This document shows positions 1-64,000 of a DNA stretch of 64,000 bases, piece after piece. Origin of the DNA: an uncultured beta proteobacterium (lineage in GTDB: Bacteria > Pseudomonadota > Gammaproteobacteria > Burkholderiales > Burkholderiaceae_C). Every line of letters begins with the position of its first letter. The stretch's first letter is position 1. A program made the translations under genes and the position numbers. The stretch covers positions 1 through 64,000 of the forward strand of contig CAIRAW010000051.1 in NCBI GenBank assembly GCA_903876735.1. The letters run 5' to 3'. The notes under the pieces were generated by a model, which saw nothing but the letters and a program-made list of their open reading frames with translations, made no database searches and was not told where the DNA came from.

Positions 1-12
1 GCGGCATAGTGT

Positions 13-771
13 TCACTTGGTCTTTGCGACCTGCGCGGCCTTGCGTCGAACGTAAACATGCACATGGACCTGGTTAGACCCCTCGCCCATCGGCACTTCC
101 TTGACCTCCAGATAGCCCTGCTTGCGCATCAGTTCGCCGAGCTTGGCAACACCGTAATTGCGCGGGTCAAACGAAGGATGATTGCGCGTTAGCTGGCTAC
201 CCAAAGCCGCCAAAGTAGACCAACCGTCTTCACGCGCCGTCGCATCCAGCGCGGTCAGCACCATCGGCTTAAGCTTGGGTAACTCGGCCACCTCGGCTGC
301 GACCTCCTCTGCCTTGGGTTCATCCGGCTTGGCGCGCAGAATCTCTGTGTAGATGAACTTGTCGCACGCCGCCACAAATGGCTCCGGCGTCTTGCGTTCG
401 CCAAAACCGTAAACCACGAGGCCGGCCTCGCGGATGCGGGTGGCCAGGCGAGTGAAGTCGCTGTCAGATGACACCAGGCAGAAGCCGTCCACGCTGCCGG
501 TGTGCAGTACATCCATGGCGTCGATGATCAGGGACGCATCGGTTGAATTCTTGCCCGTTGTGTAGGCAAACTGCTGGATCGGCTGGATAGCGAGTTTGTG
601 CAGAACCTCCTTCCAGCCTTTGAGATTCTGTGTGGTCCAGTCGCCATAGGCGCGCTTGATGGTGGCCGTGCCATAGCGCGACACCTCGGCCAGCAGTTCC
701 TGAATTACAGCGGCCTGCGCGTTGTCGGCATCGATCAGAACCGCAAGTTTTTCATTGTTGCCAGTCGCCAT
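13..771 (-). CDS. NYN-domain (PIN-like) protein with C-terminal OST-HTH/LOTUS domain
   Basis: The 252-residue protein starts with a NYN/LabA-type PIN-like nuclease fold. The strand motif LIDADNAQ (about residues 12-19) gives the first acidic pair, DASLIIDAMD (about 78-87) a second, and SSDSDFTRLA (about 101-110) the third. After an acidic, Ala/Glu-rich linker, residues about 165-240 look like an OST-HTH/LOTUS domain. Such proteins are thought to act on RNA. No specific substrate can be read from the sequence. The start is fixed by a perfect Shine-Dalgarno AGGAGG a few bases upstream on the minus strand. The gene is divergent from the nitroreductase at 931 and has no operon partner inside the window; its 3' neighbour lies outside. 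The family call is firm, the role is inferred. Confidence 0.88.
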   Translation of the reverse strand: MATGNNEKLAVLIDADNAQAAVIQELLAEVSRYGTATIKRAYGDWTTQNLKGWKEVLHKLAIQPIQQFAYTTGKNSTDASLIIDAMDVLHTGSVDGFCLVSSDSDFTRLATRIREAGLVVYGFGERKTPEPFVAACDKFIYTEILRAKPDEPKAEEVAAEVAELPKLKPMVLTALDATAREDGWSTLAALGSQLTRNHPSFDPRNYGVAKLGELMRKQGYLEVKEVPMGEGSNQVHVHVYVRRKAAQVAKTK

Positions 772-930
772 GCGCCCTCCTAGTGTGTTGGCATCCTACA
801 CGCTCAGCCAAGCCCCGCTAAACTCTGCGCTGCACGGCACGCTTGCAAACTGCAAACCTCGCCCCAAGCTGATCGAATACTTGCCGTCATGCCGACGGCA
901 GTAATTTTTTAACTTTCCAGGAAGATCACG
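772..930. promoter_or_regulatory. Divergent intergenic region with a terminator-like hairpin in the nitroreductase leader
   Basis: This 159-base gap separates two divergent genes. At 882-900 the plus strand has a perfect 7-bp stem (TGCCGTC/GACGGCA) with a 5-base loop, followed from 905 by six T. It ends about 30 bases before the nitroreductase start, so it would lie in its leader RNA. No plus-strand gene lies upstream for it to terminate, so it could be an attenuator or chance. I saw no convincing -35/-10 pair. Confidence 0.35.
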
Positions 931-1569
931 ATGTCTGACTTGCTCCAAAAACTCCAATGGCGCTACGCCACCAAAAAGATGAACGCTGCCAAGGCTGTGC
1001 CGCAGGACAAGGTGGAGCGTATCCTCGAAGCCGCACGCCTGGCGCCCACCTCCAGCGGCTTGCAACCCTTCGAGATCATCGTTGTCACGAATAAGGAAAT
1101 CCGTGAGCAGATCAAGCCCAAAGCCTGGGGCCAGGGACAGGTCACCGACTGCTCGCATCTGCTGGTTTTCGCCGCCTGGGACACTTACACCGCCGAGCGC
1201 ATCAACCACATGTTCGATCTGACCAATGCCGAGCGCGGCGGCACCAACGAAGGCTGGGAAAACTACCGCAAGATGCTGCTGGGCAGCTACCCGGCGCGCG
1301 ACGCACAGACCAACTTCGAACATGCTGCGCGTCAGGCCTATATCGGCCTGGGCGCTGCCCTGATCGCCGCTGCCTATGAAGAAGTGGACGCGACGCCGAT
1401 GGAAGGCTTCGACCCGAAGGCGGTTGATGAAATCCTGAACCTTGCCGCGCGCGGCCTGCGCAGCGTGGTCATCGTGCCCTTGGGCTACCGCGAGGAAGAC
1501 AAGGACTGGCTGGTGAACCTCAAGAAGGTACGCCACCCGCGCGAGCAGTTTGTCACCGAGGTCAATTAA
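931..1569 (+). CDS. Nitroreductase-family NAD(P)H-dependent oxidoreductase
   Basis: The 212-residue protein matches the FMN-dependent nitroreductase family (NfsB-like size). An N-terminal RYATKKM motif, the segment RLAPTSSGLQPF (about 36-47) that contacts FMN in this family, and the C-terminal VIVPLGYREED block are all present. Members reduce nitroaromatics, quinones or flavins with NAD(P)H; the natural substrate here is unknown. Translation starts at the ATG after AGGAAG. It is a single gene, divergent from the NYN gene and followed by a composite palindromic repeat. A terminator-like hairpin in its leader is described separately. Confidence 0.9.
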   Translation: MSDLLQKLQWRYATKKMNAAKAVPQDKVERILEAARLAPTSSGLQPFEIIVVTNKEIREQIKPKAWGQGQVTDCSHLLVFAAWDTYTAERINHMFDLTNAERGGTNEGWENYRKMLLGSYPARDAQTNFEHAARQAYIGLGAALIAAAYEEVDATPMEGFDPKAVDEILNLAARGLRSVVIVPLGYREEDKDWLVNLKKVRHPREQFVTEVN

Positions 1570-1589
1570 GCATTGCGGCGAGCGCTGAA

Positions 1590-1685
1590 TTGTCATCCCG
1601 TCCCCGGATCAGGTCCGGGGTGATCCGGGATCCAGTGCCACGCAAAGCATGGATTGCGGGTCAAGCCCGCAATGACACCAGCGGA
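1590..1685 (+). repeat. Composite palindromic (REP-like) dispersed element, copy 1
   Basis: The region opens with TGTCATCCC, passes through a GATCCGGGATCCAGTGCC block and a CGCAAA core, and closes with an inverted repeat ATTGCGGGTC/GCCCGCAAT ending in TGACA. The same ordered blocks occur in inverted orientation at 49590-49705. Elements of this kind are dispersed between genes in many proteobacteria. Here it sits downstream of the nitroreductase and upstream of the YeeE-type gene, where its hairpins could act as a transcription end or mRNA stabiliser. Confidence 0.75.
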
Positions 1686-1717
1686 GCCATGCAGACCATC
1701 CGCCGATAATTGCAAGC

Positions 1718-2191
1718 ATGAGCATCACCCAAACCCTCTTTCCCTTGGGCTGGCAGCACTACCTGCTCGGCGGCTTAAGCATCGGCGCGGGTGCCGCGCT
1801 GCTATTCGTGCTGACCGGGCGCATCGGCGGCATGAGCACGGTGTTTTCCTCGAGTTGGTCTTACCTGTTGCGCCGTCCGTATTTTCAGCAGCGCCGCTTT
1901 GTTGATTCACGCAGTTGGCGTCTGGTTTACGCGCTGGGGCTGATCCTGGGTGCGCTGGTCTGGTGGCTGGGCTTTGCCGCCGGCAAGCCCGAGGCGACGA
2001 CGGTGCCGGTCTGGCAACTGCTGGTGGGTGGCTTTTTTGTCGGCTACGGCGCGCGCCTGGGCAATGGCTGTACCTCCGGGCATGGCATCTGCGGCCTGGG
2101 CTCGCTGCAACTGCCCTCGCTGCTGGCGGTGCTGACCTTCATGGCCACGGCCTTCCTGACCGCCAACCTGATTGCGCGGGTGCTCACATGA
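1718..2191 (+). CDS. YeeE/YedE-family membrane protein, first half of a split transporter
   Basis: This 157-residue integral membrane protein has about four hydrophobic helices and the family signature GNGCTSGHGICGLG near residues 113-126, with conserved cysteines. The YeeE/YedE family includes thiosulfate importers (TsuA-like) in which such cysteines handle reduced sulfur. In this split form two short subunits replace one long protein. It overlaps the second half by ATGA, so the two are very likely translated together. Sulfur-compound transport is known for the family; the exact substrate is inference. Confidence 0.85.
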   Translation: MSITQTLFPLGWQHYLLGGLSIGAGAALLFVLTGRIGGMSTVFSSSWSYLLRRPYFQQRRFVDSRSWRLVYALGLILGALVWWLGFAAGKPEATTVPVWQLLVGGFFVGYGARLGNGCTSGHGICGLGSLQLPSLLAVLTFMATAFLTANLIARVLT

Positions 2192-2595
2192 AGACAGCAC
2201 GCGTATTGGCGACTCTGGTCGCAGGCATGCTGTTTGGCTTCGGTCTGTCGTTCTCCACGATGATCCGGCCCGAGGTCGTGCTGAGCTTTCTGCGCTTTCA
2301 GGACTTCGGCCTGATGCTGGTGATGGGCGGCGCGGTCATCGTCGTGCTGCTGGCCTACAAGCTGGCGCCGCGCCTGCTTGCGAGTCCGCTGCTGGACGAC
2401 CACTTTCATGCGCACCCGAGCGTCTGGAACCGCGATACGGCCCTTGGCGCCGCGCTGTTCGGCGTCGGCTGGGGTCTGTGCGGTGTCTGCCCGGGACCGG
2501 CCATTGCGGGCCTTGGCGCCGGCAACTGGGACCTGCTCTGGGCGCTGGCCGGCATTGCACTGGGCGCGCTGGTGCAAGGTCTGCGCGCCAAATGA
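2188..2595 (+). CDS. YeeE/YedE-like membrane protein (DUF6691), second half of a split transporter
   Basis: The 135-residue protein has four hydrophobic segments and the motif VGWGLCGVCPGPA (about residues 90-102), the counterpart of the cysteine motif in the first subunit. The start ATG overlaps the preceding stop (ATGA), and its own stop overlaps the methyltransferase start in the same way. Reading frame and length fit the DUF6691 half of two-gene YeeE systems. With the preceding gene it probably forms a channel for thiosulfate or another small sulfur species (family knowledge). Confidence 0.85.
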   Translation: MKTARVLATLVAGMLFGFGLSFSTMIRPEVVLSFLRFQDFGLMLVMGGAVIVVLLAYKLAPRLLASPLLDDHFHAHPSVWNRDTALGAALFGVGWGLCGVCPGPAIAGLGAGNWDLLWALAGIALGALVQGLRAK

Positions 2596-3218
2596 GCACC
2601 CTGCCCTGCAGCGCCGCCGCCGAACGCAACAAACAAGTCATCCTCGATCGGCTGCGCGAGTTGCTGCCGGCTCAAGGCAGCGCGCTGGAGATTGCCTCTG
2701 GCACGGGCCAGCACGTGGCCTGCTTTGCCACTGGCTTGCCTGGATGGACCTGGCAGCCCAGTGACTACCAGGCCGGCGCCCTGCCCGTGATCGCCGCCCG
2801 AGCGGTGCAGCAGGGACTTGGCAAGGTGCGCGCGCCGCTGCAACTCGATGTCACGGCCACAGCATGGTTTTCAGATGCGGGAGTGGCGCCGCGCTTTGAC
2901 CTGATTTTCTGCGCCAACATGCTGCATATTTCCCCGTGGGCAACCTGCGCCGGTTTGATGCAGGGCAGCGCACGGCACCTGTTATCCAATGGCGTGCTCA
3001 TCACTTACGGGCCTTATCTTGAGGACGAAGTCGCCACCGCGCCCGGCAATCTTGAATTTGACCGCAGTCTGCGCGCGCAAGACCCGGCCTGGGGCATTCG
3101 CCGGCGCGCCGACGTCGCAGCAGAGGCCACCAAAGCAGGCCTGCGACTGTCGCAGCGGCATGCATTGCCGGCCAACAACCTGCTGCTGGTCTGGCGCGCT
3201 GCGCCGGACTCGCTCTAA
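2592..3218 (+). CDS. DUF938-family SAM-dependent methyltransferase-like protein
   Basis: The 208-residue protein has a Rossmann-type methyltransferase core. The glycine-rich motif I is LEIASGTGQHV (about residues 32-42), and FDLIFCANMLHISPW (about 95-109) gives the post-motif II region. This matches the DUF938 family, whose substrate is not established. The ATG overlaps the stop of the membrane protein upstream (ATGA), so the three genes from 1718 form one coupled unit. An in-frame extension reaches back to 2172 but would overlap the transporter gene, so it was not used. Confidence 0.85.
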   Translation: MSTLPCSAAAERNKQVILDRLRELLPAQGSALEIASGTGQHVACFATGLPGWTWQPSDYQAGALPVIAARAVQQGLGKVRAPLQLDVTATAWFSDAGVAPRFDLIFCANMLHISPWATCAGLMQGSARHLLSNGVLITYGPYLEDEVATAPGNLEFDRSLRAQDPAWGIRRRADVAAEATKAGLRLSQRHALPANNLLLVWRAAPDSL

Positions 3219-3222
3219 ATCA

Positions 3223-3561
3223 CTACGGGGTGGCTCCGGGCGCAGCGTCCATGCGCGCCGCGCGCCCAAGCGTGCTCTCAATCAGGCGATTGAGTTTCTC
3301 GGCAGCACCGGTAACGCACAGGTACAGGGTCTGCGCGTGCTCGGTCACGGCCAGCGGCGCTCGCCCCTGCAGGCGCACTTCCATGACACAGCGCTTGTCA
3401 GGGCCGCCGCTCTTGTGGCCATTCTCGTCGCCGAGGTGGACCTCGACCCGCATGATCTGCGCACTATGGTGGCGCAATGCGTTTTTGATTTCGCCGGTAG
3501 TCCATGTCACCAGCGCTTCGTGACCTTCAATCGGATGGTCGGTATGGATTTGGATTTGCAT
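3223..3561 (-). CDS. HPF/RaiA-family ribosome-associated protein (short form)
   Basis: The 112-residue protein resembles the sigma-54-modulation/hibernation-promoting factor family: an N-terminal strand IQIHTDHPI, a long helix, the strand RVEVHLGDENG (about 38-48), the family-typical pattern KRCVMEVRLQGR (about 56-67) and an amphipathic C-terminal helix. Short members bind the 30S decoding region during stationary phase. This copy is divergent from the classical Hpf sequence, so it may be a paralogue. It is convergent with the DUF938 gene (4 bases apart) and has no clear Shine-Dalgarno. Confidence 0.75.
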   Translation of the reverse strand: MQIQIHTDHPIEGHEALVTWTTGEIKNALRHHSAQIMRVEVHLGDENGHKSGGPDKRCVMEVRLQGRAPLAVTEHAQTLYLCVTGAAEKLNRLIESTLGRAARMDAAPGATP

Positions 3562-3642
3562 AAGCCATTATTCGCCTATATTGGTGTCTGTCGCGCCAGT
3601 GCAGCCTATCTTTACCTGCGATACATCAACTGAAAGTCAGAC

Positions 3643-3924
3643 ATGAAAGCCATCTGGAACAACACCGTCATCGCCGAGAGCGACGACACCGTCCTGGTCG
3701 AGGGCAACCACTACTTCCCGGCCAGCGCGCTCAAGCGTGAATTCGTCACCTTCAGCAACCACCGCAGCGGCTGCGCCTGGAAGGGTCAGGCCAGCTATTA
3801 CTCGCTGCTGATCAACGGCGAACTCAGTCCTGACGCCGTCTGGTACTACCCTGACCCCAAGCCCGAGGCCGACATGGTGCGCGACAGGGTCGCCTTCGGC
3901 AACAGCGTCACCGTGCAAGCATGA
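3643..3924 (+). CDS. DUF427 domain protein
   Basis: The 93-residue protein is a single DUF427 domain, a small beta-tent fold. The recognisable stretches are NNTVIAESDDTVLVEGNHYF at the start, then SGCAWKGQASYY and VWYYPDPKPEA. No catalytic function is established for the family. Its stop overlaps the start of the HAD gene (ATGA), so both are probably co-translated. Confidence 0.9.
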   Translation: MKAIWNNTVIAESDDTVLVEGNHYFPASALKREFVTFSNHRSGCAWKGQASYYSLLINGELSPDAVWYYPDPKPEADMVRDRVAFGNSVTVQA

Positions 3925-4625
3925 GCGCCTTGCCCGCGCCGCAGGTGCTGGCCTTCGATGTATTCGGCACGGTGGTGGACTGGCACAGCGGCATCGCGCG
4001 CGAGGTGCAGGCGCTGCGCCCCGGTGTAGATGGCCACGCCTTCGCCCTGGCCTGGCGCGCCGGCTACCAGCCAACGATGCAACGCGTGCGCTCGGGTGAA
4101 CTGGGCTGGACCCGGCTCGATGAACTGCACCGCCTGATCCTGGACGGCATCCTGGCGCAGTTTGGCCTTGACGGCCTGAGCGAGGCGCAGAAGCAGGACC
4201 TGAACAAGGCCTGGCACCGGCTCGACCCCTGGAGCGATGTCGTGGCCGGCTTGCAGCGGCTCAAGACGCGCCACACGCTGTGCACCCTGTCCAACGGCAA
4301 CATCGGCTTGCTGACCAATATGGCCAAACGCGCCGGTCTGCCCTGGGACTGCATTCTCTCAAGCGAAGTGTTTCGCGCTTACAAACCAGACCCGGCGACT
4401 TATCTCGGTGTGGCGCAAACCTTTGACCTGGCGCCGCAGCAGGTGATGCTGGTCGCGGCGCACCATGATGACCTGTCCGCCGCACGCGCTTGCGGCCTGC
4501 AGACGGCATACATCGAAAGACCGTTTGAGTTTGGACGCGAGGCACCAAAAGACGTCGCTGCGAATCCGGCCAACACCCGACACGCCAAGGATTTTCTGGC
4601 GCTCGCTGATCAGTTGGGCTGCTGA
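3921..4625 (+). CDS. Haloacid dehalogenase type II family hydrolase
   Basis: The 234-residue HAD protein has the nucleophile motif FDVFGTVVDW (Asp about residue 13), a cap domain with the long helix around 40-95, the motif II segment TLSNGN (about 119-124) and the lysine-containing motif AYKPDPATY (about 152-160). FDVFGTVVDW is characteristic of (S)-2-haloacid dehalogenases, which hydrolyse 2-haloalkanoates. Many family members have unknown physiological substrates. Motif IV reads VAAHHDDLSAA where MVAxHxxDL is usual. It is coupled to the DUF427 gene by an ATGA overlap. Confidence 0.88.
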   Translation: MSALPAPQVLAFDVFGTVVDWHSGIAREVQALRPGVDGHAFALAWRAGYQPTMQRVRSGELGWTRLDELHRLILDGILAQFGLDGLSEAQKQDLNKAWHRLDPWSDVVAGLQRLKTRHTLCTLSNGNIGLLTNMAKRAGLPWDCILSSEVFRAYKPDPATYLGVAQTFDLAPQQVMLVAAHHDDLSAARACGLQTAYIERPFEFGREAPKDVAANPANTRHAKDFLALADQLGC

Positions 4626-4627
4626 AC

Positions 4628-5290
4628 TCAGCTTGCCGCTGGTTCGGCTGCGATCTGGCGCAGTGCCTGCTCGAATACCGCCGCCGGCTGCCCGCCGGAG
4701 ATCAGGTGGCGCTCGTTGATGATGACGGCCGGTACCGAGTTGATACCGTGGCGCGCGTAGAAACTCTCGCGTTCCCGCACCTCGGCGGCAAACTCGTCGC
4801 TCGCCAGAATCGCCTGCGCCCGCGCGGCATCAAGACCCACCTGCGCCACCGCGCCCAGCAGCACCTCATGCGATTCCACACTCTGCCCAAGGCTGTGGCA
4901 GGCCGCCAGCAGCGCCTTCTTCAAGACGGCCTGCTTGCCGTCGGCTTGCAGATCTGCCCAGTGCAGCAAGCGGTGCGCATCGAATGTGTTGTAGATGCGT
5001 CCACGCCCCGCCGGGTTGAAACTGAAGCCCACATCTGCCCCGCGCTGGGCGATGGTGGCGCGTATCTGCGCCTGTTGTTCGGGCGTGGAGCCGTATTTTT
5101 GTGTCAGGTGCTCGGCGATGTCCTGGCCACCAGGCGGCATCTGCGGATTCAATTCGAAGGGCTGAAAGTGCAGTTCTGCGCTGAGCACATCTCGGGTCTG
5201 CACCAGCGCCTGCTCCAGCGCCGCCAGACCAATGGCGCACCAGGGGCAGGAGATGTCGGAGACAAAATCAATTTTCATTTTTTGCACCAT
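4628..5290 (-). CDS. DsbA-family (FrnE-like) thioredoxin-fold oxidoreductase
   Basis: The 220-residue cytoplasmic protein has the DsbA/FrnE layout. The active site SCPWCAIG (Cys-Pro-Trp-Cys, about residues 15-22) follows the first strand, a helical insertion follows, and the cis-Pro region is GINSVPAVIINER. There is no signal peptide. FrnE-like proteins act as cytoplasmic 2-hydroxychromene-2-carboxylate isomerase-type or disulfide-active oxidoreductases. The start chosen (MVQK) has a GAG-type site upstream; the ATG four codons later is equally possible. It lies 8 bases after the DHH gene and is probably co-transcribed with it. Confidence 0.88.
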   Translation of the reverse strand: MVQKMKIDFVSDISCPWCAIGLAALEQALVQTRDVLSAELHFQPFELNPQMPPGGQDIAEHLTQKYGSTPEQQAQIRATIAQRGADVGFSFNPAGRGRIYNTFDAHRLLHWADLQADGKQAVLKKALLAACHSLGQSVESHEVLLGAVAQVGLDAARAQAILASDEFAAEVRERESFYARHGINSVPAVIINERHLISGGQPAAVFEQALRQIAAEPAAS

Positions 5291-5298
5291 GGTCGATC

Positions 5299-6222
5299 TC
5301 ACTGAACGGCGTTGAAAGTGCCACTGAGCAGTTCCGGCAAGCGCGCAATCGCCATCTTGAATCCGCAAGCCTGGGCGTGACCGCCGCCGCCCATGCTCTC
5401 GGCCAGCGCAATGCAACTGAAGCCGCGTTGCGAACGCAGGCCAACCTTGACCACGCCGTTCTTCTCGGCACTCCAGATCAGGGCAAATGTTCCGCTGCGC
5501 TCGCTCAGAATGTCGCCAACCAGGCTGTGGAAGACGCCGGGCGCATTGAGCATCAGGCCGCTTACACCGTTGAACACCAGGGCTTGCGCGCCTTCGGCGA
5601 TATCCCGCGAGAGCTTGCTGAACTTCTCGTCCATGGCGATTCCGCGGTCGATATAGGCCGCCAGTTCGACCGCGTCGAAGCCGGCAATGTCCTTCCAGCG
5701 GACGAACTCCAGTGCCTCCATGTCCAGGGCCGCCAGAAACCCGGCGCTTTGCGGGTACTGCCAGACCCAGATGTCGCGGTCCTCGATGAAGCGCACCAGA
5801 TCGGGCAAGTCCTTGCCAGGATGGAAGAACGCCCAGGCCAGATGGGCGCCAGACTTGTGCATGTCGAAATGCACGGCGCCAGCGCGGCAAACAAAGCCTT
5901 CAAGCTGATCAGCGGCGCTCTTGTGGTGGTCCAGCAGCACAAGTTTGGCTGCCTGGGCCTCGACCTCCCGCAGGATCACGGGCGGAAAGGAAAAATCAAG
6001 AATGTAGACCGCACGCCCGGCCAAGGCCGGCAGGTCGGCAAGGGTCTTGACGTCGCCATGATCGAGTCCCAGAAACTCGGCCTGACCCTCGTAATAAAGC
6101 CAGGCCGCCAGCGCCGCCGCGAAACCATCGGGGCAACGCCGACCATGGTAGATCACGAGCGGCTGGGGGTCGTTCTTGTCGGGCCGAATGGACAGGTTCA
6201 GGGCAGTACGGGTTGGGTTCAT
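5299..6222 (-). CDS. DHH-family phosphoesterase
   Basis: The 307-residue protein shows the metal-binding motifs of DHH phosphoesterases: HGRRCPDGFAAA near the N-terminus, ILDFSFPP (about 73-80), LLDHHKSA (about 95-102, the DHH motif) and a DHHA1-like C-terminal GGGGHAQACGF motif (about 278-288). Family members cleave phosphodiesters such as oligoribonucleotides or pAp. The exact substrate is not predictable, although this RecJ-unrelated short form is widespread in betaproteobacteria. It is divergent from the ferredoxin gene. Confidence 0.88.
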   Translation of the reverse strand: MNPTRTALNLSIRPDKNDPQPLVIYHGRRCPDGFAAALAAWLYYEGQAEFLGLDHGDVKTLADLPALAGRAVYILDFSFPPVILREVEAQAAKLVLLDHHKSAADQLEGFVCRAGAVHFDMHKSGAHLAWAFFHPGKDLPDLVRFIEDRDIWVWQYPQSAGFLAALDMEALEFVRWKDIAGFDAVELAAYIDRGIAMDEKFSKLSRDIAEGAQALVFNGVSGLMLNAPGVFHSLVGDILSERSGTFALIWSAEKNGVVKVGLRSQRGFSCIALAESMGGGGHAQACGFKMAIARLPELLSGTFNAVQ

Positions 6223-6281
6223 TCAATGCGAAAGTGAGGTGATGCCGGCATGGTAGCCGATGCGGCAAATACAATGCGCCC

Positions 6282-6578
6282 ATGAGTGATTCCGGCACTG
6301 TGCCCTTTTTCATTGCCCGCCTTGAAACCGATGGCCAGCAAGTCGACGCCTGGCCGCAGCAGAGCTTGCTGACCTCGCTCGAAGCCGGCGGCTTGGACTG
6401 GCCCAGTTCCTGCCGCAACGGCACCTGCCGCACCTGCATCGGACATCTGGTGCAGGGCACCGTGCGTTACGACATCGAGTGGCCGGGCCTGAGCGCCGAA
6501 GAAAAAGCGCAGGGCTGCGTTCTGCCCTGCGTCGCCTATCCGGCGTCGGACCTGACGCTGGGCCCGGGCTGCCTATGA
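6282..6578 (+). CDS. Plant-type [2Fe-2S] ferredoxin
   Basis: The 98-residue protein has the four cysteine ligands of plant-type ferredoxins. SCRNGTCRTC (about 45-54) supplies Cys-x4-Cys-x2-Cys, and the LPC of GCVLPCVAYP (about 81-90) supplies the fourth. No reductase or oxygenase gene lies next to it, so its redox partner is unknown. The 3' end overlaps the convergent rbgA gene by 6 bases. Confidence 0.92.
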   Translation: MSDSGTVPFFIARLETDGQQVDAWPQQSLLTSLEAGGLDWPSSCRNGTCRTCIGHLVQGTVRYDIEWPGLSAEEKAQGCVLPCVAYPASDLTLGPGCL

Positions 6579-7532
6579 CTCTGGTGCGCGCGGCGGACGC
6601 GGGATTTGCTTGAAGCGGATCTTGCGGTCTAGTTCAATCGCATCCTTCTTGACCTGACGCTCGGCATCGAGCTTTTGCCCAGCTACCAGCCACTGGGCAA
6701 ACTCATCCGGGGTTTCGAGCGTGATGCGGCCGATCGCGCCAGCGCGAAAATCATGGATCGCAATCTCGGCGGCCTTTTGCAGGTTGACGCGGCTGCCACC
6801 TTGCAGCGCGCCGCGCTTGCGCCCTATCGCTTCGAGCAGTTCTTCGTCGCTCAGCCCCGCCACGACATCGAGCTTGAAACGCGCGGCCAGCAGCGCCGGG
6901 TAATGGTCTTTCAGGTAGTCCAGTAGTTCCAGCGCCACCTCCTCCTCGTTGAAGGCGTTGCGGCCGATGGCGCCACTGGCGGCCAGGTTGTAGCCGCTCT
7001 TGGCGACGATGATGCGCGGCCACAGCATGCCCGGCGTGTCCCACAGATAGAAATCGTCGGCCAGTACGATGCGTTGCTCAAGCTTGGTGATGCCAGCCTC
7101 GTCGCCGGTCTTGGCCGCGCGCTTGCCCTTGAGCGTATTGATCAGCGTCGACTTGCCGACGTTGGGGATGCCACAGATCAGCACCCGCATCGGCTTGACC
7201 ATGCCGCCGCGATTCGGTGCCAGCTCGAAACAGGCCTGCGCCAGTGCCCGCGCCGGCGCACTGACGCTGGCATCCAGCCCCAGCGCGCGGGTTCCGCTCT
7301 GAGCGTTGAAATGCGCCAGCCAGAGCGCCGTGCGCGCAGGGTCGGCCAGGTCCTGCTTGTTAAGAACCTTGAGCGTGGGCTTGCCAGCCGTGAGTTCGGC
7401 CAGCATCGGATTCGCGCTGGAGCCGGGCAGGCGCGCATCGAGCAGTTCGATCACCACGTCGATGTTCTTGATCCGCTCACTGATGGCCTTTTTGGTCAAA
7501 TGCATGTGACCGGGAAACCACTGAATAGCCAT
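6573..7532 (-). CDS. rbgA: Ribosome biogenesis GTPase YlqF/RbgA
   Basis: The 319-residue protein is a circularly permuted GTPase. The G4 motif NKQDLAD comes first (about residue 58), followed by the P-loop GIPNVGKSTLIN (about 125-136) and G3 DTPG (about 172-175). The N-terminal IQWFPGHMHLTKK and a C-terminal RNA-binding region complete the YlqF pattern. In Bacillus, RbgA acts in late 50S assembly; in betaproteobacteria the role is assumed by homology. It overlaps the ferredoxin 3' end by 6 bases. Confidence 0.92.
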   Translation of the reverse strand: MAIQWFPGHMHLTKKAISERIKNIDVVIELLDARLPGSSANPMLAELTAGKPTLKVLNKQDLADPARTALWLAHFNAQSGTRALGLDASVSAPARALAQACFELAPNRGGMVKPMRVLICGIPNVGKSTLINTLKGKRAAKTGDEAGITKLEQRIVLADDFYLWDTPGMLWPRIIVAKSGYNLAASGAIGRNAFNEEEVALELLDYLKDHYPALLAARFKLDVVAGLSDEELLEAIGRKRGALQGGSRVNLQKAAEIAIHDFRAGAIGRITLETPDEFAQWLVAGQKLDAERQVKKDAIELDRKIRFKQIPRPPRAPES

Positions 7533-7652
7533 GTAATCCTTTTGCTGCTGTCGCTACCCCGGCACCGTCCTGCCGGCATCGGGTGAGCGCATTATGGGTC
7601 AGGCCGACAGCGAATAAACTGGGCCCTTGTCAAAACACCGACGCCACCCCCC

Positions 7653-8114
7653 ATGACCCACGACGAAATCATCGGCCTGATGAATCAGCACCGCCCCGCC
7701 TGTGTGAAAACGCTCAACGGCGAGGTGCTGAGTTTCTCAGAAGAAAAAGGCGAGTTGGCTATGCAGTTCGAGCCCGGGCTGAACTGCTGCCATACGGTCG
7801 ATATCGTCCAGGGCGGCTATATCACGGCCATGCTTGACGCTGCCATGGCGCACGTGGTGCTTGGCGTGGAGAAATTTCAGGTCCAGCTGTCGTCCATCGA
7901 TATCAACGTCAGCTTCTTGCGGCCAACGCGCGCCGGCAAGTTTGTCGCCGTCGGCAGCATCGTCAAACTCGGCAAGAACGTCGGCTATCTGAAGGCCGAA
8001 CTCTTCAATGCCAGGGGTGAACTCACGGCCAGCGCCACATCTTCTGCCTATCTGACTCGCAAAACCGAGAAAAAATCAGTCGGTGACACGCCCACGCAAA
8101 GCTTTGGTCTCTGA
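7653..8114 (+). CDS. PaaI-family hotdog thioesterase
   Basis: The 153-residue protein has a single hotdog fold. The motif VDIVQGGYITAMLDAAMAH (about 49-67) is the central helix with the catalytic acidic residue, followed by SIDINVSFLRPTRAGKF. Such enzymes hydrolyse acyl-CoA thioesters; the acyl group cannot be assigned. The 3' end overlaps the convergent arfB gene by 39 bases, so the two coding regions share DNA on opposite strands. Confidence 0.85.
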   Translation: MTHDEIIGLMNQHRPACVKTLNGEVLSFSEEKGELAMQFEPGLNCCHTVDIVQGGYITAMLDAAMAHVVLGVEKFQVQLSSIDINVSFLRPTRAGKFVAVGSIVKLGKNVGYLKAELFNARGELTASATSSAYLTRKTEKKSVGDTPTQSFGL

Positions 8115-8495
8115 GCGCTGGCTTTTGGCCACCCGCAATCTTTGCTTCGAACCATAACTGGGTTTGGTGGCGCGCCGCCTTTTCGGCGCCACCGCCACGC
8201 TGTTGACCAGTTCGTGCAGGCGCAGCAAGGCGTCGAGCCGGTTCATCTCCTGCGTGCGCTGCTGCTGCGCCTTGATCACCAGCACGCCGGTTTTCGTGAT
8301 GCGGCTGTCGTGCAGTGCCAGCAGGCGCTCCTTCACGTCGTCGGGCAGCGATGAAGCCGGGATGTCGAAGCGCAGGTGAATCGCCGTAGAGACCTTGTTG
8401 ACGTTCTGCCCGCCCGCGCCCTGGGCCCGGATGGCCGTCAGTCCGACCTCGTCCTCGTCAATTTGCAACAACGGTGGCGATGCGGGATCAGCCAT
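8076..8495 (-). CDS. arfB: Alternative ribosome-rescue factor ArfB (YaeJ)
   Basis: The 139-residue protein is a stand-alone release-factor catalytic domain. The GGQ motif is at about residues 28-30 in RAQGAGGQNVNKV, and the C-terminal tail from about residue 103 is rich in Lys/Arg, as needed to enter the empty mRNA channel. ArfB hydrolyses peptidyl-tRNA on stalled ribosomes. It follows trhP on the minus strand by 4 bases and is probably co-transcribed with it. Its 3' end overlaps the thioesterase gene. Confidence 0.93.
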   Translation of the reverse strand: MADPASPPLLQIDEDEVGLTAIRAQGAGGQNVNKVSTAIHLRFDIPASSLPDDVKERLLALHDSRITKTGVLVIKAQQQRTQEMNRLDALLRLHELVNSVAVAPKRRRATKPSYGSKQRLRVAKSQRSETKALRGRVTD

Positions 8496-8499
8496 TGCC

Positions 8500-9831
8500 T
8501 CAGGCCTGGATAGCTTCAGCCTCTGGCGCCGTCAGGTAGCGCGCAACAAATGCACCCACAGTGCTGGCGGGCAGAGGCAACCAGACGGTGTGACCGCTGC
8601 CGGGTGCCACCGTCATGGGTTCGGCCTCGGTGTTTTCCATTTGCGTCAGCTGCACATCGCTGTTGCCACCGGGCTGGATGATCTCAAGCCAGTCGCCCAC
8701 CGCAAAGCGGTTCTTGACCGTGACCTCGGCCAGACCGCGTGTGGCGTCATACCCGACCACGTCACCGACGTAGAGGCTGCGGCCAGACTCGGAGTAGCCA
8801 CGCAGGTAATTCTGCGTTTCCTGCGGCGTGTGGCGCTGGAAAAAACCCGAGGTGTAGCCGCGGTTCGCCAGGCCTTCGAGCTGACCGAGCAAGGCCGGAT
8901 CCAGTTCGCGCCCAGCCACGGCGTCGGCAATGGCGCGGGCATAGCTCTGCACCGTGCGCGCCACGTAGTAGGGGCTCTTGGTGCGGCCCTCAATCTTGAG
9001 CGAGTCAACGCCGATCTCGACCAGACGCTGCACGTGCTCGATGGCGCGCAGGTCTTTCGAATTCATGACGTAGGTGCCATGCTCGTCTTCCTCAACCGGC
9101 ATGTAGCTGCCCGGGCGCTGGCTCTCTTCGATCACATAGACCTCGGCTCGCTCGCGCTCGGCGGCGGCCTGTGGCGCCAGGATGTCACCTGATGCATCGA
9201 CCACGCCGGGCTGCGTCTTGTAGTCCCAGCGGCAGGAATTGGTGCAACTGCCCTGGTTCGCGTCGCGGTGGTTGAAGTAGCCCGACAACAGGCAGCGCCC
9301 CGAATAGGCGATGCACAGGGCGCCGTGCACGAAGACTTCGATCTCCGTGTCAGGACACTCCTGGCGGATCTGCGCCACCTGGTCGAGCGAGAGTTCGCGC
9401 GACAGGATGACGCGGGCCACACCGACACTTTTCCAAAAGCGCACGGCGGCCGAATTGACGGTATTGGCCTGCACCGAGAGGTGGATCTCCATCTCGGGCC
9501 AGGTCTCGCGCACCATCATGATCAGACCGGGGTCTGACATGATCAGCGCATCAGGCTTTAAGGCAATGACAGGCGCCATGTTCTGCACATAGCTCTTGAT
9601 CTTGTTGTCGTGCGGGAAGATGTTGGAGACCAGGTAGAACTTGTTGCCGAGCTGGTGCGCCAGATCAATGCCCTGACCCAGCACCTCCAGCGTGCCGAAG
9701 TCGTTGTTGCGCACGCGCAGCGAATAGCGCGGCTGGCCAGCATAAATGGCGGTCGCGCCAAAGGCAAACGCCGTCTCCAGCATCTTGATCGAGCCGGCCG
9801 GCGCCAGCAGTTCAGGTGTTTTCAAAGTCAT
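8500..9831 (-). CDS. trhP: U32-family tRNA hydroxylation protein TrhP (YegQ)
   Basis: The 443-residue protein has the U32 family pattern: ELLAPAGSIKMLETAFAFGA at the start, the cysteine block SGRCLLSGYFNHRDANQGSC (about 168-187) continuing into TNSCRWDY, and DSLKIEGRTKSPYYVA (about 275-290). TrhP-type proteins take part in prephenate-dependent 5-hydroxyuridine formation in tRNA. The start at MTLKTPELL gives the usual YegQ length; a longer in-frame extension has no support. It is followed by arfB after 4 bases. Confidence 0.9.
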   Translation of the reverse strand: MTLKTPELLAPAGSIKMLETAFAFGATAIYAGQPRYSLRVRNNDFGTLEVLGQGIDLAHQLGNKFYLVSNIFPHDNKIKSYVQNMAPVIALKPDALIMSDPGLIMMVRETWPEMEIHLSVQANTVNSAAVRFWKSVGVARVILSRELSLDQVAQIRQECPDTEIEVFVHGALCIAYSGRCLLSGYFNHRDANQGSCTNSCRWDYKTQPGVVDASGDILAPQAAAERERAEVYVIEESQRPGSYMPVEEDEHGTYVMNSKDLRAIEHVQRLVEIGVDSLKIEGRTKSPYYVARTVQSYARAIADAVAGRELDPALLGQLEGLANRGYTSGFFQRHTPQETQNYLRGYSESGRSLYVGDVVGYDATRGLAEVTVKNRFAVGDWLEIIQPGGNSDVQLTQMENTEAEPMTVAPGSGHTVWLPLPASTVGAFVARYLTAPEAEAIQA

Positions 9832-9880
9832 GGCCCAATTATCGATGCTGTCGTGTTCCGGACATGCCGCAGGGTCTTGC

Positions 9881-10795
9881 ATGCCCCACAATGGCCGACA
9901 CGTGAAAACAAAATATGTCATCCAGCTGATTGCGCTTTCTGCACTGTGGGGCGCTTCCTTTATGCTGATCCGCATTGCCAGCCCGCTGCTTGGGCCCAGT
10001 GTGCTGGCAGCCCTGCGCATTGGCGTGGCGACCCTGACGCTGGCCGTCCTGATGCGCGCCATGCAGCACCGCTGGCCGCTGCAATACTGGCGCGAGCTGG
10101 CCCTGCTGGGCGCGCTCTCGGTTGCCTTCCCCTTCCTGCTGTTTGCCTGGGCCGCGCTCCATTTGCCAGCTGGCTACAGCGCCCTGCTCAACACCACGGC
10201 GGTGGTCTTTGGCATCTTTGCCGCCGCCTGGCTCAAGGAAGACACGCTGACCGTGCGCAAGCTGATCGGCTGCGCCTGCGGCTTTGCCGGCGTGGCGCTG
10301 ATCGTCGGGCTGGGCCCGGTCAAGCTCTCGCTGCAGGTCATTCTGGCGGCGTTGGCCTGCGTTGCTGCGTCGGCCTGCTATGGCATTTCAACGCCGCTGA
10401 TGAAACGCGCCATCGGCCGCATGCAGCCGCTCGAAATAGCGGCCGGCATTCATGGGGTTTCCTTGCTGATGCTGGTGCCAGGCGCGGTCTGGAACTGGCC
10501 GCAGGCGCAGTTCACACCCGGCGCCTTGGCGGCCGTTGCCGTCATGGGTGTCGTGACATCCGGCCTGGCCTACTGGCTGCATATCCGCATCCTGGCCCAT
10601 GTCTCACCCGTGGCAGCCATGAGCCCGACTTTTCTGATCCCGATCTTTGGCGTCACCTGGGGTCATTTGTTTTTGGGCGAGCAACTCAGCAGCGGCATTT
10701 ACGCCGGTGGCGCACTGGTGCTGGTGGCCAGCGCACTGATAACGGGTTTCAACCCCTGGCGCCAGGCATTGGACGCGGTCGACGCCGAACTCTGA
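9881..10795 (+). CDS. EamA/DMT-family transporter
   Basis: The protein of about 304 residues has ten predicted membrane helices in two EamA repeats, beginning VIQLIALSALWGASFMLIRI and ending in VLVASALITGF. The family exports amino acids or metabolites; the substrate is unknown. The ATG at 9881 is preceded by GCAGGG. A GTG at 9902 directly before the first helix (VKTKYVIQL) is an alternative start. It is divergent from trhP and convergent with aroC, 8 bases from its stop. Confidence 0.88.
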   Translation: MPHNGRHVKTKYVIQLIALSALWGASFMLIRIASPLLGPSVLAALRIGVATLTLAVLMRAMQHRWPLQYWRELALLGALSVAFPFLLFAWAALHLPAGYSALLNTTAVVFGIFAAAWLKEDTLTVRKLIGCACGFAGVALIVGLGPVKLSLQVILAALACVAASACYGISTPLMKRAIGRMQPLEIAAGIHGVSLLMLVPGAVWNWPQAQFTPGALAAVAVMGVVTSGLAYWLHIRILAHVSPVAAMSPTFLIPIFGVTWGHLFLGEQLSSGIYAGGALVLVASALITGFNPWRQALDAVDAEL

Positions 10796-10803
10796 GACCC
10801 TAA

Positions 10804-11898
10804 CTAAATTGAGGCCTTGATAGGCTTCAGACTGACCGCGACATCAGCACACTGGGCCCGGTGGTTCAGCGCATGCTCCATCACCACCAGCGCCAGCATG
10901 GCCTCGGCAATCGGAGTGGCGCGGATGCCGACACAGGGGTCGTGCCGGCCCTTGGTGCTGACCTCGGTCGGCTGGCCATCGGTATCGATCGAGGCGCGCG
11001 GCGTCAGGATGGAGCTCGTGGGTTTCACCACCAATGACACTTCCAGATCCTGCCCGCTGCTGATGCCGCCGAGCACGCCGCCGGCGTTGTTGGCCTGAAA
11101 ACCCTGCGGTGTCAGCGAGTCACCATGCGTGCTGCCGCGCTGCGCAACGCTGGCAAAGCCGGCACCGATCTCGACACCCTTGACGGCGTTGATGCCCATC
11201 ATGGCGTAGGCAATATCGGCGTCCATCTTGTCGAACAGCGGCTCTCCGAGACCTACCGGAACATTCGTCGCGCAGACCCGAATGCGCGCGCCGCAGGAGT
11301 CGCCGGCCTTGCGCAGCGCTTCCAGATAGTCCTCCAGCGCCGAGACATCGGCCACCGGCGCGAAGAACGGGTTGGTCGGCACATGGTCCCAGGATTCGAA
11401 GCCAATCGGCAGTTCGCCCATCTGCGTCATGCACCCGAGAAACTGCGTGCCGTAGCGCTCTAACAGCCACTTCTTGGCCACGGCGCCGGCGGCCACCATG
11501 GGCGCGGTCAGGCGCGCGCTGGAGCGGCCACCGCCGCGCGGATCGCGAATGCCGTATTTCTGGAAATAGCTGTAGTCAGCGTGACCGGGTCGGAAAGTGG
11601 CCAGGATGTTGCCGTAGTCCTTGCTGCGCTGATCGGTGTTCTTGATCATCAGACAGATCGGCGTGCCGGTCGTCTTGCCCTCGTAAACGCCGCTGAGGAT
11701 TTCCACGGTGTCGGGCTCGTTGCGCTGCGTGACGAATTTGGAGGTGCCGGGCCGCCGGCGGTCCAGATCGCCCTGGATGTCGGCCTCGCTGAGCAACATG
11801 CCCGGCGGGCAGCCGTCGATCACACAGCCAATGGCCGGGCCGTGGGATTCACCAAAATTGGTGACTGCGAAAAGATGTCCAAAGGTGTTGCCGCTCAT
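10804..11898 (-). CDS. aroC: Chorismate synthase
   Basis: The 364-residue protein has all the signatures of Aro[19 protein letters not shown] (about 17-34), [20 protein letters not shown] (about 103-122) with the following GGRSSAR, and [20 protein letters not shown] near the C-terminus. It converts 5-enolpyruvylshikimate 3-phosphate to chorismate with reduced FMN. It stands alone here. Its upstream region (11899-12153) holds a dispersed repeat and gives a weak -10-like TAATCT on the minus strand. Confidence 0.97.
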
Positions 11899-11959
11899 GG
11901 GGCGAGATTATCCCAGAGGAATCACGCTTCTCATCGCCGAGGCTTAGGATCGTGACTGT

Positions 11960-12040
11960 TGGCGCTTCGCTGGCGACGACCCGACGCGGGCTGGGCAGAC
12001 GCCGGGCGCTCCGCGTCCTTTGGACTTTTTGATGTCGCGC
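11960..12040 (-). repeat. Dispersed protein-like repeat, copy A
   Basis: On the minus strand this stretch contains ATATCAAAAA-like and GGACGCGGAGCGC blocks and an open frame reading RDIKKSKGRGAPGVC. A clearly related stretch lies on the plus strand at 35786-35870 (RDIKKSAGRGARGVC), about 50 of 58 bases matching by eye. Both copies sit in intergenic DNA with no ribosome site, so I treat them as a dispersed repeat and not as genes. This copy lies between the divergent aroC and metY-like genes. Confidence 0.7.
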
Positions 12041-12153
12041 CCGACCTCCGCCCAACCCACCTCTTGCGCTGTTGGCGAGGCCGCCACTGACCCGTTTTTG
12101 TCGCTTGCTGGAGGCCGGATAATGGTGGCCATCACAAAAATACGAGAAACACC

Positions 12154-13455
12154 ATGGCTGGCTATTCAGATCCCGGTTTTGACACACTCTCGCTGCACGC
12201 GGGCAGCGCACCCGACCCGGCAACCGGCGCGCGTGCGGTGCCGATCCATCTCACCACCTCTTTTGTTTTCGAGTCCAGCGATCATGCCGCAGCGCTGTTC
12301 AACCTGGAGCGCGCCGGCCACGTCTACTCACGCATCAGCAACCCGACCAATGCAGTGCTGGAGCAGAGAATCTCGGCGCTTGAAGGCGGCATCGGTGCCA
12401 TTACCACCGCCAGCGGCCAGGCGGCGCTGCACCTGAGCATTGCCACCCTGATGGGCGCGGGTTCGCACATCGTGGCTTCCACCGCCCTCTACGGCGGCTC
12501 GCAGAACCTGCTGCATTACACGATGCGGCGCTTTGGCATACAGACCACGTTTGTGAAGCCCGGCGACATCGATGGTTGGCGCGCTGCGGTGCGGCCCAAC
12601 ACGAAACTGTTTTTCGGCGAAACCGTGGGCAACCCGGGTCTCGACGTGCTCGACATCGCCACCGTATCAGCCATCGCCCATGAAGCCGGCGTGCCGCTGC
12701 TGGTGGACTCGACGCTGACCTCACCCTGGCTGATCAAGCCCTTCGAGCATGGCGCTGATTTGGTCTACCACTCGGCCACCAAATTCCTGAGCGGACACGG
12801 AACCGTCATCGGCGGCATCGTGGTTGACAGCGGCGCGTTTGACTGGGAGAAGTCGGGCAAATTTCCCGAGCTCACCAGCCCTTACGAGGGCTTTCACAAC
12901 ATGGTGTTCAGTGAGGAATCGACCGTCGGCGCCTTTTTGCTGCGCGCGCGGCGCGAAGGTCTGCGCGACTTTGGCGCCTGCATGAGCCCGCACTCGGCCT
13001 GGCTGATTCTGCAAGGCGTCGAGACCCTCTCGCTGCGCATGGAACGCCACATGAGCAACACGCGCAAGGTGGTGGAGTTCCTCGCCGCCAACGCCTTTGT
13101 CTCGCGCGTCGGCCACCCGATGTTGGAGAGCCACCCGAGTCATGCCCTGGCGGCAAAGCTGCTGCCACGCGGTGCTGGTTCGGTCTTCAGCTTTGACTTG
13201 AAAGGTAGCCGCGAACAGGGCAAGAAGTTCGTCGAGAGCCTCAAAGTCTTCAGCCACCTGGCCAATGTCGGCGACTGTCGCAGCCTTGTGATCCACCCGG
13301 CCAGCACGACGCACTTTCGCATGAGCGACGAAGCGCTCTCAGCCGGCGGCATCACGCAGGGAACGATCCGCCTGTCGATCGGCCTGGAAGACCCGGATGA
13401 CTTGATCGACGACCTCAAGCGCGCCTTGAAGCTCGCAGAAAAGGCAGGTGCATGA
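12154..13455 (+). CDS. metY: O-acetylhomoserine sulfhydrylase (Cys/Met metabolism PLP enzyme)
   Basis: The 433-residue PLP enzyme has the Cys/Met metabolism fold: YSRISNPT near residue 60, the PLP-binding lysine in YHSATKFLSGHG (about 207-218), and HPASTTHFRMS (about 382-392). The length and the large insert after GGIVVDSG fit O-acetylhomoserine aminocarboxypropyltransferases (about 430 residues) better than MetZ (about 400). It would make homocysteine from acetylated homoserine and sulfide. Its stop overlaps the hydrolase start by ATGA. Confidence 0.85.
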   Translation: MAGYSDPGFDTLSLHAGSAPDPATGARAVPIHLTTSFVFESSDHAAALFNLERAGHVYSRISNPTNAVLEQRISALEGGIGAITTASGQAALHLSIATLMGAGSHIVASTALYGGSQNLLHYTMRRFGIQTTFVKPGDIDGWRAAVRPNTKLFFGETVGNPGLDVLDIATVSAIAHEAGVPLLVDSTLTSPWLIKPFEHGADLVYHSATKFLSGHGTVIGGIVVDSGAFDWEKSGKFPELTSPYEGFHNMVFSEESTVGAFLLRARREGLRDFGACMSPHSAWLILQGVETLSLRMERHMSNTRKVVEFLAANAFVSRVGHPMLESHPSHALAAKLLPRGAGSVFSFDLKGSREQGKKFVESLKVFSHLANVGDCRSLVIHPASTTHFRMSDEALSAGGITQGTIRLSIGLEDPDDLIDDLKRALKLAEKAGA

Positions 13456-14261
13456 TGGAACTCCAGGTCAAGGGTCACAGCACCTACTGCTACACCGGCG
13501 GCAAGCCGTTCGACGCGGCCAAGCCGACCGTCATCTTCATCCACGGCGTCCTCAACGACCACAGCGTCTGGATTCTGCAAACGCGCTACCTGGCCAACCA
13601 CGGCTGGAACGTGCTGGCGATCGACTTGCCGGGCCACTGCCGCAGCGCCGGCACGCCGCCGGCCAGCGTCGAGGCCGCAGCCGCCTTCATCATCGCGCTG
13701 ATGGACGCGGCGGGACTGCAGCAGGCAGCGCTGGTCGGCCACAGCTTCGGCTCGCTGATCGCGCTGGAGACGGCAGCGCGCGCGCCAAAGCGCGTCAGCC
13801 ACCTGATCCTGGTCGGCTGCGCCTACCCGATGAAGGTCTCGCCCGTGCTGCTGGAAAACTCGGTGAGCAAGCCGATGCTGGCGATCGACCTGGTCAACAG
13901 CTTCTCGCACTCAACGCTGGCACCACCGCCCTCGACTCTGGGGCCGGGAACCTGGCTTTATGGTGGCTCGCGCGCGCTGATGAAGCGTGTGCTGGCAAGC
14001 AACCCCGAGCACAACGTGTTCCACATCGGCTTCAAGGCCTGCAACGATTACCGCAACGGCGAGGCTGCGATGGCACTGGTGACGGCACCCACGCTGTTCC
14101 TGCTCGGGCGACAAGACCAGATGACACCGCTGAAAGCGGCGCAAGGGCTGATCGACATCGCCGCTAACGCCAAGGTCGTGCAAGTCAATGTCGGCCACGC
14201 GCTGATGACCGAAGACCCGGACGGCGTGCTCTTTGCCATTCGTGATTTCCTGAAAACCTGA
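13452..14261 (+). CDS. Alpha/beta-hydrolase
   Basis: The 269-residue protein has an alpha/beta-hydrolase fold: IFIHGVLNDHSVW (about 28-40, oxyanion region), nucleophile elbow GHSFGS (Ser about residue 98), acid LGRQDQMTP (about 219-227) and catalytic His in VGHALMTE (about 246-253). It overlaps the sulfhydrylase gene by 4 bases, so it is co-translated. A homoserine acyltransferase role is unlikely because the protein is too short and lacks the lid. The substrate is unknown. Confidence 0.87.
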   Translation: MMELQVKGHSTYCYTGGKPFDAAKPTVIFIHGVLNDHSVWILQTRYLANHGWNVLAIDLPGHCRSAGTPPASVEAAAAFIIALMDAAGLQQAALVGHSFGSLIALETAARAPKRVSHLILVGCAYPMKVSPVLLENSVSKPMLAIDLVNSFSHSTLAPPPSTLGPGTWLYGGSRALMKRVLASNPEHNVFHIGFKACNDYRNGEAAMALVTAPTLFLLGRQDQMTPLKAAQGLIDIAANAKVVQVNVGHALMTEDPDGVLFAIRDFLKT

Positions 14262-14269
14262 CCCAGCCG

Positions 14270-15235
14270 ATGAGCATTCACATGAACAAACTTGATGCCA
14301 GCGCCACTGGCGTTTACCTGATTGCCGTCACCCCCTTCAGCGACGACGGCGCGCTTGATCTGGCCAGCACCGACCGCATGGTTGATTTCTACCTCGACTG
14401 CGGCGTGACCGGCCTGACGATTCTGGGCATCATGGGCGAGGCCACCAAGCTGACCGCCGAGGAGTCGCGCGTCTTCGTCAAGCAGGTGCTCGCACGCGTG
14501 GCCGGTCGCGTGCCGGTGGTGGTGGGCGCCTCGGCAGCCGGCTTTGCGCCGATGCGTGAATTGACCCAGAGCGTGATGGCCCTTGGCGCCGCCGGCGTCA
14601 TGGTGGCACCGCCACCGACGGTGCGCAGCGACGAGCAGATCGTCAGCTACTTCGACATGGTCAGTGAAACGCTGGGGCCGGACGTGCCCTGGGTGCTGCA
14701 GGACCACCCGGTTTCCACCGGCGTGCAAATGCCCACCAGCGTGATCCTGCGCATCATGGAGCGCGCGGCCAACTGCGTCATGCTCAAGCACGAGGATTCA
14801 CCCGGCCTGGCCAAGCTCAGCGCGATCCGCGCTGCGAGCGCGCGTGGCGATGTGCGGCGCGTTTCCATCCTGACCGGCAATGGCGGCGGCCTGTTTCTGC
14901 CGGAAGAACTCGCGCGTGGTGCCGACGGCGCCATGACCGGCTTTGCCTATCCCGAGATGATGGTGGAAGTCTGTCGCGCTTTTGCCGCTGACAATCGCGA
15001 ACGGGCGCACGACATTTTTGACGCTTACCTGCCGCTGGCGCGTTACGAACAGCAGGCCGGCATCGGGCTGGCGGTGCGCAAGCACATCATGGCCGAGCGC
15101 GGTGTCATCGCCAGCGCCGCCATCCGCAAGCCCGGGCCCAAGCTGTCGGCAGCCGATGTCGCCGACATCGCGCTGCTGACGGCGCGCCAGACGCGGCGGC
15201 TGGCCGAGCTCGGCTGCGTCACAGAACGTCATTGA
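14270..15235 (+). CDS. Dihydrodipicolinate synthase (DapA)-family aldolase
   Basis: The 321-residue TIM-barrel protein matches the DapA/NAL family: GVYLIAVTPFSDDGALDL near the start, GIMGEATKLTAEE (about 60-72, the GExxxLT region), and the Schiff-base lysine in VMLKHEDSPG (about 169-178). The usual catalytic Tyr motif YNxP is replaced by LQDHP (about 143-147), so lysine biosynthesis is doubtful and a different keto-acid aldolase or hydratase is likely. A second ATG four codons in (MNKLDAS) is a possible start. It follows the hydrolase by 8 bases; the 3' end overlaps yihY by 17 bases. Confidence 0.85.
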   Translation: MSIHMNKLDASATGVYLIAVTPFSDDGALDLASTDRMVDFYLDCGVTGLTILGIMGEATKLTAEESRVFVKQVLARVAGRVPVVVGASAAGFAPMRELTQSVMALGAAGVMVAPPPTVRSDEQIVSYFDMVSETLGPDVPWVLQDHPVSTGVQMPTSVILRIMERAANCVMLKHEDSPGLAKLSAIRAASARGDVRRVSILTGNGGGLFLPEELARGADGAMTGFAYPEMMVEVCRAFAADNRERAHDIFDAYLPLARYEQQAGIGLAVRKHIMAERGVIASAAIRKPGPKLSAADVADIALLTARQTRRLAELGCVTERH

Positions 15236-16469
15236 GTGTGAGTGACGTCCAGTTGCCCTTGGTCCAGAGCTTCTCAACCGCCGGGTCGCGTTCCAGCAGC
15301 AGTTGCTGCAGCAGTGGTGCCAGCGGCGTGGTCGCCGGGTCGGCCAGCAGCACATAGCGGGACGCTTCGGGACTGTCGTTCTCGCTGAGTTGCTGAACCC
15401 AATCCAGCGTCGTCAGGGCTTCCAGCACCGGTTCCAATTGCAGTCCATCCACGCGCAGCGCTACGACCAGTTGCGGCATGCTCAACCCGTGCGCCGGTGT
15501 TGAGCGGGCCCGGCGCAACTGCTGCAAGACCTCCAGCGCAAGCTGGAACGACCAGCCCGGCGCGTCACTGCGGCGTACCGTAGTCGCCAGCAAGCTGGGC
15601 AGATAAGCCGCAATCACAGCGCCCCAGAGCACGATAACCCAGGCCGTGTAGATCCAGATCAGCAGGATGGGAACCGTGGCGAAGGCGCCGTACATCAGCG
15701 AGTAGCTCGGCACCTGGCTCAGGTACAGGGTCAACACTTTCTTGGCCAGTTCCAGGCCGGCGGACACAAAGAGGCCGCCAGCCCAGGCGTGCGACCATTT
15801 CACCTGCACATTGGGCACGTAGTGGTAAAGCGCAGCCATGCCGCCGGCCATCAGGAAAAACTGCAGCGAGTCCAGCAGCAGCGCGACCCCGCCGGGCATC
15901 CATGCAACCACGCCCTTGGACGCTGACAGGGCGTAGGACATCATGGTCAAACTCATGCCCAGCAGCAGCGGCCCCACGGTCAAGGTGGCCCAGTAGACCA
16001 GCAAGCGTTGGCCGAACGGTCGGTGCGTGCGCACGCGCCAGATGCTGTTGAGCGTGTGGTCCACGGTGAGCACCAGCGCCAGCGCGGTGACCATGAGCAG
16101 GGCCACACCGGCGCTGCCGAGCTTGCTGGCCTGGCCGGCAAACTGGGTCAGGTAGCCCATCACCTGGCGCGCGATGTTGTCGGGGATCAGGCTCTCGAGC
16201 AGCCATTTCTGCAGCACAACCTGAAATTTGGCAAACATCGGAAAGGCCGTGAAGATCGCCAGCACCACGGTGAAGAAAGGCACGAGTGCCATGGTGGTGG
16301 TGAAGGTCAGGCTGCTCGCACTCAGACCCAGACGGTCTTCGCGGAAGCGCTCGCGCAGCGTGAGGGCCGTGCTCTTCCAGGGGAAAGTCGACAGGTCGCT
16401 GAACAGGGCTTCAAGGCGTTCGATCCATCTCAGAACGAGTGTCGGACGCGGGGCGGGTATCGGGCTCAT
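15219..16469 (-). CDS. YihY/BrkB-family (UPF0761) inner-membrane protein
   Basis: The 416-residue protein has the YihY pattern: about six membrane helices with LSASSLTFTTTMALVPFFTV after the first amphipathic helix, then a soluble C-terminal domain (about residues 290-416) resembling a winged helix. The family was once called ribonuclease BN by mistake; its function is unresolved. The start at MSPIPAPR leaves only 21 bases to the divergent DUF2069 start, so both promoters must lie partly inside the opposing genes. The 3' end overlaps the DapA-like gene by 17 bases. Confidence 0.88.
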   Translation of the reverse strand: MSPIPAPRPTLVLRWIERLEALFSDLSTFPWKSTALTLRERFREDRLGLSASSLTFTTTMALVPFFTVVLAIFTAFPMFAKFQVVLQKWLLESLIPDNIARQVMGYLTQFAGQASKLGSAGVALLMVTALALVLTVDHTLNSIWRVRTHRPFGQRLLVYWATLTVGPLLLGMSLTMMSYALSASKGVVAWMPGGVALLLDSLQFFLMAGGMAALYHYVPNVQVKWSHAWAGGLFVSAGLELAKKVLTLYLSQVPSYSLMYGAFATVPILLIWIYTAWVIVLWGAVIAAYLPSLLATTVRRSDAPGWSFQLALEVLQQLRRARSTPAHGLSMPQLVVALRVDGLQLEPVLEALTTLDWVQQLSENDSPEASRYVLLADPATTPLAPLLQQLLLERDPAVEKLWTKGNWTSLTLNDVL

Positions 16470-16490
16470 GACCGCTATGATGCCATCCTC

Positions 16491-16865
16491 ATGCAGCAAG
16501 TACAAAAACTCCCCTCCCCCCAGGTTGCGACAACCCGGTTCCTGGCCGTTGGCAGCCTGCTGGGCCTGATTGTGCTGAGCCTGGCCTGGGAGTTGTGGCT
16601 GGCGCCCCTGCGCCCGGGTGGCAGTTGGCTGGCGCTCAAGGCGCTGCCGCTGTGCATTCCGCTGGCCGGTTTGCTGAAAAACCGGATGTATACCTACCGT
16701 TGGGTCAGCCTGGTGGTCTGGCTTTATTTCACCGAGGGCGTGGTGCGCGCCGCCAGCGATCGGGGGCTCAGCGCCGGGCTGGCGCTGGCCGAAACGCTGC
16801 TGTGCCTGATCCTGTTCACCGCCTGCGCCCTGCACGTGCGCCTGCGCCTCAAGGGCTCCGCCTGA
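16491..16865 (+). CDS. DUF2069 membrane protein
   Basis: The 124-residue protein has four predicted membrane helices and the DUF2069 segments LAWELWLAPLRPGGSWLALK (about 31-50) and RMYTYRWVSLVVWLYFTEG. The function is unknown; in many beta- and gammaproteobacteria it neighbours membrane or WrbA-type genes. The ATG at 16491 has no strong Shine-Dalgarno, but it is the only start before the first helix with a fitting length. Confidence 0.87.
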   Translation: MQQVQKLPSPQVATTRFLAVGSLLGLIVLSLAWELWLAPLRPGGSWLALKALPLCIPLAGLLKNRMYTYRWVSLVVWLYFTEGVVRAASDRGLSAGLALAETLLCLILFTACALHVRLRLKGSA

Positions 16866-16878
16866 AAGAATTCACTCC

Positions 16879-18312
16879 ATGCAAACCCTGTTGGACTCCC
16901 TGCGCGCCATCGTTGGCAGCGCCCATGTGCTCACAGAAGGCGACCTCAGTGCCTGGGAGCAGGACTGGCGCAAACGCGAGCACGGCCATGCGCTGGCGGT
17001 CGTGCGTCCGGCCTCGACCAACGAGGTGGCCCTTGTGGTCAAAGCCTGCGCTGCCTACCGTGCGAGCCATCCCGAATCGGGTCTGAGCCTGGTGCCGCAA
17101 GGCGGCAATACCGGTCTGGCCGTGGGCAGCACACCCGACGCGTCCGGGCGCCAGATCGTGCTGAACCTGCAGCGCATGAACGTGGTGCGCCACCTTGACG
17201 CTGCGAACCTGACGCTGTCGGTGGAAGCTGGCTGCATCCTGCAAACCCTGCAGCAGATCGCTGAGGCCGCGCAGTTGCTGTTTCCGCTGAGCATGGCATC
17301 CGAAGGCAGTTGCACCATCGGCGGCAACCTGGGCTGCAACGCCGGCGGCACGCAGGTGCTGCGCTACGGCAACACACGTGATCTGTGCCTCGGGCTCGAA
17401 GTGGTCACGCCACAGGGCGAGGTCTGGAACGGTCTGTCGGGCCTGCGCAAGGACAACACCGGCTACGACCTGCGCGACCTCTTCATCGGCTCCGAAGGCA
17501 CGCTGGGCGTCATCACCGCCGCCACGCTCAAGCTCTACCCGCAACCCGCTGCGCGCCTGACCGCCTGGGCTGCCGTACCTTCCATGGAACACGCCGTCGC
17601 CCTGCTCGGACTGGCGCAGCGGCAACTGGGCGCAGACCTGACCGGTTTCGAGCTCATGGGAGCGTTCGCGCTCAGCCTGGTCGTCAAGCACTTTGCACAG
17701 CTGCGTGTGCCACTGCAGGACCAGGCACCGTTCTGCGTGCTGCTGGAGAACTCGGACCATATCTCCGAAGCGCACGCCCGGACGCAATTCGAGCAGCTGC
17801 TGGAGCTGGCTTTCGAGCAGGGCTGCATCACTGACGCCGTGGTGGCGGAAAACCTCACGCAAGCCCAGCAGCTCTGGCATATCCGCGAAAGCATTCCGCT
17901 GGCGCAACCGCTTGAAGGCCTGAACATCAAGCACGACATCTCGGTGCCCATCTCCAGCATGTCGGAATTTGTGGCGAGCACCGACGCCCTGCTGCAACAG
18001 GCGATTCCCGGCGTGCGCATGGTCAACTTCGGCCATCTTGGCGACGGCAACCTGCATTACAACGTGCAGGCCCCGCCCGACATGGACCCGGCCCACTTCC
18101 TGCGCGCGCATGAAAAACAGGTCAACCGCGTGGTTTTTGATTCGGTGGCCCGGTTCCAGGGCTCGATTTCGGCCGAGCACGGTGTCGGCGGCCTCAAGGT
18201 GGAGCAACTGGAGCACTACAAATCGCCGGTGGCGCTGGAACTGATGCGCGCCATCAAGCGTGCGCTCGATCCGCAGAACCTGATGAACCCGGCTCGCGTG
18301 CTGCGAGCCTGA
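16879..18312 (+). CDS. FAD-binding (GlcD/D-2-hydroxyacid dehydrogenase-type) oxidoreductase
   Basis: The 477-residue protein has an N-terminal FAD_binding_4 domain with VPQGGNTGLAVGS (about 72-84) and GGNLGCNAGGTQVLRYGN (about 149-166). The C-terminal FAD-oxidase domain has NFGHLGDGNLHYNV (about 383-396) and EHGVGGLK (about 434-441). This is the family of D-lactate, glycolate (GlcD) and D-2-hydroxyglutarate dehydrogenases. Without GlcE/GlcF or other partners nearby, a single-subunit D-2-hydroxyacid dehydrogenase is the likeliest reading. It follows DUF2069 by 13 bases. Confidence 0.88.
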   Translation: MQTLLDSLRAIVGSAHVLTEGDLSAWEQDWRKREHGHALAVVRPASTNEVALVVKACAAYRASHPESGLSLVPQGGNTGLAVGSTPDASGRQIVLNLQRMNVVRHLDAANLTLSVEAGCILQTLQQIAEAAQLLFPLSMASEGSCTIGGNLGCNAGGTQVLRYGNTRDLCLGLEVVTPQGEVWNGLSGLRKDNTGYDLRDLFIGSEGTLGVITAATLKLYPQPAARLTAWAAVPSMEHAVALLGLAQRQLGADLTGFELMGAFALSLVVKHFAQLRVPLQDQAPFCVLLENSDHISEAHARTQFEQLLELAFEQGCITDAVVAENLTQAQQLWHIRESIPLAQPLEGLNIKHDISVPISSMSEFVASTDALLQQAIPGVRMVNFGHLGDGNLHYNVQAPPDMDPAHFLRAHEKQVNRVVFDSVARFQGSISAEHGVGGLKVEQLEHYKSPVALELMRAIKRALDPQNLMNPARVLRA

Positions 18313-18340
18313 CGAGCGACGCTAAATCCTTCGATAATCG

Positions 18341-19177
18341 ATGCCCATGACCCACCCGATCCGCTCCCAATACGAAGATTTTCTGCGCCACGTGGACACG
18401 CACGGCGTGTTCAAGCCCGATCGCACCGGCACCGGCACCAAGAGCGTGTTCGGCTACCAGATGCGCTTTGACCTCAACGAAGGTTTCCCGCTGGTGACGA
18501 CCAAGAAAGTGCATCTGCGCTCCATCGTTCAGGAGTTGCTCTGGTTCCTGACCGGCTCGAGCAACAACAACTGGCTCAAGGACCGCGGTGTCTCGATCTG
18601 GGACGAGTGGGCGCGGCCGGACGGCGACCTCGGTCCGGTCTACGGCGTGCAGTGGCGCAGCTGGCCCACGCCGGACGGCGGCCACATCGACCAGATTGCC
18701 GAGGTCATCCAGACCCTCAAGACCAACCCGGACTCGCGCCGCATCATTGTCAGTGCCTGGAACGTGGCCGAGTTGAGCAAGATGGCGCTGATGCCGTGTC
18801 ACGCCTTCTTCCAGTTCTATGTGGCACCGGCCACTGCCCCGGGTTTGAAGGCGCGGCTGAGTTGCCAGCTCTACCAGCGCAGCGCCGACATTTTCCTGGG
18901 CGTGCCGTTCAACATCGCGAGCTACGCGCTGCTCACGCACATGCTGGCGCAGCAGTGCGACCTCGATGTCGGCGATTTCATCTGGACCGGCGGCGACTGC
19001 CACATCTACAGCAACCACCACGAGCAAGTGGCGCTGCAACTGGCGCGCGCGCCCTACGCCTATCCCACGTTGCAAATCAAGCGCCGAGCGCCCACGCTGT
19101 TTGACTACGAATACGAGGACTTCGAGATCGTTGGCTACCAGTGCCATCCGGCCATCAAGGCGCCGGTGGCGGTGTGA
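18341..19177 (+). CDS. thyA: Thymidylate synthase
   Basis: The 278-residue ThyA has the phosphate-binding RTGTGTKS (about 28-35), folate-site LVTTKK, nucleophile Cys153 in [12 protein letters not shown] and [20 protein letters not shown]. An insert of about 14 residues relative to the 264-residue E. coli enzyme (around [20 protein letters not shown] and the APATAPGLK loop) is common in this group. It makes dTMP from dUMP with methylene-tetrahydrofolate. A second ATG two codons in is possible. The stop overlaps the next gene's GTG start (GTGA), and folA follows. Confidence 0.97.
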
Positions 19178-20061
19178 TCAAGCGCAGTCAACTTCTGGGG
19201 CTGGTGGCGCTCACGCTGATGTGGGGCGTCAACTGGCCGATGATGAAACTCTCGCTGCGTGAGCTCACGCCGCTGTACTTTCGTGCCGTCACCATGAGTT
19301 GCGGCGCGCTCTGGCTTTATCTCTTCTACCGGGCGCGCGGCCTGCGCATGCTGCCGCGTGGCAATGAGTGGCGCTCCGTCGTGCGCCTGGGTCTGCCCAA
19401 TATGCTGGGCTGGCACACGGTGTCCATCCTGGGCGTCAAGGAGCTGGCCTCAGGGCGTGCTGCCATCCTGGGTTTCACAATGCCGATCTGGACGGTGCTG
19501 ATCAGCGTGCTGTTCCTTGGCGAGAGGCTGACGCGCCGCGTTGCCTTTGCCGCCGTCTGCGTTGCCATCACCATTGCGCTCTTGAGCTCCGTCGAATTCA
19601 ACGCCCTGTCCGGCCACCCGATGGGCATTCTCTGGATGGAAATCGCCGCCCTGCTCTGGGCCATCGGCACCTTGATGATGCGGCGCGCGCACCTGACGCT
19701 GCCTGTGGAGACCCTGACGGTCTGGATGATGATCCTCTCCAGCGTCGGGCTGTGGATTTTTGCCTGGCTCAGCGAGCCTTGGCCGCTCTGGCAGTTCACC
19801 GGCGCCCTGTGGTTCAGCCTGGCCTATGGCGTCTTCATCAATTACGGTTTTGCCCAGATCATCTGGACCGTGCTGGCGCGCAGTCTGCCACCGGCCACCA
19901 GCGCCATGGGTGTCATGGCCGTGCCCATGGTCGGCACCCTGAGCGCGACGCTGATCGTCGGTGAATGGCCGCACTGGCAGGATTTTGCCGCCCTGCTGTT
20001 CGTGATTTCGGCCATGGCAGCCGTGCTGCTGCCAAGCCGGAAAGTTGAAAGTAGCGCATGA
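19174..20061 (+). CDS. EamA/DMT-family transporter between thyA and folA
   Basis: The 295-residue protein has ten predicted helices and the EamA pattern [19 protein letters not shown] at the start. The GTG start overlaps the thyA stop, and the stop region overlaps the folA ATG (ATGA), so all three should be translationally coupled. The substrate is unknown. Its position suggests, but does not show, a link to folate or pyrimidine metabolism. An ATG farther upstream (19141) lies inside thyA and is less likely. Confidence 0.85.
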
Positions 20062-20552
20062 AACTCAATCTGATCCTGGCGCGCGCCGCCAACGGCGTGA
20101 TCGGTCGCGATAACACCCTGCCCTGGCACTTGCCCGAGGACATGGCGCACTTCAGGCGCACCACCATGGGCTGCCCGGTGATCATGGGACGCAAGACCTG
20201 GGATTCGCTGCCAGCGCGCTTTCGCCCGCTGCCGGGGCGGCTCAACATCGTCGTGACACGGCAATCCGATTGGTCGGCCGAGGGCGCAGAGCGCGCCGGG
20301 TCAATCACCCAGGCCATGGCCTTGTGCCCGCCGGACAGCCAGGCCTGGGTCATCGGCGGCGCGGCGATTTACGCCGAGGCCGCGCCGCTGGCCAGCCTTG
20401 CCGTGGTCACGGAAATTGACGCCAACTACGAGGGAGACTCTTTTGCGCCACAATTCGGGCCGCAGTGGTCTGAAATTGCGCGCGAACGCCAGGTTTCTGC
20501 CACCGGTTTGAGTTTCAGTTTTGTCACCTATCGCAAAAAAACAGGAGTTTGA
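20058..20552 (+). CDS. folA: Dihydrofolate reductase
   Basis: The 164-residue DHFR has NGVIGRDNTLPWHLPEDM (about 12-29, with the catalytic Asp in the PED motif), PVIMGRKTWDSLP (about 40-52, NADPH site) and AWVIGGAAIY (about 95-104). It regenerates tetrahydrofolate used up by ThyA, which is encoded two genes upstream in the same coupled unit. The ATG overlaps the transporter stop. Confidence 0.96.
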   Translation: MKLNLILARAANGVIGRDNTLPWHLPEDMAHFRRTTMGCPVIMGRKTWDSLPARFRPLPGRLNIVVTRQSDWSAEGAERAGSITQAMALCPPDSQAWVIGGAAIYAEAAPLASLAVVTEIDANYEGDSFAPQFGPQWSEIARERQVSATGLSFSFVTYRKKTGV

Positions 20553-20553
20553 A

Positions 20554-21141
20554 ATGTCTGGAGATGGATTTCACGTGCACGGCCCGCACGACCATGAACT
20601 CGAGCACGCCCAGCAGGGCGGCCACGGCGGCGAACATGGCGGCATGATCAACCAGATCGCCATGTTCACCGCCATCATCGCCACCGTCGGTGCGATCTTT
20701 GGCTACATGGGCGGCGCCACGCAAGCTAACGCCGGCCTGTTCAAGAACAACGCCGCAATCAAGAAGACGGAAGCCTCTAACCAGTGGAATTACTTCCAGT
20801 CCAAGAGCACCAAGCAGTCGCTGGCCGAACTCGCACGCGACCTCGCCAGCGACGACAAGAAAGCCAAATACCAGGACAAGGTGGACCGCTACGAGAAAGA
20901 AAAGAACGAGATCAAGGCGGTTGCCGACAAACTCGAAGCCGATGCCACGCAGTGGGACAAGCAAAGCGATGAGCAGATGCACCAGCACCACCGCTGGGCC
21001 CAGTCGACCACTGTGCTGCAAGTCTCGATCGCTCTGGCCGCGATTGCGCTGCTGACCAAGAAGAAGTGGTTGGAATACGCCATGTTTGGCGCCGGCGCCA
21101 TTGGTGTCGTGGTCGGCGCGCTGGCGGCGTTGCATATCTGA
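20554..21141 (+). CDS. DUF4337 membrane protein with His-rich N-terminus
   Basis: The 195-residue protein starts with a His/Gly-rich stretch (HVHGPHDHELEH, then GGHGGEHGG). One membrane helix follows at about 31-53, then a long charged, probably coiled-coil segment about 65-140, and two C-terminal helices (about 150-168 and 172-193). This is the DUF4337 layout; the function is unknown. The start follows AGGAG by 6 bases, 1 base after the folA stop, so it may share its transcript. A terminator follows at 21248. Confidence 0.85.
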   Translation: MSGDGFHVHGPHDHELEHAQQGGHGGEHGGMINQIAMFTAIIATVGAIFGYMGGATQANAGLFKNNAAIKKTEASNQWNYFQSKSTKQSLAELARDLASDDKKAKYQDKVDRYEKEKNEIKAVADKLEADATQWDKQSDEQMHQHHRWAQSTTVLQVSIALAAIALLTKKKWLEYAMFGAGAIGVVVGALAALHI

Positions 21142-21247
21142 GCGTGGAAAAGGCGCGCTGGCATTAAGCCGCGGTTAAGACTCGACGCCTAAAGTTGGCT
21201 TCAGGTGCTCAAAACACCTGCACTGTATCCCTCCTAAGGCGGTGCTA

Positions 21248-21274
21248 AACCCCGGCCCAATCCGCCGGGGTTTT
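21248..21274. terminator. Intrinsic terminator after the thyA-folA unit
   Basis: A perfect 8-bp stem AACCCCGG/CCGGGGTT with a 9-base loop is followed by TTTT on the plus strand. It lies between convergent genes (DUF4337 and DUF1345), so it could serve both. A shorter hairpin (AGGTG/CACCT) precedes it at about 21203-21219. Confidence 0.8.
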
Positions 21275-21296
21275 CATTGGCGGCTCGACGACCCAT

Positions 21297-21989
21297 TCAG
21301 AACAAGCCCGAAGCAATATTGATCGTCAGGGCGACCAGGGTCGTGTTGAAGAAGAACGCCAGCACGCAGTGCACCATGCCGGTCCGGCGCATCTTTCGAT
21401 TGGTGAAGCTGACATCAGCCGTTTGCCCCGAAGTGCCGATGACGCTGGCGAAATACAGGAAATCACCGTAATCCGGCGGATGGCCCCCGGGGAAATCGAG
21501 CCCGCCGTGCTCGCCGTGGATTTCGGTGACGTAGTAATCGTGGGCGTAATGCAGGGCAAACATGACCTGGGTGAAGGCCCAGGAGGTGGCGATGGTGAGT
21601 CCCGCCAGCGCGATATGCGCATAGCGCAGCGTGCCGTGCATGTCCTTGACGATCGCCAGTTGTGCCACGATGGCGCCAATGCACATGATGGCCGCTGCAA
21701 TCACCAGAACCAGCACTGCGATCCGGCCCTCATCCTGCTGCAGGGCGCGGGTGCGCATGCGCTCGTGCGTTGACCAGAACATGAGACGCGCCGCCAGCAG
21801 CAGATACAGGCCGGCACCCACATTCCAGCCGATGATGATGCGGGTCATGCTGCGTTGCGCCAGCGTCTCTGGCAGAAGAAATGCCGCCAGCAAACCGATC
21901 ACGAAACAAGCCAGCAGGCGCGGACGCGCCAGAAGCAAGCGGATCAGCAGCGGTTTGGATGCGTGGGGATGAACGGGTATTTGTGTCAT
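21297..21989 (-). CDS. DUF1345 integral membrane protein
   Basis: The 230-residue protein has about five membrane helices and the DUF1345 hallmarks: [20 protein letters not shown], then [13 protein letters not shown] (about 140-152), and the soluble-looking [19 protein letters not shown] (about 158-176). The function is unknown. The start at MTQIPVHP follows CAGGATC on the minus strand. An extension upstream to MFRWQ lacks a ribosome site. Confidence 0.87.
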
Positions 21990-22028
21990 GTTGATCCTGC
22001 GGAGATTGAAGGCGGGGCGCGCCACAGT

Positions 22029-22057
22029 TTGCCATCGAAACAATCTTTACCTATGCT
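22029..22057 (+). promoter_or_regulatory. Sigma-70-like promoter for the exported protein at 22134
   Basis: TTGCCA at 22029-22034 and TATGCT at 22052-22057 are separated by exactly 17 bases, giving a leader of about 70 bases before the ATG at 22134. This is a sequence match only. Confidence 0.5.
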
Positions 22058-22133
22058 TCACTCAATTGCGCCCAAATGCCGCGCCAAGCGCGCCATGATT
22101 GAAGCACAAGTGCAACTTCAAGAAGGGAACAGC

Positions 22134-22634
22134 ATGAAAGAATTAATCCTCCTGTCAGCCAGCCTGCTGACCAGCGGTTTGACCCTGGCGCAGGAAGTCG
22201 GGCATGTCATTTCGGCCAGCCCCATCCTGCAGCAGGTCACGGTGCCGCGTCAGGTCTGCAATAACGAACAGGGCTGCAGCATGCAGACCTTCTACGAAAA
22301 CCGTCCGGTCGCCTACAGCGTGGTGTATGAATTTGGCGGCAAGCAGTACACGGTGCAAATGCCCAGCGACCCCGGCCCTACGGTGCAACTGCAGGTTACG
22401 CCCGCCGTCAGCCAGATGGCCCCGCCTTCCGCGATCACCTACGGGCAGCCGGTTTACGAGCAGCCGGCCTATGTGGTGACAAGCGCGCCGCCCCTTTACT
22501 ACGACTACGGCCCCTACTACGGCTACAGCACGTATGGCGCGCCGCCGAACTATCTGCCGCTGGCCGTCTTCCTGGGTCTGGGCTGGGCCATCAGCAACAG
22601 CCACCACGGCCACTACCGCGGCTACCGGCGTTGA
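22134..22634 (+). CDS. Exported protein resembling the C-terminal part of glycine-zipper (UmoD-like) proteins
   Basis: The 166-residue protein has a short signal peptide (LILLSASLLTSGLTLAQE). A segment GHVISASPILQQVTVPRQVC is followed by QGCSMQTFYENRPVAYSVVY and QYTVQMPSDPGPTVQLQV. Proteins with the same two blocks normally carry a glycine-zipper 2TM domain between them; here it is absent and the blocks are joined directly. The C-terminus is Tyr/Pro/Gly-rich and ends HHGHYRGYRR. Function unknown; likely periplasmic or cell-surface. The start follows AGAAGGG. Confidence 0.7.
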   Translation: MKELILLSASLLTSGLTLAQEVGHVISASPILQQVTVPRQVCNNEQGCSMQTFYENRPVAYSVVYEFGGKQYTVQMPSDPGPTVQLQVTPAVSQMAPPSAITYGQPVYEQPAYVVTSAPPLYYDYGPYYGYSTYGAPPNYLPLAVFLGLGWAISNSHHGHYRGYRR

Positions 22635-22635
22635 T

Positions 22636-23340
22636 TCAAGCGCTGGTATCAGGACGGCGCTTACCTTCCAGCGCGCGCGTAACGTCACGCCGGTCCATGC
22701 CGTACATATCGGCGAATTCCGCTACGGTCTTGCCACTGTTCTCATAGGCTGTGCGCAACGCTTCCTGGCGTGCCAGCGTCTGGTCCAGTTCGGCAAAAGC
22801 GTCTTCCAGCGCCAGCGTTGAATCGGCGTCTTTGGTCTGAACGCGAGTCAGGTAATCCTGGCGCGTCAGGCCGGACGCCTCGAACGCGGCCAGCAACTGT
22901 GAGCGCAACTTGGGCCGCAGGTCCTGCGTCGAGCGCGCCTGGCGCCGGCGGAACAATTCAAGAATCGCCCAGTAAACGTGCTCCGGCGCCACCGCTTCCA
23001 CGGCAGCACCCTGCAGGTCATGACGCTGCTTGCCGGCTGCTACGCATTGCAGGTAGCGTGTTGAGCGCGTGTGTACGCCCAGCGCCACCTTCAAGGCGTC
23101 ACGGGCGAAGTGTTCGGGGTGCAGCGCCAGCAGTTCCTGAAAAATACCGAGTTTGAGCGGCAAGAATTCGGCGCCGAACAAGTGCGGATAGAGTTCAAAC
23201 AGCTTTTCCAGCACCGGCTGCGCCGACACCGTCCGGCCCGGCTTGCCGGGCGCTTCAGCGCCCGCTTGCGGCGCTGGTGCGGTCTCGGCCACGACTTCAG
23301 GGGATGTGCTCGGGGCGTCAAGTTCCATTTCGGTCGTCAT
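22636..23340 (-). CDS. proQ: ProQ/FinO-family RNA chaperone
   Basis: The 234-residue protein has a Pro/Ala-rich N-terminus, then a FinO/ProQ domain (about 40-130) with VLEKLFELYPHLFG, FLPLKLGIFQEL and ALGVHTRSTRYLQCV. A helical C-terminal extension carries a DRRDVTRALEGKRR motif. Such proteins bind structured RNAs and stabilise sRNAs and mRNAs. The ATG overlaps the stop of the upstream thioredoxin-fold gene (TGATG), so they are coupled. A GTG one codon earlier is an alternative start. Confidence 0.85.
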   Translation of the reverse strand: MTTEMELDAPSTSPEVVAETAPAPQAGAEAPGKPGRTVSAQPVLEKLFELYPHLFGAEFLPLKLGIFQELLALHPEHFARDALKVALGVHTRSTRYLQCVAAGKQRHDLQGAAVEAVAPEHVYWAILELFRRRQARSTQDLRPKLRSQLLAAFEASGLTRQDYLTRVQTKDADSTLALEDAFAELDQTLARQEALRTAYENSGKTVAEFADMYGMDRRDVTRALEGKRRPDTSA

Positions 23341-23915
23341 CACAGATCCAGACCAATGAATGCCGCCAGTGTCGGCGTGTCCATGGCGCCGTCGCGGGTC
23401 ACGGTCTGGCCGGTCTTGAGGTTCTTGGCGACCACGAATGGAACGCCTTCCACACCAAAACTGCCCAATAACTGGGAGTTGGCGGCGATACTTTTCTCGA
23501 TCTCGGGTGCAATGCTGCTGGAAGCTGAAATGCCGCCCTTGCCAGCCAGCAGTGAGGCTTCATGCTCGTTCATCAGCGCCGCCGGGTCGGCCGCTGTCAG
23601 CAGCGCGGCGCCCTGCGCCACGCTGATGGGGCTACCCATGCGCACCGGAATCCAGACAAACTTAACCTTGCTCTGCAAGGCGGTCGACGCCTCCCACAGG
23701 CGGCCGCAATGCGGGCACTGGGTGTCAAAAAACACGTAGACAACGTTGGCGCTCATCAAAGCGCCAACCGTGAAGCCCTTGGCCTGGGCCGCCACTGTGG
23801 GCAAGGCAATTTCCTGCTTGAGCGCAGCCGCCGGCTTGGCCGAATCCTGGGGCGAACAGCCGCCAATCAGAAGCGCCAGCAGCAGGGATGAAAAAAACAA
23901 ATGGCGGAATTTCAA
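23340..23915 (-). CDS. Exported lipoprotein-type thioredoxin-fold (DsbC/DsbG-like) protein
   Basis: The 191-residue protein has an N-terminal membrane segment ending in a lipobox-like LLIGGCS, followed by a thioredoxin fold with the active site DTQCPHCGRLW (Cys-Pro-His-Cys) and the cis-Pro region GVEGVPFVVAKN (about 150-161). It resembles monomeric DsbG/DsbC catalytic domains without the dimerisation domain, so disulfide reduction or isomerisation in the periplasm is likely. The best start is a TTG with AGAGG eight bases upstream; no ATG or GTG in frame has a ribosome site. It precedes proQ with overlapping stop and start. Confidence 0.8.
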   Translation of the reverse strand: MKFRHLFFSSLLLALLIGGCSPQDSAKPAAALKQEIALPTVAAQAKGFTVGALMSANVVYVFFDTQCPHCGRLWEASTALQSKVKFVWIPVRMGSPISVAQGAALLTAADPAALMNEHEASLLAGKGGISASSSIAPEIEKSIAANSQLLGSFGVEGVPFVVAKNLKTGQTVTRDGAMDTPTLAAFIGLDL

Positions 23916-24054
23916 GGGACACCTCTCATGCACTGCGCGCCAGGCAAAATTGAGCCGCAGCAGGGCCCGCATCTTACCGTGGACTGCCCGCTACCGCAGC
24001 CCGCCGACCGCCGCTGCCATGCACCGCCGCCGTCACGCTGGCATACTCAGGCCA

Positions 24055-26718
24055 GTGAAAGACGCAAACACTGCCCCTCAGGCCTGCGAAACCGCAGGCC
24101 AACCTGACCTGCTCTGCCTGACCCAGGCCTGTGCCGCTGCGCCTGGACATTTCGACGAATTGCGCGCTGCTGCCACCATCGACGCCGCGCTGCCGACAAC
24201 GGATGCGCAAAACCCGCAGACCGGCCCACTCAGCGCACCCTGGCAAGGATTTTTCGATAACCTGGCTGACAAGGGCGCTGCCGAACTGAATCAGCGCGCC
24301 ACCAGCCTGGCGCGCCAGATCCGCGACAACGGCGTCACCTACAACGTCTACGCCGACGAGGGTGGCCCGCAACGGCCCTGGTCGCTCGATCTGTTTCCGC
24401 TGCTGATCGAGCCCGAGAACTGGCAGCAGATCGAAGCCGGCATCCTGCAGCGCGTGCGTCTGCTAGAGCAGGTCATGGCCGATGTCTACGGTCCGCAGCA
24501 ACTGCTCAAGCGCGGTATGCTGCCACCAGCCTTGGTGCAGGGCCACCCCGGCTACCTGCGCGCGATGCATGGCGTCAAACCGGTCGGCGGCACCCATCTG
24601 CATATTGCGGCCTTCGATCTGGCGCGTGGACCGGACGGCAACTGGTGGGTGGTCGGCCAGCGTTGCCAGGCACCCTCGGGCTTTGGCTACCTGCTGGAAA
24701 ACCGGATCGCCATTTCAAGCCAGTTTCCGCAGGCCTTTGCAGCCATGCCGGTACAACGCCTGGCTGCGACCTACCGCGCCCTGATGGACAGCATGAAGAA
24801 GATGAGCCCGTGCGGTGCCGAGCAGCACCTGGCCCTGCTCACGCCCGGGCCCTACAACGAAACCTACTTTGAACACGCTTACCTGGCGCGTTACCTGGGC
24901 CTGACGCTGGTCGAAGGCTGCGACCTGCTGGTGCGCGACGAGCACCTCTACCTCAAGACGCTGCAAGGTCTGGTGCCGGTGCATGGCCTGATCAAGCGGG
25001 TGGATGACGAATATCTGGACCCACTTGAGTTGCGCGCCGACTCCACGCTTGGCGTACCGGGCCTGTTGCAGGCAATTCGGGCCGGCAATGTGCTGGTGGC
25101 CAACGCGCCGGGCTCGGCCTTTCTGGAGTCTCCGGCACTGCTGGGCTTCCTGCCGGCGCTCTCGCGCCAACTGCTGGGCGAAGAACTGAAACTGCCGGCC
25201 CTGCCGACCTGGTGGTGCGGCGAGCGTTCGGCCATGGAGCAGGCCTTGCCACAGTTGCGTGGCTGCACGCTCAAGGCGACTTACCCCGGCTCGACCATGC
25301 TGCCGGATCTGGACGGTGTGCCAGGCCGAAGCCTGCCGGCGCGCGAACTCGACGAGTGGGCCGGACGCGTGGTGCAGCAGAGCGATGACTACACGGTGCA
25401 GGGCAGCGTGCCCTTGTCTCAGATGCCGACCTGGCAGGCGGGTGCGGGCGATACCGGCCAGATGCTGGCACGTTCGGTCATGCTGCGCGTCTTTGTCGTC
25501 TCCGACGGGCCACAGTCCTGGCGCGTGTTGCCTGGTGGCCTGGCGCGCCTGGCGGGTGCCGCCGGCGAAACCGCCTCGATGCAGGGCGGCGGCAGCAGCG
25601 CCGACGTCTGGGCCCTGACACGCGGCGCCATCGACGAAACCACGCTGCTGCAAGCACCCCTGACGCCGGCGGCCCTGACGCAGCGCAAGCGCCTCGTGAC
25701 CAGCCGTGCGGCAGAAAACCTTTACTGGCTGGGGCGCTACTCCGAGCGCACCGAAAATGCGATCCGGCTGGCGCGCCTGACGCTCGAGTGCCTCAATGGC
25801 GAAGAGCAGTCGTCGCCGCCGCTGCTGGAATGGCTCAGCAAGATGGCCGTGGCCAACACCCTGGTGCTGCCGGGCGTGCCTTCGGCAACGCAGGCAAGGC
25901 GTGTTTTCGAGCGCTCACTGATCTCAAGTCTGGGCGGCAGCGATGGCGCAACCAGCGTCGGCTACTACCTGCGCGCGCTGCGCATGACTGGCTCGGTGGT
26001 GCGCGAGCGCCTGTCGCAGGAGCATTGGCGCGTCATGGTGCGGGCTGAGGAGGAATTGTTTGCGCGCTGCAACGAACACAGCCGTGCCGGTGACTACTCG
26101 TCCCTGAAAGCCTTGCAGGTGCTCAAGAACACAAGCGACCACATGGCGGCGGTTACCGGTGCCCAGACCGATCGCATGACGCGTGACGACGGCTGGCGCT
26201 TGCTCAGCGTTGGCCGCCACATCGAGCGTCTGGGTTTTCTCGCGTCTTCGCTGCTGAGCGGCTTTGAGACCGGCTCGGTCCATACGCCGGGCGGGTTCGA
26301 AGCCATGCTGGCGCTGTTTGATGGCACCATCACCTTCCACGCCCAGTACCAGCAAAGCCGCGACCTGGCCGCCCTGCTCGACCTGCTGGTGCTCGACCGC
26401 GACAACCCGCGCTCGCTGGCCTGGGTAGCGCACACCCTGCGTGGGCGCCTGGCCAAACTGGCCGGCAGCGGCCCTGGTGAACTGTGCAATCTGTCACTGC
26501 GGGTGCCCGACCCGGCAGGCTGGAATCTGGCCCACCTGTGCGAGGCACAACCAGTGGCCAGCGCGCCGGGACAGGAGGCCGAAGCGGGCAACGGCTATTT
26601 CTTTGCCCTCAACGACTTGCTGCTGCAATGCACAGCGGCGGCTTTTAACGTTTCCAACGAAATCAGCACCACCTATTTCACCCACTCCGGTGAAACCAAT
26701 CAGAGCATGAGGACCTGA
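24055..26718 (+). CDS. Circularly permuted ATP-grasp protein fused to an alpha-E (DUF403) domain
   Basis: The protein of about 887 residues begins with a circularly permuted type-2 ATP-grasp domain: NGVTYNVYADEGGPQRPWSL near residue 85, GTHLHIAAFDLARGPDGNWW, FGYLLENR and PYNETYFEHAYLARYLGL. From about residue 540 it continues as an alpha-E helical domain (SRAAENLYWLGRYSERTENA to GRHIERLGFLAS). Such proteins are predicted peptide-forming amidoligases encoded with transglutaminases. The GTG at 24055 is a best guess; ATG 24019 is also in frame and neither has a good ribosome site. The stop overlaps the transglutaminase start (TGATG). Confidence 0.85.
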   Translation: MKDANTAPQACETAGQPDLLCLTQACAAAPGHFDELRAAATIDAALPTTDAQNPQTGPLSAPWQGFFDNLADKGAAELNQRATSLARQIRDNGVTYNVYADEGGPQRPWSLDLFPLLIEPENWQQIEAGILQRVRLLEQVMADVYGPQQLLKRGMLPPALVQGHPGYLRAMHGVKPVGGTHLHIAAFDLARGPDGNWWVVGQRCQAPSGFGYLLENRIAISSQFPQAFAAMPVQRLAATYRALMDSMKKMSPCGAEQHLALLTPGPYNETYFEHAYLARYLGLTLVEGCDLLVRDEHLYLKTLQGLVPVHGLIKRVDDEYLDPLELRADSTLGVPGLLQAIRAGNVLVANAPGSAFLESPALLGFLPALSRQLLGEELKLPALPTWWCGERSAMEQALPQLRGCTLKATYPGSTMLPDLDGVPGRSLPARELDEWAGRVVQQSDDYTVQGSVPLSQMPTWQAGAGDTGQMLARSVMLRVFVVSDGPQSWRVLPGGLARLAGAAGETASMQGGGSSADVWALTRGAIDETTLLQAPLTPAALTQRKRLVTSRAAENLYWLGRYSERTENAIRLARLTLECLNGEEQSSPPLLEWLSKMAVANTLVLPGVPSATQARRVFERSLISSLGGSDGATSVGYYLRALRMTGSVVRERLSQEHWRVMVRAEEELFARCNEHSRAGDYSSLKALQVLKNTSDHMAAVTGAQTDRMTRDDGWRLLSVGRHIERLGFLASSLLSGFETGSVHTPGGFEAMLALFDGTITFHAQYQQSRDLAALLDLLVLDRDNPRSLAWVAHTLRGRLAKLAGSGPGELCNLSLRVPDPAGWNLAHLCEAQPVASAPGQEAEAGNGYFFALNDLLLQCTAAAFNVSNEISTTYFTHSGETNQSMRT

Positions 26719-27719
26719 TGCGACTGCAGATCACGCACCAGACGCGCTACGACTATTTGCCGGCGGTGGAAACAGCCCAGCACATGGCCTACCTGCAGCC
26801 GGTCAGCAACCGCCATCAGCGGCTGCTGAGCCATTTGCTCCACATCAGCCCAACACCGGCACAGATGACGCAGAACCTCGATGTCTTTGGCAACCCGCGC
26901 TGCTTTTTCTCGCTACAGGCTCCGCACACCCAACTTGATGTCGTGGCGCACAGCGTGGTCGCCACCTGGACCCGCAGCCTGCCGGCGAGCAGCCTGCCCT
27001 GGGAGCGGGTGCGCGAGCAGTTTCGCTACCTGTCGAACGGGCAGTTCGACAGCGCCACCGAATTCGTCTTTGCCTCGCCCTTTGTGCCGCGCCATCCCGA
27101 GTTTGCGACCTACGCCCGGCCCAGCTTTGTCGCCGGTCAAAACGTGCTGGCGGTGGCCAGGGACCTGATGCAGCGCATCCATTCCGACTTTGTCTACGAG
27201 AGCCAGAGCACACAGGTCAACACGCCGGCATTGCAGGCGTTGGCCCAGCGCAAAGGGGTGTGCCAGGACTTTGCCCACATCATGATCGCGTGTCTGCGCG
27301 CAATGGGCATCGCGGCGCGTTACGTCAGCGGTTACCTGCTGACGCAGCCAGCGCCGGGCACGGTCAAACTGCGCGGCAGCGACGCTTCGCACGCCTGGGT
27401 GGCGGTTTATGCACCCGACCTGCCGCCGGGCGAGCGCTGGTGCGATTTCGACCCCACCAACAACCGCGCCGGCTGGCACTCGCCGGGCGAGGACTACGTG
27501 ACGCTGGCCACGGGACGGGATTTCTCCGACGTCTCGCCGCTGCGCGGCGTGATCCATGGCGGCGCCAGCCACATTCTGACCGTTGGCGTTACGGTCGAGC
27601 CCGTCATGGAAGCCAGCGCGACCGATGGCCGTCCGGCCGTCCAGCAGCAAAGCCAGCGCCAGGGCCAATTGCCGGCAACCGGTCAGTCACAATCCCAAAG
27701 TCAGGGTCGCAGCGGCTAA
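26718..27719 (+). CDS. Bacterial transglutaminase-family protease-like protein
   Basis: The 333-residue protein has an N-terminal beta domain (Bact_transglu_N, MRLQITHQTRYDY onwards) and a transglutaminase core with Cys in KGVCQDFAHIM (about 178-188), His in DASHAWVAVY (about 226-235) and Asp in WCDFDPTNN (about 246-254). The triad is intact, so it is probably a peptidase or amidase. Its start overlaps the ATP-grasp/alpha-E gene by one base; the pairing is conserved in many bacteria. The C-terminus is a Gln/Ser-rich tail. Confidence 0.9.
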   Translation: MRLQITHQTRYDYLPAVETAQHMAYLQPVSNRHQRLLSHLLHISPTPAQMTQNLDVFGNPRCFFSLQAPHTQLDVVAHSVVATWTRSLPASSLPWERVREQFRYLSNGQFDSATEFVFASPFVPRHPEFATYARPSFVAGQNVLAVARDLMQRIHSDFVYESQSTQVNTPALQALAQRKGVCQDFAHIMIACLRAMGIAARYVSGYLLTQPAPGTVKLRGSDASHAWVAVYAPDLPPGERWCDFDPTNNRAGWHSPGEDYVTLATGRDFSDVSPLRGVIHGGASHILTVGVTVEPVMEASATDGRPAVQQQSQRQGQLPATGQSQSQSQGRSG

Positions 27720-27761
27720 CCCGCCATCACCCATTCATAGCTTCCATCAGAAAGAATCAGC

Positions 27762-28217
27762 ATGAGCATTTACGCCAAACTCGCAGCACTCCAGATCACC
27801 CTGCCACCGGTCTCTGCACCGGCAGCGGCCTACGTACCCTTTGTGCAGACCGGCAATCTGGTTTTTCTGAGCGGCCACATCGCCAAAAAAGACGGCAAGC
27901 CCTGGGTCGGCCAACTCGGCAAGAACCTGACCACCGCGGAAGGCCAGGCCGCAGCACGCGCCATCGCCATCGACCTGATGGGCACGCTGCACGCGGCGAC
28001 GGGCGACCTGAACCGCGTCAAGCGCATCGTCAAAGTGATGTCACTGGTCAATTCAACCGGCGACTTCACCGAGCAGCACCTAGTGACCAATGGCGCCAGT
28101 GAACTGTTGGGCGAAGTCTTTGGCGCTGCTGGCGCGCACGCCCGCAGCGCCTTCGGCGTGGCCCAAATTCCGCTGGGTGCCTGCGTTGAGATCGAACTGA
28201 TCGCCGAACTGGGCTAA
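27762..28217 (+). CDS. RidA-family (YjgF/UK114) protein
   Basis: The 151-residue protein belongs to the longer RidA subfamily. It has VQTGNLVFLSGHIA (about 29-42), GDLNRVKRIVKVMSLVNST (about 85-103) and HARSAFGVAQIPLGACVEIE (about 126-145), with the conserved Arg of HARSAFG. RidA proteins hydrolyse reactive enamines and imines; this branch may act on another small intermediate. It follows the transglutaminase gene by 42 bases and may belong to the same transcript. Confidence 0.88.
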   Translation: MSIYAKLAALQITLPPVSAPAAAYVPFVQTGNLVFLSGHIAKKDGKPWVGQLGKNLTTAEGQAAARAIAIDLMGTLHAATGDLNRVKRIVKVMSLVNSTGDFTEQHLVTNGASELLGEVFGAAGAHARSAFGVAQIPLGACVEIELIAELG

Positions 28218-28529
28218 TAGCCGCAGAACACAGCGATTCGTCACTGGGGGGGGTGCAGCAAATGCCCCCGGATCAATGCCCGGCACGTGGAAATCCACTC
28301 GGACAATTTCAGTTGCCGGTCAGTTGCCGTTCATGGCCTACCGCATAGAGCCAAAGCAGGCAGTTACGGGCGCCTGCGGCGCCCGTACTTAGCCCCTTCG
28401 CGCGCGTTTGCTGCATGTGGCGCCGCGCGATCAGCATTTCGTCCCATGGTCCGCGACGCAGTGCGAATGCGCGTGAATACTTCGCCTGTTCATCCCCGAA
28501 GCACAATCCAACCCGAAAGGTATCGATCC
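28218..28529. other. Intergenic stretch with a perfect 10-bp hairpin
   Basis: This 312-base gap has no supported gene. At 28365-28387 it holds TACGGGCGCC/GGCGCCCGTA with a 3-base loop and no T-run after it, so it is not a normal intrinsic terminator. It may be a repeat unit or a transcript end. The rest is GC-rich without a convincing promoter. Confidence 0.5.
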
Positions 28530-29591
28530 ATGTCTACCCGTTCCATCTTTGGTTTTCGTAGCCTCGCGCTTGTCGTGGCAGCGGCCTGTGTCACGCTGCT
28601 GCAGCCTGCCGCCAATGCTGCCGAGGCAGGCTTTCGCCAAATGACGGTGGCCGCAGACAAAGCGGATGACAAGCCGGCCCACTTCGCGCTCTATTACCCG
28701 ACGTCTGATGCGGCCCGGGTGATTCCAATGGGGCCATTCCCGCAGACCGTAGCCATTAACGGGGCACCGGAGTCGAAATTCAAGGGTCTCATTGTGTTCA
28801 GTCATGGAACGGCCTCCACCGAGACAGGCTTTGCCACTCTGGCGCAAGCACTGGCGCGCAACGGCTACCTGGTTGCCAGTGTCGAGCACGTGGGCGATAC
28901 CTGGCAGGACCAGTCGATGCGTGCCACGCCGGTGCGCTACTTTGCCGAACGCCCGCGCCAGGCTTCGCGCGTGATCGATACCTTGCTCGCCGACCCGAAA
29001 TGGCGCGCAGGCCTTGCCAATGGTGCCGACGGGCGCCCGCTAATCGGTGCACTGGGTCATTCGGCGGGCGGTTACACGGTACTGGCGCTGGCAGGCGGCA
29101 AGCCGGTGCTGTCGCGCATGCGCACGCATTGCGAGACCGAAGCGGAACTCGATCCCGTCCTGTGCAAGTTGTCGCGCGCCATGGGTGGCGCTTCAGTGCA
29201 GGCCGGAGCAGCCCCAGACGGGCAGGAAGAGCCGGTACAGGCCGACACCCGTGTCCGCGCAGTGATGACATTAGCGCCGATGGGTGTGGTGTTCAGTGCG
29301 TCCTCACTGGCATCGGTCACCGTGCCGGTGGCCATTTATGCGGGTGAAAAAGACACCTTCCTCGTGCCGCGCTTCCACGCGCAATGGGTAATGCAGAACA
29401 TGCGCGGCGCCAATGCAACGCTGCAACTTCTGCCCAATGCAGGACACTACGCATTCATGAACACACCGACGATGGACCTGCCCTCACCGGACGGCAGCGT
29501 GGCCGGCGACCCGCAAGGCTTCGACCGGGCTGTGTTCCTGGACCGCTTGGCACAAGAGTCGATCGCGTTTTTCGACAAGTGCTTGCGATAA
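28530..29591 (+). CDS. Exported alpha/beta-hydrolase (dienelactone hydrolase/PAF-AH-like)
   Basis: The 353-residue protein has a clear signal peptide (LALVVAAACVTLLQPAANAA) and an alpha/beta-hydrolase fold: oxyanion region IVFSHGTAS (about 90-98), nucleophile in LGHSAGGYTV (Ser about 174), acid near YAGEKDTFL (about 271-279) and His in NAGHYAFMN (about 305-313). Long loops between about 195 and 240 suggest an extended lid. Substrate unknown. The start follows GAAAGG. Confidence 0.85.
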   Translation: MSTRSIFGFRSLALVVAAACVTLLQPAANAAEAGFRQMTVAADKADDKPAHFALYYPTSDAARVIPMGPFPQTVAINGAPESKFKGLIVFSHGTASTETGFATLAQALARNGYLVASVEHVGDTWQDQSMRATPVRYFAERPRQASRVIDTLLADPKWRAGLANGADGRPLIGALGHSAGGYTVLALAGGKPVLSRMRTHCETEAELDPVLCKLSRAMGGASVQAGAAPDGQEEPVQADTRVRAVMTLAPMGVVFSASSLASVTVPVAIYAGEKDTFLVPRFHAQWVMQNMRGANATLQLLPNAGHYAFMNTPTMDLPSPDGSVAGDPQGFDRAVFLDRLAQESIAFFDKCLR

Positions 29592-30056
29592 CTGTGAGCA
29601 CGCCACGGCGGATTGCCCATCATGGTCGGCGTGACTGTGTCCTGAAACTCTGAAATGGACTGCCACCAAGCCGACCTTCGCCCGCAGCAGCGAATGACAG
29701 CTTGAGAGCGCCCAGTTCGGAATTATGGACATCAACACGGATTACGGGCTGAATGCGCTGCTGGAGAGCCGAACAGACCCTGAAGTCAACTTCCGGTCAT
29801 GGTCGCTGGTCCCTGGTGCATGATCGTTTTCCTATTTGGGAACATCAGTGATCGTCAGTTCCCTGTCGACACCAAACTCGGACACGTTGCGGGTACACAC
29901 CAAAGCCTGCTTCCTGCCGGTCCGGTTCAACGCCGCCGAGAAACAGTTCGGGGCCTTCGACAATGTATCCGTACAGGGCATCGGCGACCGTTGAAACGGG
30001 AACTCATAATCGAATGACCATCAATATCTATTTGCCAGCTTGCAACAACCATTGTC
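29592..30056. other. Gene-poor, apparently decayed stretch left of the LysR-tcu block
   Basis: In 465 bases I find no complete gene with a ribosome site. An in-frame stretch at 29824-29994 reads DTLRVHTKACFLPVRFNAA and continues QFGAFDNVSVQGIGDR before a stop; it looks protein-like and may be the 3' remnant of a lost gene that I do not recognise. Base composition becomes more AT-rich toward 30056. Confidence 0.35.
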
Positions 30057-30959
30057 ATGAAGATTGATTTCGACGGCATTCAAGCCTTTGTGTATATCGC
30101 CGAACTCGGTGCGTTCAATAAGGCCGCGGACAAACTCAACATCACACAGGCTGCACTGACGCGAAGAATCCAGAAACTTGAAGGCTATCTGGGCCTGCGG
30201 CTTATGGATCGCACCACGCGGCACATGGAACTGACCATGGTCGGAAAGGAGTTTTTGCCGAAGGCAAAGATCCTGGTTAATGAAATGGCAAGCGCATTTA
30301 ATCAGCTGAAGGGGGTTTCAAAAAGCGCCAAAGGAAATTTCACGTTGGCATGCGTCTCGACCATGGCGACGTATATCCTGCCGGAATTGATCAGTCGGTA
30401 TTCAGAAAAGCACCCAGACAACCGGATCAAGCTCATTGACGCCAGCGCTTATGAAGTCCGAGAGGCTCTATTGAGTCGGCAAGCTGAAGTCGGTGTCTCC
30501 GTGCAAGGAGAGAAGCATTCTGAACTGGAGGAAACAATCCTGTTTGAAGACCCCTTGTTGTTCTTTTGTCGCAAGTCCCACCCGTTAAGCGGGCGGAAGT
30601 CTGTAGACTGGTCAGACATGAACCAAAGCGACCTGATTGTCGTCAGCAATTTCACGGCCACACGAATCTTCATGGACTACCAACTGGCGAAAAATGGCAT
30701 CAGTCTGCAAGGTTCTTACGAAGTTCAGCACCATGCAACGGCCATCAACCTGGTCTCAGCGGGCGTAGGCTGCGCAATCCTGCCCTCGACCATCTGCGCG
30801 ACCAACGACAGGCCCGGTGTGGTCCGTATTCCGCTTATTGCACCCATTGTCAAACGCAAGATTGTAATGATCAAGAGAAAGGGCTATACCCTGTCGCCAG
30901 CAGCGCAAGCCTTCTGGCAGATACTGAAAACCACGGCTATCAAGGCATCAAAAAAATAA
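30057..30959 (+). CDS. LysR-family transcriptional regulator (probable regulator of tcuAB)
   Basis: The 300-residue protein has an N-terminal winged helix (FVYIAELGAFNKAADKLNIT, then TRRIQKLEGYLGLRLMDRT, residues about 11-55) and a LysR substrate domain starting at GNFTLACVST (about 93). In Salmonella, the LysR protein TcuR controls the tricarballylate genes tcuABC. Here it lies directly upstream of tcuA in the same direction, with a 114-base gap containing palindromic half-sites. Its codons are visibly more AT-rich than tcuAB. The effector is unknown. Confidence 0.9.
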   Translation: MKIDFDGIQAFVYIAELGAFNKAADKLNITQAALTRRIQKLEGYLGLRLMDRTTRHMELTMVGKEFLPKAKILVNEMASAFNQLKGVSKSAKGNFTLACVSTMATYILPELISRYSEKHPDNRIKLIDASAYEVREALLSRQAEVGVSVQGEKHSELEETILFEDPLLFFCRKSHPLSGRKSVDWSDMNQSDLIVVSNFTATRIFMDYQLAKNGISLQGSYEVQHHATAINLVSAGVGCAILPSTICATNDRPGVVRIPLIAPIVKRKIVMIKRKGYTLSPAAQAFWQILKTTAIKASKK

Positions 30960-30983
30960 TTCATCACGCGCTGCAGCGCGACA

Positions 30984-31000
30984 AATTGGGTGCTCCAATT
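30984..31000 (+). terminator. Weak hairpin after the LysR gene
   Basis: AATTGG/CCAATT with a 5-base loop is followed by ATTGTTT, 24 bases after the LysR stop. The stem is short and AT-rich, so it is at most a weak terminator, or part of the control region of tcuA. Confidence 0.3.
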
Positions 31001-31036
31001 ATTGTTTAATTTGAAACAATCGAATCGAATGTTTCA
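31001..31036 (+). promoter_or_regulatory. Candidate LysR operator upstream of tcuA
   Basis: Two inverted repeats overlap here: ATTGTTT/AAACAAT (31001-31007 and 31014-31020) and TGAAACA/TGTTTCA (31012-31018 and 31030-31036, 11 bases apart). They share a half-site, giving three TGTTT-type half-sites. The second repeat also fits the T-N11-A idea of LysR boxes. It lies 38 bases before the tcuA start, placed for control of tcuAB. Confidence 0.5.
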
Positions 31037-31073
31037 TTTGTGAAGACCATCCATATCACGGACACTTTGATTT

Positions 31074-32498
31074 GTGAAAAATAGTGAAGCATTAAACATC
31101 GATGTGCTGGTCATCGGCGGCGGTAACGCCGCGCTGTGCGCGGCGCTGATGGCGCGCGAGGCCGGTGCCTCGGTGCTGCTGCTCGAGGCCGCGCCACGCG
31201 CCTGGCGCGGCGGCAACTCGCAGCACACCCGCAACCTGCGCTGCATGCACGATGCGCCGCAGGATGTGCTGATCGACGCCTACCCCGAGGAAGAATACTG
31301 GCAGGACCTGCTCAAGGTCACTGGCGGCATCACCAATGAGGAACTGGCACGCCTGACGATCCGCGCCTCGTCCACCTGCCGCGACTGGATGCGCAGCCAC
31401 GGCGTGCACTTCCAGCCACCGCTTTCCGGTGCGCTGCACGTGGCGCGCACCAATGCCTTCTTCATGGGCGGTGGCAAGGCCCTGGTCAACGCCTATTACC
31501 GCAGCGCCGAAAAGCTTGGCGTGCAAGTGCGATACGAGACGCCGGTGAACTCGGTCGAAATGGACGGCGAGCGCTTTGTCGCTGTGCACACGGCAGCGGG
31601 TGAGCGCATCGCGGCCCGAAGCTGCGTGCTGGGCGCCGGCGGCTTCGAGTCGAATCTGGATTGGCTGCGCCAGGCCTGGGGGCAGAACGAACGCGGCGAA
31701 TGGCCGGCCGACAACTTTTTGATCCGTGGCACGCGTTTCAATATGGGCGTGCTGCTCAAGCACATGATCGCTGCTGGCGCCGACACCATAGGCGACCCGA
31801 CGCAGGCGCACATGGTGGCGATCGACGCGCGCGCGCCGCTTTTTGATGGGGGCATCTGCACCCGCATCGACTGCGTCTCGCTTGGCGTCGTGGTCAACCG
31901 CGAGGGCGTGCGCTTCTACGACGAGGGCGAGGACTTCTGGCCCAAGCGCTACGCAATCTGGGGCCGCCTGGTGGCGCAGCAGTCGGGCCAGGTCGGCTAC
32001 TCCATCATTGACCAGAAAGCCATAGGACGCTTCATGCCGCCGGTCTTTCCCGGTACCAAAGCCGACACCCTCGATGAACTCGCGCGCAAGCTCGGCCTGC
32101 CCGAAGCGGCTTTTGTCAAGACCGTGCAGGACTACAACGCCGCCTGCCAGAGCGGCACGTTCGACCACACGGCGCTCGACGACTGCGCCACCGCCGGCCT
32201 GACACCGGCCAAGACGCACTGGGCGCGTCCCATCGACCACGCGCCCTTTTATGGCTACGCGCTCAAGCCCGGCATCACCTTCACCTACCTCGGGCTCAAG
32301 GTCAATGCGCAGGCGGCCGTGCACTTTGCTGGCCGGCCCAGTCCGAACCTCTTTGTCGCCGGCGAGATGATGGCCGGCAATGTGCTGGGCAAGGGCTACA
32401 CCGCCGGCGTTGGCATGTCCATCGGCACCGCCTTCGGGCGCATCGCCGGCACACAGGCGGCGATTGCTGCGCGGAGGATCGACCATGCAAGCGCTTGA
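31074..32498 (+). CDS. tcuA: FAD-dependent tricarballylate dehydrogenase TcuA
   Basis: The 474-residue flavoprotein belongs to the fumarate reductase/KsdD-type FAD family. [21 protein letters not shown] (about 11-31) binds ADP, and [10 protein letters not shown] (about 44-53), [11 protein letters not shown]-like and [20 protein letters not shown] (about 439-458) complete the pattern. TcuA oxidises tricarballylate to cis-aconitate in Salmonella and passes electrons to TcuB, encoded next with a 14-base overlap. The best start is GTG (VKNSEAL); no ATG fits. GC-rich codon use contrasts with the LysR gene before it. The true substrate here could be another tricarboxylate. Confidence 0.9.
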
Positions 32499-33684
32499 AG
32501 CCCTGGGCCGCGAGGCCGCTGTGCTGGCCAATGGTGGCCGTCCCGTGATTGCGATCCTGAGCGCCAACGAGGCCGAGGTCGGCCGCCAGATGCAGATCTG
32601 CAACGCCTGTCGCTACTGCGAGGGTTTTTGCGCCGTGTTCCCGGCCATGACGCGCCGGCTCGAATTCGGCAAGGCCGACGTCCATTACCTGGCCAATCTG
32701 TGCCACAACTGCGGCGCCTGCCTGCACGCCTGCCAGTACGCGCCGCCGCACGAGTTCGCCGTCAACGTGCCGCAGGCCATGGCCAAACTGCGCCTGGACA
32801 CCTATACCGATTACGCCTGGCCGTCCGCCCTGGGCCGCCTGTACCAGCGCAACGGCCTGACGCTGAGCCTCGCCACCGCTTTCGCGCTGGTGCTGTTTCT
32901 GCTGCTGGCGCTGCTGGCGCGTGGCACGCTTTTCCCGGGGCCACTGCAGGGCAATTTCTACGCGGTCTTTGGCCACAATCTGCTCGGTCTGATGTTTGGC
33001 GCCGTGTTCGGCATGGCAGTGCTGGCGCTGGGCATCGGCGTTACGCGTTTCTGGCGTGGCGTAGCGCCGGCCACAGCAGCGCAGGACGCGCCGACGCCGG
33101 GTCTGTACCGCGCTGCCAGCACCGAGGCTGTCAGCGACGTGCTGAGTCTCAGGTACCTGGGCGGCGGCCATGGCCAGGGTTGCAACAATGCCGACGATGC
33201 GTTCACGCTGTGGCGGCGGCGTTTTCACCACTTTACGTTCTACGGCTTCGCCCTGTGCTTCGCAGCGACCGGTTTGGCCACGCTTTACCACTACCTGCTG
33301 AACCGCCATGCGCCCTATGCGCTCGACAGCCTGCCGGTTCTGCTGGGCACCGCTGGCGGCATCGGCCTGCTGATCGGGCCGGTCGGCTTGCTCTGGCTCA
33401 ATTTGCAGCGCGACCCGGCGCATGGCGACAGCGCGCAGCGGACCATGGACCGAGGCTTCATCGCGCTGCTGCTGTTGGTGAGCCTGAGCGGTCTGGCGTT
33501 GCTGATCTGGCGCGACAGCGGCGCCATGGCGCTGCTGCTGGCGCTGCACCTGGGTGTGGTGATGGCGCTGTTTCTCACCATGCCCTACGGCAAGTTCGCG
33601 CACGGCATTTTCAGAGCGGCGGCGCTGCTCATGCACGCCATTGAAAAAAGACAACCCAACCTGATCGGTTTGGGAGACGATTAA
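32485..33684 (+). CDS. tcuB: TcuB: Fe-S and membrane electron-transfer protein
   Basis: The 399-residue protein has two [4Fe-4S]-type cysteine clusters near the N-terminus, [11 protein letters not shown] (about 39-49) and [11 protein letters not shown] (about 73-83), then six or so membrane helices from about residue 130 with conserved histidines ([25 protein letters not shown]) that may bind haem. TcuB re-oxidises the flavin of TcuA and passes electrons to the quinone pool. The start follows GGAGGA and lies inside the tcuA end (14-base overlap). No MFS transporter tcuC follows; periplasmic receptors do. Confidence 0.92.
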
Positions 33685-33698
33685 AAAAAGGAGACAAA

Positions 33699-34682
33699 AT
33701 GAACACACTTCAGAAACGCTTCACCCTTAAAACCATGGCTTGCATGGCCCTTGCATGGTCAAGCCTCACTGCCCAGGCGCAGACTTTTCCTCCCAAGAAA
33801 GTCATCACCATGGTGGTTGGGTTTGCAGCTGGTGGGGCGGCAGACACCGGTGCCCGCATCATCGCGAAAAAGTTGGGTGAAAACATCGGCGCTTCGGTCG
33901 TGATCGACAACAGGCCAGGTGCTGGTGGCAATATCGCACACCAGTTCGCCGCCCAAGGTCCATCGGATGGCAGTGTCATTTTGTTCGGTTCGGTCGGTCC
34001 ATTGACCATAGCGCGGCACATGATGAAGTTGCCTTACGATCCCGTCAAGGACTTCGCACCCATCACCATGGGCGTGAACTTTCCGAATGTTCTGGTGGTC
34101 AACAATCAAGTTGGCATCAAGACTTTTGCCGAGTTCATTGCATACGCAAAGCGCAATCCGGGCAAGATTGACTTTGCGTCGACTGGTCCGGGCTCAGCCT
34201 CGCATCTTGCCGGTGAATTGCTAAACGATATTGCCAAAATCGACACCGTGCACATCCCCTACAAGGGTGGTGCACCTGCAATGCAAGACCTCATTGGCGG
34301 CCGTGTCACAGCCTACTACTCGACGCTGTCAACCGCCTTGCCACACATCGAAAGCGGCAAGTTGATCCCATTGGCCAGCACGGGCACGATGCGCCTGACA
34401 GCGCTGCCCAAAATCCCGACCATTGCCGAATCGGGCTACCCTGGCTTCAGCGCGACCAATTGGTATGCCTTTGTCGCATCATCCAAGGTCCCCCCAGTTA
34501 TCCTGGACCGCTGGAACCTCGAGTTGGTCAAGGTGCTCAGATCTCCGGATGTGGTTGAACAACTCAACAGTCACGGATTGACCCCACAACCCGGCACACG
34601 CGAAGAGTTCGCAAAATACATGGCAAAAGAAACTGAAACCTGGGGTCGTGTGATCCGTGAACGCAAGATCTCAGCCGATTAG
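33699..34682 (+). CDS. Bug/TctC-family periplasmic tricarboxylate-binding receptor
   Basis: The 327-residue protein has a signal peptide cleaved after about residue 27 (SLTAQAQ) and the Bug-family pattern: VGFAAGGAADTGARI (about 40-54), VIDNRPGAGGNIA (about 67-79), STGPGSASHLAGELL (about 160-174) and VHIPYKGGAPAMQDL (about 183-197). These receptors bind citrate-like or other carboxylates for TctAB transporters. No tctA/tctB gene is present here, as is common for orphan Bug proteins. It starts after a strong GGAGA site 14 bases past tcuB, in more AT-rich DNA. Confidence 0.93.
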   Translation: MNTLQKRFTLKTMACMALAWSSLTAQAQTFPPKKVITMVVGFAAGGAADTGARIIAKKLGENIGASVVIDNRPGAGGNIAHQFAAQGPSDGSVILFGSVGPLTIARHMMKLPYDPVKDFAPITMGVNFPNVLVVNNQVGIKTFAEFIAYAKRNPGKIDFASTGPGSASHLAGELLNDIAKIDTVHIPYKGGAPAMQDLIGGRVTAYYSTLSTALPHIESGKLIPLASTGTMRLTALPKIPTIAESGYPGFSATNWYAFVASSKVPPVILDRWNLELVKVLRSPDVVEQLNSHGLTPQPGTREEFAKYMAKETETWGRVIRERKISAD

Positions 34683-34720
34683 GTCTGAGAACACCTTGCA
34701 CAATTACAGTAGAGAAAAGC

Positions 34721-35515
34721 ATGCATGTTCTTCAACCGTTTAACCGCCGATTGGTCTTTCTGGGAATGGTCCTTTGGCTGCTGGTCGGCTCGCTGACCCA
34801 TGCCGCAGAAATTCGTGTTATCACCTCCGGCGCTTTCACAGAGGCCTATAAGAAACTGGTCCCGATCTATGCGCAAGCAACCGGCCACACCGTGTTCAGT
34901 TCCTACGGCGCGTCGATTGGAAACGCCCCGGATTCAATTCCCAGCCGCTTTGCACGGGGCGAGAAGTTTGATCTGATCATTCTTTCAGAAGGCGGCCTAG
35001 AAGCCTTGATGAAGGAAGGTAAATTGGTTAGCGGCAGCCGGGTCGATTTGGCGCGCTCGCAGATTGGCGTAGCCGTTCGCAAGGGCACACCAAAGCCTGA
35101 TATCAGCAGTGTCGAAGCGCTAAAGCAATCCCTGCTCAATGCCAAGTCGGTGGCCTATTCGGCAAGCGCCAGTGGCACATACCTGTCGACGGAACTGTTT
35201 CCAAAATTGGGAATAGCGGAGCAGATGAAAGTCACTGCCAAGAAAATCATGAGCGAACGCGTTGGAGCGGTCGTGGCCCGCGGTGATGCCGAGTTGGGCT
35301 TTCAGCAAGTCAGTGAGTTGATCTACTTTAAGGAACTCGACTTTGTTGGAACCTTGCCCGAATCGGTTCAACAGACGATTTTCTTCTCTTCCGCATTGGT
35401 TCAAGGGTCATCCCAGGCTGAAGCAGCCCGTCACTTTGTGCGCTTCCTTGCATCACCATCCGTGGCTGAAATCGTGCGTGAGACAGGTTTGGACCCGATG
35501 GCCACTAGACCCTAA
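34721..35515 (+). CDS. Periplasmic substrate-binding protein (ModA/SBP_bac_11-like)
   Basis: The 264-residue protein has a signal peptide (LVFLGMVLWLLVGSLTHA) and a type-II binding-protein fold: EIRVITSGAFTEAYKKLVP, SRFARGEKFDLIILSEGG (about 77-94), then SASASGTYLSTELFPKLG. It resembles molybdate-type ModA proteins but has no ABC permease or ATPase beside it. Related orphan receptors occur in Burkholderiales next to catabolic genes and Bug receptors. It follows the Bug gene by 38 bases, so it may share its transcript. Ligand unknown; a carboxylate is possible. Confidence 0.82.
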   Translation: MHVLQPFNRRLVFLGMVLWLLVGSLTHAAEIRVITSGAFTEAYKKLVPIYAQATGHTVFSSYGASIGNAPDSIPSRFARGEKFDLIILSEGGLEALMKEGKLVSGSRVDLARSQIGVAVRKGTPKPDISSVEALKQSLLNAKSVAYSASASGTYLSTELFPKLGIAEQMKVTAKKIMSERVGAVVARGDAELGFQQVSELIYFKELDFVGTLPESVQQTIFFSSALVQGSSQAEAARHFVRFLASPSVAEIVRETGLDPMATRP

Positions 35516-35933
35516 GGGAGCATCATTGGTGCGCTCGCGGCACAAATGCCAGCCAGGCCAAGGAAGACGAACACGCAATCCGAAGGGCCACTTTGGCTCC
35601 TCGACCTTGGCAGTGAACGGACGGTCCTGGCTTTATTCACTGACTTCTAAGGCCACTCAGGTGTCTGCCACCTCATGTCGAGTGGCCGGTATGTGTCTTG
35701 ATCAGTATTGGCAACGCTACCCAAGACCCATTGAGACTGCGTCGCATGCTGCTGCAACGCCAGGCGAGTATGGGACAAATGCTGCACGCGATATCAAAAA
35801 ATCCGCAGGACGCGGAGCGCGCGGCGTCTGCCTCACGCGCGCCGACCAGTACAGCACTGCCAAAAGACGCAGCAGCGCTACGCCGCATTCGGGCTATGCG
35901 TAAAGCTTACGCATTCACCGTCCAGCACCACAA
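35516..35933. other. Gene-poor stretch right of the tcu block
   Basis: The 418 bases hold no gene I can support. A dispersed repeat (copy B) covers about 35786-35870. The part before it (about 35560-35740) has short fragments in several frames without ribosome sites and could be remnants of an older gene or insertion element. folK ends at its right border. Confidence 0.45.
35786..35870 (+). repeat. Dispersed protein-like repeat, copy B
   Basis: The stretch starts ACGCGATATCAAAAA, contains AGGACGCGGAGCGC and GGCGTCTGCC, and reads RDIKKSAGRGARGVC in one plus-strand frame. It matches the minus-strand copy at 11960-12040. Both are non-coding in practice (no start or ribosome site near the shared part). 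It marks the right edge of the tcu block. Confidence 0.7.
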
Positions 35934-36398
35934 TCAAATTCGGGTTATCGGTTGGCCGCCTACCGCCGCCAGTTGTGAGGAACTGACCCGATGCGGCGCA
36001 ATCTCGGCCAATGGCACGAGAACAAAGGCGCGCTCCAGCATGCGTGGGTGTGGTACGGTCAGCGTTGCGCTGTCAATGCGGGCATCGCCAAACAGCAATA
36101 GATCGAGATCCAGGCTGCGCGGCGCATTACGGTAGGGCCGCGTGCGACCCGCGTCCTGCTCAATGCGCTGCAACTCAGCCAGCAGGTCGGATGCGGTGAG
36201 GATAGTTTCAAGCTCGACCACCGCGTTGATGTAATCGGGGCCACTGGAATCGATGGGCGCCGTGCGGTAGAGCGCGGATCGCCGGATCAGCCTGACGCCA
36301 TCGATTGCGGCCAAGCATTCCATGGCGCCGGTTACGCCAGCCTGCGGATCACCGAGGTTGGCGCCGAGCGCAACAAATGCCGTGACGGCCGCGCGCAT
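35934..36398 (-). CDS. folK: 2-amino-4-hydroxy-6-hydroxymethyldihydropteridine pyrophosphokinase
   Basis: The 154-residue protein has FVALGANLGDPQ (about 8-19), SALYRTAPID (about 41-50), YINAVVELET (about 56-65) and the signature RNAPRSLDLDLLLFGD (about 89-104) followed by VPHPRMLERAFVLVPLAEIAP. It transfers pyrophosphate from ATP to the pterin in folate synthesis. It follows pcnB by 14 bases; pcnB-folK is a usual betaproteobacterial pair. Confidence 0.95.
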   Translation of the reverse strand: MRAAVTAFVALGANLGDPQAGVTGAMECLAAIDGVRLIRRSALYRTAPIDSSGPDYINAVVELETILTASDLLAELQRIEQDAGRTRPYRNAPRSLDLDLLLFGDARIDSATLTVPHPRMLERAFVLVPLAEIAPHRVSSSQLAAVGGQPITRI

Positions 36399-36412
36399 GG
36401 CTTGCCCCTGCT

Positions 36413-37993
36413 TCAGACGCCTGCGTCGGGCGCGGCACCGCCATCCATGCGTGGTCCACTGGAACGACGGCGACGGCGGCGCTTGCGCGGTGCCTGGCTG
36501 TCGTCGAACGATGACGCATCAGTCGATGATTCGGGGCGCTCGGTCAAGGCTTCACTGGCAGCGCGCGGTGCGTCATGCGGCGATGGGGCCCGGCGCACAC
36601 GTGGCGTGCGTGGGCGCTGCGCCTGTTCCTCACGCACCTGGTCCACCATGTCCTGGCGCAGGTTGTGGTCGGCCAGGCTGAACTCCTGCCACCAGTCAGC
36701 CAGCACCTCGTCGATCTCGCCGGCATCGGCGCGCAGGCGCATGAAGTCGAAGGCAGCCCGAAAGCGCACCTGCTCGACCAGGCCAAAGGGCGTACTGCCG
36801 ACCCGCTTCTCGAAGCGCGGCTGCAGCATCCAGATCTCGCGCATGTCGGCGGCCAGTTTGCCGCGCCCAGATACGTCACCGATGCGGGCGTTGAAGACGT
36901 CGTCAATGGCTTCCTGCAGTGCCGGATGCGAATGCTGTCCGCGCCCCATGCGCTGGGCCCAGCCGTCGCGCACATCAGCCCAAAGCACGCAGGCCAGCAG
37001 AAAACTTGGCGCCACCGGCTTGTGCTCACCGACCCGGCGGTCCGTGTCCTGCAGCGCGGCTTTGACAAAACTCTGCTCGGCGCGCTCCACCACGACGTCG
37101 AGCAAGGGGTAGATACCGCGCGCCATGCCCAGCGCTTTCAATTGGGCAATCGAGGCCAGCGCGTGGCCGGTCTGCAGGAGCTTGAGCATTTCGTCAAAAA
37201 GGCGGCTCTGCGGCACATCAGCCAGCAGTTCCTGCGATTTCACCAGCGGTGCCGCAGTCTTGGCTTCAAGCTGAAACCCCAGATCGTTGAGCTTGGCCGA
37301 GAAGCGCACGGCGCGGATGATGCGCACCGGGTCTTCGCGATAGCGCGTGGCCGGGTCGCCGATCATGCGGATGACGCGCTTCTTGGAATCGCGGATACCG
37401 TTGTGGTAGTCGACCACGATCTGGGTCTCGGGGTCGTAGTACATGGCGTTGATGGTGAAGTCACGCCGCACCGCGTCTTCCTCCTGCGGACCCCAGACGT
37501 TGTCACGCAGCACGCGCCCGGTCGAGTCCACGGCGTGCTTCATACCGGCGAGTTCGCTCTTGCTGGTCTTCTCGTTGCCGGCAACCTGCTCGGCCGCCGC
37601 GTTGTCCATGTAAGCGCGGAAGGTCGAAACCTCGATCACCTCGTTCTCGCGTCCGCGCCCGTACACCACGTGCACGATGCGAAAACGCCGCCCGATGATG
37701 AAGGCGCGCCGGAACAAGCCCTTGACCTGCTCTGGTGTGGCGTTGGTCGCCACGTCAAAATCCTTGGGCTTCAAGCCGACCATCAGGTCGCGCACGGCAC
37801 CGCCCACGATATAGGCCTCATAGCCGGCATTCTTGAGCGTGCGCACGACATTGATCGCGCGCTCGTCAACCAGGGACGGATCAATGCCATGTTCGGCGAC
37901 GCCAACTTCCTCGCGCTTGCCAAATTGCGCCTTCTTGCCTTTTGCTGCCGAGGATGATTTGCCGAGCAGTTTTTCAATAAATTTTTTAATCAA
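36413..37993 (-). CDS. pcnB: Poly(A) polymerase I
   Basis: The 526-residue nucleotidyltransferase has AYIVGGAVRDLMVGLKPKDF (about 61-80, with the catalytic DFD next), RRFRIVHVVYGRGRENEVIE (about 103-122), RRDFTINAMYYD (about 175-186) and RYREDPVRIIRAVRFSAKL (about 218-236). The C-terminal tail is unstructured, rich in Arg/Ser/Pro and ends with a run RKRRRRRRSS, a likely RNA-binding element as in other PcnB proteins. It adds poly(A) tails that mark RNA for decay. folK follows 14 bases downstream. Confidence 0.93.
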   Translation of the reverse strand: MIKKFIEKLLGKSSSAAKGKKAQFGKREEVGVAEHGIDPSLVDERAINVVRTLKNAGYEAYIVGGAVRDLMVGLKPKDFDVATNATPEQVKGLFRRAFIIGRRFRIVHVVYGRGRENEVIEVSTFRAYMDNAAAEQVAGNEKTSKSELAGMKHAVDSTGRVLRDNVWGPQEEDAVRRDFTINAMYYDPETQIVVDYHNGIRDSKKRVIRMIGDPATRYREDPVRIIRAVRFSAKLNDLGFQLEAKTAAPLVKSQELLADVPQSRLFDEMLKLLQTGHALASIAQLKALGMARGIYPLLDVVVERAEQSFVKAALQDTDRRVGEHKPVAPSFLLACVLWADVRDGWAQRMGRGQHSHPALQEAIDDVFNARIGDVSGRGKLAADMREIWMLQPRFEKRVGSTPFGLVEQVRFRAAFDFMRLRADAGEIDEVLADWWQEFSLADHNLRQDMVDQVREEQAQRPRTPRVRRAPSPHDAPRAASEALTERPESSTDASSFDDSQAPRKRRRRRRSSGPRMDGGAAPDAGV

Positions 37994-38056
37994 GTCACTT
38001 TTCCTTGCGGGACAGACCCTGGCGACACGAAGTCGACCGGTTCTGGCCTCAACACT

Positions 38057-38719
38057 TTAAAACAGTTCAAGTATGCGCCATCCGCGCGCCTGGGCTATGG
38101 CACGCAGCGCCGGGTCGGGGTTGGTGGCCACCGGGTGCGTCACTTTCTCCATCAGGCTCAAATCATTGATGGAATCGGTATAGAAGGTGCTCTCCACGTC
38201 AGCCCAAGCCAGTTGACGCTGGCCAAGCCACTGTTCGACCCGGGTCACCTTGCCTTCGCGCGCCGACGGCACACCGCGGATTTCACCCGTGAGCCAGCCG
38301 CTGTCGTCCCGCTCGAGTTCCACCGCAATCAAGTCCGCGACCCCAAAAGCCTGGGCAATCGGCCGTGTCACAAAGTCGTTGGTGGCCGTCACGATAAGCA
38401 CCGCATCGCCCGCCGCCTGGTGCCCGCGCACCAAGGCCAGTGCCTGTGCCGTGATGACCGGTTGCACAACGGTTTGCATAAAGCGCTCATGCGCCGCCCG
38501 CGCTGCCTGCGCGCCTTCGCGCCGCACCGCAGCCGTGGCGAATCGCACATAGTCGTGGATGTCGAGCGTGCCAGCCTTGTAATGGGCAAAGAATTCGTCG
38601 TTGCGACGGCTGAAATCAATTGGATCGGTCCAGCCAATGGTGGTGGTGAAGACGCCCCAGGCGTAGTCTGAATCGATCGGCAACAGCGTATGGTCAAGGT
38701 CAAACAGGGTCAGCTTCAT
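38057..38719 (-). CDS. HAD-IB family hydrolase (SerB-like)
   Basis: The 220-residue protein has the HAD motifs LFDLDHTLLP (about 5-14), IVTATNDFVTRPIA (about 108-121) and YTDSINDLSLMEKV (about 177-190), typical of subfamily IB with a helical cap (about 25-95). Relatives hydrolyse phosphoserine or similar monophosphates; in many betaproteobacteria this gene sits between hda and pcnB. Substrate unknown. It follows hda by 4 bases and is probably co-transcribed. Confidence 0.87.
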   Translation of the reverse strand: MKLTLFDLDHTLLPIDSDYAWGVFTTTIGWTDPIDFSRRNDEFFAHYKAGTLDIHDYVRFATAAVRREGAQAARAAHERFMQTVVQPVITAQALALVRGHQAAGDAVLIVTATNDFVTRPIAQAFGVADLIAVELERDDSGWLTGEIRGVPSAREGKVTRVEQWLGQRQLAWADVESTFYTDSINDLSLMEKVTHPVATNPDPALRAIAQARGWRILELF

Positions 38720-38723
38720 GCGC

Positions 38724-39410
38724 TCAGGATTCTTCCATCATGGATTTGATCAGGGGAATGGTAATGGCGCGCTTGGTCTGCAGCGCGTAGCCGTCGATCA
38801 GGTCGAGCAGTTCCATCAGACTGCCCAGATCGCGGCTGAAGCGCGTCAACATGAAGTCCATCACCTCGTCGCCCAGAAACAGGCCGCGTGCGTCAGCTGC
38901 CTGGCGCAGCACGGCGCGCCGCTCGGATTCGCTGAGCACCTGCAACTGAAACACGTGGCCCCAGCCCAGGCGCGTGCGCAGGTCGTCGCGCAGTTTCAGG
39001 TCGGATGGCGGCAGGCTTCCCGCAGCCAGCACGCCGCGCTGAAAGGTCTGGGCGTTGACAAACCAGTTGAAAGCCGCGTGCTGCTGCGCCGCCGTGTACA
39101 AATGCACGTCGTCCATCAACACGGCGGCCCAATGTTCGTCGAAGGGTGCGGGCTCCAGCACGCTGGCGTCGAGCCAGCCAACGCTGGCGCCCTGCTCGCG
39201 CAGATGGGCCTGGACTGCCTTGAGCAGATGGGTCTTGCCGCTGCCTTCGCTGCCCCACAGGTAGGTGGGCACCGGTGAGCGCGCGCTGGCGTTTGACTTG
39301 CCGCCTAGCCACAGCGCCAGGTGCGCGAGCGCCGCCGCGTTGGGCCCGGCAAAAAAAGTTTGCAGCGTCGGCCCGGTAGCCAGACCGATGTCAAGCGCAA
39401 TCTGTTTCAT
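38724..39410 (-). CDS. hda: DnaA regulatory inactivator Hda
   Basis: The 228-residue protein is a DnaA-like AAA+ domain without the DNA-binding helix-turn-helix domain. It has the Walker A-like GSEGSGKTHLLKA (about 53-65), the Walker B-like AAVLMDDVHLY (about 94-104) and a sensor II helix near LMELLDLIDGYAL. The N-terminus MKQIALDIG fits a beta-clamp-binding motif (Q-x-x-L-D-I), as needed for RIDA inactivation of DnaA-ATP. It overlaps no gene and lies between the PerM-type and HAD-IB genes, all on the minus strand. Confidence 0.9.
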   Translation of the reverse strand: MKQIALDIGLATGPTLQTFFAGPNAAALAHLALWLGGKSNASARSPVPTYLWGSEGSGKTHLLKAVQAHLREQGASVGWLDASVLEPAPFDEHWAAVLMDDVHLYTAAQQHAAFNWFVNAQTFQRGVLAAGSLPPSDLKLRDDLRTRLGWGHVFQLQVLSESERRAVLRQAADARGLFLGDEVMDFMLTRFSRDLGSLMELLDLIDGYALQTKRAITIPLIKSMMEES

Positions 39411-39420
39411 GGCCGCGCCC

Positions 39421-40503
39421 TCATCCCAGATAGAGCTTGCTGGCTTGGTAGCCTGCCTGGGCTCGCCGGATCGCCACCAGCAGCACGGCGCTGGCCGGCA
39501 AGGCGATCAGAACGCCCAAAAAGCCCAGCACCTGACCAAAGGCCAGCAGAGCAAAAATAACTGCCAGCGGATGCAGGCCGACGCGCTTGCCGACCAGGCG
39601 CGGCGTCAGAAAAAAGCCTTCGATCAGCTGCCCAAACCCGTACACCACAGCCACCATCAGCAACGCACGTGAGGCGCCGCCGCTGGCTGAAAATTCGAGC
39701 AGACCCGCCAACAAGGCCAGGATCAGACCCAGGCCGAAGCCGACATAGGGCACAAAGACCGCCAGACCGGTGAAAACGCCAATCGGCAAGGCCAGATCAA
39801 GCCCGAACAAGGCCAGCCCCGCGCTGTAATAGACCGAGAGAACCGCCATCACCAGCAACTGCCCGCGCAGGTACTGGCCCAGCACGGTGTCGGCTTCGTT
39901 GGTAAAGCTGTCGTAGGCTGCGCGACCACGCGGCGGCACGAACTCCAGCACACGCGCCACAAAACGGTGCCAGTCCATCAGGAGGTAAAACAGGGCAACC
40001 GGGATCAGGACAGCATTGCTGAATACCGCGAAAGCGACACTGCCGCCGAGCTTGAGCGAACCCATCACCGACGCCATCGTGTCTTCCGCGTTGGCCGTGA
40101 GGTATTTCAAGGCGAATGCCTTGAGGCTGACCACATCGAGCGAAACGCTCAGGCCAAACTGCGCCAGGAACGGCTTGAGCCAAGCGTTCGCATGATCGAG
40201 CAGCACGGGCACCTGTTCGCGCATCTGCGGCAATTCCTTGGCCAGGATAGGCACGATCAACAACGCAATCCCCAGCACCAGCAGGACAAAAATCAACTCC
40301 ACCAATGCCACCAGGAGTACCCGTGGCAAACGGCTGCCACTCAGTTGGTCGAGCCGGTCCACCAACGGAGTCAGCGCGTAAGCCAGGGTGGCTGCCACCA
40401 CAAAAGGGGTCAGCACCGGCGCCAGCAACCACAGCAGCGCCCCTGTGCCGATGGCAATCAGGCTCCAGGCCGCTGCTCTTCTTTGTGTGGTGTTCAATTG
40501 CAT
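39421..40503 (-). CDS. AI-2E/PerM-family transporter
   Basis: The 360-residue protein has about eight membrane helices with the PerM layout: a first pair (WSLIAIGTGALLWLLAPVLTPF), a cytoplasmic helical region, and a C-terminal block GVFTGLAVFVPYVGFGLGLI and GKRVGLHPLAVIFALLAFGQ. Members export solutes or act as Na+/H+ antiporters; the AI-2 role is not general. The start at MQLNTTQRR is preferred over one 16 codons upstream. It is divergent from purM and 10 bases upstream of hda. Confidence 0.88.
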   Translation of the reverse strand: MQLNTTQRRAAAWSLIAIGTGALLWLLAPVLTPFVVAATLAYALTPLVDRLDQLSGSRLPRVLLVALVELIFVLLVLGIALLIVPILAKELPQMREQVPVLLDHANAWLKPFLAQFGLSVSLDVVSLKAFALKYLTANAEDTMASVMGSLKLGGSVAFAVFSNAVLIPVALFYLLMDWHRFVARVLEFVPPRGRAAYDSFTNEADTVLGQYLRGQLLVMAVLSVYYSAGLALFGLDLALPIGVFTGLAVFVPYVGFGLGLILALLAGLLEFSASGGASRALLMVAVVYGFGQLIEGFFLTPRLVGKRVGLHPLAVIFALLAFGQVLGFLGVLIALPASAVLLVAIRRAQAGYQASKLYLG

Positions 40504-40552
40504 GCAAATCGATTCTTTAAACCTGAAAAAACCAGCCCCGGCATTGCGCAAT

Positions 40553-40581
40553 TTGTGCCCTGCTTGCGTCGCCCTTAAAAT
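40553..40581 (+). promoter_or_regulatory. Sigma-70-like promoter for purM
   Basis: TTGTGC at 40553-40558 and TAAAAT at 40576-40581 are 17 bases apart and would give a leader of about 55-60 bases before the purM ATG at 40645. Sequence match only. Confidence 0.5.
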
Positions 40582-40644
40582 CAGGCAAATTCTATCGGTC
40601 TCTGTCGCGCCAGACCGCCCGGCGCATCAATCCACGCACTGTAC

Positions 40645-41688
40645 ATGACAACCAGCAACACCCTCCCCCCGCTCTCCTACAAAAATGCCGGGGTCGACAT
40701 CGACGCGGGTGATGCCCTGGTCGAACGCATCAAACCGCTGGCCCGCAAGACCGCGCGCGAAGGTGTGCTGGCCGGCATCGGTGGTTTCGGCGCCCTGTTC
40801 GAGGTACCCAAGCGCTACAAGGAGCCGGTGCTGGTCAGCGGTACCGATGGCGTCGGCACCAAGCTCAAGCTGGCTTTCGAGTGGAATATGCACGATACGG
40901 TCGGCATCGACCTGGTGGCCATGAGCGTCAACGACGTGTTGGTGCAAGGCGCCGAGCCGCTGTTCTTCCTGGATTATTTCGCCTGCGGAAAGCTCGACGT
41001 CGATACCGCCGCTGCGGTGGTCGGCGGCATTGCCAACGGCTGCGAGCAGTCCGGCTGCGCGCTGATCGGTGGCGAAACGGCAGAAATGCCCGGCATGTAC
41101 CCGGCCGGCGAATACGACCTGGCCGGCTTTTGTGTCGGTGCGGTCGAGAAATCGAAGATCCTGACCGGTGCCGATGTCAAACCCGGCGATGTCGTGTTGG
41201 GCCTGGCTTCCAGCGGCGTCCACTCGAATGGCTTTAGCCTGGTGCGCAAATGCATCGAGCGCGCCGGCGACAAGGCCCCGGCCACGCTCGACGGCCAGCC
41301 GTTCCGCCAAGCCATCATGGCGCCGACCCGGCTCTACGTGAAAAATGTGCTCACTGCCCTGGCGCAACACCCGATCAAGGCGCTGGCCCACATCACCGGT
41401 GGTGGCCTGCTGGAGAATATCCCGCGCGTGCTGCCCGAAGGCACCGCCGCCCATCTGGTCAAGGGCAGTTGGCCGCGCACGGAACTGTTTGCCTGGCTGC
41501 AGGCCACCGCCGGCATCGACGACATCGAGATGAACCGCACTTTCAACAACGGCATCGGCATGGTCCTGGTCATCGCTGCCGCCAATGCTGAGGCTTGCGC
41601 CGCGAGCCTGCGCGCCGCCGGCGAACAGGTGCACACCATCGGTGTGATCGCTGAGCGCGGTGCCGACGCTGCCGTCATGGTGCGCTAG
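40645..41688 (+). CDS. purM: Phosphoribosylformylglycinamidine cyclo-ligase
   Basis: The 347-residue AIR synthase has [15 protein letters not shown] (about 10-24), [14 protein letters not shown] (about 66-79), [20 protein letters not shown] (about 91-110) and [16 protein letters not shown] (about 250-265). It makes 5-aminoimidazole ribotide from FGAM and ATP in purine synthesis. It is divergent from the PerM-type gene, which is the usual arrangement with hda in this group. The MFS gene follows by 8 bases. Confidence 0.96.
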
Positions 41689-41696
41689 GGACGCTG

Positions 41697-42902
41697 ATGC
41701 CTGACCCGACCCAGCCGCTGCGCCGAGTCCCGGCCGGTGTCTGGGCGCTGGGTTTCGTCAGCCTGCTGATGGATGTCTCCAGCGAGATGATCCACAGCCT
41801 GCTGCCGGTCTTCATGCTCACCACGCTGGGCGTCAGCGTTTTTGCCATCGGCCTGATTGAGGGTGCGGCCGAAGCCACGGCACTGATCGTAAAGGTTTTC
41901 TCGGGCGTTCTGAGCGATTACTGGGGCAAGCGCAAGCCGCTGGCCATGCTCGGTTACGGCCTGGGCGCACTGTCCAAACCGCTGTTTGCCCTGGCCAGCA
42001 GCGCCGGCCTGGTACTCGGGGCGCGCCTGCTTGACCGGGTTGGCAAGGGTATCCGGGGTGCGCCGCGTGACGCGCTGGTGGCCGATATCACGCCATCGGA
42101 ACAGCGCGGCGCTGCTTTTGGACTGCGCCAATCGCTGGACACCGTCGGCGCCTTTCTCGGCCCCTTGTTGGCGATGGGTTTGATGCTGCTCTGGGCCAAT
42201 GATTTCCGCGCCATTTTTTGGGTTGCCACAGTACCGGCCTTTCTTTGCGTGGCCCTGCTGTTTTTCGGCGTGCACGAGCCCGAACGAACGATGACGCAGG
42301 CACGCCGCAACCCGATCTGCCGCGCCAACCTCAAACGCCTGAGCACAAACTACTGGTGGGTCGTCGGCATCGGCGCCGTCTTCACGCTGGCGCGTTTCAG
42401 CGAGGCCTTTTTGGTGCTGCGTGCCCAGCAAGGCGGCCTGGCGCTGGCCTGGACGCCGCTGGTACTGATCGGCATGAACCTGGTTTACGCCGCCTGCGCC
42501 TACCCCTTTGGCAAACTGGCCGACCAGATGCGCCACAGCACACTGCTGGCCTGGGGTTTGCTGCTGCTGATCGCCGCTGATGTGTTACTGGCCTGGAGCA
42601 ACCAGGCGGCCTGGGTCTGGGCCGGCATCTCGTTTTGGGGGCTGCACATGGCCATGACGCAAGGCCTGCTGGCCACCATGGTGGCCGACACCGCGCCTGA
42701 GGATTTGCGTGGCACGGCCTACGGTTTCTTCAACCTCGTCAGCGGCCTGTCCATGCTGCTGGCCAGCGGTCTGGCCGGCTGGCTCTGGGACCGCTTTGGC
42801 GCTTCCTTCACCTTTGTTGCGGGTGCGGTCATCAGCATCGCCGCGCTGGCTTTGCTGCTGCGCAGCCCGGCGTCCACATCTGCGGACCCGACCACGGGCT
42901 AA
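41697..42902 (+). CDS. MFS transporter
   Basis: The 401-residue protein has twelve predicted helices in two halves, with the loop 2-3 motif GVLSDYWGKRKPLAMLGYG (about 62-80) and RLLDRVGKGIRGAPRDALV (about 110-128). These are typical of an MFS subgroup with LLMDVSSEMIHSLLPVF at the start. Substrate unknown. It follows purM by 8 bases and may share its transcript. The 3' end overlaps the convergent peptidase gene by 4 bases. Confidence 0.87.
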   Translation: MPDPTQPLRRVPAGVWALGFVSLLMDVSSEMIHSLLPVFMLTTLGVSVFAIGLIEGAAEATALIVKVFSGVLSDYWGKRKPLAMLGYGLGALSKPLFALASSAGLVLGARLLDRVGKGIRGAPRDALVADITPSEQRGAAFGLRQSLDTVGAFLGPLLAMGLMLLWANDFRAIFWVATVPAFLCVALLFFGVHEPERTMTQARRNPICRANLKRLSTNYWWVVGIGAVFTLARFSEAFLVLRAQQGGLALAWTPLVLIGMNLVYAACAYPFGKLADQMRHSTLLAWGLLLLIAADVLLAWSNQAAWVWAGISFWGLHMAMTQGLLATMVADTAPEDLRGTAYGFFNLVSGLSMLLASGLAGWLWDRFGASFTFVAGAVISIAALALLLRSPASTSADPTTG

Positions 42903-43852
42903 TTGCGTTCAATCTCCCTCTGCAATTCCAGGTAACGCGGCAAGCGCGCACCGCCAAGCGCAACGGCCCTGGCGATTGCCTGCGCAGCCTGCTCGCGTTG
43001 CCCGCTGTCAAGCAACACCTGCGCCAGATTGTTCCAGGCATCAGCGAAGTCAGCATGCTGCGCCAGCGCTGCCCGGTAGGCCGCCATGGCGGTATCGCGC
43101 TGACCCAAGGCATAGGCGGTATTACCCATTCCCAAAAGTGCCATGCGCTCCTGCGGCCACTGTTGCAGTGCCGCCGCATACGCCTGCTGCGCCGCCGCCG
43201 GGTTGACCCGCTCCAGCGCCGCCGCCGCATCAACGTAGGTCACCGCCTGCACTGTGGACGGCAGTTGCCCCGGCGCCAGGGCCAGCATGGCCCAGTAGTC
43301 GCCGCGCGCCCAGGTACGCTCGAAGGTGAAGAGCGAGATTTCCAGACGTTCGGTGCGGCCGGAACGCAGCAGCAGCACATTGCGCTCACGGTCAAAGCCG
43401 ATCACCACCGCGTAATGCCATAGCGGGTACCAGGCAAACGCCAGGTTCTGCAGCACCAGCACCGGATGCCCGGCTGCCACTTCACGCATCAGGTCCTCCA
43501 CGCGCGGCCGCAGCGGATAAGGCAGCAGGCCATTGCGCCGGCTGGCGGCCATCAGTTCGATCGAGAGCGAACCCGCGCGCCCCGGCAGGTAGACCTGCTC
43601 TACCAGCGCGTCCGGTTGAAGCAAGACGCCGGCAACGCCCGCCACCATGGCCAGCGCCGCCGGTCCGCACTGGTGCTCTTCCTGCGGATAAAAAGGCACC
43701 TGCGTCAGTTCCACCCGCGTCGCCAGTCCACTTGGCCATTGCGCATCAAGCGCGGCCATCTGGGGCGTGGCACAGCCGCTCAGCAACAGCGTGGCCACAA
43801 GAAAAATCCCCGCCAGGGCGGGGATTTGCTGGCCGCGAAGCCGTTTCATCAT
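42899..43852 (-). CDS. PA2778-family C39-like cysteine peptidase lipoprotein with TPR repeats
   Basis: The 317-residue protein has a lipoprotein signal (LVATLLLSGCATP) and a papain-like C39 domain: Cys in EEHQCGPAALAMV (about 58-70) and His in PLWHYAVVIGFD (about 143-154). The C-terminal third (about 205-310) holds two to three tetratricopeptide repeats (YAAALQQWPQERMALLGMGN, then WNNLAQVLLDSGQREQAAQA). It lies 7 bases after the PA2779-family gene, the usual pairing. A terminator-like hairpin lies within codons 9-17. The substrate is unknown. Confidence 0.87.
   Translation of the reverse strand: MMKRLRGQQIPALAGIFLVATLLLSGCATPQMAALDAQWPSGLATRVELTQVPFYPQEEHQCGPAALAMVAGVAGVLLQPDALVEQVYLPGRAGSLSIELMAASRRNGLLPYPLRPRVEDLMREVAAGHPVLVLQNLAFAWYPLWHYAVVIGFDRERNVLLLRSGRTERLEISLFTFERTWARGDYWAMLALAPGQLPSTVQAVTYVDAAAALERVNPAAAQQAYAAALQQWPQERMALLGMGNTAYALGQRDTAMAAYRAALAQHADFADAWNNLAQVLLDSGQREQAAQAIARAVALGGARLPRYLELQREIERN
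43804..43827 (-). terminator. Terminator-like hairpin inside the start of the PA2778-type gene
   Basis: A perfect 11-bp inverted repeat, AAATCCCCGCC/GGCGGGGATTT with a 2-base loop, is followed on the minus strand by further T, giving TTTTT after the stem. It lies about 25-50 bases inside the peptidase coding sequence. It could end or attenuate transcripts coming from the PA2779-type gene. Confidence 0.55.
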
Positions 43853-43859
43853 CCCGAAT

Positions 43860-44243
43860 TTATCGCACCGATCGCGTGAACGGGAAGACCTTGGTCAGGC
43901 CCATGATGTCAGTCACCAGCAGGACGATGAACACCGTGAACAGGATGCCCAGTACGTCGCCGCCAGCTGGGGCCTGGTCGATGCGATCGGCCAGTTGCGC
44001 CACTTCCACATCCGACATCGCCTTGATGCGCTCGGCAGCAGCTTGCGGGCTGACGCCCTGCGCCTGCACCGCCTGGCGAACATCCTCACGCGCCAGGAAA
44101 GCGCTGAGCTTGTCGCGGTTCGCGTCGGCGGCGGCACTGACCTCCTCGGTGCTCACCATGCCGGCCTGCGCCGCCATGGGAAAACCCGCGAAGGTGATAC
44201 AGACGATCAGGCAGGCGGAAATGATTTGTTTGAAGTTCTTCAT
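43860..44243 (-). CDS. PA2779-family membrane-anchored protein
   Basis: The 127-residue protein has a signal peptide (ISACLIVCITFAGFPMAAQA), a helical charged middle (STEEVSAAADANRDKLSAFL, ending AMSDVEVAQLADRIDQAP) and a C-terminal membrane helix (VLGILFTVFIVLLVTDIMGL). This is the PA2779 family, of unknown function, always found beside the PA2778 cysteine peptidase as here. The start MKNFKQ is chosen; an ATG four codons upstream lacks a ribosome site. A good promoter lies upstream. Confidence 0.87.
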   Translation of the reverse strand: MKNFKQIISACLIVCITFAGFPMAAQAGMVSTEEVSAAADANRDKLSAFLAREDVRQAVQAQGVSPQAAAERIKAMSDVEVAQLADRIDQAPAGGDVLGILFTVFIVLLVTDIMGLTKVFPFTRSVR

Positions 44244-44303
44244 GGGTATTCTCATGTGCAATAAAAGAAACAACCTCGATTTCCAAGGCAGTACGAACGG
44301 TTG

Positions 44304-44333
44304 ACTATAGGCAAGCGTCCCTACCAGCGTCAA
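44304..44333 (-). promoter_or_regulatory. Sigma-70 promoter for the PA2779-PA2778 pair
   Basis: On the minus strand TTGACG (44328-44333) and TATAGT (44304-44309) are 18 bases apart, a strong consensus match. The predicted transcript would start near 44298, giving a leader of about 55 bases. Confidence 0.65.
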
Positions 44334-44354
44334 CGCTTCTTACACCCGGACACA

Positions 44355-45206
44355 TCAAAGGCTGCTTCGTTTCATTTCAGCGACGCGCCAGGCGATGGCG
44401 CCGCGGTCGTCCACGCCCTGCGCCTGGGCCAGGTACATCTCCAGATCGGCCAGCGCCTTACGGAAGTTGCCCTGCCCGGCCAGCGCCAGACCGCGGTCGC
44501 GGTACTCGGGCCAGGCCAGCGGCTGCAGCACGATCAGTCGATCCTGCACGGCGATCAGACGGGCCCAATCCTGCTGCTCGGTATGAATCTGTTTGAGGTT
44601 GCGCAACATCCGGGTAATGATGTCGCGCGGCGATGCGGTCTGCAAGAAGAGCCTCAGCGGTGGTTCTGAATCATCGGCCATGGCAACACTGTCCCGATAG
44701 GGTTCCAGTCGCTCCAGCAGGGCTTCTCGACTCAGCGACTGGCCGTCCAGCGGGTCGATCACCACCTGCCCATTGGGCAGATTCACCTTCAGCATGAAGT
44801 GCCCGGGAAAAGCAATGCCGCGCGCCGCCAGACCAAGACCCTGTGCCAGTTCCAGCCATACCACCGCCAGTGTGATCGGGATCGCGCGGCGCGTGCGCAG
44901 GACCACATTGAGGTAGCTGTTATCGGGGTCGTGGTAATCGTTGATGTTGCCGGCGAAACCCAGATCCTGAAAAAAGAACTGGTTGAGTATGCGCAGTTTC
45001 TGCAAGGCGCCGGCGTCGGCGGGCAAGCGACGCCGCAAACGCGCCGCCAACTGGTCAACGTCGGCCAGTATCTGGCCCACATCCAGGTCCGGGTACTCAT
45101 CCTGCGCCAAACTTGCCGCCGCCTCGAGCAACGCAAATTCGGCGTCGCTCTGGACCAGGGCGGCAAAGTATTCCAGAGCAGTGGGCAACGCTAACGACAG
45201 CTTCAT
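44355..45206 (-). CDS. SirB1-family protein (transglutaminase-like core plus TPR)
   Basis: The 283-residue protein fits the SirB1/YchA family: NQFFFQDLGFAGNINDYHDP (about 74-93), RRAIPITLAVVWLELAQGLG (about 105-124), GIAFPGHFMLKV (about 129-140) and a C-terminal TPR-like region (about 205-270). The usual catalytic Cys of transglutaminases is absent in this family. Function unknown, often near cell-envelope or protein-maturation genes. It follows murJ on the minus strand by 42 bases. Confidence 0.87.
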   Translation of the reverse strand: MKLSLALPTALEYFAALVQSDAEFALLEAAASLAQDEYPDLDVGQILADVDQLAARLRRRLPADAGALQKLRILNQFFFQDLGFAGNINDYHDPDNSYLNVVLRTRRAIPITLAVVWLELAQGLGLAARGIAFPGHFMLKVNLPNGQVVIDPLDGQSLSREALLERLEPYRDSVAMADDSEPPLRLFLQTASPRDIITRMLRNLKQIHTEQQDWARLIAVQDRLIVLQPLAWPEYRDRGLALAGQGNFRKALADLEMYLAQAQGVDDRGAIAWRVAEMKRSSL

Positions 45207-45248
45207 GCCAACATTCTTACCGAAAAACCCTGATCCGGCAGATTCATC

Positions 45249-46814
45249 TCAACGGCGCAAGAACTGGCGCAGTTTCAGGCCGGTGGCCCACAAGACCGTG
45301 AAATAAATGGCACCCGATGCCAGGAGAATCATCCCCAGCAGCGCGATTCTCCTGATTTTTTCATCCGGCATCTGGGTCCAGGCAAAAGCCCCATTGGCCC
45401 ACAGGAGAAATCCCAGCAACACTGCGCTGGCGGCCAGTACCTGCAACGTGAAGGCGCCCCAGCCCGGTTCAGGTCGGTAGCTGCCGCGCTGAAGCAGCCC
45501 TCGCAGCAACCAGACAGCGTTGATCATGGCGCCGATGCCGATGGAAAGCGTCAAGGCCGCATGGGCAAACCAGGGAACCAGCGCGATGTTGAGCAACTGC
45601 GTGATCACCAGTACGGCAATGGCCACCCGCACTGGCGTTTTGGTGTCCTGGTTGGCGTAGTAACCCGGCGCCAGCACCTTGAGCGCGACCAGTCCAATGA
45701 GGCCGACACCCCAGCCCATCAGGGCGCGCGTGATCTGCTGAACATCGTTCTGAGTGATCGCGCCGTACTGGTAAAGCACCGCCACCAGGGGTTTGGCAAA
45801 GGCGATCAAGGCCACCGCGCAGGGCACGGCCAACAGCACCACCAGACGCAGGCCCCAGTCCAGCATGGCGGAATAGCGTACGCTGTCACCAGTGGCCCGC
45901 GCCGTGGCCAGTTGCGGCATCAGGACCACGCCCATGGCGACGCCCAGCAGCGCGGTCGGGAATTCCATCAAACGATCGGCGTAGGTGATCCAACTCACGC
46001 TGCCGACGGCCAGGTAGGAGGCAATCTGGGTGTTGATCAGCATCGACAAATGCGCCACGCCGACACCAAGCAAGGCTGGCCCCATCAGTTTGACGATGGC
46101 CTGGGTTCCACTGTCCGCCCAGGCGGCACGCAGCGCGCCATGGCGCCAGCCCATGACTGGGGCCAGCCCAAGTTTTCTCAGGGCCACCACCTGAACACCG
46201 AGTTGCAGTACGCCGCCGAGCAAGACACCGGCAGCCAGCGCGTAAATCGGCTCCAGCCCCAGCGCCTTGAACCAGGGCGCGCCGAGCCAGGCAGCGGTGA
46301 TCATGCACAGGTTGAGCAGCACAGGCGTTGCCGCCGGCACGGCAAAGCGCTTCCAGGTATTGAGCACGCCGGCTGCCAGCGCGACCAGCGACATGAACGC
46401 GATGTAGGGGAACATCCAGCGCGTCATGACAACGGCAATCTCGAAACTGCGCGGATTCTTCTGCAAACCGCTGGCCATGACCCAGACCAGGGCCGGCGCC
46501 GCCAACACACCGATGACACTGACCAGCAACAGGGCCCAGGCCAGGACCGTGGCCACGCGGTCGATCAGGGTCTTGGTCGCCACTTCACCGTCCCGGGCCT
46601 TGCTGGCCGCCAGCACCGGGACAAAGGCCTGGCTGAAAGCGCCTTCGGCAAAAAAGCGGCGAAACAGGTTGGGAATGCGAAACGCAACATTAAAGGCGTC
46701 GGTCAGGGCACTGGCGCCGAAAGTCGAAGCGATCAGGAGTTCACGCGCCATCCCGGTGATGCGCGAGAGCAGCGTCAGCAGGGAAACGACAGAGGCGGAT
46801 TTGAGGAGGCTCAC
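45249..46814 (-). CDS. murJ: Lipid II flippase MurJ
   Basis: The 521-residue protein has fourteen predicted helices and MurJ signatures: LLTLLSRITGMARELLIAST (about 11-30), FNVAFRIPNLFRRFFAEGAF (about 39-58) and YQYGAITQND (about 341-350). It flips lipid II for peptidoglycan synthesis and belongs to the MOP family. The start is GTG (VSLLKSASVVS), since the in-frame upstream region runs into the rpsT promoter area. It is divergent from rpsT, as in many betaproteobacteria. Confidence 0.93.
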   Translation of the reverse strand: MSLLKSASVVSLLTLLSRITGMARELLIASTFGASALTDAFNVAFRIPNLFRRFFAEGAFSQAFVPVLAASKARDGEVATKTLIDRVATVLAWALLLVSVIGVLAAPALVWVMASGLQKNPRSFEIAVVMTRWMFPYIAFMSLVALAAGVLNTWKRFAVPAATPVLLNLCMITAAWLGAPWFKALGLEPIYALAAGVLLGGVLQLGVQVVALRKLGLAPVMGWRHGALRAAWADSGTQAIVKLMGPALLGVGVAHLSMLINTQIASYLAVGSVSWITYADRLMEFPTALLGVAMGVVLMPQLATARATGDSVRYSAMLDWGLRLVVLLAVPCAVALIAFAKPLVAVLYQYGAITQNDVQQITRALMGWGVGLIGLVALKVLAPGYYANQDTKTPVRVAIAVLVITQLLNIALVPWFAHAALTLSIGIGAMINAVWLLRGLLQRGSYRPEPGWGAFTLQVLAASAVLLGFLLWANGAFAWTQMPDEKIRRIALLGMILLASGAIYFTVLWATGLKLRQFLRR

Positions 46815-46930
46815 GGCCCGCAGTGTAGCCGCGTCCCGCCTTCGCAGTGCCGTCGCCGGGTCAGCCGGGCCATAGCTGATAGAATCTACGGCTTTGCTGA
46901 CAACATCCACAGACTCAAGGAACTAAATTT
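46815..46930. promoter_or_regulatory. Divergent murJ/rpsT control region
   Basis: The 116-base gap separates the two starts. A TAGAAT at 46880-46885 is a fair -10 for rpsT, with no clear -35 at the expected distance. AAGGAAC before the rpsT ATG is its ribosome site. No operator could be recognised. Confidence 0.35.
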
Positions 46931-47233
46931 ATGGCATCTGGAAAACCCAAGAAAAAGAACCCGCGCCTGGCGTCGGGCCGTAAGCGCGTCCGTCAGGACG
47001 TCAAGATTAACGCCGCCAACACCTCGCTGCGTTCCAAATACCGCACTGCGGTGAAGAACGTGGAAAAGGCTGTTATCGCTGGCGACAAAGCCAAAGCAAC
47101 CGAATTGTTTGGCAAGATGCAAGCCGTGGTTGACACCGTGGCCGACAAGGGCATCTTCCACAAGAACAAGGCCGCTCGTGACAAGAGCCGCCTGTCGACC
47201 AAGGTGAAAGCCCTGGCCGCCAAAGCCGCCTGA
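46931..47233 (+). CDS. rpsT: 30S ribosomal protein S20
   Basis: The 100-residue basic protein has the S20 pattern [20 protein letters not shown] (about 16-35) and [20 protein letters not shown] (about 75-94). It binds 16S rRNA early in 30S assembly. The N-terminus [11 protein letters not shown] is longer than in E. coli, as usual for Burkholderiales. It is followed by a strong terminator and then argD. Confidence 0.97.
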
Positions 47234-47318
47234 TTTCAGGCAAATCGCACGGATCAACTTTTTTCGAGAATTTGATCCGCCGTTTGTAACGGGTGCGCTG
47301 TCAGCAAAAAAGCAAGAG

Positions 47319-47341
47319 AGCCGTCGCAAGACGGCTTTTTT
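47319..47341 (+). terminator. Intrinsic terminator downstream of rpsT
   Basis: The stem AGCCGTC/GACGGCT with a GCAA tetraloop is followed directly by seven T (about 47336-47342), 85 bases after the rpsT stop. It is a canonical factor-independent terminator and separates rpsT from argD. Confidence 0.88.
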
Positions 47342-47424
47342 GTGCGCGTGAGGTACTAAAATCCCGCTTCAACGGCCCGCCATTGAACGGGCCGGTTTCG
47401 TTTCTGAAACCTTGTAGGAAGACC

Positions 47425-48639
47425 ATGAACGCCCCTTTCATCGCAGCCGCCTCGCCCCATGTTATGAACACCTATGGCCGCCTGCCGATCGCCTTGTCGC
47501 ACGGCCAGGGCTGCCGTGTCTGGGATGTCAACGGCAAGTCCTATCTGGACGCCCTGGGCGGCATTGCCGTCAACACCCTGGGCCACAACCACCCGAAACT
47601 GGTGCCAGCCCTGCAGGACCAGATCAGCAAACTGATCCACACCTCCAACTACTACCACATCCCGAACCAGGAAGTGCTGGCGAAAAAGCTGGTTGAGCTC
47701 TCGGGCATGACAAACGTCTTCTTCTGTTCCACCGGCCTCGAAGCGAATGAAGGCGCACTGAAACTGGCGCGCAAGTTCGGCCACGACAAGGGCATCGAAC
47801 GCCCCGAGATCGTGGTCTACGAAAAAGCCTTTCACGGCCGCTCCATCGCTACTCTGAGCGCCACCGGCAACCCCAAGATCCAGGCCGGGTTCGGCCCGCT
47901 GGTCGAAGGCTTTATCCGGGTTCCGATCAACAACATCGAAAGCCTGAAGCAGGCAACCGATGGCAATCCGAACGTGGTGGCGGTGTTTTTTGAGGCGATC
48001 CAGGGCGAAGGCGGTGTCAATCCGATGAAGGCCGACTACCTGCGCGCCGTGCGCCAGTTGTGCGACGAGCGCGACTGGCTGATGATGATCGACGAGGTGC
48101 AGTGCGGCATGGGTCGCACCGGCAAGTGGTTTGCCCATCAATGGGCTGGCATTGTCCCCGATGTGATGCCGCTGGCCAAGGGCCTGGGTTCGGGCGTGCC
48201 GGTGGGCGCCATCGTGGCCGGACCGAAGGCCGCCAACATCTTCCAGAGCGGCAACCACGGCACGACCTTCGGCGGCAACCCGCTGGCCATGCGCGCCGGC
48301 GTCGAAACGATCCGCATCATGGAGGAAGACGGCCTGCTGGCCAATGCGGCCCAGGTCGGCGCGCATCTGGCCGGGGCCCTGGCGCAGGCATTGAAGGCCG
48401 AATTGGCCACAGGTGGCGTCAAGGAAATCCGCGGCATGGGCCTGATGCTGGGCGTCGACCTGGCCAAGCCCTGCGCTGCGCTGGTCGGGCAATGTGCCGA
48501 CCGGGGCTTGCTGATCAGCGTCACAGCCGACAGCGTGATCCGATTGGTGCCGCCACTGATCATGAGCCGTGCCGAGGCCGACGAAGTCGTCGCCATCCTG
48601 GCGCCACTGATCAAACAACTCTTGTCCGAACCCGTCTGA
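47425..48639 (+). CDS. argD: Acetylornithine aminotransferase
   Basis: The 404-residue class-III aminotransferase has NTYGRLPIALSHGQG (about 15-29), DALGGIAVNTLGHNHP (about 41-56), FFCSTGLEANEGALKLARKF (about 98-117), EAIQGEGG (about 192-199) and the PLP-lysine in PLAKGLGSGVPVGA (about 248-261). It acts in arginine synthesis (and can serve as succinyldiaminopimelate aminotransferase). The start follows GTAGGAAG. A GC-rich hairpin (CGGCCCG/CGGGCCG, 47373-47394) lies in its leader. argF follows 13 bases downstream. Confidence 0.92.
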   Translation: MNAPFIAAASPHVMNTYGRLPIALSHGQGCRVWDVNGKSYLDALGGIAVNTLGHNHPKLVPALQDQISKLIHTSNYYHIPNQEVLAKKLVELSGMTNVFFCSTGLEANEGALKLARKFGHDKGIERPEIVVYEKAFHGRSIATLSATGNPKIQAGFGPLVEGFIRVPINNIESLKQATDGNPNVVAVFFEAIQGEGGVNPMKADYLRAVRQLCDERDWLMMIDEVQCGMGRTGKWFAHQWAGIVPDVMPLAKGLGSGVPVGAIVAGPKAANIFQSGNHGTTFGGNPLAMRAGVETIRIMEEDGLLANAAQVGAHLAGALAQALKAELATGGVKEIRGMGLMLGVDLAKPCAALVGQCADRGLLISVTADSVIRLVPPLIMSRAEADEVVAILAPLIKQLLSEPV

Positions 48640-48652
48640 ACGCGATACAGCC

Positions 48653-49561
<909 letters not shown>

Positions 49562-49589
49562 GGCACGGCGTCGCTGGATGACAAATTCG

Positions 49590-49705
49590 CATTGTCATTG
49601 CGGGCTCCGACCCGCAATCCAGGAGTTCAGAGTTTGCGTAGCACGGTCAGAAGGCATGGATCCCGGATCAAGTCCGGGATGACAACCGAGGGGCGGGATG
49701 ACAGG
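49590..49705 (-). repeat. Composite palindromic (REP-like) dispersed element, copy 2
   Basis: On the minus strand it reads TGTCATCCCGGACTTGATCC, then GGGATCCATGCC, a spacer with CGCAAA, then TGGATTGCGGGTC and GCCCGCAATGACA. This has the same order of blocks as copy 1 at 1590-1685, with a longer spacer. Each half is a hairpin. The element fills the gap between the convergent argF and phosphatase genes and may serve as their transcript end. Confidence 0.75.
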
Positions 49706-49713
49706 ACACCAAC

Positions 49714-51264
49714 TCAAGGCAGCAGCGCCGGCGTCAAGTCGCCCATCTTGGCGCGCACACCGGGCAATTGCGGCAGGTCGAAACGTTTGCTGATGAACTT
49801 GAGGATGGACGTGGTGTCATAAGGCGTCGAGTCGACAAAACCGCGCTTCACATACGGACCAATCAGCAGCGCCGGGATGCGCGAACCGGGCCCCCATCGA
49901 TCCCCCCAACCCGCGCCCTGCGGTGGCGGCACATGGTCCCAATACCCACCATTCTCGTCATAGGTCACGATCACCAGCATTTTCTGCCATTGCGGACCGG
50001 CGCGCAGCTTGTCCAGCAGACCCGCCATGTGCGCATCGCCCGACACGATGTCGGTATACGAAGGGTGCTGGCTGTCACGCCCGGCCGGTTTGTAGAACGA
50101 CACAGCGGGCAACTTGCCAGCGACGATATCAGCCACGAAGTCTTCGCCATCTTTCAGGTGCAAGGCGCGCTCTGGCGTGCCCGGTGCGTAGCGAGCAAAG
50201 TAATTGAAAGGCTGGTGGTGCGGCTGGAAATTCGGCGAGTTATCGGCACGTTCGTAGATGATTTTCCGTTTGGCATCGGGTGCCTGCATACCATCGGACA
50301 GCGCCGCGCTCCAACCGCCGGCGTACCAGGCCCAGGAGACGCCCTTGGCTGAGAGCGTGTCGCCAATGGTTGTTGCGGTTTGCGGCGGGGTCGGCTCACC
50401 CGCATCGAAAAAAGCGGTGCGAAAACCCTTGGGGTTGGCGTGTGTGGCTGGGCCGTCAGCGGCCGGTGGAATGCCGCTGGGTTGATATGGTGGCTGCGTC
50501 GTGTTGACCGACCAGCCATCGGGCGTGACGCTTCGACCCAGGCTGTTGCTCACGACCTGCACGGCAGCGACGCTGGCCGATGGCGAGTCGGGTCGCTTCG
50601 CCAGTTTGCCACCGGCATCGAGTTGCACACGCATGCTCGCAGGCGCCTCGGCGTGACGCGGTGTACAGGCGCAGATCAACCACTGGTGGTTCAGGTAGGA
50701 GCCGCCAAACGCCCCCTGGAAAAAGTTGTCGGCCAGCGTGTACTCGCGAGCCCACTGCCAGAGCTTGGAGTAACTGCCGTCGTAGTGCCCCATGGTCCAG
50801 CCACCGACCGCAGACATCGCCGCAAACCGGTTGTTGGCGCCACCGTTGATCTGTTCCTGATGAACGAAGAAGTCATGCGTCGGGCTTGGCACGATGCCCG
50901 TCGCAGCGCGGTTGACTGGCGCCGCATCGATCCGGAATGGCGTGTTGGGCAGGCGCGGGTAAGCGCCGTCCGGTCTGCCATCGCGCCCAAACACCAGCAA
51001 TTCGGCCAGCGGCTTGCCGTCATGGTCGAGTTGCGTGCGCTGCTGCGCCGTCGCGCTGGCGATGCCATTGGCACCGGGAAACAGGCCGTACAGATTGTCG
51101 AAGCTGTGGTTCTCGGCGTAGACCACCACCACATGCGCTATGCCTTGCAGCGCCACCGGCGCGTCGGTCCCGGCGCGGGTCGCGGTGGCGGTCGAAACCA
51201 AGGCCGCGAACAGCGCCAGACAAACGCCCAAGCGCTGCCAAGTCACTGACACCAGACGGTTCAT
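49714..51264 (-). CDS. Secreted phosphoesterase (AcpA/phospholipase C-like superfamily)
   Basis: The 516-residue protein has a Sec-type signal peptide (LGVCLALFAALVSTATATRA) and the phosphoesterase family pattern: VVYAENHSFDNLYGLFPGAN (about 47-66), GSYLNHQWLICACTPRH, SFYKPAGRDSQHPSYTDIVS (about 395-414) and VIVTYDENGGYWDHVPPPQG (about 435-454). The family includes acid phosphatases (AcpA) and phospholipases C. It is the last gene of a five-gene unit, one base after the FAD monooxygenase. Confidence 0.88.
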   Translation of the reverse strand: MNRLVSVTWQRLGVCLALFAALVSTATATRAGTDAPVALQGIAHVVVVYAENHSFDNLYGLFPGANGIASATAQQRTQLDHDGKPLAELLVFGRDGRPDGAYPRLPNTPFRIDAAPVNRAATGIVPSPTHDFFVHQEQINGGANNRFAAMSAVGGWTMGHYDGSYSKLWQWAREYTLADNFFQGAFGGSYLNHQWLICACTPRHAEAPASMRVQLDAGGKLAKRPDSPSASVAAVQVVSNSLGRSVTPDGWSVNTTQPPYQPSGIPPAADGPATHANPKGFRTAFFDAGEPTPPQTATTIGDTLSAKGVSWAWYAGGWSAALSDGMQAPDAKRKIIYERADNSPNFQPHHQPFNYFARYAPGTPERALHLKDGEDFVADIVAGKLPAVSFYKPAGRDSQHPSYTDIVSGDAHMAGLLDKLRAGPQWQKMLVIVTYDENGGYWDHVPPPQGAGWGDRWGPGSRIPALLIGPYVKRGFVDSTPYDTTSILKFISKRFDLPQLPGVRAKMGDLTPALLP

Positions 51265-51265
51265 G

Positions 51266-52444
51266 TCACGCGGGACCGTTGTAAAGCCAGGGCAGGTCCA
51301 GCAAGCGCTCGCCCAACATCTTCATGGCAGTATCGCGGCCCCAGCGCACCAGGCCGGTGGCGTGGAAGATCTCGCCGTTACGCAGCGCCCCGGCTTGCAC
51401 CCGCGCATTGCGTTGCCAACGCACGCTGGCATAGTTCTGCAGCGCAGTCGGCACATCCGACCCGGCACCGGCCAGCGCCTGGGCCAGGGCCTGCGCATCC
51501 TCGATCGCCATGCCGGCGCCCTGCGCCAGAAAAGGCACCATCGGGTGCGCCGCATCGCCCAGCAGCGCCACCCTGCCCTGCGCCTGTTCCAGCGGACCGC
51601 GCATGGGCGGGCGAATGCTCAAGCCCCATAAACGCCAGTGCCCAATCAGTTGCACCAGATCCTGCAAGGGGACACAGGACTGTTTCAGGCTGTGACGTAC
51701 GGCCCCGGCGTTGGCGCGATGGTCCCAGGAAGCGATGTCGCGCTGCACCTGACCATGCACGATCACCACCACATTGAGCCATTCACCACCGCGCACCGGG
51801 TACTGCACGACGTGCAGTTGCGGCCCCAACCAGACTGTGACCTGATTCGATCGCAGATGTTGCGGCAGCATGCGTTGCACCACCATGGCCCGGTAGGCGA
51901 GCTTGCCCGTCGCGACCGGGGCGCCATCGTTGAGCAGCCGTTGGCGCACCCGGCTCCATAAGCCATCCGCACCCAGCAGGAGATCGGCCTGCAGTTCATG
52001 GCCAGCCGTGGTGTGAACCCGAACGCCCGCGTCGTTTTGCTCGAAACGGTCGAACTCGCTGTTCAGGTGCAGTTGCACCCCTGCTTCGCGCTGCACGGCC
52101 GTCAGCAGCAGCGTCTGCAGATCAGCCCGGTGCACCGTGGCATAGCGGGCGCCGTAAGTCTGCACCATGCGGCCACCGAGCCGCAGCATGCCAAGTTCTG
52201 CGCCCGTGCTCGCGCTGCGCACCTGCAGGCGCTCCGGAAAGGCCGCAACCGCGCTCAAGGCATCGCGCAAGCCCCAGGCGTCGAGCAGTTTGACCACATT
52301 GGGCCCGAGCTGAACGCCAGCCCCGACCTCGGTGAATTCGCTGGCGCGCTCCAGCAATTCGACTGCAACACCAGCGCGCGCGCAGGCCAGCGCGGCCGCC
52401 AGACCGCCAATACCGCCCCCGATCACCAACATTCGTTTGTCCAT
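51266..52444 (-). CDS. FAD-dependent aromatic monooxygenase (salicylate/3-hydroxybenzoate hydroxylase type)
   Basis: The 392-residue flavoprotein has MLVIGGGIGGLAAALACARA (about 5-24), the DG motif LLGADGLWSRVRQRL (about 155-169) and the GD motif VALLGDAAHPMVPFLAQGAG (about 292-311). It matches class-A flavoprotein monooxygenases that hydroxylate aromatic acids such as salicylate or 3-hydroxybenzoate with NAD(P)H and O2. It lies 6 bases after the TRAP large permease, which may import its substrate. The substrate is inferred from the family only. Confidence 0.87.
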   Translation of the reverse strand: MDKRMLVIGGGIGGLAAALACARAGVAVELLERASEFTEVGAGVQLGPNVVKLLDAWGLRDALSAVAAFPERLQVRSASTGAELGMLRLGGRMVQTYGARYATVHRADLQTLLLTAVQREAGVQLHLNSEFDRFEQNDAGVRVHTTAGHELQADLLLGADGLWSRVRQRLLNDGAPVATGKLAYRAMVVQRMLPQHLRSNQVTVWLGPQLHVVQYPVRGGEWLNVVVIVHGQVQRDIASWDHRANAGAVRHSLKQSCVPLQDLVQLIGHWRLWGLSIRPPMRGPLEQAQGRVALLGDAAHPMVPFLAQGAGMAIEDAQALAQALAGAGSDVPTALQNYASVRWQRNARVQAGALRNGEIFHATGLVRWGRDTAMKMLGERLLDLPWLYNGPA

Positions 52445-52450
52445 GGCGGC

Positions 52451-53938
52451 CTATTCTGCCAGCTTGGTGGCACTTGCGGCCGGTTCAGCCGGATCAGCCT
52501 GTTGTGCCATGTCGCGCATCTGCTGTTCGATGTCCTGCTCCGACTCCGGTGCTGTGCCCGATACCACCGGCGCTGCAGCGTCAAGCCGGTGCACGGTCCA
52601 TGGTGCCGCAAAGACCAGGGCTGTGACGGCACATTGCACGACGACGAACGGCAGCAGCGCGCGCAACAGCGCGGCCATCGCCACCGCGCCCAGGCCGGCA
52701 CGCGCACGCGCAATCAGCACGGCGTAACCCATGGGCGGAATGAGGAAGCTCAGCTGCAGTACCAGCAGCAGCAGGACGGCGGTCTGCTGGGCGTCTCCCA
52801 GCATTGCAATCAGCGGCGGCGCCACGATCGGGATCACGACAAAAATCATCTCGAAGGCGTCCAGCACCCAGGCACACAAGGCCACTGCCAGCAGCACCAG
52901 CGCCGCCGTGGTGCGCGGCGACCAGGCGGAATTCAAGAGCAGTTCGGCAATCCAGCGATCCGAGCCCAGCAAGCGGAAGATAAGGCTGAAGGTGGTGGCG
53001 CCCACCAGCAGCGCAAACAGGGCACCGCTCAAGGCCAGTGTGTCGCTCAACACCAATCGCCACTGCGCCCATTGCAGGGAACGCGAGACCAGCGCGCCGC
53101 TCACCAGCAGCACGCAACCAGTGGCCGCAGCCTCCACTGCGTACAGCTTGCCGGCAAACACCGAACCCAATAACGCGACGATGGTCGACACCACCAGCAG
53201 GGACAACAAGGACTGCCGCGCGCTCGCCGGGGCCATCACGGGCGCCCCCTGCTCGTCACGCGCTGCGCGGGCGCGCCACCAAGCCACCGCGGCCCACAGC
53301 AGCAGCACGACCAGTGCCGGCAGCAAGGCTGCATTGAAAACATCCTGCGTGTTGACGATGCGCTGGCTGCCCAGCACAAAGCCCGGCAGGTTGCTGGCTT
53401 CGGTGTGGGCCCGCAGCATGGCGTCGCCCAGCAGGATAAGCACCAGCGATGGCGGCACCACAACCCCGATGGTGGCTGCCACGCTGATCAGCGCCGTGGC
53501 CTGCGCGGCCTGGAGCCGGCCCAGGCGCGGCGCTACCAGACGCGCCAGCAGCGCAGAGCTGGAAGCCACCGATCCGTTCATCGGTGCAATCAGGGCGCCA
53601 ACGCCGAGCGCGGCCAGACTGGCGGCAGCGCCGCTGCGATGCAGCAAGCGCTCGCAGCTCGAAAACAGGCGATCCGCCACCGTCAGGTGCTGTAGCAGGA
53701 CACCGACGAAAACATAAAGCGGCAGCGCCTGCAGCAGGTCATGCTCAAGCAGGCCCACCATGCGCATCGGTAGTGCCGCCAGAATCGACAGGTCAAGGCT
53801 GCCGGCAGCCAGCCCGAGGGCGGCAAACGCGCTGGCAACACCGATCAGCAAGGCCCAGACCGGTAGCCCGGTTACAGCAATCAAGACCCCGAGCACCAGC
53901 AGCATCCACAGGCCGGCCGTGGCACCCAGCATGGCCAT
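52451..53938 (-). CDS. TRAP transporter large permease (DctM-like)
   Basis: The 495-residue protein has about twelve to thirteen membrane helices and the DctM pattern: LPLYVFVGVLLQHLTVADRL (about 70-89), LIAPMNGSVASSSALLARLV (about 115-134) and ATIGVVVPPSLVLILLGDAM (about 150-169). A charged C-terminal tail of about 35 residues (ESEQDIEQQMRDMAQQ) is extra. It is the Na+-driven permease of a TRAP system. The start overlaps the small permease stop by one base (TGATG). No periplasmic DctP is encoded in this unit. Confidence 0.9.
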   Translation of the reverse strand: MAMLGATAGLWMLLVLGVLIAVTGLPVWALLIGVASAFAALGLAAGSLDLSILAALPMRMVGLLEHDLLQALPLYVFVGVLLQHLTVADRLFSSCERLLHRSGAAASLAALGVGALIAPMNGSVASSSALLARLVAPRLGRLQAAQATALISVAATIGVVVPPSLVLILLGDAMLRAHTEASNLPGFVLGSQRIVNTQDVFNAALLPALVVLLLWAAVAWWRARAARDEQGAPVMAPASARQSLLSLLVVSTIVALLGSVFAGKLYAVEAAATGCVLLVSGALVSRSLQWAQWRLVLSDTLALSGALFALLVGATTFSLIFRLLGSDRWIAELLLNSAWSPRTTAALVLLAVALCAWVLDAFEMIFVVIPIVAPPLIAMLGDAQQTAVLLLLVLQLSFLIPPMGYAVLIARARAGLGAVAMAALLRALLPFVVVQCAVTALVFAAPWTVHRLDAAAPVVSGTAPESEQDIEQQMRDMAQQADPAEPAASATKLAE

Positions 53939-54402
53939 CAGGACTCCCGCCGCGCCGCGCGCCAGGCCTGCACCGCGTCGATCAGGACCAGCAGCAACAA
54001 CACGCCCAGCGCCACTTTGATCAGGAAATAGCCGGGCGTCAGCGTCTCGCCGAAGCGGTCCAGCCGAATCACCGAGGCTGCAATCAGCGGCGCGGCGGAC
54101 CACAGCATGAAGAGCAACCAAGGCCCCAGGCACAGCAGCAGCAGGCTGGCGCGCCAGACCTTTGCACGCGGCGTGTCAGCGCGCCGGCTGCTCGGTGCTG
54201 CCAGATGGGTATTGGCACGCGACGCCGCCGTGATGCCGACCGCAACGTAGAAGGCAAACAGAATCTGCGCCGCGTCATTGGCCCGCAGTGACCCGGCCTG
54301 CACCCATTCGCGCAGTGGCCACTGGCCGAACAGCAGCAGCGCCAGCGGCAGCACCAGCATACTTGCCAGCAGAAAAAGGCATTGCAATGGCCGCAGGTTC
54401 AT
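53938..54402 (-). CDS. TRAP transporter small permease (DctQ-like)
   Basis: The 154-residue protein has four membrane helices and the position of a DctQ subunit directly before DctM. It includes ANDAAQILFAFYVAVGITAA and VALGVLLLLVLIDAVQAWRA. The start MNLRPLQC overlaps the SDR stop (ATGA). Sequence similarity in this small family is weak, so the call rests on topology and neighbours. Confidence 0.8.
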   Translation of the reverse strand: MNLRPLQCLFLLASMLVLPLALLLFGQWPLREWVQAGSLRANDAAQILFAFYVAVGITAASRANTHLAAPSSRRADTPRAKVWRASLLLLCLGPWLLFMLWSAAPLIAASVIRLDRFGETLTPGYFLIKVALGVLLLLVLIDAVQAWRAARRES

Positions 54403-55154
54403 CGAAACCTCGCGATCACGGCGGTCGGCAGGATGGCGATCAGCCGGGACACCAGCGCCCAGGGCCAGCGTGGCACGCTGGCGCATTCAACCCGTTTCTC
54501 GATCAGATCGACCAGCAGCTTGCCGCCCTGCTCCACCGGGATCACGAAGGGGCGACTCTTGGCGCCGCGATTGATCGGCGTGTCGATGAAGCCTGGCGAG
54601 AGCGTGGTCACCAGAATCTTGCTGCCGTGGCTCTCGGCGCGCAGCGCCTGCAGGTAGGCCGTGACGGCCGATTTGGACGCGCCATAGGCACCGCCTGCGG
54701 GCAAGCCGCGAAATGCCGCCACCGAACTGATGCCAACCAGATGCCCGTGGCCCTGGGCCTCGAAGCAATGCACGGCGGCATCGACCGTGGCCATGAAGCC
54801 AATGACATTGGTGTTGATGGTGTCGCGCACCTTGGCAAAGGCGAGCTTGCCGATACGCGCATGGTGACCGATGCCGGCATTGGCGACGACAATGTCAAGC
54901 ACACCGAAAAAAGCCTGCGCCTCGGACAAGACCCGCGTCACAGCGGCCTCGTCCGTCACATCCAGCGCGGCGATCAACAGCGCCGACTCTGGCAGACCAA
55001 GTTCCCCTTGCAAATCCTGGAGCAAATCCAGGCGCCGAGCGGTCAGCGCCAGACGGTAGCCGCGGCGGGCAAATTCGATCGCCATCTGGCGCCCGAGACC
55101 GGACGAAGCGCCCGTGATGAAGACGCTCTTTCCCGCTTCGCCTGGAAGACTCAT
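54399..55154 (-). CDS. Short-chain dehydrogenase/reductase
   Basis: The 251-residue SDR has the cofactor motif VFITGASSGLGRQMAIEFAR (about 11-30), NAGIGHHAR (about 91-99), catalytic Ser in GISSVAAFRG and the catalytic YGASK (about 158-162). NADP(H) preference is suggested by the Arg-containing LTARR after strand 2. As first gene of the unit with TRAP permease, monooxygenase and phosphatase, it may process the imported compound. The substrate is unknown. Confidence 0.9.
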   Translation of the reverse strand: MSLPGEAGKSVFITGASSGLGRQMAIEFARRGYRLALTARRLDLLQDLQGELGLPESALLIAALDVTDEAAVTRVLSEAQAFFGVLDIVVANAGIGHHARIGKLAFAKVRDTINTNVIGFMATVDAAVHCFEAQGHGHLVGISSVAAFRGLPAGGAYGASKSAVTAYLQALRAESHGSKILVTTLSPGFIDTPINRGAKSRPFVIPVEQGGKLLVDLIEKRVECASVPRWPWALVSRLIAILPTAVIARFR

Positions 55155-55192
55155 GCTGTGGGCCCGGTGATTGGATACCGGGCCATTGTGCC

Positions 55193-57613
55193 TCAGCGCG
55201 CCTGCCCGCGCCCCCGCCTGGTCTGCTGTGCCAACTGGCAGGCGCGGCGATAAGCCTGCAGCGTTTTCTGGGCACGCCCGAGCACCGACTCGTCGGCAGG
55301 TTCGACAGCTGCGCCAAGCATGCCGCAGGCAACGCCGGTCAGCAGCGCGATGCCCTCGCTGACATGGGACGCGGTATGGATGTGGAAGCGCCCTTCGCGC
55401 ACGGCGTCGACCAGGTTGTGGTCAAGCATCAGGTGGCGCCGGTTGCGCTCGGGAATCAGGACCCCCTGGGTGCCGTCCAGGCCAGCGCTCTGGCAGATGC
55501 GGAAGAAGCCCTCGATCTTCTCGTTGATGCCGCCTACCGGAAGCACCTCGCCGTGCTGGTTGACGGCGCCGGTCACCGCGATGCCTTGGCGCAGCGGCAG
55601 ACCCGATAGCGAGGACAGCAGCACATAGAGTTCGGCACAGGACGCGGAATCGCCCTCGACGCCGAGGTATTCCTGCTCAAACACGATGGCCGCATTGAGC
55701 GCCAAGGGCGCGATGTGGGCGAACAGCGCCGACAGGTAGCTGTGCAGGATCAGCACGCCCTTGTCGTGGATCGGACCTGATAGCTCGACCTCGCGCTCGA
55801 TGTTGAGCAGCCCATCATTGCCGGCATAGGTCCGCGCCGTCACCCGCACCGGAAAACCGAATCGGTAGTCACCCAAGTCGATCTGCGTCAGGCCGTTGAG
55901 CTGCCCAACCCGGTCGCCGTGCAGACTGATCAGGTGGTCGCCTTGCGTGATCGACTCCTGCAAGCGCTGGTCCGGGTAGTCGTGGCGCAGCTTGCGCGCC
56001 GCGAGCGCCGTCTCGATGTCAGCCGAAGCGACCAGGGTGCCAGCGCGGGACCGGCAGACGGCAGCGCTTTCCATCACGAGCGCTTCGGTGCGCGCGAAGA
56101 TGGCGCTCTGGCGCGACTGGTCGTCAACCTCGCGGTGGGATGCTTCCAGCAAACGCGCAACCGCTGCCGCCGACAAATGTGGCAAGCCAAGTTTCTGGCA
56201 AGTGTGGGCAACCAGAATCGCCGACGCCTGGTAAGTTGAAGGGGTCGACGGAAAGCTCTCGGCAAAGTCGACCTTGCAGCGAAAGTGGCGCGCAAACTCG
56301 GGATCCGCCTCCTGCAACTCGTAGTATTCCGCGGTGGAGCCAATCAGCACAATCTTGACGTCCAGCGCCACGGCTTCTGGCGCCAGTGAAACCGAGGCCA
56401 TCGGCGTCATCAAGGGCCCCGGCTCCTCGATCTGCAGGCTGCTGCTGCGCAAAAAGCGGTGCAGCTTGTCCCAAACCAGCTGGTCGCTCAGCAGGTCGCG
56501 CAGATGCAGCATCAGGAACCCCCCATGCGCCTTGAGCAGACTGCCGGCGCGTATGCGCGAGAAATCGGTCAGCAGCGCATCGTCTTCGGGTTGGTACTCG
56601 ATGCTGCCGAACAGCACGCGAAAGCTCGGGTTGTCCTCGATGATCACCGGCGCACCGCTCAGCCCCTCGTTGTCAACCACCAGATTGACGCGGTAGCGCG
56701 AGAGCACCTCGGCCAGTTCTTCCTGGCGCAGCTCCTCATCGATCTCGGAGACACGGAACAGTTCGAGCTTGTCGAGCACATCCTGCAGCACCTGTTCCAG
56801 GTAGCTCGAGAGCTTGACCGCATCCTTGATCTGCTTGCTCAGCGCGACGCGGATCTCCTGCAGTTCATGCGTCAGCAGCGGTTTCACGACCTGGCGCCGC
56901 AGCGCCGCCAGGCCTTCGCTCTTGAGCCGCTCCAGCGGGCGCGTCTGATCCAGGAAACGTGTGATTTGCTCGCGCAACTCCTGCTCGGCCTGGTCAACCT
57001 GGGCGCGGCGCTCCTTGGGCAGGGAGCGCGCCTCGCTTTCGGTCAGCGCCTTGCCCCGGTCCCCGAGCAGCGTGAACACCAGGTGGCCGTTTTCACGGTA
57101 CAGGGCGAAATGGCGCGCATCGGCAAAGGCGTCGAGCGCGGCAAAGGCCTTGGCCTCCTCGGCCTTGTAGGTTTTCTCGATGTGCTCGCTCTCGGCCCGA
57201 AAGTCAGGGCCGTCCAGACGCTGGGGAATCTCACGCTCCAGCGTTTTGATCAACTGCGCCATCAGTTGTCGAAAGAGCCGCCCCTGGCCGCTGGGCAGGC
57301 GCAGCGCACGGGGTCGCTCCGGCGCGTCGAAGTTGTGCAGGTAGCACAGATCCGGCGGCACGGCACGCGGCGCCGCCATCTCCTGCATTTCCTTGTTCAA
57401 AAGAGAGGAACGCCCGCTGCCGACGTCACCGAGCACAAACAGGTTGTAGTCGGGCTGCGCCATCGCCAGGCCAAAATGGGCGGCCGTGTGGGCTCGCTCC
57501 TGCCCAATCCAGGGTACGGGATATTGCAGCAGGCTGCCGGTATCGGCAAAGCCGAGCGCGTCTGGTTCAATCGTGAGGCGGAGTTCGCCGGGCGCCAGGG
57601 TGGACAAGGGCAT
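55193..57613 (-). CDS. LonB-like ATP-dependent protease (AAA_32 / Lon_C family)
   Basis: The 806-residue protein has an N-terminal ATPase region with the P-loop-like VLGDVGSGRSSLLNKEM (about 60-76), a long helical insert (about 130-310), the Walker B/linker region GGFLMLHLRDLL, and a C-terminal Lon protease domain. The catalytic dyad is Ser in GVEGDSASCAELY and Lys in PVGGINEKIEGFF. This architecture is the YcbZ/LonH-like branch, distinct from classical LonA, with a GSGRSS variant of the P-loop (the usual K is replaced by R). ATP use may therefore differ. No partner gene is adjacent. Confidence 0.88.
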   Translation of the reverse strand: MPLSTLAPGELRLTIEPDALGFADTGSLLQYPVPWIGQERAHTAAHFGLAMAQPDYNLFVLGDVGSGRSSLLNKEMQEMAAPRAVPPDLCYLHNFDAPERPRALRLPSGQGRLFRQLMAQLIKTLEREIPQRLDGPDFRAESEHIEKTYKAEEAKAFAALDAFADARHFALYRENGHLVFTLLGDRGKALTESEARSLPKERRAQVDQAEQELREQITRFLDQTRPLERLKSEGLAALRRQVVKPLLTHELQEIRVALSKQIKDAVKLSSYLEQVLQDVLDKLELFRVSEIDEELRQEELAEVLSRYRVNLVVDNEGLSGAPVIIEDNPSFRVLFGSIEYQPEDDALLTDFSRIRAGSLLKAHGGFLMLHLRDLLSDQLVWDKLHRFLRSSSLQIEEPGPLMTPMASVSLAPEAVALDVKIVLIGSTAEYYELQEADPEFARHFRCKVDFAESFPSTPSTYQASAILVAHTCQKLGLPHLSAAAVARLLEASHREVDDQSRQSAIFARTEALVMESAAVCRSRAGTLVASADIETALAARKLRHDYPDQRLQESITQGDHLISLHGDRVGQLNGLTQIDLGDYRFGFPVRVTARTYAGNDGLLNIEREVELSGPIHDKGVLILHSYLSALFAHIAPLALNAAIVFEQEYLGVEGDSASCAELYVLLSSLSGLPLRQGIAVTGAVNQHGEVLPVGGINEKIEGFFRICQSAGLDGTQGVLIPERNRRHLMLDHNLVDAVREGRFHIHTASHVSEGIALLTGVACGMLGAAVEPADESVLGRAQKTLQAYRRACQLAQQTRRGRGQAR

Positions 57614-57742
57614 TTGAAGTCTCCGTTAGACTGGTTTCATGCAAGGTTCGCAATTCAGCACCATTCAGTTTGATCCCATTCTGCAACTTTGCCTTGACAT
57701 CGCGCAGCTTGTTGCTTCCCTCAATGACCCCAGACAGACCCA

Positions 57743-58732
57743 ATGATCCCTTTTTCAGTTCTTGACCTCTCCCCCATCATCCAGGGCGGCAATGCCGCCC
57801 AGTCCTTTCACAACACGCTGGACCTGGCGCAGCACGCCGAGCGCTGGGGCTATCAGCGCTACTGGCTGGCAGAGCACCATGGCATGCCTGGCATTGCGAG
57901 CGCCGCCACCTCGGTGCTGATCGGCCACGTGGCCGGTGGCACCCAGCGCATCCGCGTCGGCGCTGGCGGCATCATGTTGCCCAACCATTCGCCGCTGCAG
58001 ATTGCCGAACAGTTCGGTACGCTGGCCTCGCTGTACCCGGGACGCATCGACCTCGGACTCGGGCGCGCACCCGGTTCCGACCCGGTCACGGCGCGTGCCC
58101 TGCGCCGTAATCTGGCCAACGATGTTGACGAGTTTCCACGCGACGTGGTGGAGTTGATGGACTATTTTTCTGCCGACTCCAGAAACCCGGTGCACGCCGT
58201 GCCAGGTCAGGGGCTCGACGTTCCCATCTGGATTCTGGGCTCCAGCCTGTTTGGCTCACAGCTTGCCGCCGCGCTCGGACTGCCCTACGCCTTTGCCTCG
58301 CACTTCGCGCCGCAGCAGATGATGCAGGCGGTTGCGCTGTACCGCGCCAACTTCCGCCCCTCAAGCCATCTGGCCAAGCCCTACGTCATGCTGGGCTTCA
58401 ATGTCTTTGCGGCCGACAACGACGAAGAGGCGGCCTATCAGGCGACCTCGATGCAGCAGGCCTTTGTCAACCTGCGCAGCGGGCGCCCCGGCCGCTTGCC
58501 GCCACCGCTGCGTGATTACGCCAGCCATGCGGCACCAGCGGAGCGCGCCCTGCTCGACAGCGTGCTGTCGTGTTCCGCCATCGGCTCGCCGCACACCGTG
58601 CGTGCCAGTTTGAACGCCTTCATCGCGCGCACAGGCGCAGACGAACTGATGATCACCTCGCAGATTTTTGACCATGGCGCGCGCTTGCGCTCCTATGAGA
58701 TCACGTCGGAGATTTTTTCGACGCCCGGCTGA
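57743..58732 (+). CDS. Luciferase-like (LLM) flavin-dependent oxidoreductase
   Basis: The 329-residue protein is a TIM-barrel LLM-family enzyme: [20 protein letters not shown] (about 5-24), [20 protein letters not shown] (about 39-58), [20 protein letters not shown] (about 70-89) and [19 protein letters not shown] (about 104-122). It uses FMNH2 supplied by a reductase; the substrate is unknown. It stands alone between the LonB-like and SDR genes. Confidence 0.9.
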
Positions 58733-58743
58733 AAGGCTGTCGA

Positions 58744-59559
58744 TCAGACTTTGCCGGGCACCGTGACCTTGCCACCGAGGTGCATGCCGGAGTCCAGCAG
58801 AATGATCTCGCCGGTCATGGTGCGCGCACCATCAACCAGCCAGACCACGGCTTCGGCCACGTCTTCAGGAGTGCTGGCACGCGCCAATGGCGCCGTTTGC
58901 TCGTACACGGCTTTTATTTTGTCGAAGCCCTCCTGCCCGATGCCATCAACAAACCATCGCGTCGTGATAAGGCCAGGGCAGACCGCGTTGACCCGTATCT
59001 CTGGCGCCAACGCGCGCGCCAGATAGAGCGTGAGGGCATTGACCGCGCCTTTGGACGCGATATAGGGCACGGAGGAGCCGATACCCAAGGCGCCCGCAAT
59101 CGAGGATACGTTCACGACACAGCCGTGCACCGCCTTCAGGTGCGGCATGCAGGCTCGCACCATGAAAAACGCGCCCATCGCGTTGACGCCAAAGATGTGC
59201 TCAAAGGTCGGTGCGTCCAACACGTCCCAATTGGCTGCGCCTGTGAACGTGGTAACGCCCGCGTTGTTCACCAGCGCGTCCAGTCGGCCCCATCGCGCCA
59301 GCGTCGCCTGCACAAGTTTGCGGCAATCCGCATCCACTGACACATCACCCTGCAGCACCAGTGTGTCGGCTCCGGCTTGCGCACAGGCGGCTTGGGTGGC
59401 CAAGGCTTCGGCTTCGCTGCGTGAGTAATTGATCAACACGTTATAGCCCCTGGTCGCCAGCATCAGGGCGGTCGCGGCCCCCACGCCGGTGGCCGAGCCG
59501 GTGATGATGGCAACCTTGCGTCCTGTGGCGGGAGTGGATACGGCAGCTGTATGAGTCAT
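58744..59559 (-). CDS. Short-chain dehydrogenase/reductase (FabG-like)
   Basis: The 271-residue SDR has VAIITGSATGVGAATALMLA (about 16-35), NNAGVTTFTG, catalytic Ser in NVSSIAGALGIGSS and the catalytic YIASK. VCPGLITTRW near the end is the usual PG motif. FabG-like enzymes reduce oxo groups with NADPH. The start is at MTHTAAV, after AAGGTCG on the minus strand; a longer in-frame version is less likely. It is convergent with the LLM gene and divergent from the transglutaminase-like gene. Confidence 0.9.
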   Translation of the reverse strand: MTHTAAVSTPATGRKVAIITGSATGVGAATALMLATRGYNVLINYSRSEAEALATQAACAQAGADTLVLQGDVSVDADCRKLVQATLARWGRLDALVNNAGVTTFTGAANWDVLDAPTFEHIFGVNAMGAFFMVRACMPHLKAVHGCVVNVSSIAGALGIGSSVPYIASKGAVNALTLYLARALAPEIRVNAVCPGLITTRWFVDGIGQEGFDKIKAVYEQTAPLARASTPEDVAEAVVWLVDGARTMTGEIILLDSGMHLGGKVTVPGKV

Positions 59560-59671
59560 TTGAACGACCTTGTGATGACGGCGAGTTTGAGATTTGCCCA
59601 TTCTCGGCGATATTTCTTTGGCGTTTGAGAAAGCATTTACCATTCACGGGAAAACATCGGGAGACCCATGC

Positions 59672-60388
59672 ATGAACCTTCAGACCGAGCCGCCACAGTC
59701 GATTGCCCCGGATGCGGAACCTGATGCAGGCTCCTTGCGGGCCTCTGCCATGGTGGATTCAAACCACCCGCTGATTCAGGCCTTTGTTGCCGAGCATGCA
59801 AGAGGCAAGGACGACAGGGCACGTGCCGTGGCGCTGTATTACGCGGTACGCGATGGCTTCAAATACGACCCGTATCGCATTGACCTGACCGTCCATGGCA
59901 TGAGCGCGAGCACTGTGCTGGAGCAGGGCTATGGCTGGTGCGTCACCAAGGCGGCCCTGCTGACGGCCGCCTGCCGTGCAGCCGGTATCCCGTCACGTTT
60001 GGGTTTTGCCGACGTCCGCAATCACCTGTCGACGCAGCGCATGCGAGAGATGATGCAGACCGATGTTTTCATATGGCACGGCTATTCGGAAATCTGGTTG
60101 GACGGCGCCTGGCGCAAGGCAACCCCGGCGTTCAACCTGGGTCTGTGCGACAAGTTTGGTTTTTTGCCTCTGGAATTCGATGGCGTCATGGACTCGATCT
60201 ACCATGCTTTTGACCGGGTCGGCCAGCGCCACATGGAGTACCTGGCGTACCACGGCAGTTTTGACGATGTACCCCTGCCACGGATGGTCGCTGATTTTGA
60301 TCGGGTTTACAAAGGCATGGTCCACGGGCAAAGCGACTTGAAAAAAGCCGACTTTGACACGGATGTTGTTCAGGAAAATGTCAGTTGA
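59672..60388 (+). CDS. Transglutaminase-like domain protein
   Basis: The 238-residue protein has a transglutaminase-like core: Cys in GYGWCVTKAALLTAACRAAG (about 88-107), followed by IPSRLGFADVRNHL, and His in HGYSEIWLDGAWRKATPAFN (about 139-158). The third catalytic position, normally Asp in a DP motif, is Thr-Pro here. No signal peptide. The start follows CGGGAGAC. Relatives with WxKATPAFN form a recognisable subfamily of unknown function. Confidence 0.85.
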   Translation: MNLQTEPPQSIAPDAEPDAGSLRASAMVDSNHPLIQAFVAEHARGKDDRARAVALYYAVRDGFKYDPYRIDLTVHGMSASTVLEQGYGWCVTKAALLTAACRAAGIPSRLGFADVRNHLSTQRMREMMQTDVFIWHGYSEIWLDGAWRKATPAFNLGLCDKFGFLPLEFDGVMDSIYHAFDRVGQRHMEYLAYHGSFDDVPLPRMVADFDRVYKGMVHGQSDLKKADFDTDVVQENVS

Positions 60389-60401
60389 CGGGCGAGCGGT
60401 C

Positions 60402-60429
60402 AAGCCGGCAGCTTGCTTGGCGCCGGCTT
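60402..60429. terminator. Hairpin between the convergent transglutaminase-like and MerR genes
   Basis: AAGCCGGC/GCCGGCTT (8-bp stem, 12-base loop) spans the end of the gap between the two convergent stops. It lacks a long T-run on either strand, so it is a weak candidate for a shared transcript end. Confidence 0.4.
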
Positions 60430-61324
60430 ACTGGACTGCAAGCTTTGTCAGTTTGTTCCAGGCTTGAACGGCCAGCGCAGTGCTCTGAAATACCTTGACC
60501 CCGGCCACAGGCGCATCGTTCAGCGACGCAAAGCCCTGACCGCCCACCCAGATCTTGCAGCCTTTGGGCAAGGCGCGGCGCAGCGCCAGCGCATAGGACC
60601 GTGCCAGCTCCGGACGCAACAGAACGCTGGCAGAAATAGCGAGCACGGTGATGCCCCAATCGTTCACCGCTCGCACCACATCGGGAACCGGCGTCTGGGT
60701 GCCCAGGTTGTAGCACTGCGCGCCTTGCAGGGTCAGCGCGGCCTGCACGCCCAGCAGGCCCAGCCCATGGTGTTCGCCCGGTGGCGTGGTCAACAAGACC
60801 CTCTGCTGCGTACTGGTAGCCTGACATCCCGGCAAGCAGCTCTGCACGCCCGTCAGTACCGCATCCGTGTAGTGGTGCTCGGCATGTATGCCGATGCGCC
60901 CGTCAGCCCAGGCATCTCCCACAGCCTGGTTGAACGCCGGCAGTTGTTCTTCGACGAAGTGAGCCAGGCCTTGCGTCTGAATGAGACCGTCGATGTATGC
61001 CCGCACCGCACCCGGAAGCGCGCCGGGCGCAAGACAGCTCAGCAGCACTTGGACTGCGTCATCCAAATCGTCCGAACCCGAAGACTCGGCGCTGTCGGCG
61101 CGCAATTTCTGCAATTTCTGCAGCGACAGGGGAATCAACCGACCGGGTCGCATGCCCTGGCCGATCAACTGCTTGACCAGTTGCAGCTTTGGCAGATCAC
61201 TGGCCCGGTACAAGCGCTGCCCGCGCGCACCGCGCTCAGGAAGCGGAAACTGGTAGCGCAACTCCCACTTGCGCAGCACTTCACGCGAGAGTCCGGTCGC
61301 CTGCTCTATCTCTGCTTGGTTCAT
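60428..61324 (-). CDS. MerR-type regulator with B12-binding (CarH/LitR-like) sensor domain
   Basis: The 298-residue protein starts with a MerR winged helix (EQATGLSREVLRKWELRYQF, then RLYRASDLPKLQLVKQLIGQ, residues about 7-54). A helical MtaA/Cap-like domain with DAWADGRIGIHAEHHYTDAV (about 143-162) follows, then a Rossmann-type B12 domain starting VLLTTPPGEHHGLGLLGVQA (about 176-195), whose EHHGLG matches the (D/E)xHxxG cobalamin-ligand motif. Related CarH/LitR proteins sense light or B12. It is divergent from ompW across a region with two copies of a palindromic 10-mer. Confidence 0.87.
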   Translation of the reverse strand: MNQAEIEQATGLSREVLRKWELRYQFPLPERGARGQRLYRASDLPKLQLVKQLIGQGMRPGRLIPLSLQKLQKLRADSAESSGSDDLDDAVQVLLSCLAPGALPGAVRAYIDGLIQTQGLAHFVEEQLPAFNQAVGDAWADGRIGIHAEHHYTDAVLTGVQSCLPGCQATSTQQRVLLTTPPGEHHGLGLLGVQAALTLQGAQCYNLGTQTPVPDVVRAVNDWGITVLAISASVLLRPELARSYALALRRALPKGCKIWVGGQGFASLNDAPVAGVKVFQSTALAVQAWNKLTKLAVQ

Positions 61325-61377
61325 TGATTTGGATTAAAGGGGTTTTCGGAATCTTCGCTTAACTGCAAGTTTCCTGC

Positions 61378-61400
61378 ATTTTAGTAGGGCGTCCTGGACA
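61378..61400 (-). promoter_or_regulatory. Candidate promoter and operator of the MerR/B12 regulator gene
   Basis: On the minus strand TAAAAT (complement of 61378-61383) is a possible -10. Just upstream, at 61391-61400, lies GTCCTGGACA, a near-palindrome that would sit between -35 and -10. MerR-type regulators bind exactly there. An identical 10-mer occurs at 61501-61510. Confidence 0.45.
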
Positions 61401-61461
61401 CAGGGCATGCATTCAGGCTTGGGAGCTTCCTTGATTGAGACATCAATAATTACGGCACAGT

Positions 61462-61475
61462 TTGAGCCCGATCAA
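61462..61475 (+). promoter_or_regulatory. Fnr/Anr-like site upstream of ompW
   Basis: TTGAG-CCCG-ATCAA matches the Fnr consensus TTGAT-N4-ATCAA with one mismatch. It is centred about 125 bases before the ompW ATG, suitable for a transcript starting near 61510. OmpW is Fnr-controlled in enterobacteria. Confidence 0.45.
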
Positions 61476-61498
61476 AAACTTTAGTCATTTTGCAATAG

Positions 61499-61511
61499 TT
61501 GTCCTGGACAA
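61499..61511 (+). promoter_or_regulatory. Perfect palindrome TTGTCC-T-GGACAA near the ompW promoter
   Basis: A perfect 6+1+6 palindrome; its inner 10 bases (GTCCTGGACA) are repeated upstream of the MerR/B12 gene at 61391-61400, 110 bases away. It would overlap the predicted ompW transcript start, as expected for a repressor site. Confidence 0.5.
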
Positions 61512-61593
61512 TTGACCGGGCGCAAACCGGTCCGGCAACATCTGCTGTGGAATGGATTCCGGGAATATTCCTATGCATCAACAAGGCAAAACC

Positions 61594-62190
61594 ATGACGA
61601 AAAACATCATCACCGCGGTCGCTCTCGCTGCCGCCACCCTGGTCAGCGCAAATGCGTTCGCACAAGTCAAGGAAGGCCCCTGGATGGTTCGTGTACGCGC
61701 TGTCAGTTTGCAAAGCGCCAACTCCGACTCCACCGGTCTGTCACTGAACGTCAACAACAAGCTCATTCCTGAAGTCGATATCAGCTATTTCTATAGCAAG
61801 AATTTTTCCGTGGAACTGATTCTGACCGTCCCCCAAACGCATGACCTCAAGGCCGGCGCGGACAAGCTCGGCACCGTGACCCACCTGCCACCCACTCTGC
61901 TGGCGCAGTACCATTTTGACGCAGCTGGCCTCAAACCCTATATCGGCGCCGGCGTGAACTACACACGGTTCACCTCGACCAGTTTGCCAGCTGGCGTGGA
62001 CATTGCCCGCAATAGTTTTGGCGGTGCATTGCAGGTCGGCGTGGACATCCCGTTGTCCGCAGGCATGTACCTGAATCTGGACGTCAAGAAGGTTTTCATC
62101 GGTACCGACGTCTCGATTGACGGCAGCAAAATGGGCACCTTCAAGGTTGATCCACTGCTGGTTGGTGTGGGTCTCGGCTGGCGCTTCTAA
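61594..62190 (+). CDS. ompW: OmpW-family outer-membrane protein
   Basis: The 198-residue protein has a signal peptide (AVALAAATLVSANAFAQ) and eight beta strands with family motifs GPWMVRVRAVSLQSANSD (about 28-45), VPQTHDLKAG, LAQYHFDAAGLKPYIGAGVNY (split across 105-125) and a C-terminal Phe (GVGLGWRF) for BAM insertion. OmpW forms a small hydrophobic channel. The start at MTKNIITAV follows AAGGC. Its long upstream region carries Fnr-like and palindromic sites shared with the MerR/B12 regulator. Confidence 0.93.
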   Translation: MTKNIITAVALAAATLVSANAFAQVKEGPWMVRVRAVSLQSANSDSTGLSLNVNNKLIPEVDISYFYSKNFSVELILTVPQTHDLKAGADKLGTVTHLPPTLLAQYHFDAAGLKPYIGAGVNYTRFTSTSLPAGVDIARNSFGGALQVGVDIPLSAGMYLNLDVKKVFIGTDVSIDGSKMGTFKVDPLLVGVGLGWRF

Positions 62191-62204
62191 GCTCTGGCCG
62201 CGAT

Positions 62205-63407
62205 TCAGCTCAGGCGCGCCTGAAGCGCCTGGCGCAAGCGCCCTATTCCCTCTTCGATCTTCTCCAGCCCGACCGTGGCGAAGCTAAGGCGCAGGGTCGA
62301 GAGATCGGGGTCGTGCGCGTAGAACGGCGCGCCGGGCACAAAGGCCACGCCCTTGTCAATGGCACGTTTGGCGAAATCGGGGGCGCTGCTGATCTGGCCA
62401 TTGGCGCCCGTAAGGCGGGCCCAGAAGAACATGCCGCCCTGCGGTTGGTTGAATGCAATGGCGTCGCCCAGTTCGCGGCGCAGGGAAGCGGCCATCACGC
62501 CGGCTCGCTCGGCGTAGGTTTTGCGCACCCGCGCCAATGCGCTGTCAAGACGGTTGAGCGTCAGGTAATGCGCGGCAATGGCCTGTGTCAGGTTGCTGGT
62601 GTGGGCATCGCTGAACTGCTTGCACATGGTCGCCTTGGCCAGCAAGTCAGCCGGTGCGATCATCCAGCCAACACGCAAACCCGGCGACAGAATCTTGCTG
62701 AACGAGCCGCAGTGCACCAGCCAGTCACGGCTGCCCGGAACACCGTCGCTCAGTGATAGCAGGCTCGGCGGTGGTGGCTGGTCGAAATAGAGTTCGCCAT
62801 AGGGGTCATCCTCCACAACCAACGTTTTGGTGCGCGCTGCAATCTCCAGAATGCGCTTGCGCCGGGTCAGGCTGAGCGTGGCGCCGCTCGGATTGCCGAA
62901 AGTTGGAATCAGGTAAACCAGCTTGGGTTTGTGCTGCTCGATCAGTTTCTCCAGTTTGTCAACATCAACGCCGTCGGCATCGATAGGTGCGCCGATGATG
63001 TCAGCGCCGTAGAGGCGGAAGCACTGGATGGTGGCAAGAAAGGTTGGCGCTTCAACGATCACCTTGTCGCCGGGCGAGATCATGGTCTTGCCGATCAGGT
63101 CCAGCGCCTGCTGGCTGCCGGTGGTGACGATCAGGCCTTCAGGCGCAGCGGTCGAACCCTTGGCCGCCATGAAACGGCTGATGCCTTCGCGCAGCGGCTG
63201 GTAGCCCTCGGTGGCGCCGTATTGCAGCACCGGTCCGGGGTTGCTGGCCAGCACGGCGCGACTCGATTCCGCAATGCCTTCCACATCGAACAAGGCGGGG
63301 TCCGGGAAACCGCCGGCAAAGCTGATGATGCCGGGTTTGCCCAGCAGTTTGAACAGTTCACGAATGGCTGAAGTTTCGATGGCGTTGAGGCGTTCGGCAA
63401 ATTGCAT
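62205..63407 (-). CDS. PLP-dependent aminotransferase (class I/II, 2-aminoadipate/LysN-like)
   Basis: The 400-residue aminotransferase has IISFAGGFPDPALFD (about 27-41), LQYGATEGYQPLREGISRFM (about 61-80), IPTFGNPSGATLS (about 166-178) and the PLP lysine in HCGSFSKILSPGLRVGWM (about 234-251). The FAGGxPDP start is typical of the 2-aminoadipate/valine-pyruvate type without the GntR domain. Substrate unknown. It is divergent from nth and convergent with ompW. Confidence 0.9.
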   Translation of the reverse strand: MQFAERLNAIETSAIRELFKLLGKPGIISFAGGFPDPALFDVEGIAESSRAVLASNPGPVLQYGATEGYQPLREGISRFMAAKGSTAAPEGLIVTTGSQQALDLIGKTMISPGDKVIVEAPTFLATIQCFRLYGADIIGAPIDADGVDVDKLEKLIEQHKPKLVYLIPTFGNPSGATLSLTRRKRILEIAARTKTLVVEDDPYGELYFDQPPPPSLLSLSDGVPGSRDWLVHCGSFSKILSPGLRVGWMIAPADLLAKATMCKQFSDAHTSNLTQAIAAHYLTLNRLDSALARVRKTYAERAGVMAASLRRELGDAIAFNQPQGGMFFWARLTGANGQISSAPDFAKRAIDKGVAFVPGAPFYAHDPDLSTLRLSFATVGLEKIEEGIGRLRQALQARLS

Positions 63408-63483
63408 GGCGGTATTCCTGGTTGCGGTGGCATTGCTTTATGCTGCGATTATTATTCATGACCGCCAGCGCCCCGACCCCACC

Positions 63484-64000
63484 ATGACACCCAGAGCGAT
63501 TGAAAGTTTTTTCGCCACCCTGAAGGCGGCCAATCCAACGCCGGTAAGCGAGCTCGAATACAGTTCGGTCTTCGAGTTACTGGTGGCAGTGCTGCTGTCC
63601 GCGCAGGCCACGGACGTCAGCGTCAACAAGGCGACGCGTCGACTCTTCCCGATCGCCAACACGCCGCAATCAATTCTGGCATTGGGTCAGAATCGGCTGG
63701 AGGGTTACATCAAGACAATCGGCCTGTTCCGCTCCAAAGCAAAACATCTGATCCAGACCTGCCAGATGCTGATCGAGCAGCACGGCGGCGAGGTGCCGCG
63801 CAGCCGCGAAGCACTGGAAACCCTGCCCGGCGTAGGACGCAAGACCGCCAATGTGGTGCTCAATGTCGCCTTCGGCGAAGCCACGATGGCGGTGGACACG
63901 CATCTGTTTCGCGTCGCCAACCGCACCGGACTGGCGGTGGGGAAAACACCGTATGAAGTGGAGATGGGTCTGCTGCAGCGTGTGCCAAAAGCATACCTGA
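63484..64000 (+). CDS. nth: Endonuclease III (partial, cut by the window edge)
   Basis: About 172 codons are visible; the C-terminal part with the [4Fe-4S] cysteines lies outside the window. Visible features: FELLVAVLLSAQATDVSVNK (about 31-50), the helix-hairpin-helix LPGVGRKTANVVLN with the catalytic Lys (about 115-128), and the catalytic Asp in AVDTHLFRVANRTGL (about 137-151). It removes oxidised pyrimidines from DNA. An ATG at 63459 is out of frame and ends at once. Confidence 0.95.
   Translation, partial: MTPRAIESFFATLKAANPTPVSELEYSSVFELLVAVLLSAQATDVSVNKATRRLFPIANTPQSILALGQNRLEGYIKTIGLFRSKAKHLIQTCQMLIEQHGGEVPRSREALETLPGVGRKTANVVLNVAFGEATMAVDTHLFRVANRTGLAVGKTPYEVEMGLLQRVPKAYL

Follow-up and report, generated by a model that had tools for sequence, protein, structure and literature searches.

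Genetic organization of the carH-ompW locus

The window (the whole 64-kb stretch of DNA that was analysed) contains a gene for a CarH/LitR-type regulator, here called carH, and a divergent gene for an OmpW-family protein. The gap that separates them, measured from the start codon of the regulator (61324) to the likely one of ompW (61594), is 269 bases. The ATG at 61594 was preferred to the other in-frame ATGs (61552 and 61573) because it gives a signal-peptide-like start. The features of the locus are as follows.

60428-61324, minus strand: carH, CarH/LitR-type regulator with MerR DNA-binding and B12-binding domains (Pfam, PDB, alignment, AlphaFold2)
61378-61383, minus strand: probable carH -10 TAAAAT, 5 nt beyond the copy-1 13-mer
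61389-61401, no strand: operator copy 1 (weak; includes the 10-mer at 61391-61400), core GTCCWGGAC, 3 mismatches to TTGTCCNGGACAA; probable carH autoregulatory site
61462-61475, no strand: distal FNR-type box TTGAGCCCGATCAA of the ompW promoter, the sole TTGAN6TCAA in the window
61487-61492, minus strand: alternative -10-like CAAAAT, 6 nt beyond copy 2; possible second carH promoter
61499-61511, no strand: operator copy 2, perfect 13-base palindrome TTGTCCTGGACAA, abutting the proximal FNR-type box
61512-61525, no strand: proximal FNR-type box TTGACCGGGCGCAA, predicted centre -41.5
61548-61553, plus strand: predicted ompW -10 TGGAAT, 22 nt after the proximal box; weak (4/6)
61594-62190, plus strand: ompW, open reading frame for an OmpW-family outer-membrane protein (Pfam OmpW, E 7.6e-34)

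Beyond carH, as seen from the gap, the stretch 57743-60388 carries genes for a luciferase-like monooxygenase, an SDR oxidoreductase and a transglutaminase-like protein.

The regulator is of the CarH type

CarH is a model B12 photoreceptor and optogenetic tool, and the residues known for AdoCbl photoreception are W-x9-EH together with the histidine of E-x-H-x-x-G. This histidine is the axial B12 ligand in CarH. Both motifs were present in the regulator (W139, E149, H150, E184, H186 and G189). W139, E149, H150, E184 and H186 were invariant across a 29-row alignment, and in the ungapped rows of a 96-row set the W, E and H were found in 94/94 and E184 and H186 in 93/93. Pfam MerR_1 and B12-binding both scored above cut-off. 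The best PDB sequence match was Thermus CarH (5c8d), which aligned along the length of the regulator with an E-value of 6e-25. The NCBIfam model TransRegCarH gave 113.9 bits, below its equivalog cut-off of 400, and the protein is therefore termed CarH-type and not a confirmed CarH.

The AlphaFold2 model of the regulator (pLDDT 92) had CarH entries as its best PDB fold matches. The B12 domain was close to that of the CarH structures (approximately 2.7-3.9 Angstrom over some 200 columns), while over the full length the domain arrangement differed (rmsd 12-17). Overall, the regulator shares the MerR and B12 domains, W-x9-EH and E-x-H-x-x-G with the AdoCbl-dependent photoreceptor repressors CarH of Thermus thermophilus and of Bacillus megaterium, and its modelled B12-domain fold is the same as that of Thermus CarH. 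The conserved light and B12 residues support the reading in the earlier note of a MerR/B12 regulator that may sense light or cobalamin.

Repeated palindrome in the intergenic region

The 10-mer GTCCTGGACA was found at 61391-61400 and 61501-61510, both inside the gap and nowhere else in the window, which confirmed the two copies noticed earlier. In 100 shuffled versions of the window the mean was 0.13 copies, and two copies were reached once. Copy 2 extends to a perfect 13-base palindrome, as the earlier note had also described, and its centre base is free because the length is odd. Copy 1 as a 13-mer (GCGTCCTGGACAC) has the 9-base core intact and 3 outer mismatches to the copy-2 palindrome. 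The 8 bases that were given between the repeat and TAAAAT had been counted from the 10-mer, and the distance from the copy-1 13-mer is 5 nt.

The number of palindromes was ordinary genome-wide. In the whole genome (3.9 Mb) the 10-mer occurred 6 times against 7 + 12 for the reversed pattern, and the 13-mer at no more than one mismatch occurred 13 times against 16 in the reversed control. Across 89 same-genus genomes the perfect 13-mer and its reversed control gave summed counts of 34 and 31, respectively. The non-random feature is the position of the palindrome. A chance repeat would agree with a genome-wide 10-mer count that is not above control; it was ruled out by the conservation and position of the motif given below and is regarded as extremely improbable.

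Conservation of the operator motif upstream of carH

A carH homologue was detected in 83/200 genomes of the family and in 30/89 of the same genus, the window's own genome being counted in both. A total of 102 carH loci were fetched, with 13/83 homologue places of the family-genome set and 7/37 of the same-genus set left out. A usable start and upstream sequence was available for 96 loci, and the six that were dropped (L028, L038, L039, L043, L053 and L057) had no N-terminus or no 150 nt upstream. Loci L059-L064 and L068 duplicate same-genus places and were excluded from the 96-region counts.

The degenerate motif TTGTCYWRGACAA was present at no more than one mismatch within 300 nt upstream of carH-like genes in 81/96 regions, window included, compared to a mean of 0.05 in dinucleotide shuffles and 1 with the reversed pattern. 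Related carH genes are not independent in this count, which is also somewhat favoured because the degenerate form, like the FNR-type box score used below, was derived from the same sequences that were later counted. The 81 regions comprised 21/25 of the same genus (window included), 59/70 of other genera or records, and L099, which entered the set via the motif search and without which the count is 80/95. By genus, the site was present in 45/54 (three extra records counted apart). The other 15/96 upstream regions had no site at this threshold. A stricter pattern derived from the window, TTGTCCNGGACAA, was found in 20/25 same-genus upstream regions and in 0 of the control. Pooling of 109 sites showed that information was limited to a 15-bp palindrome, TTTGTCYWRGACAAA, and the 21 same-genus sites alone added a few weak columns outside it. 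Examination of 28 perfect 13-mers (34 in the genus) showed that 14 were within 300 nt of a carH-like start and that, by eye, 11 of the other 14 were inside genes. Separately, L099 (G241 contig 327) had three operator copies before its CarH-like gene, at -276, -244 and -221.

Operators were often paired. Of 46 adjacent pairs (at most two mismatches), 30 were spaced 62-65 bp, equal to six helical turns, and these belonged to 30 genes from 21 genera plus two extra records. A genome-wide search with the twin pattern, not restricted to carH, found it in 12/399 family genomes and the reversed control in 0. All 12 places precede a CarH-like gene, which in one case (L172) is a partial 32% match, and 3 of the 12 genomes (G130, G139 and G145) were also in the set from which the pattern was taken. 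The window copies are 110 bp apart instead of the usual 62-65 bp. Looping between them is not favoured, since 110 bp makes approximately 10.5 turns and the spacing in relatives is 62-65 bp.

The palindrome is supported as a conserved operator-like element of the CarH-type family, and the copies in the window are very probably operators of the adjacent regulator, judging from these sequence comparisons. CarH is predicted to bind the palindrome; alternatively, another, unlinked regulator could control carH genes through it. This is very unlikely, given that the site stays with carH in 45/54 genera or records despite changing neighbours and that the genome-wide twin pattern lies beside a CarH-like gene in 12/12 places.

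Operator copy 1 and the carH promoter

Copy 1 is located at -77 from the carH ATG, and the nearest site was at -47 to -97 in 18/20 other same-genus carH genes having one. The distance of 5 nt to TAAAAT is like that in six receiver-gene promoters described below, in which the operator lies 5 or 6 nt before the -10. Scanning the gap for sigma-70 promoters gave no complete one. The simplest reading is that copy 1 is likely to be the carH autoregulatory site. Control of its own gene by the regulator, as proposed in the earlier note, is in agreement with the position and -10 spacing of copy 1, which are those expected of such a site.

Operator copy 2 and the ompW promoter

One search returned 94 ompW places, of which 30 were read, own included; L120 was excluded from the promoter counts (27% identity). 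At least one FNR-type box was present in 34/37 ompW promoters of the family, compared to 1.9 in mononucleotide shuffles. NNNAAT occurred exactly 22 nt past the proximal box in 28/37 promoters (window included); each of the other distances between 5 and 44 nt gave it in at most 3/37. A distal FNR-type box accompanied the proximal one in 18/37 promoters, window included, often approximately 50 bp apart (L112-L119, L177-L205). In class II FNR promoters the box is centred at -41.5 (PMC4886647, seen in part). The spacing of proximal box and -10 in the family is thus class II-like, and the window fits it with a predicted start near 61560.

In the window promoter, copy 2 occupies the interval between the distal and the proximal FNR-type box and directly adjoins the latter. 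A composite FNR-box/operator pattern built from the window promoter was absent from 398 other family genomes, and a promoter-proximal operator was found in 0/37 other ompW genes (350 nt upstream each). At least 3 mismatches were present everywhere in 36/37 of these upstream regions, and L115 had a 1-mismatch match at -350 that, by reading, is inside the upstream gene. OmpW was encoded in 1/121 carH-type loci, namely the window locus (flanks were mostly approximately 1.5 kb and some loci are duplicates). As a conserved CarH target, ompW was rejected for the 37 other ompW genes. The earlier note had looked to orthologous gaps for the motif: it is present in most of those upstream of carH and absent from those upstream of ompW. 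Its proposal that ompW shares the operators of the regulator is favoured by copy 2 abutting an FNR-type box in a promoter that is ordinary for ompW in other respects, and disfavoured by the lack of such a site near the start of all 37 other ompW genes.

The main rival is a second carH promoter, because CAAAAT lies 6 nt past copy 2 on the strand opposite to ompW; on the ompW strand no -10 was found 5-6 nt past copy 2. Both palindromes would then serve carH only, through two tandem carH promoters with the operator 5-6 nt before each -10 (TAAAAT 5 nt past copy 1, CAAAAT 6 nt past copy 2), and ompW would be a bystander. Two operators before carH in many relatives of other genera (30 pairs, 62-65 bp) would suit this arrangement, as would the lack of the site at the other ompW genes examined. 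However, CAAAAT is poor as a -10, copy 2 is at -187 from carH and so outside the -47 to -97 seen in 18/20 same-genus genes, the copy spacing is 110 bp and not 62-65 bp, and copy 2 fits between both ompW FNR-type boxes. We regard service to carH only as possible, at rather long odds. Copy 2 matches too well for an accident, and its service to ompW is argued from placement. Control of ompW by the CarH-type regulator is therefore plausible from the anatomy, namely the placement of copy 2 in the ompW promoter, and we lean slightly towards it. With no composite or proximal site found in the other genomes and ompW genes compared, it is so far unique to this genome.

Genes adjacent to carH and other operator-bearing genes

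At ten same-genus loci (carH 40-58% identical), the gene divergent from carH was in a CheB-CheR cluster, of which one member was scanned. A receiver gene adjoined carH in 5/6 loci with a 68-71% identical carH, the exception being L033. In L054 (carH 87% over 67 residues, at a contig end) the divergent gene by reading resembles the PAS-GGDEF-EAL protein of contig 9 of the window genome, described below. In other genera, genes near carH included glutathione peroxidase, flavin amine oxidoreductase, photolyase-related and lipocalin genes (one member per cluster scanned).

On contig 9 of the window genome, a PAS-GGDEF-EAL gene is preceded by a stand-alone receiver gene. Before the receiver gene, TCGTCCTGGACAA (G000 contig 9:49090-49102, L069; 1 mismatch) was located 5 nt upstream of TATGAT. 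The two best genus homologues of this receiver gene adjoin carH, and in five carH-adjacent receiver homologues 6 nt separate the operator from a TATANT downstream of it. Among the 30 receiver loci read, 24 were without a site at 1 mismatch. From its promoter, the contig 9 receiver gene is a likely CarH target that would link the sensor to cyclic-di-GMP signalling.

Other operator-bearing genes were also observed. The window genome has two copies of an 85-aa gene with no Pfam match, each preceded by a CarH-type operator (contig 16:28833-28845, L070 2834-2846; contig 75:8198-8210, L072) that is perfect or has 1 mismatch and stands 59 nt before the aligned start. As a conserved target this gene was rejected, since the site was present in 3/31 upstream regions (the two here and one 93% relative, G272), and four relatives at 86-89% were without it. 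L095 (G232 contig 21:114564) had a perfect operator beside a gene with a CheB-CheR-like start and no carH-like match in the locus; it is perhaps a decayed carH copy. L103 (G251 contig 13:6445) had a perfect operator before a gene that by reading is similar to the flavin amine oxidoreductases found close to carH in other genera, again with no carH-like match in the locus.

Comparison with known systems

The published sources cited here were seen in part, and the comparisons are limited to those parts. The operators of Thermus and Bacillus megaterium CarH consist of three or four tandem 11-bp direct repeats nnnnTnnACAn (PMC9304148, PMC8156234), unlike the operators of the window family, in which a 15-bp palindrome is not accompanied by any regular 11-bp repeat. 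Tandem repeats around the palindrome were looked for by TnnACA offsets in 106 sites and none were found: TnnACA was at offset 0 in 92/106 sites and at any other offset within 44 nt in at most 7 (offset -21), and ACA at +11 was present in 12/106. The direct-repeat operator is a trait of the characterised operators and not of the protein family, and published designs vary.

PplR1 and PmlR2 of Pseudomonas belong to the LitR/CarH family like the regulator, and their TGTACA-N12-TGTACA sites differ from the palindrome; class II is thought not to bind B12, and PmlR2 is a repressor with two sites, at -35 and after the start (PMC9758184). Myxobacterial CarA/CarH operators have a plastic design with inverted repeats at some, Cystobacter CarH is a dimer, and most Sorangiineae and Nannocystineae apparently have two operators for two divergent promoters (PMC9304148). 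The myxobacterial operators, unlike the window palindromes, contain 11-bp repeats, spanning approximately 55 bp at the promoter of M. xanthus. Their targets are carotenoid genes, and the parts of that source seen make no mention of ompW, receiver or CheB/CheR targets for CarA/CarH (PMC9304148).

For E. coli ompW, FNR sites at -81.5 and -126.5 (45 bp apart) and a CRP site at -42.5 are described (PMC4886647). The window promoter likewise has two FNR-type sites, here 50 bp apart. It departs from E. coli ompW in the class II-like spacing of the proximal box and in having a CarH-type operator between the two. A literal search of open-licence papers for the operator in six 13-mer versions gave none, a term search of PMC11796333 had no hits, and neither a CarH-OmpW link nor the palindrome was found among the open-licence matches listed (titles and abstract beginnings). 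From the comparison with the CarH direct repeats and the LitR sites, the regulator is a protein of known kind with a variant operator: CarH operators are known, and those compared from publications are, as far as seen, unlike this short palindrome with its frequent pairing. The ompW link, if real, is a new CarH target in a single genome.

Proposed mechanism

In the dark, AdoCbl-bound CarH would bind both palindromes, and light or the lack of AdoCbl would release it. At copy 1, CarH would cover DNA just upstream of its own -10 and repress itself. At copy 2, it would sit between the ompW FNR-type boxes and touch the proximal class II (-41.5) box, so that activation of ompW would be hindered. Expression of ompW would then need an FNR-type signal plus light or AdoCbl loss. 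The CarH-type residues and fold, the recurrence of the operator before carH and the element spacing in both promoters are seen in the sequence, whereas DNA binding, dark repression, release by light and the direction of the effect on ompW are what we infer. As a whole, this mechanism at carH and ompW is judged slightly better than an even chance.

A different effect was also considered, in which CarH at copy 2 activates ompW, as a MerR-like or upstream activator near the FNR-type box, or acts in an oxygen-dependent way. The centre of copy 2 lies at about -55 relative to the predicted start, a position that would also be open to activators, and a MerR-like protein of Vibrio cholerae is described as a suppressor or enhancer in the blue-light response (PMC5241685, seen in part). 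On the other hand, two sources, in the parts seen, present CarH and class II LitR as repressors (PMC9304148, PMC9758184), and activation or an oxygen-dependent effect is considered unlikely.

A broader proposal is put forward tentatively. A beta-proteobacterial branch may use CarH with a 15-bp palindromic operator, often paired at 62-65 bp, and a single AdoCbl tetramer could span both copies until light takes it apart. One copy may here have been captured by an FNR-type ompW promoter, so that an outer-membrane channel would respond jointly to oxygen and to light or B12. Many CarH proteins are predicted to use short palindromes, often in helically phased pairs, which would allow a direct test of how the tetramer or dimer engages DNA. 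In the genus, the operator lies before signalling genes (receiver plus GGDEF-EAL, CheB-CheR), and the ompW case stands alone as far as searched. This points to a rewired control by light or B12 that reaches further than pigments and repair, and the composite ompW promoter would be a compact and testable light-and-oxygen gate.
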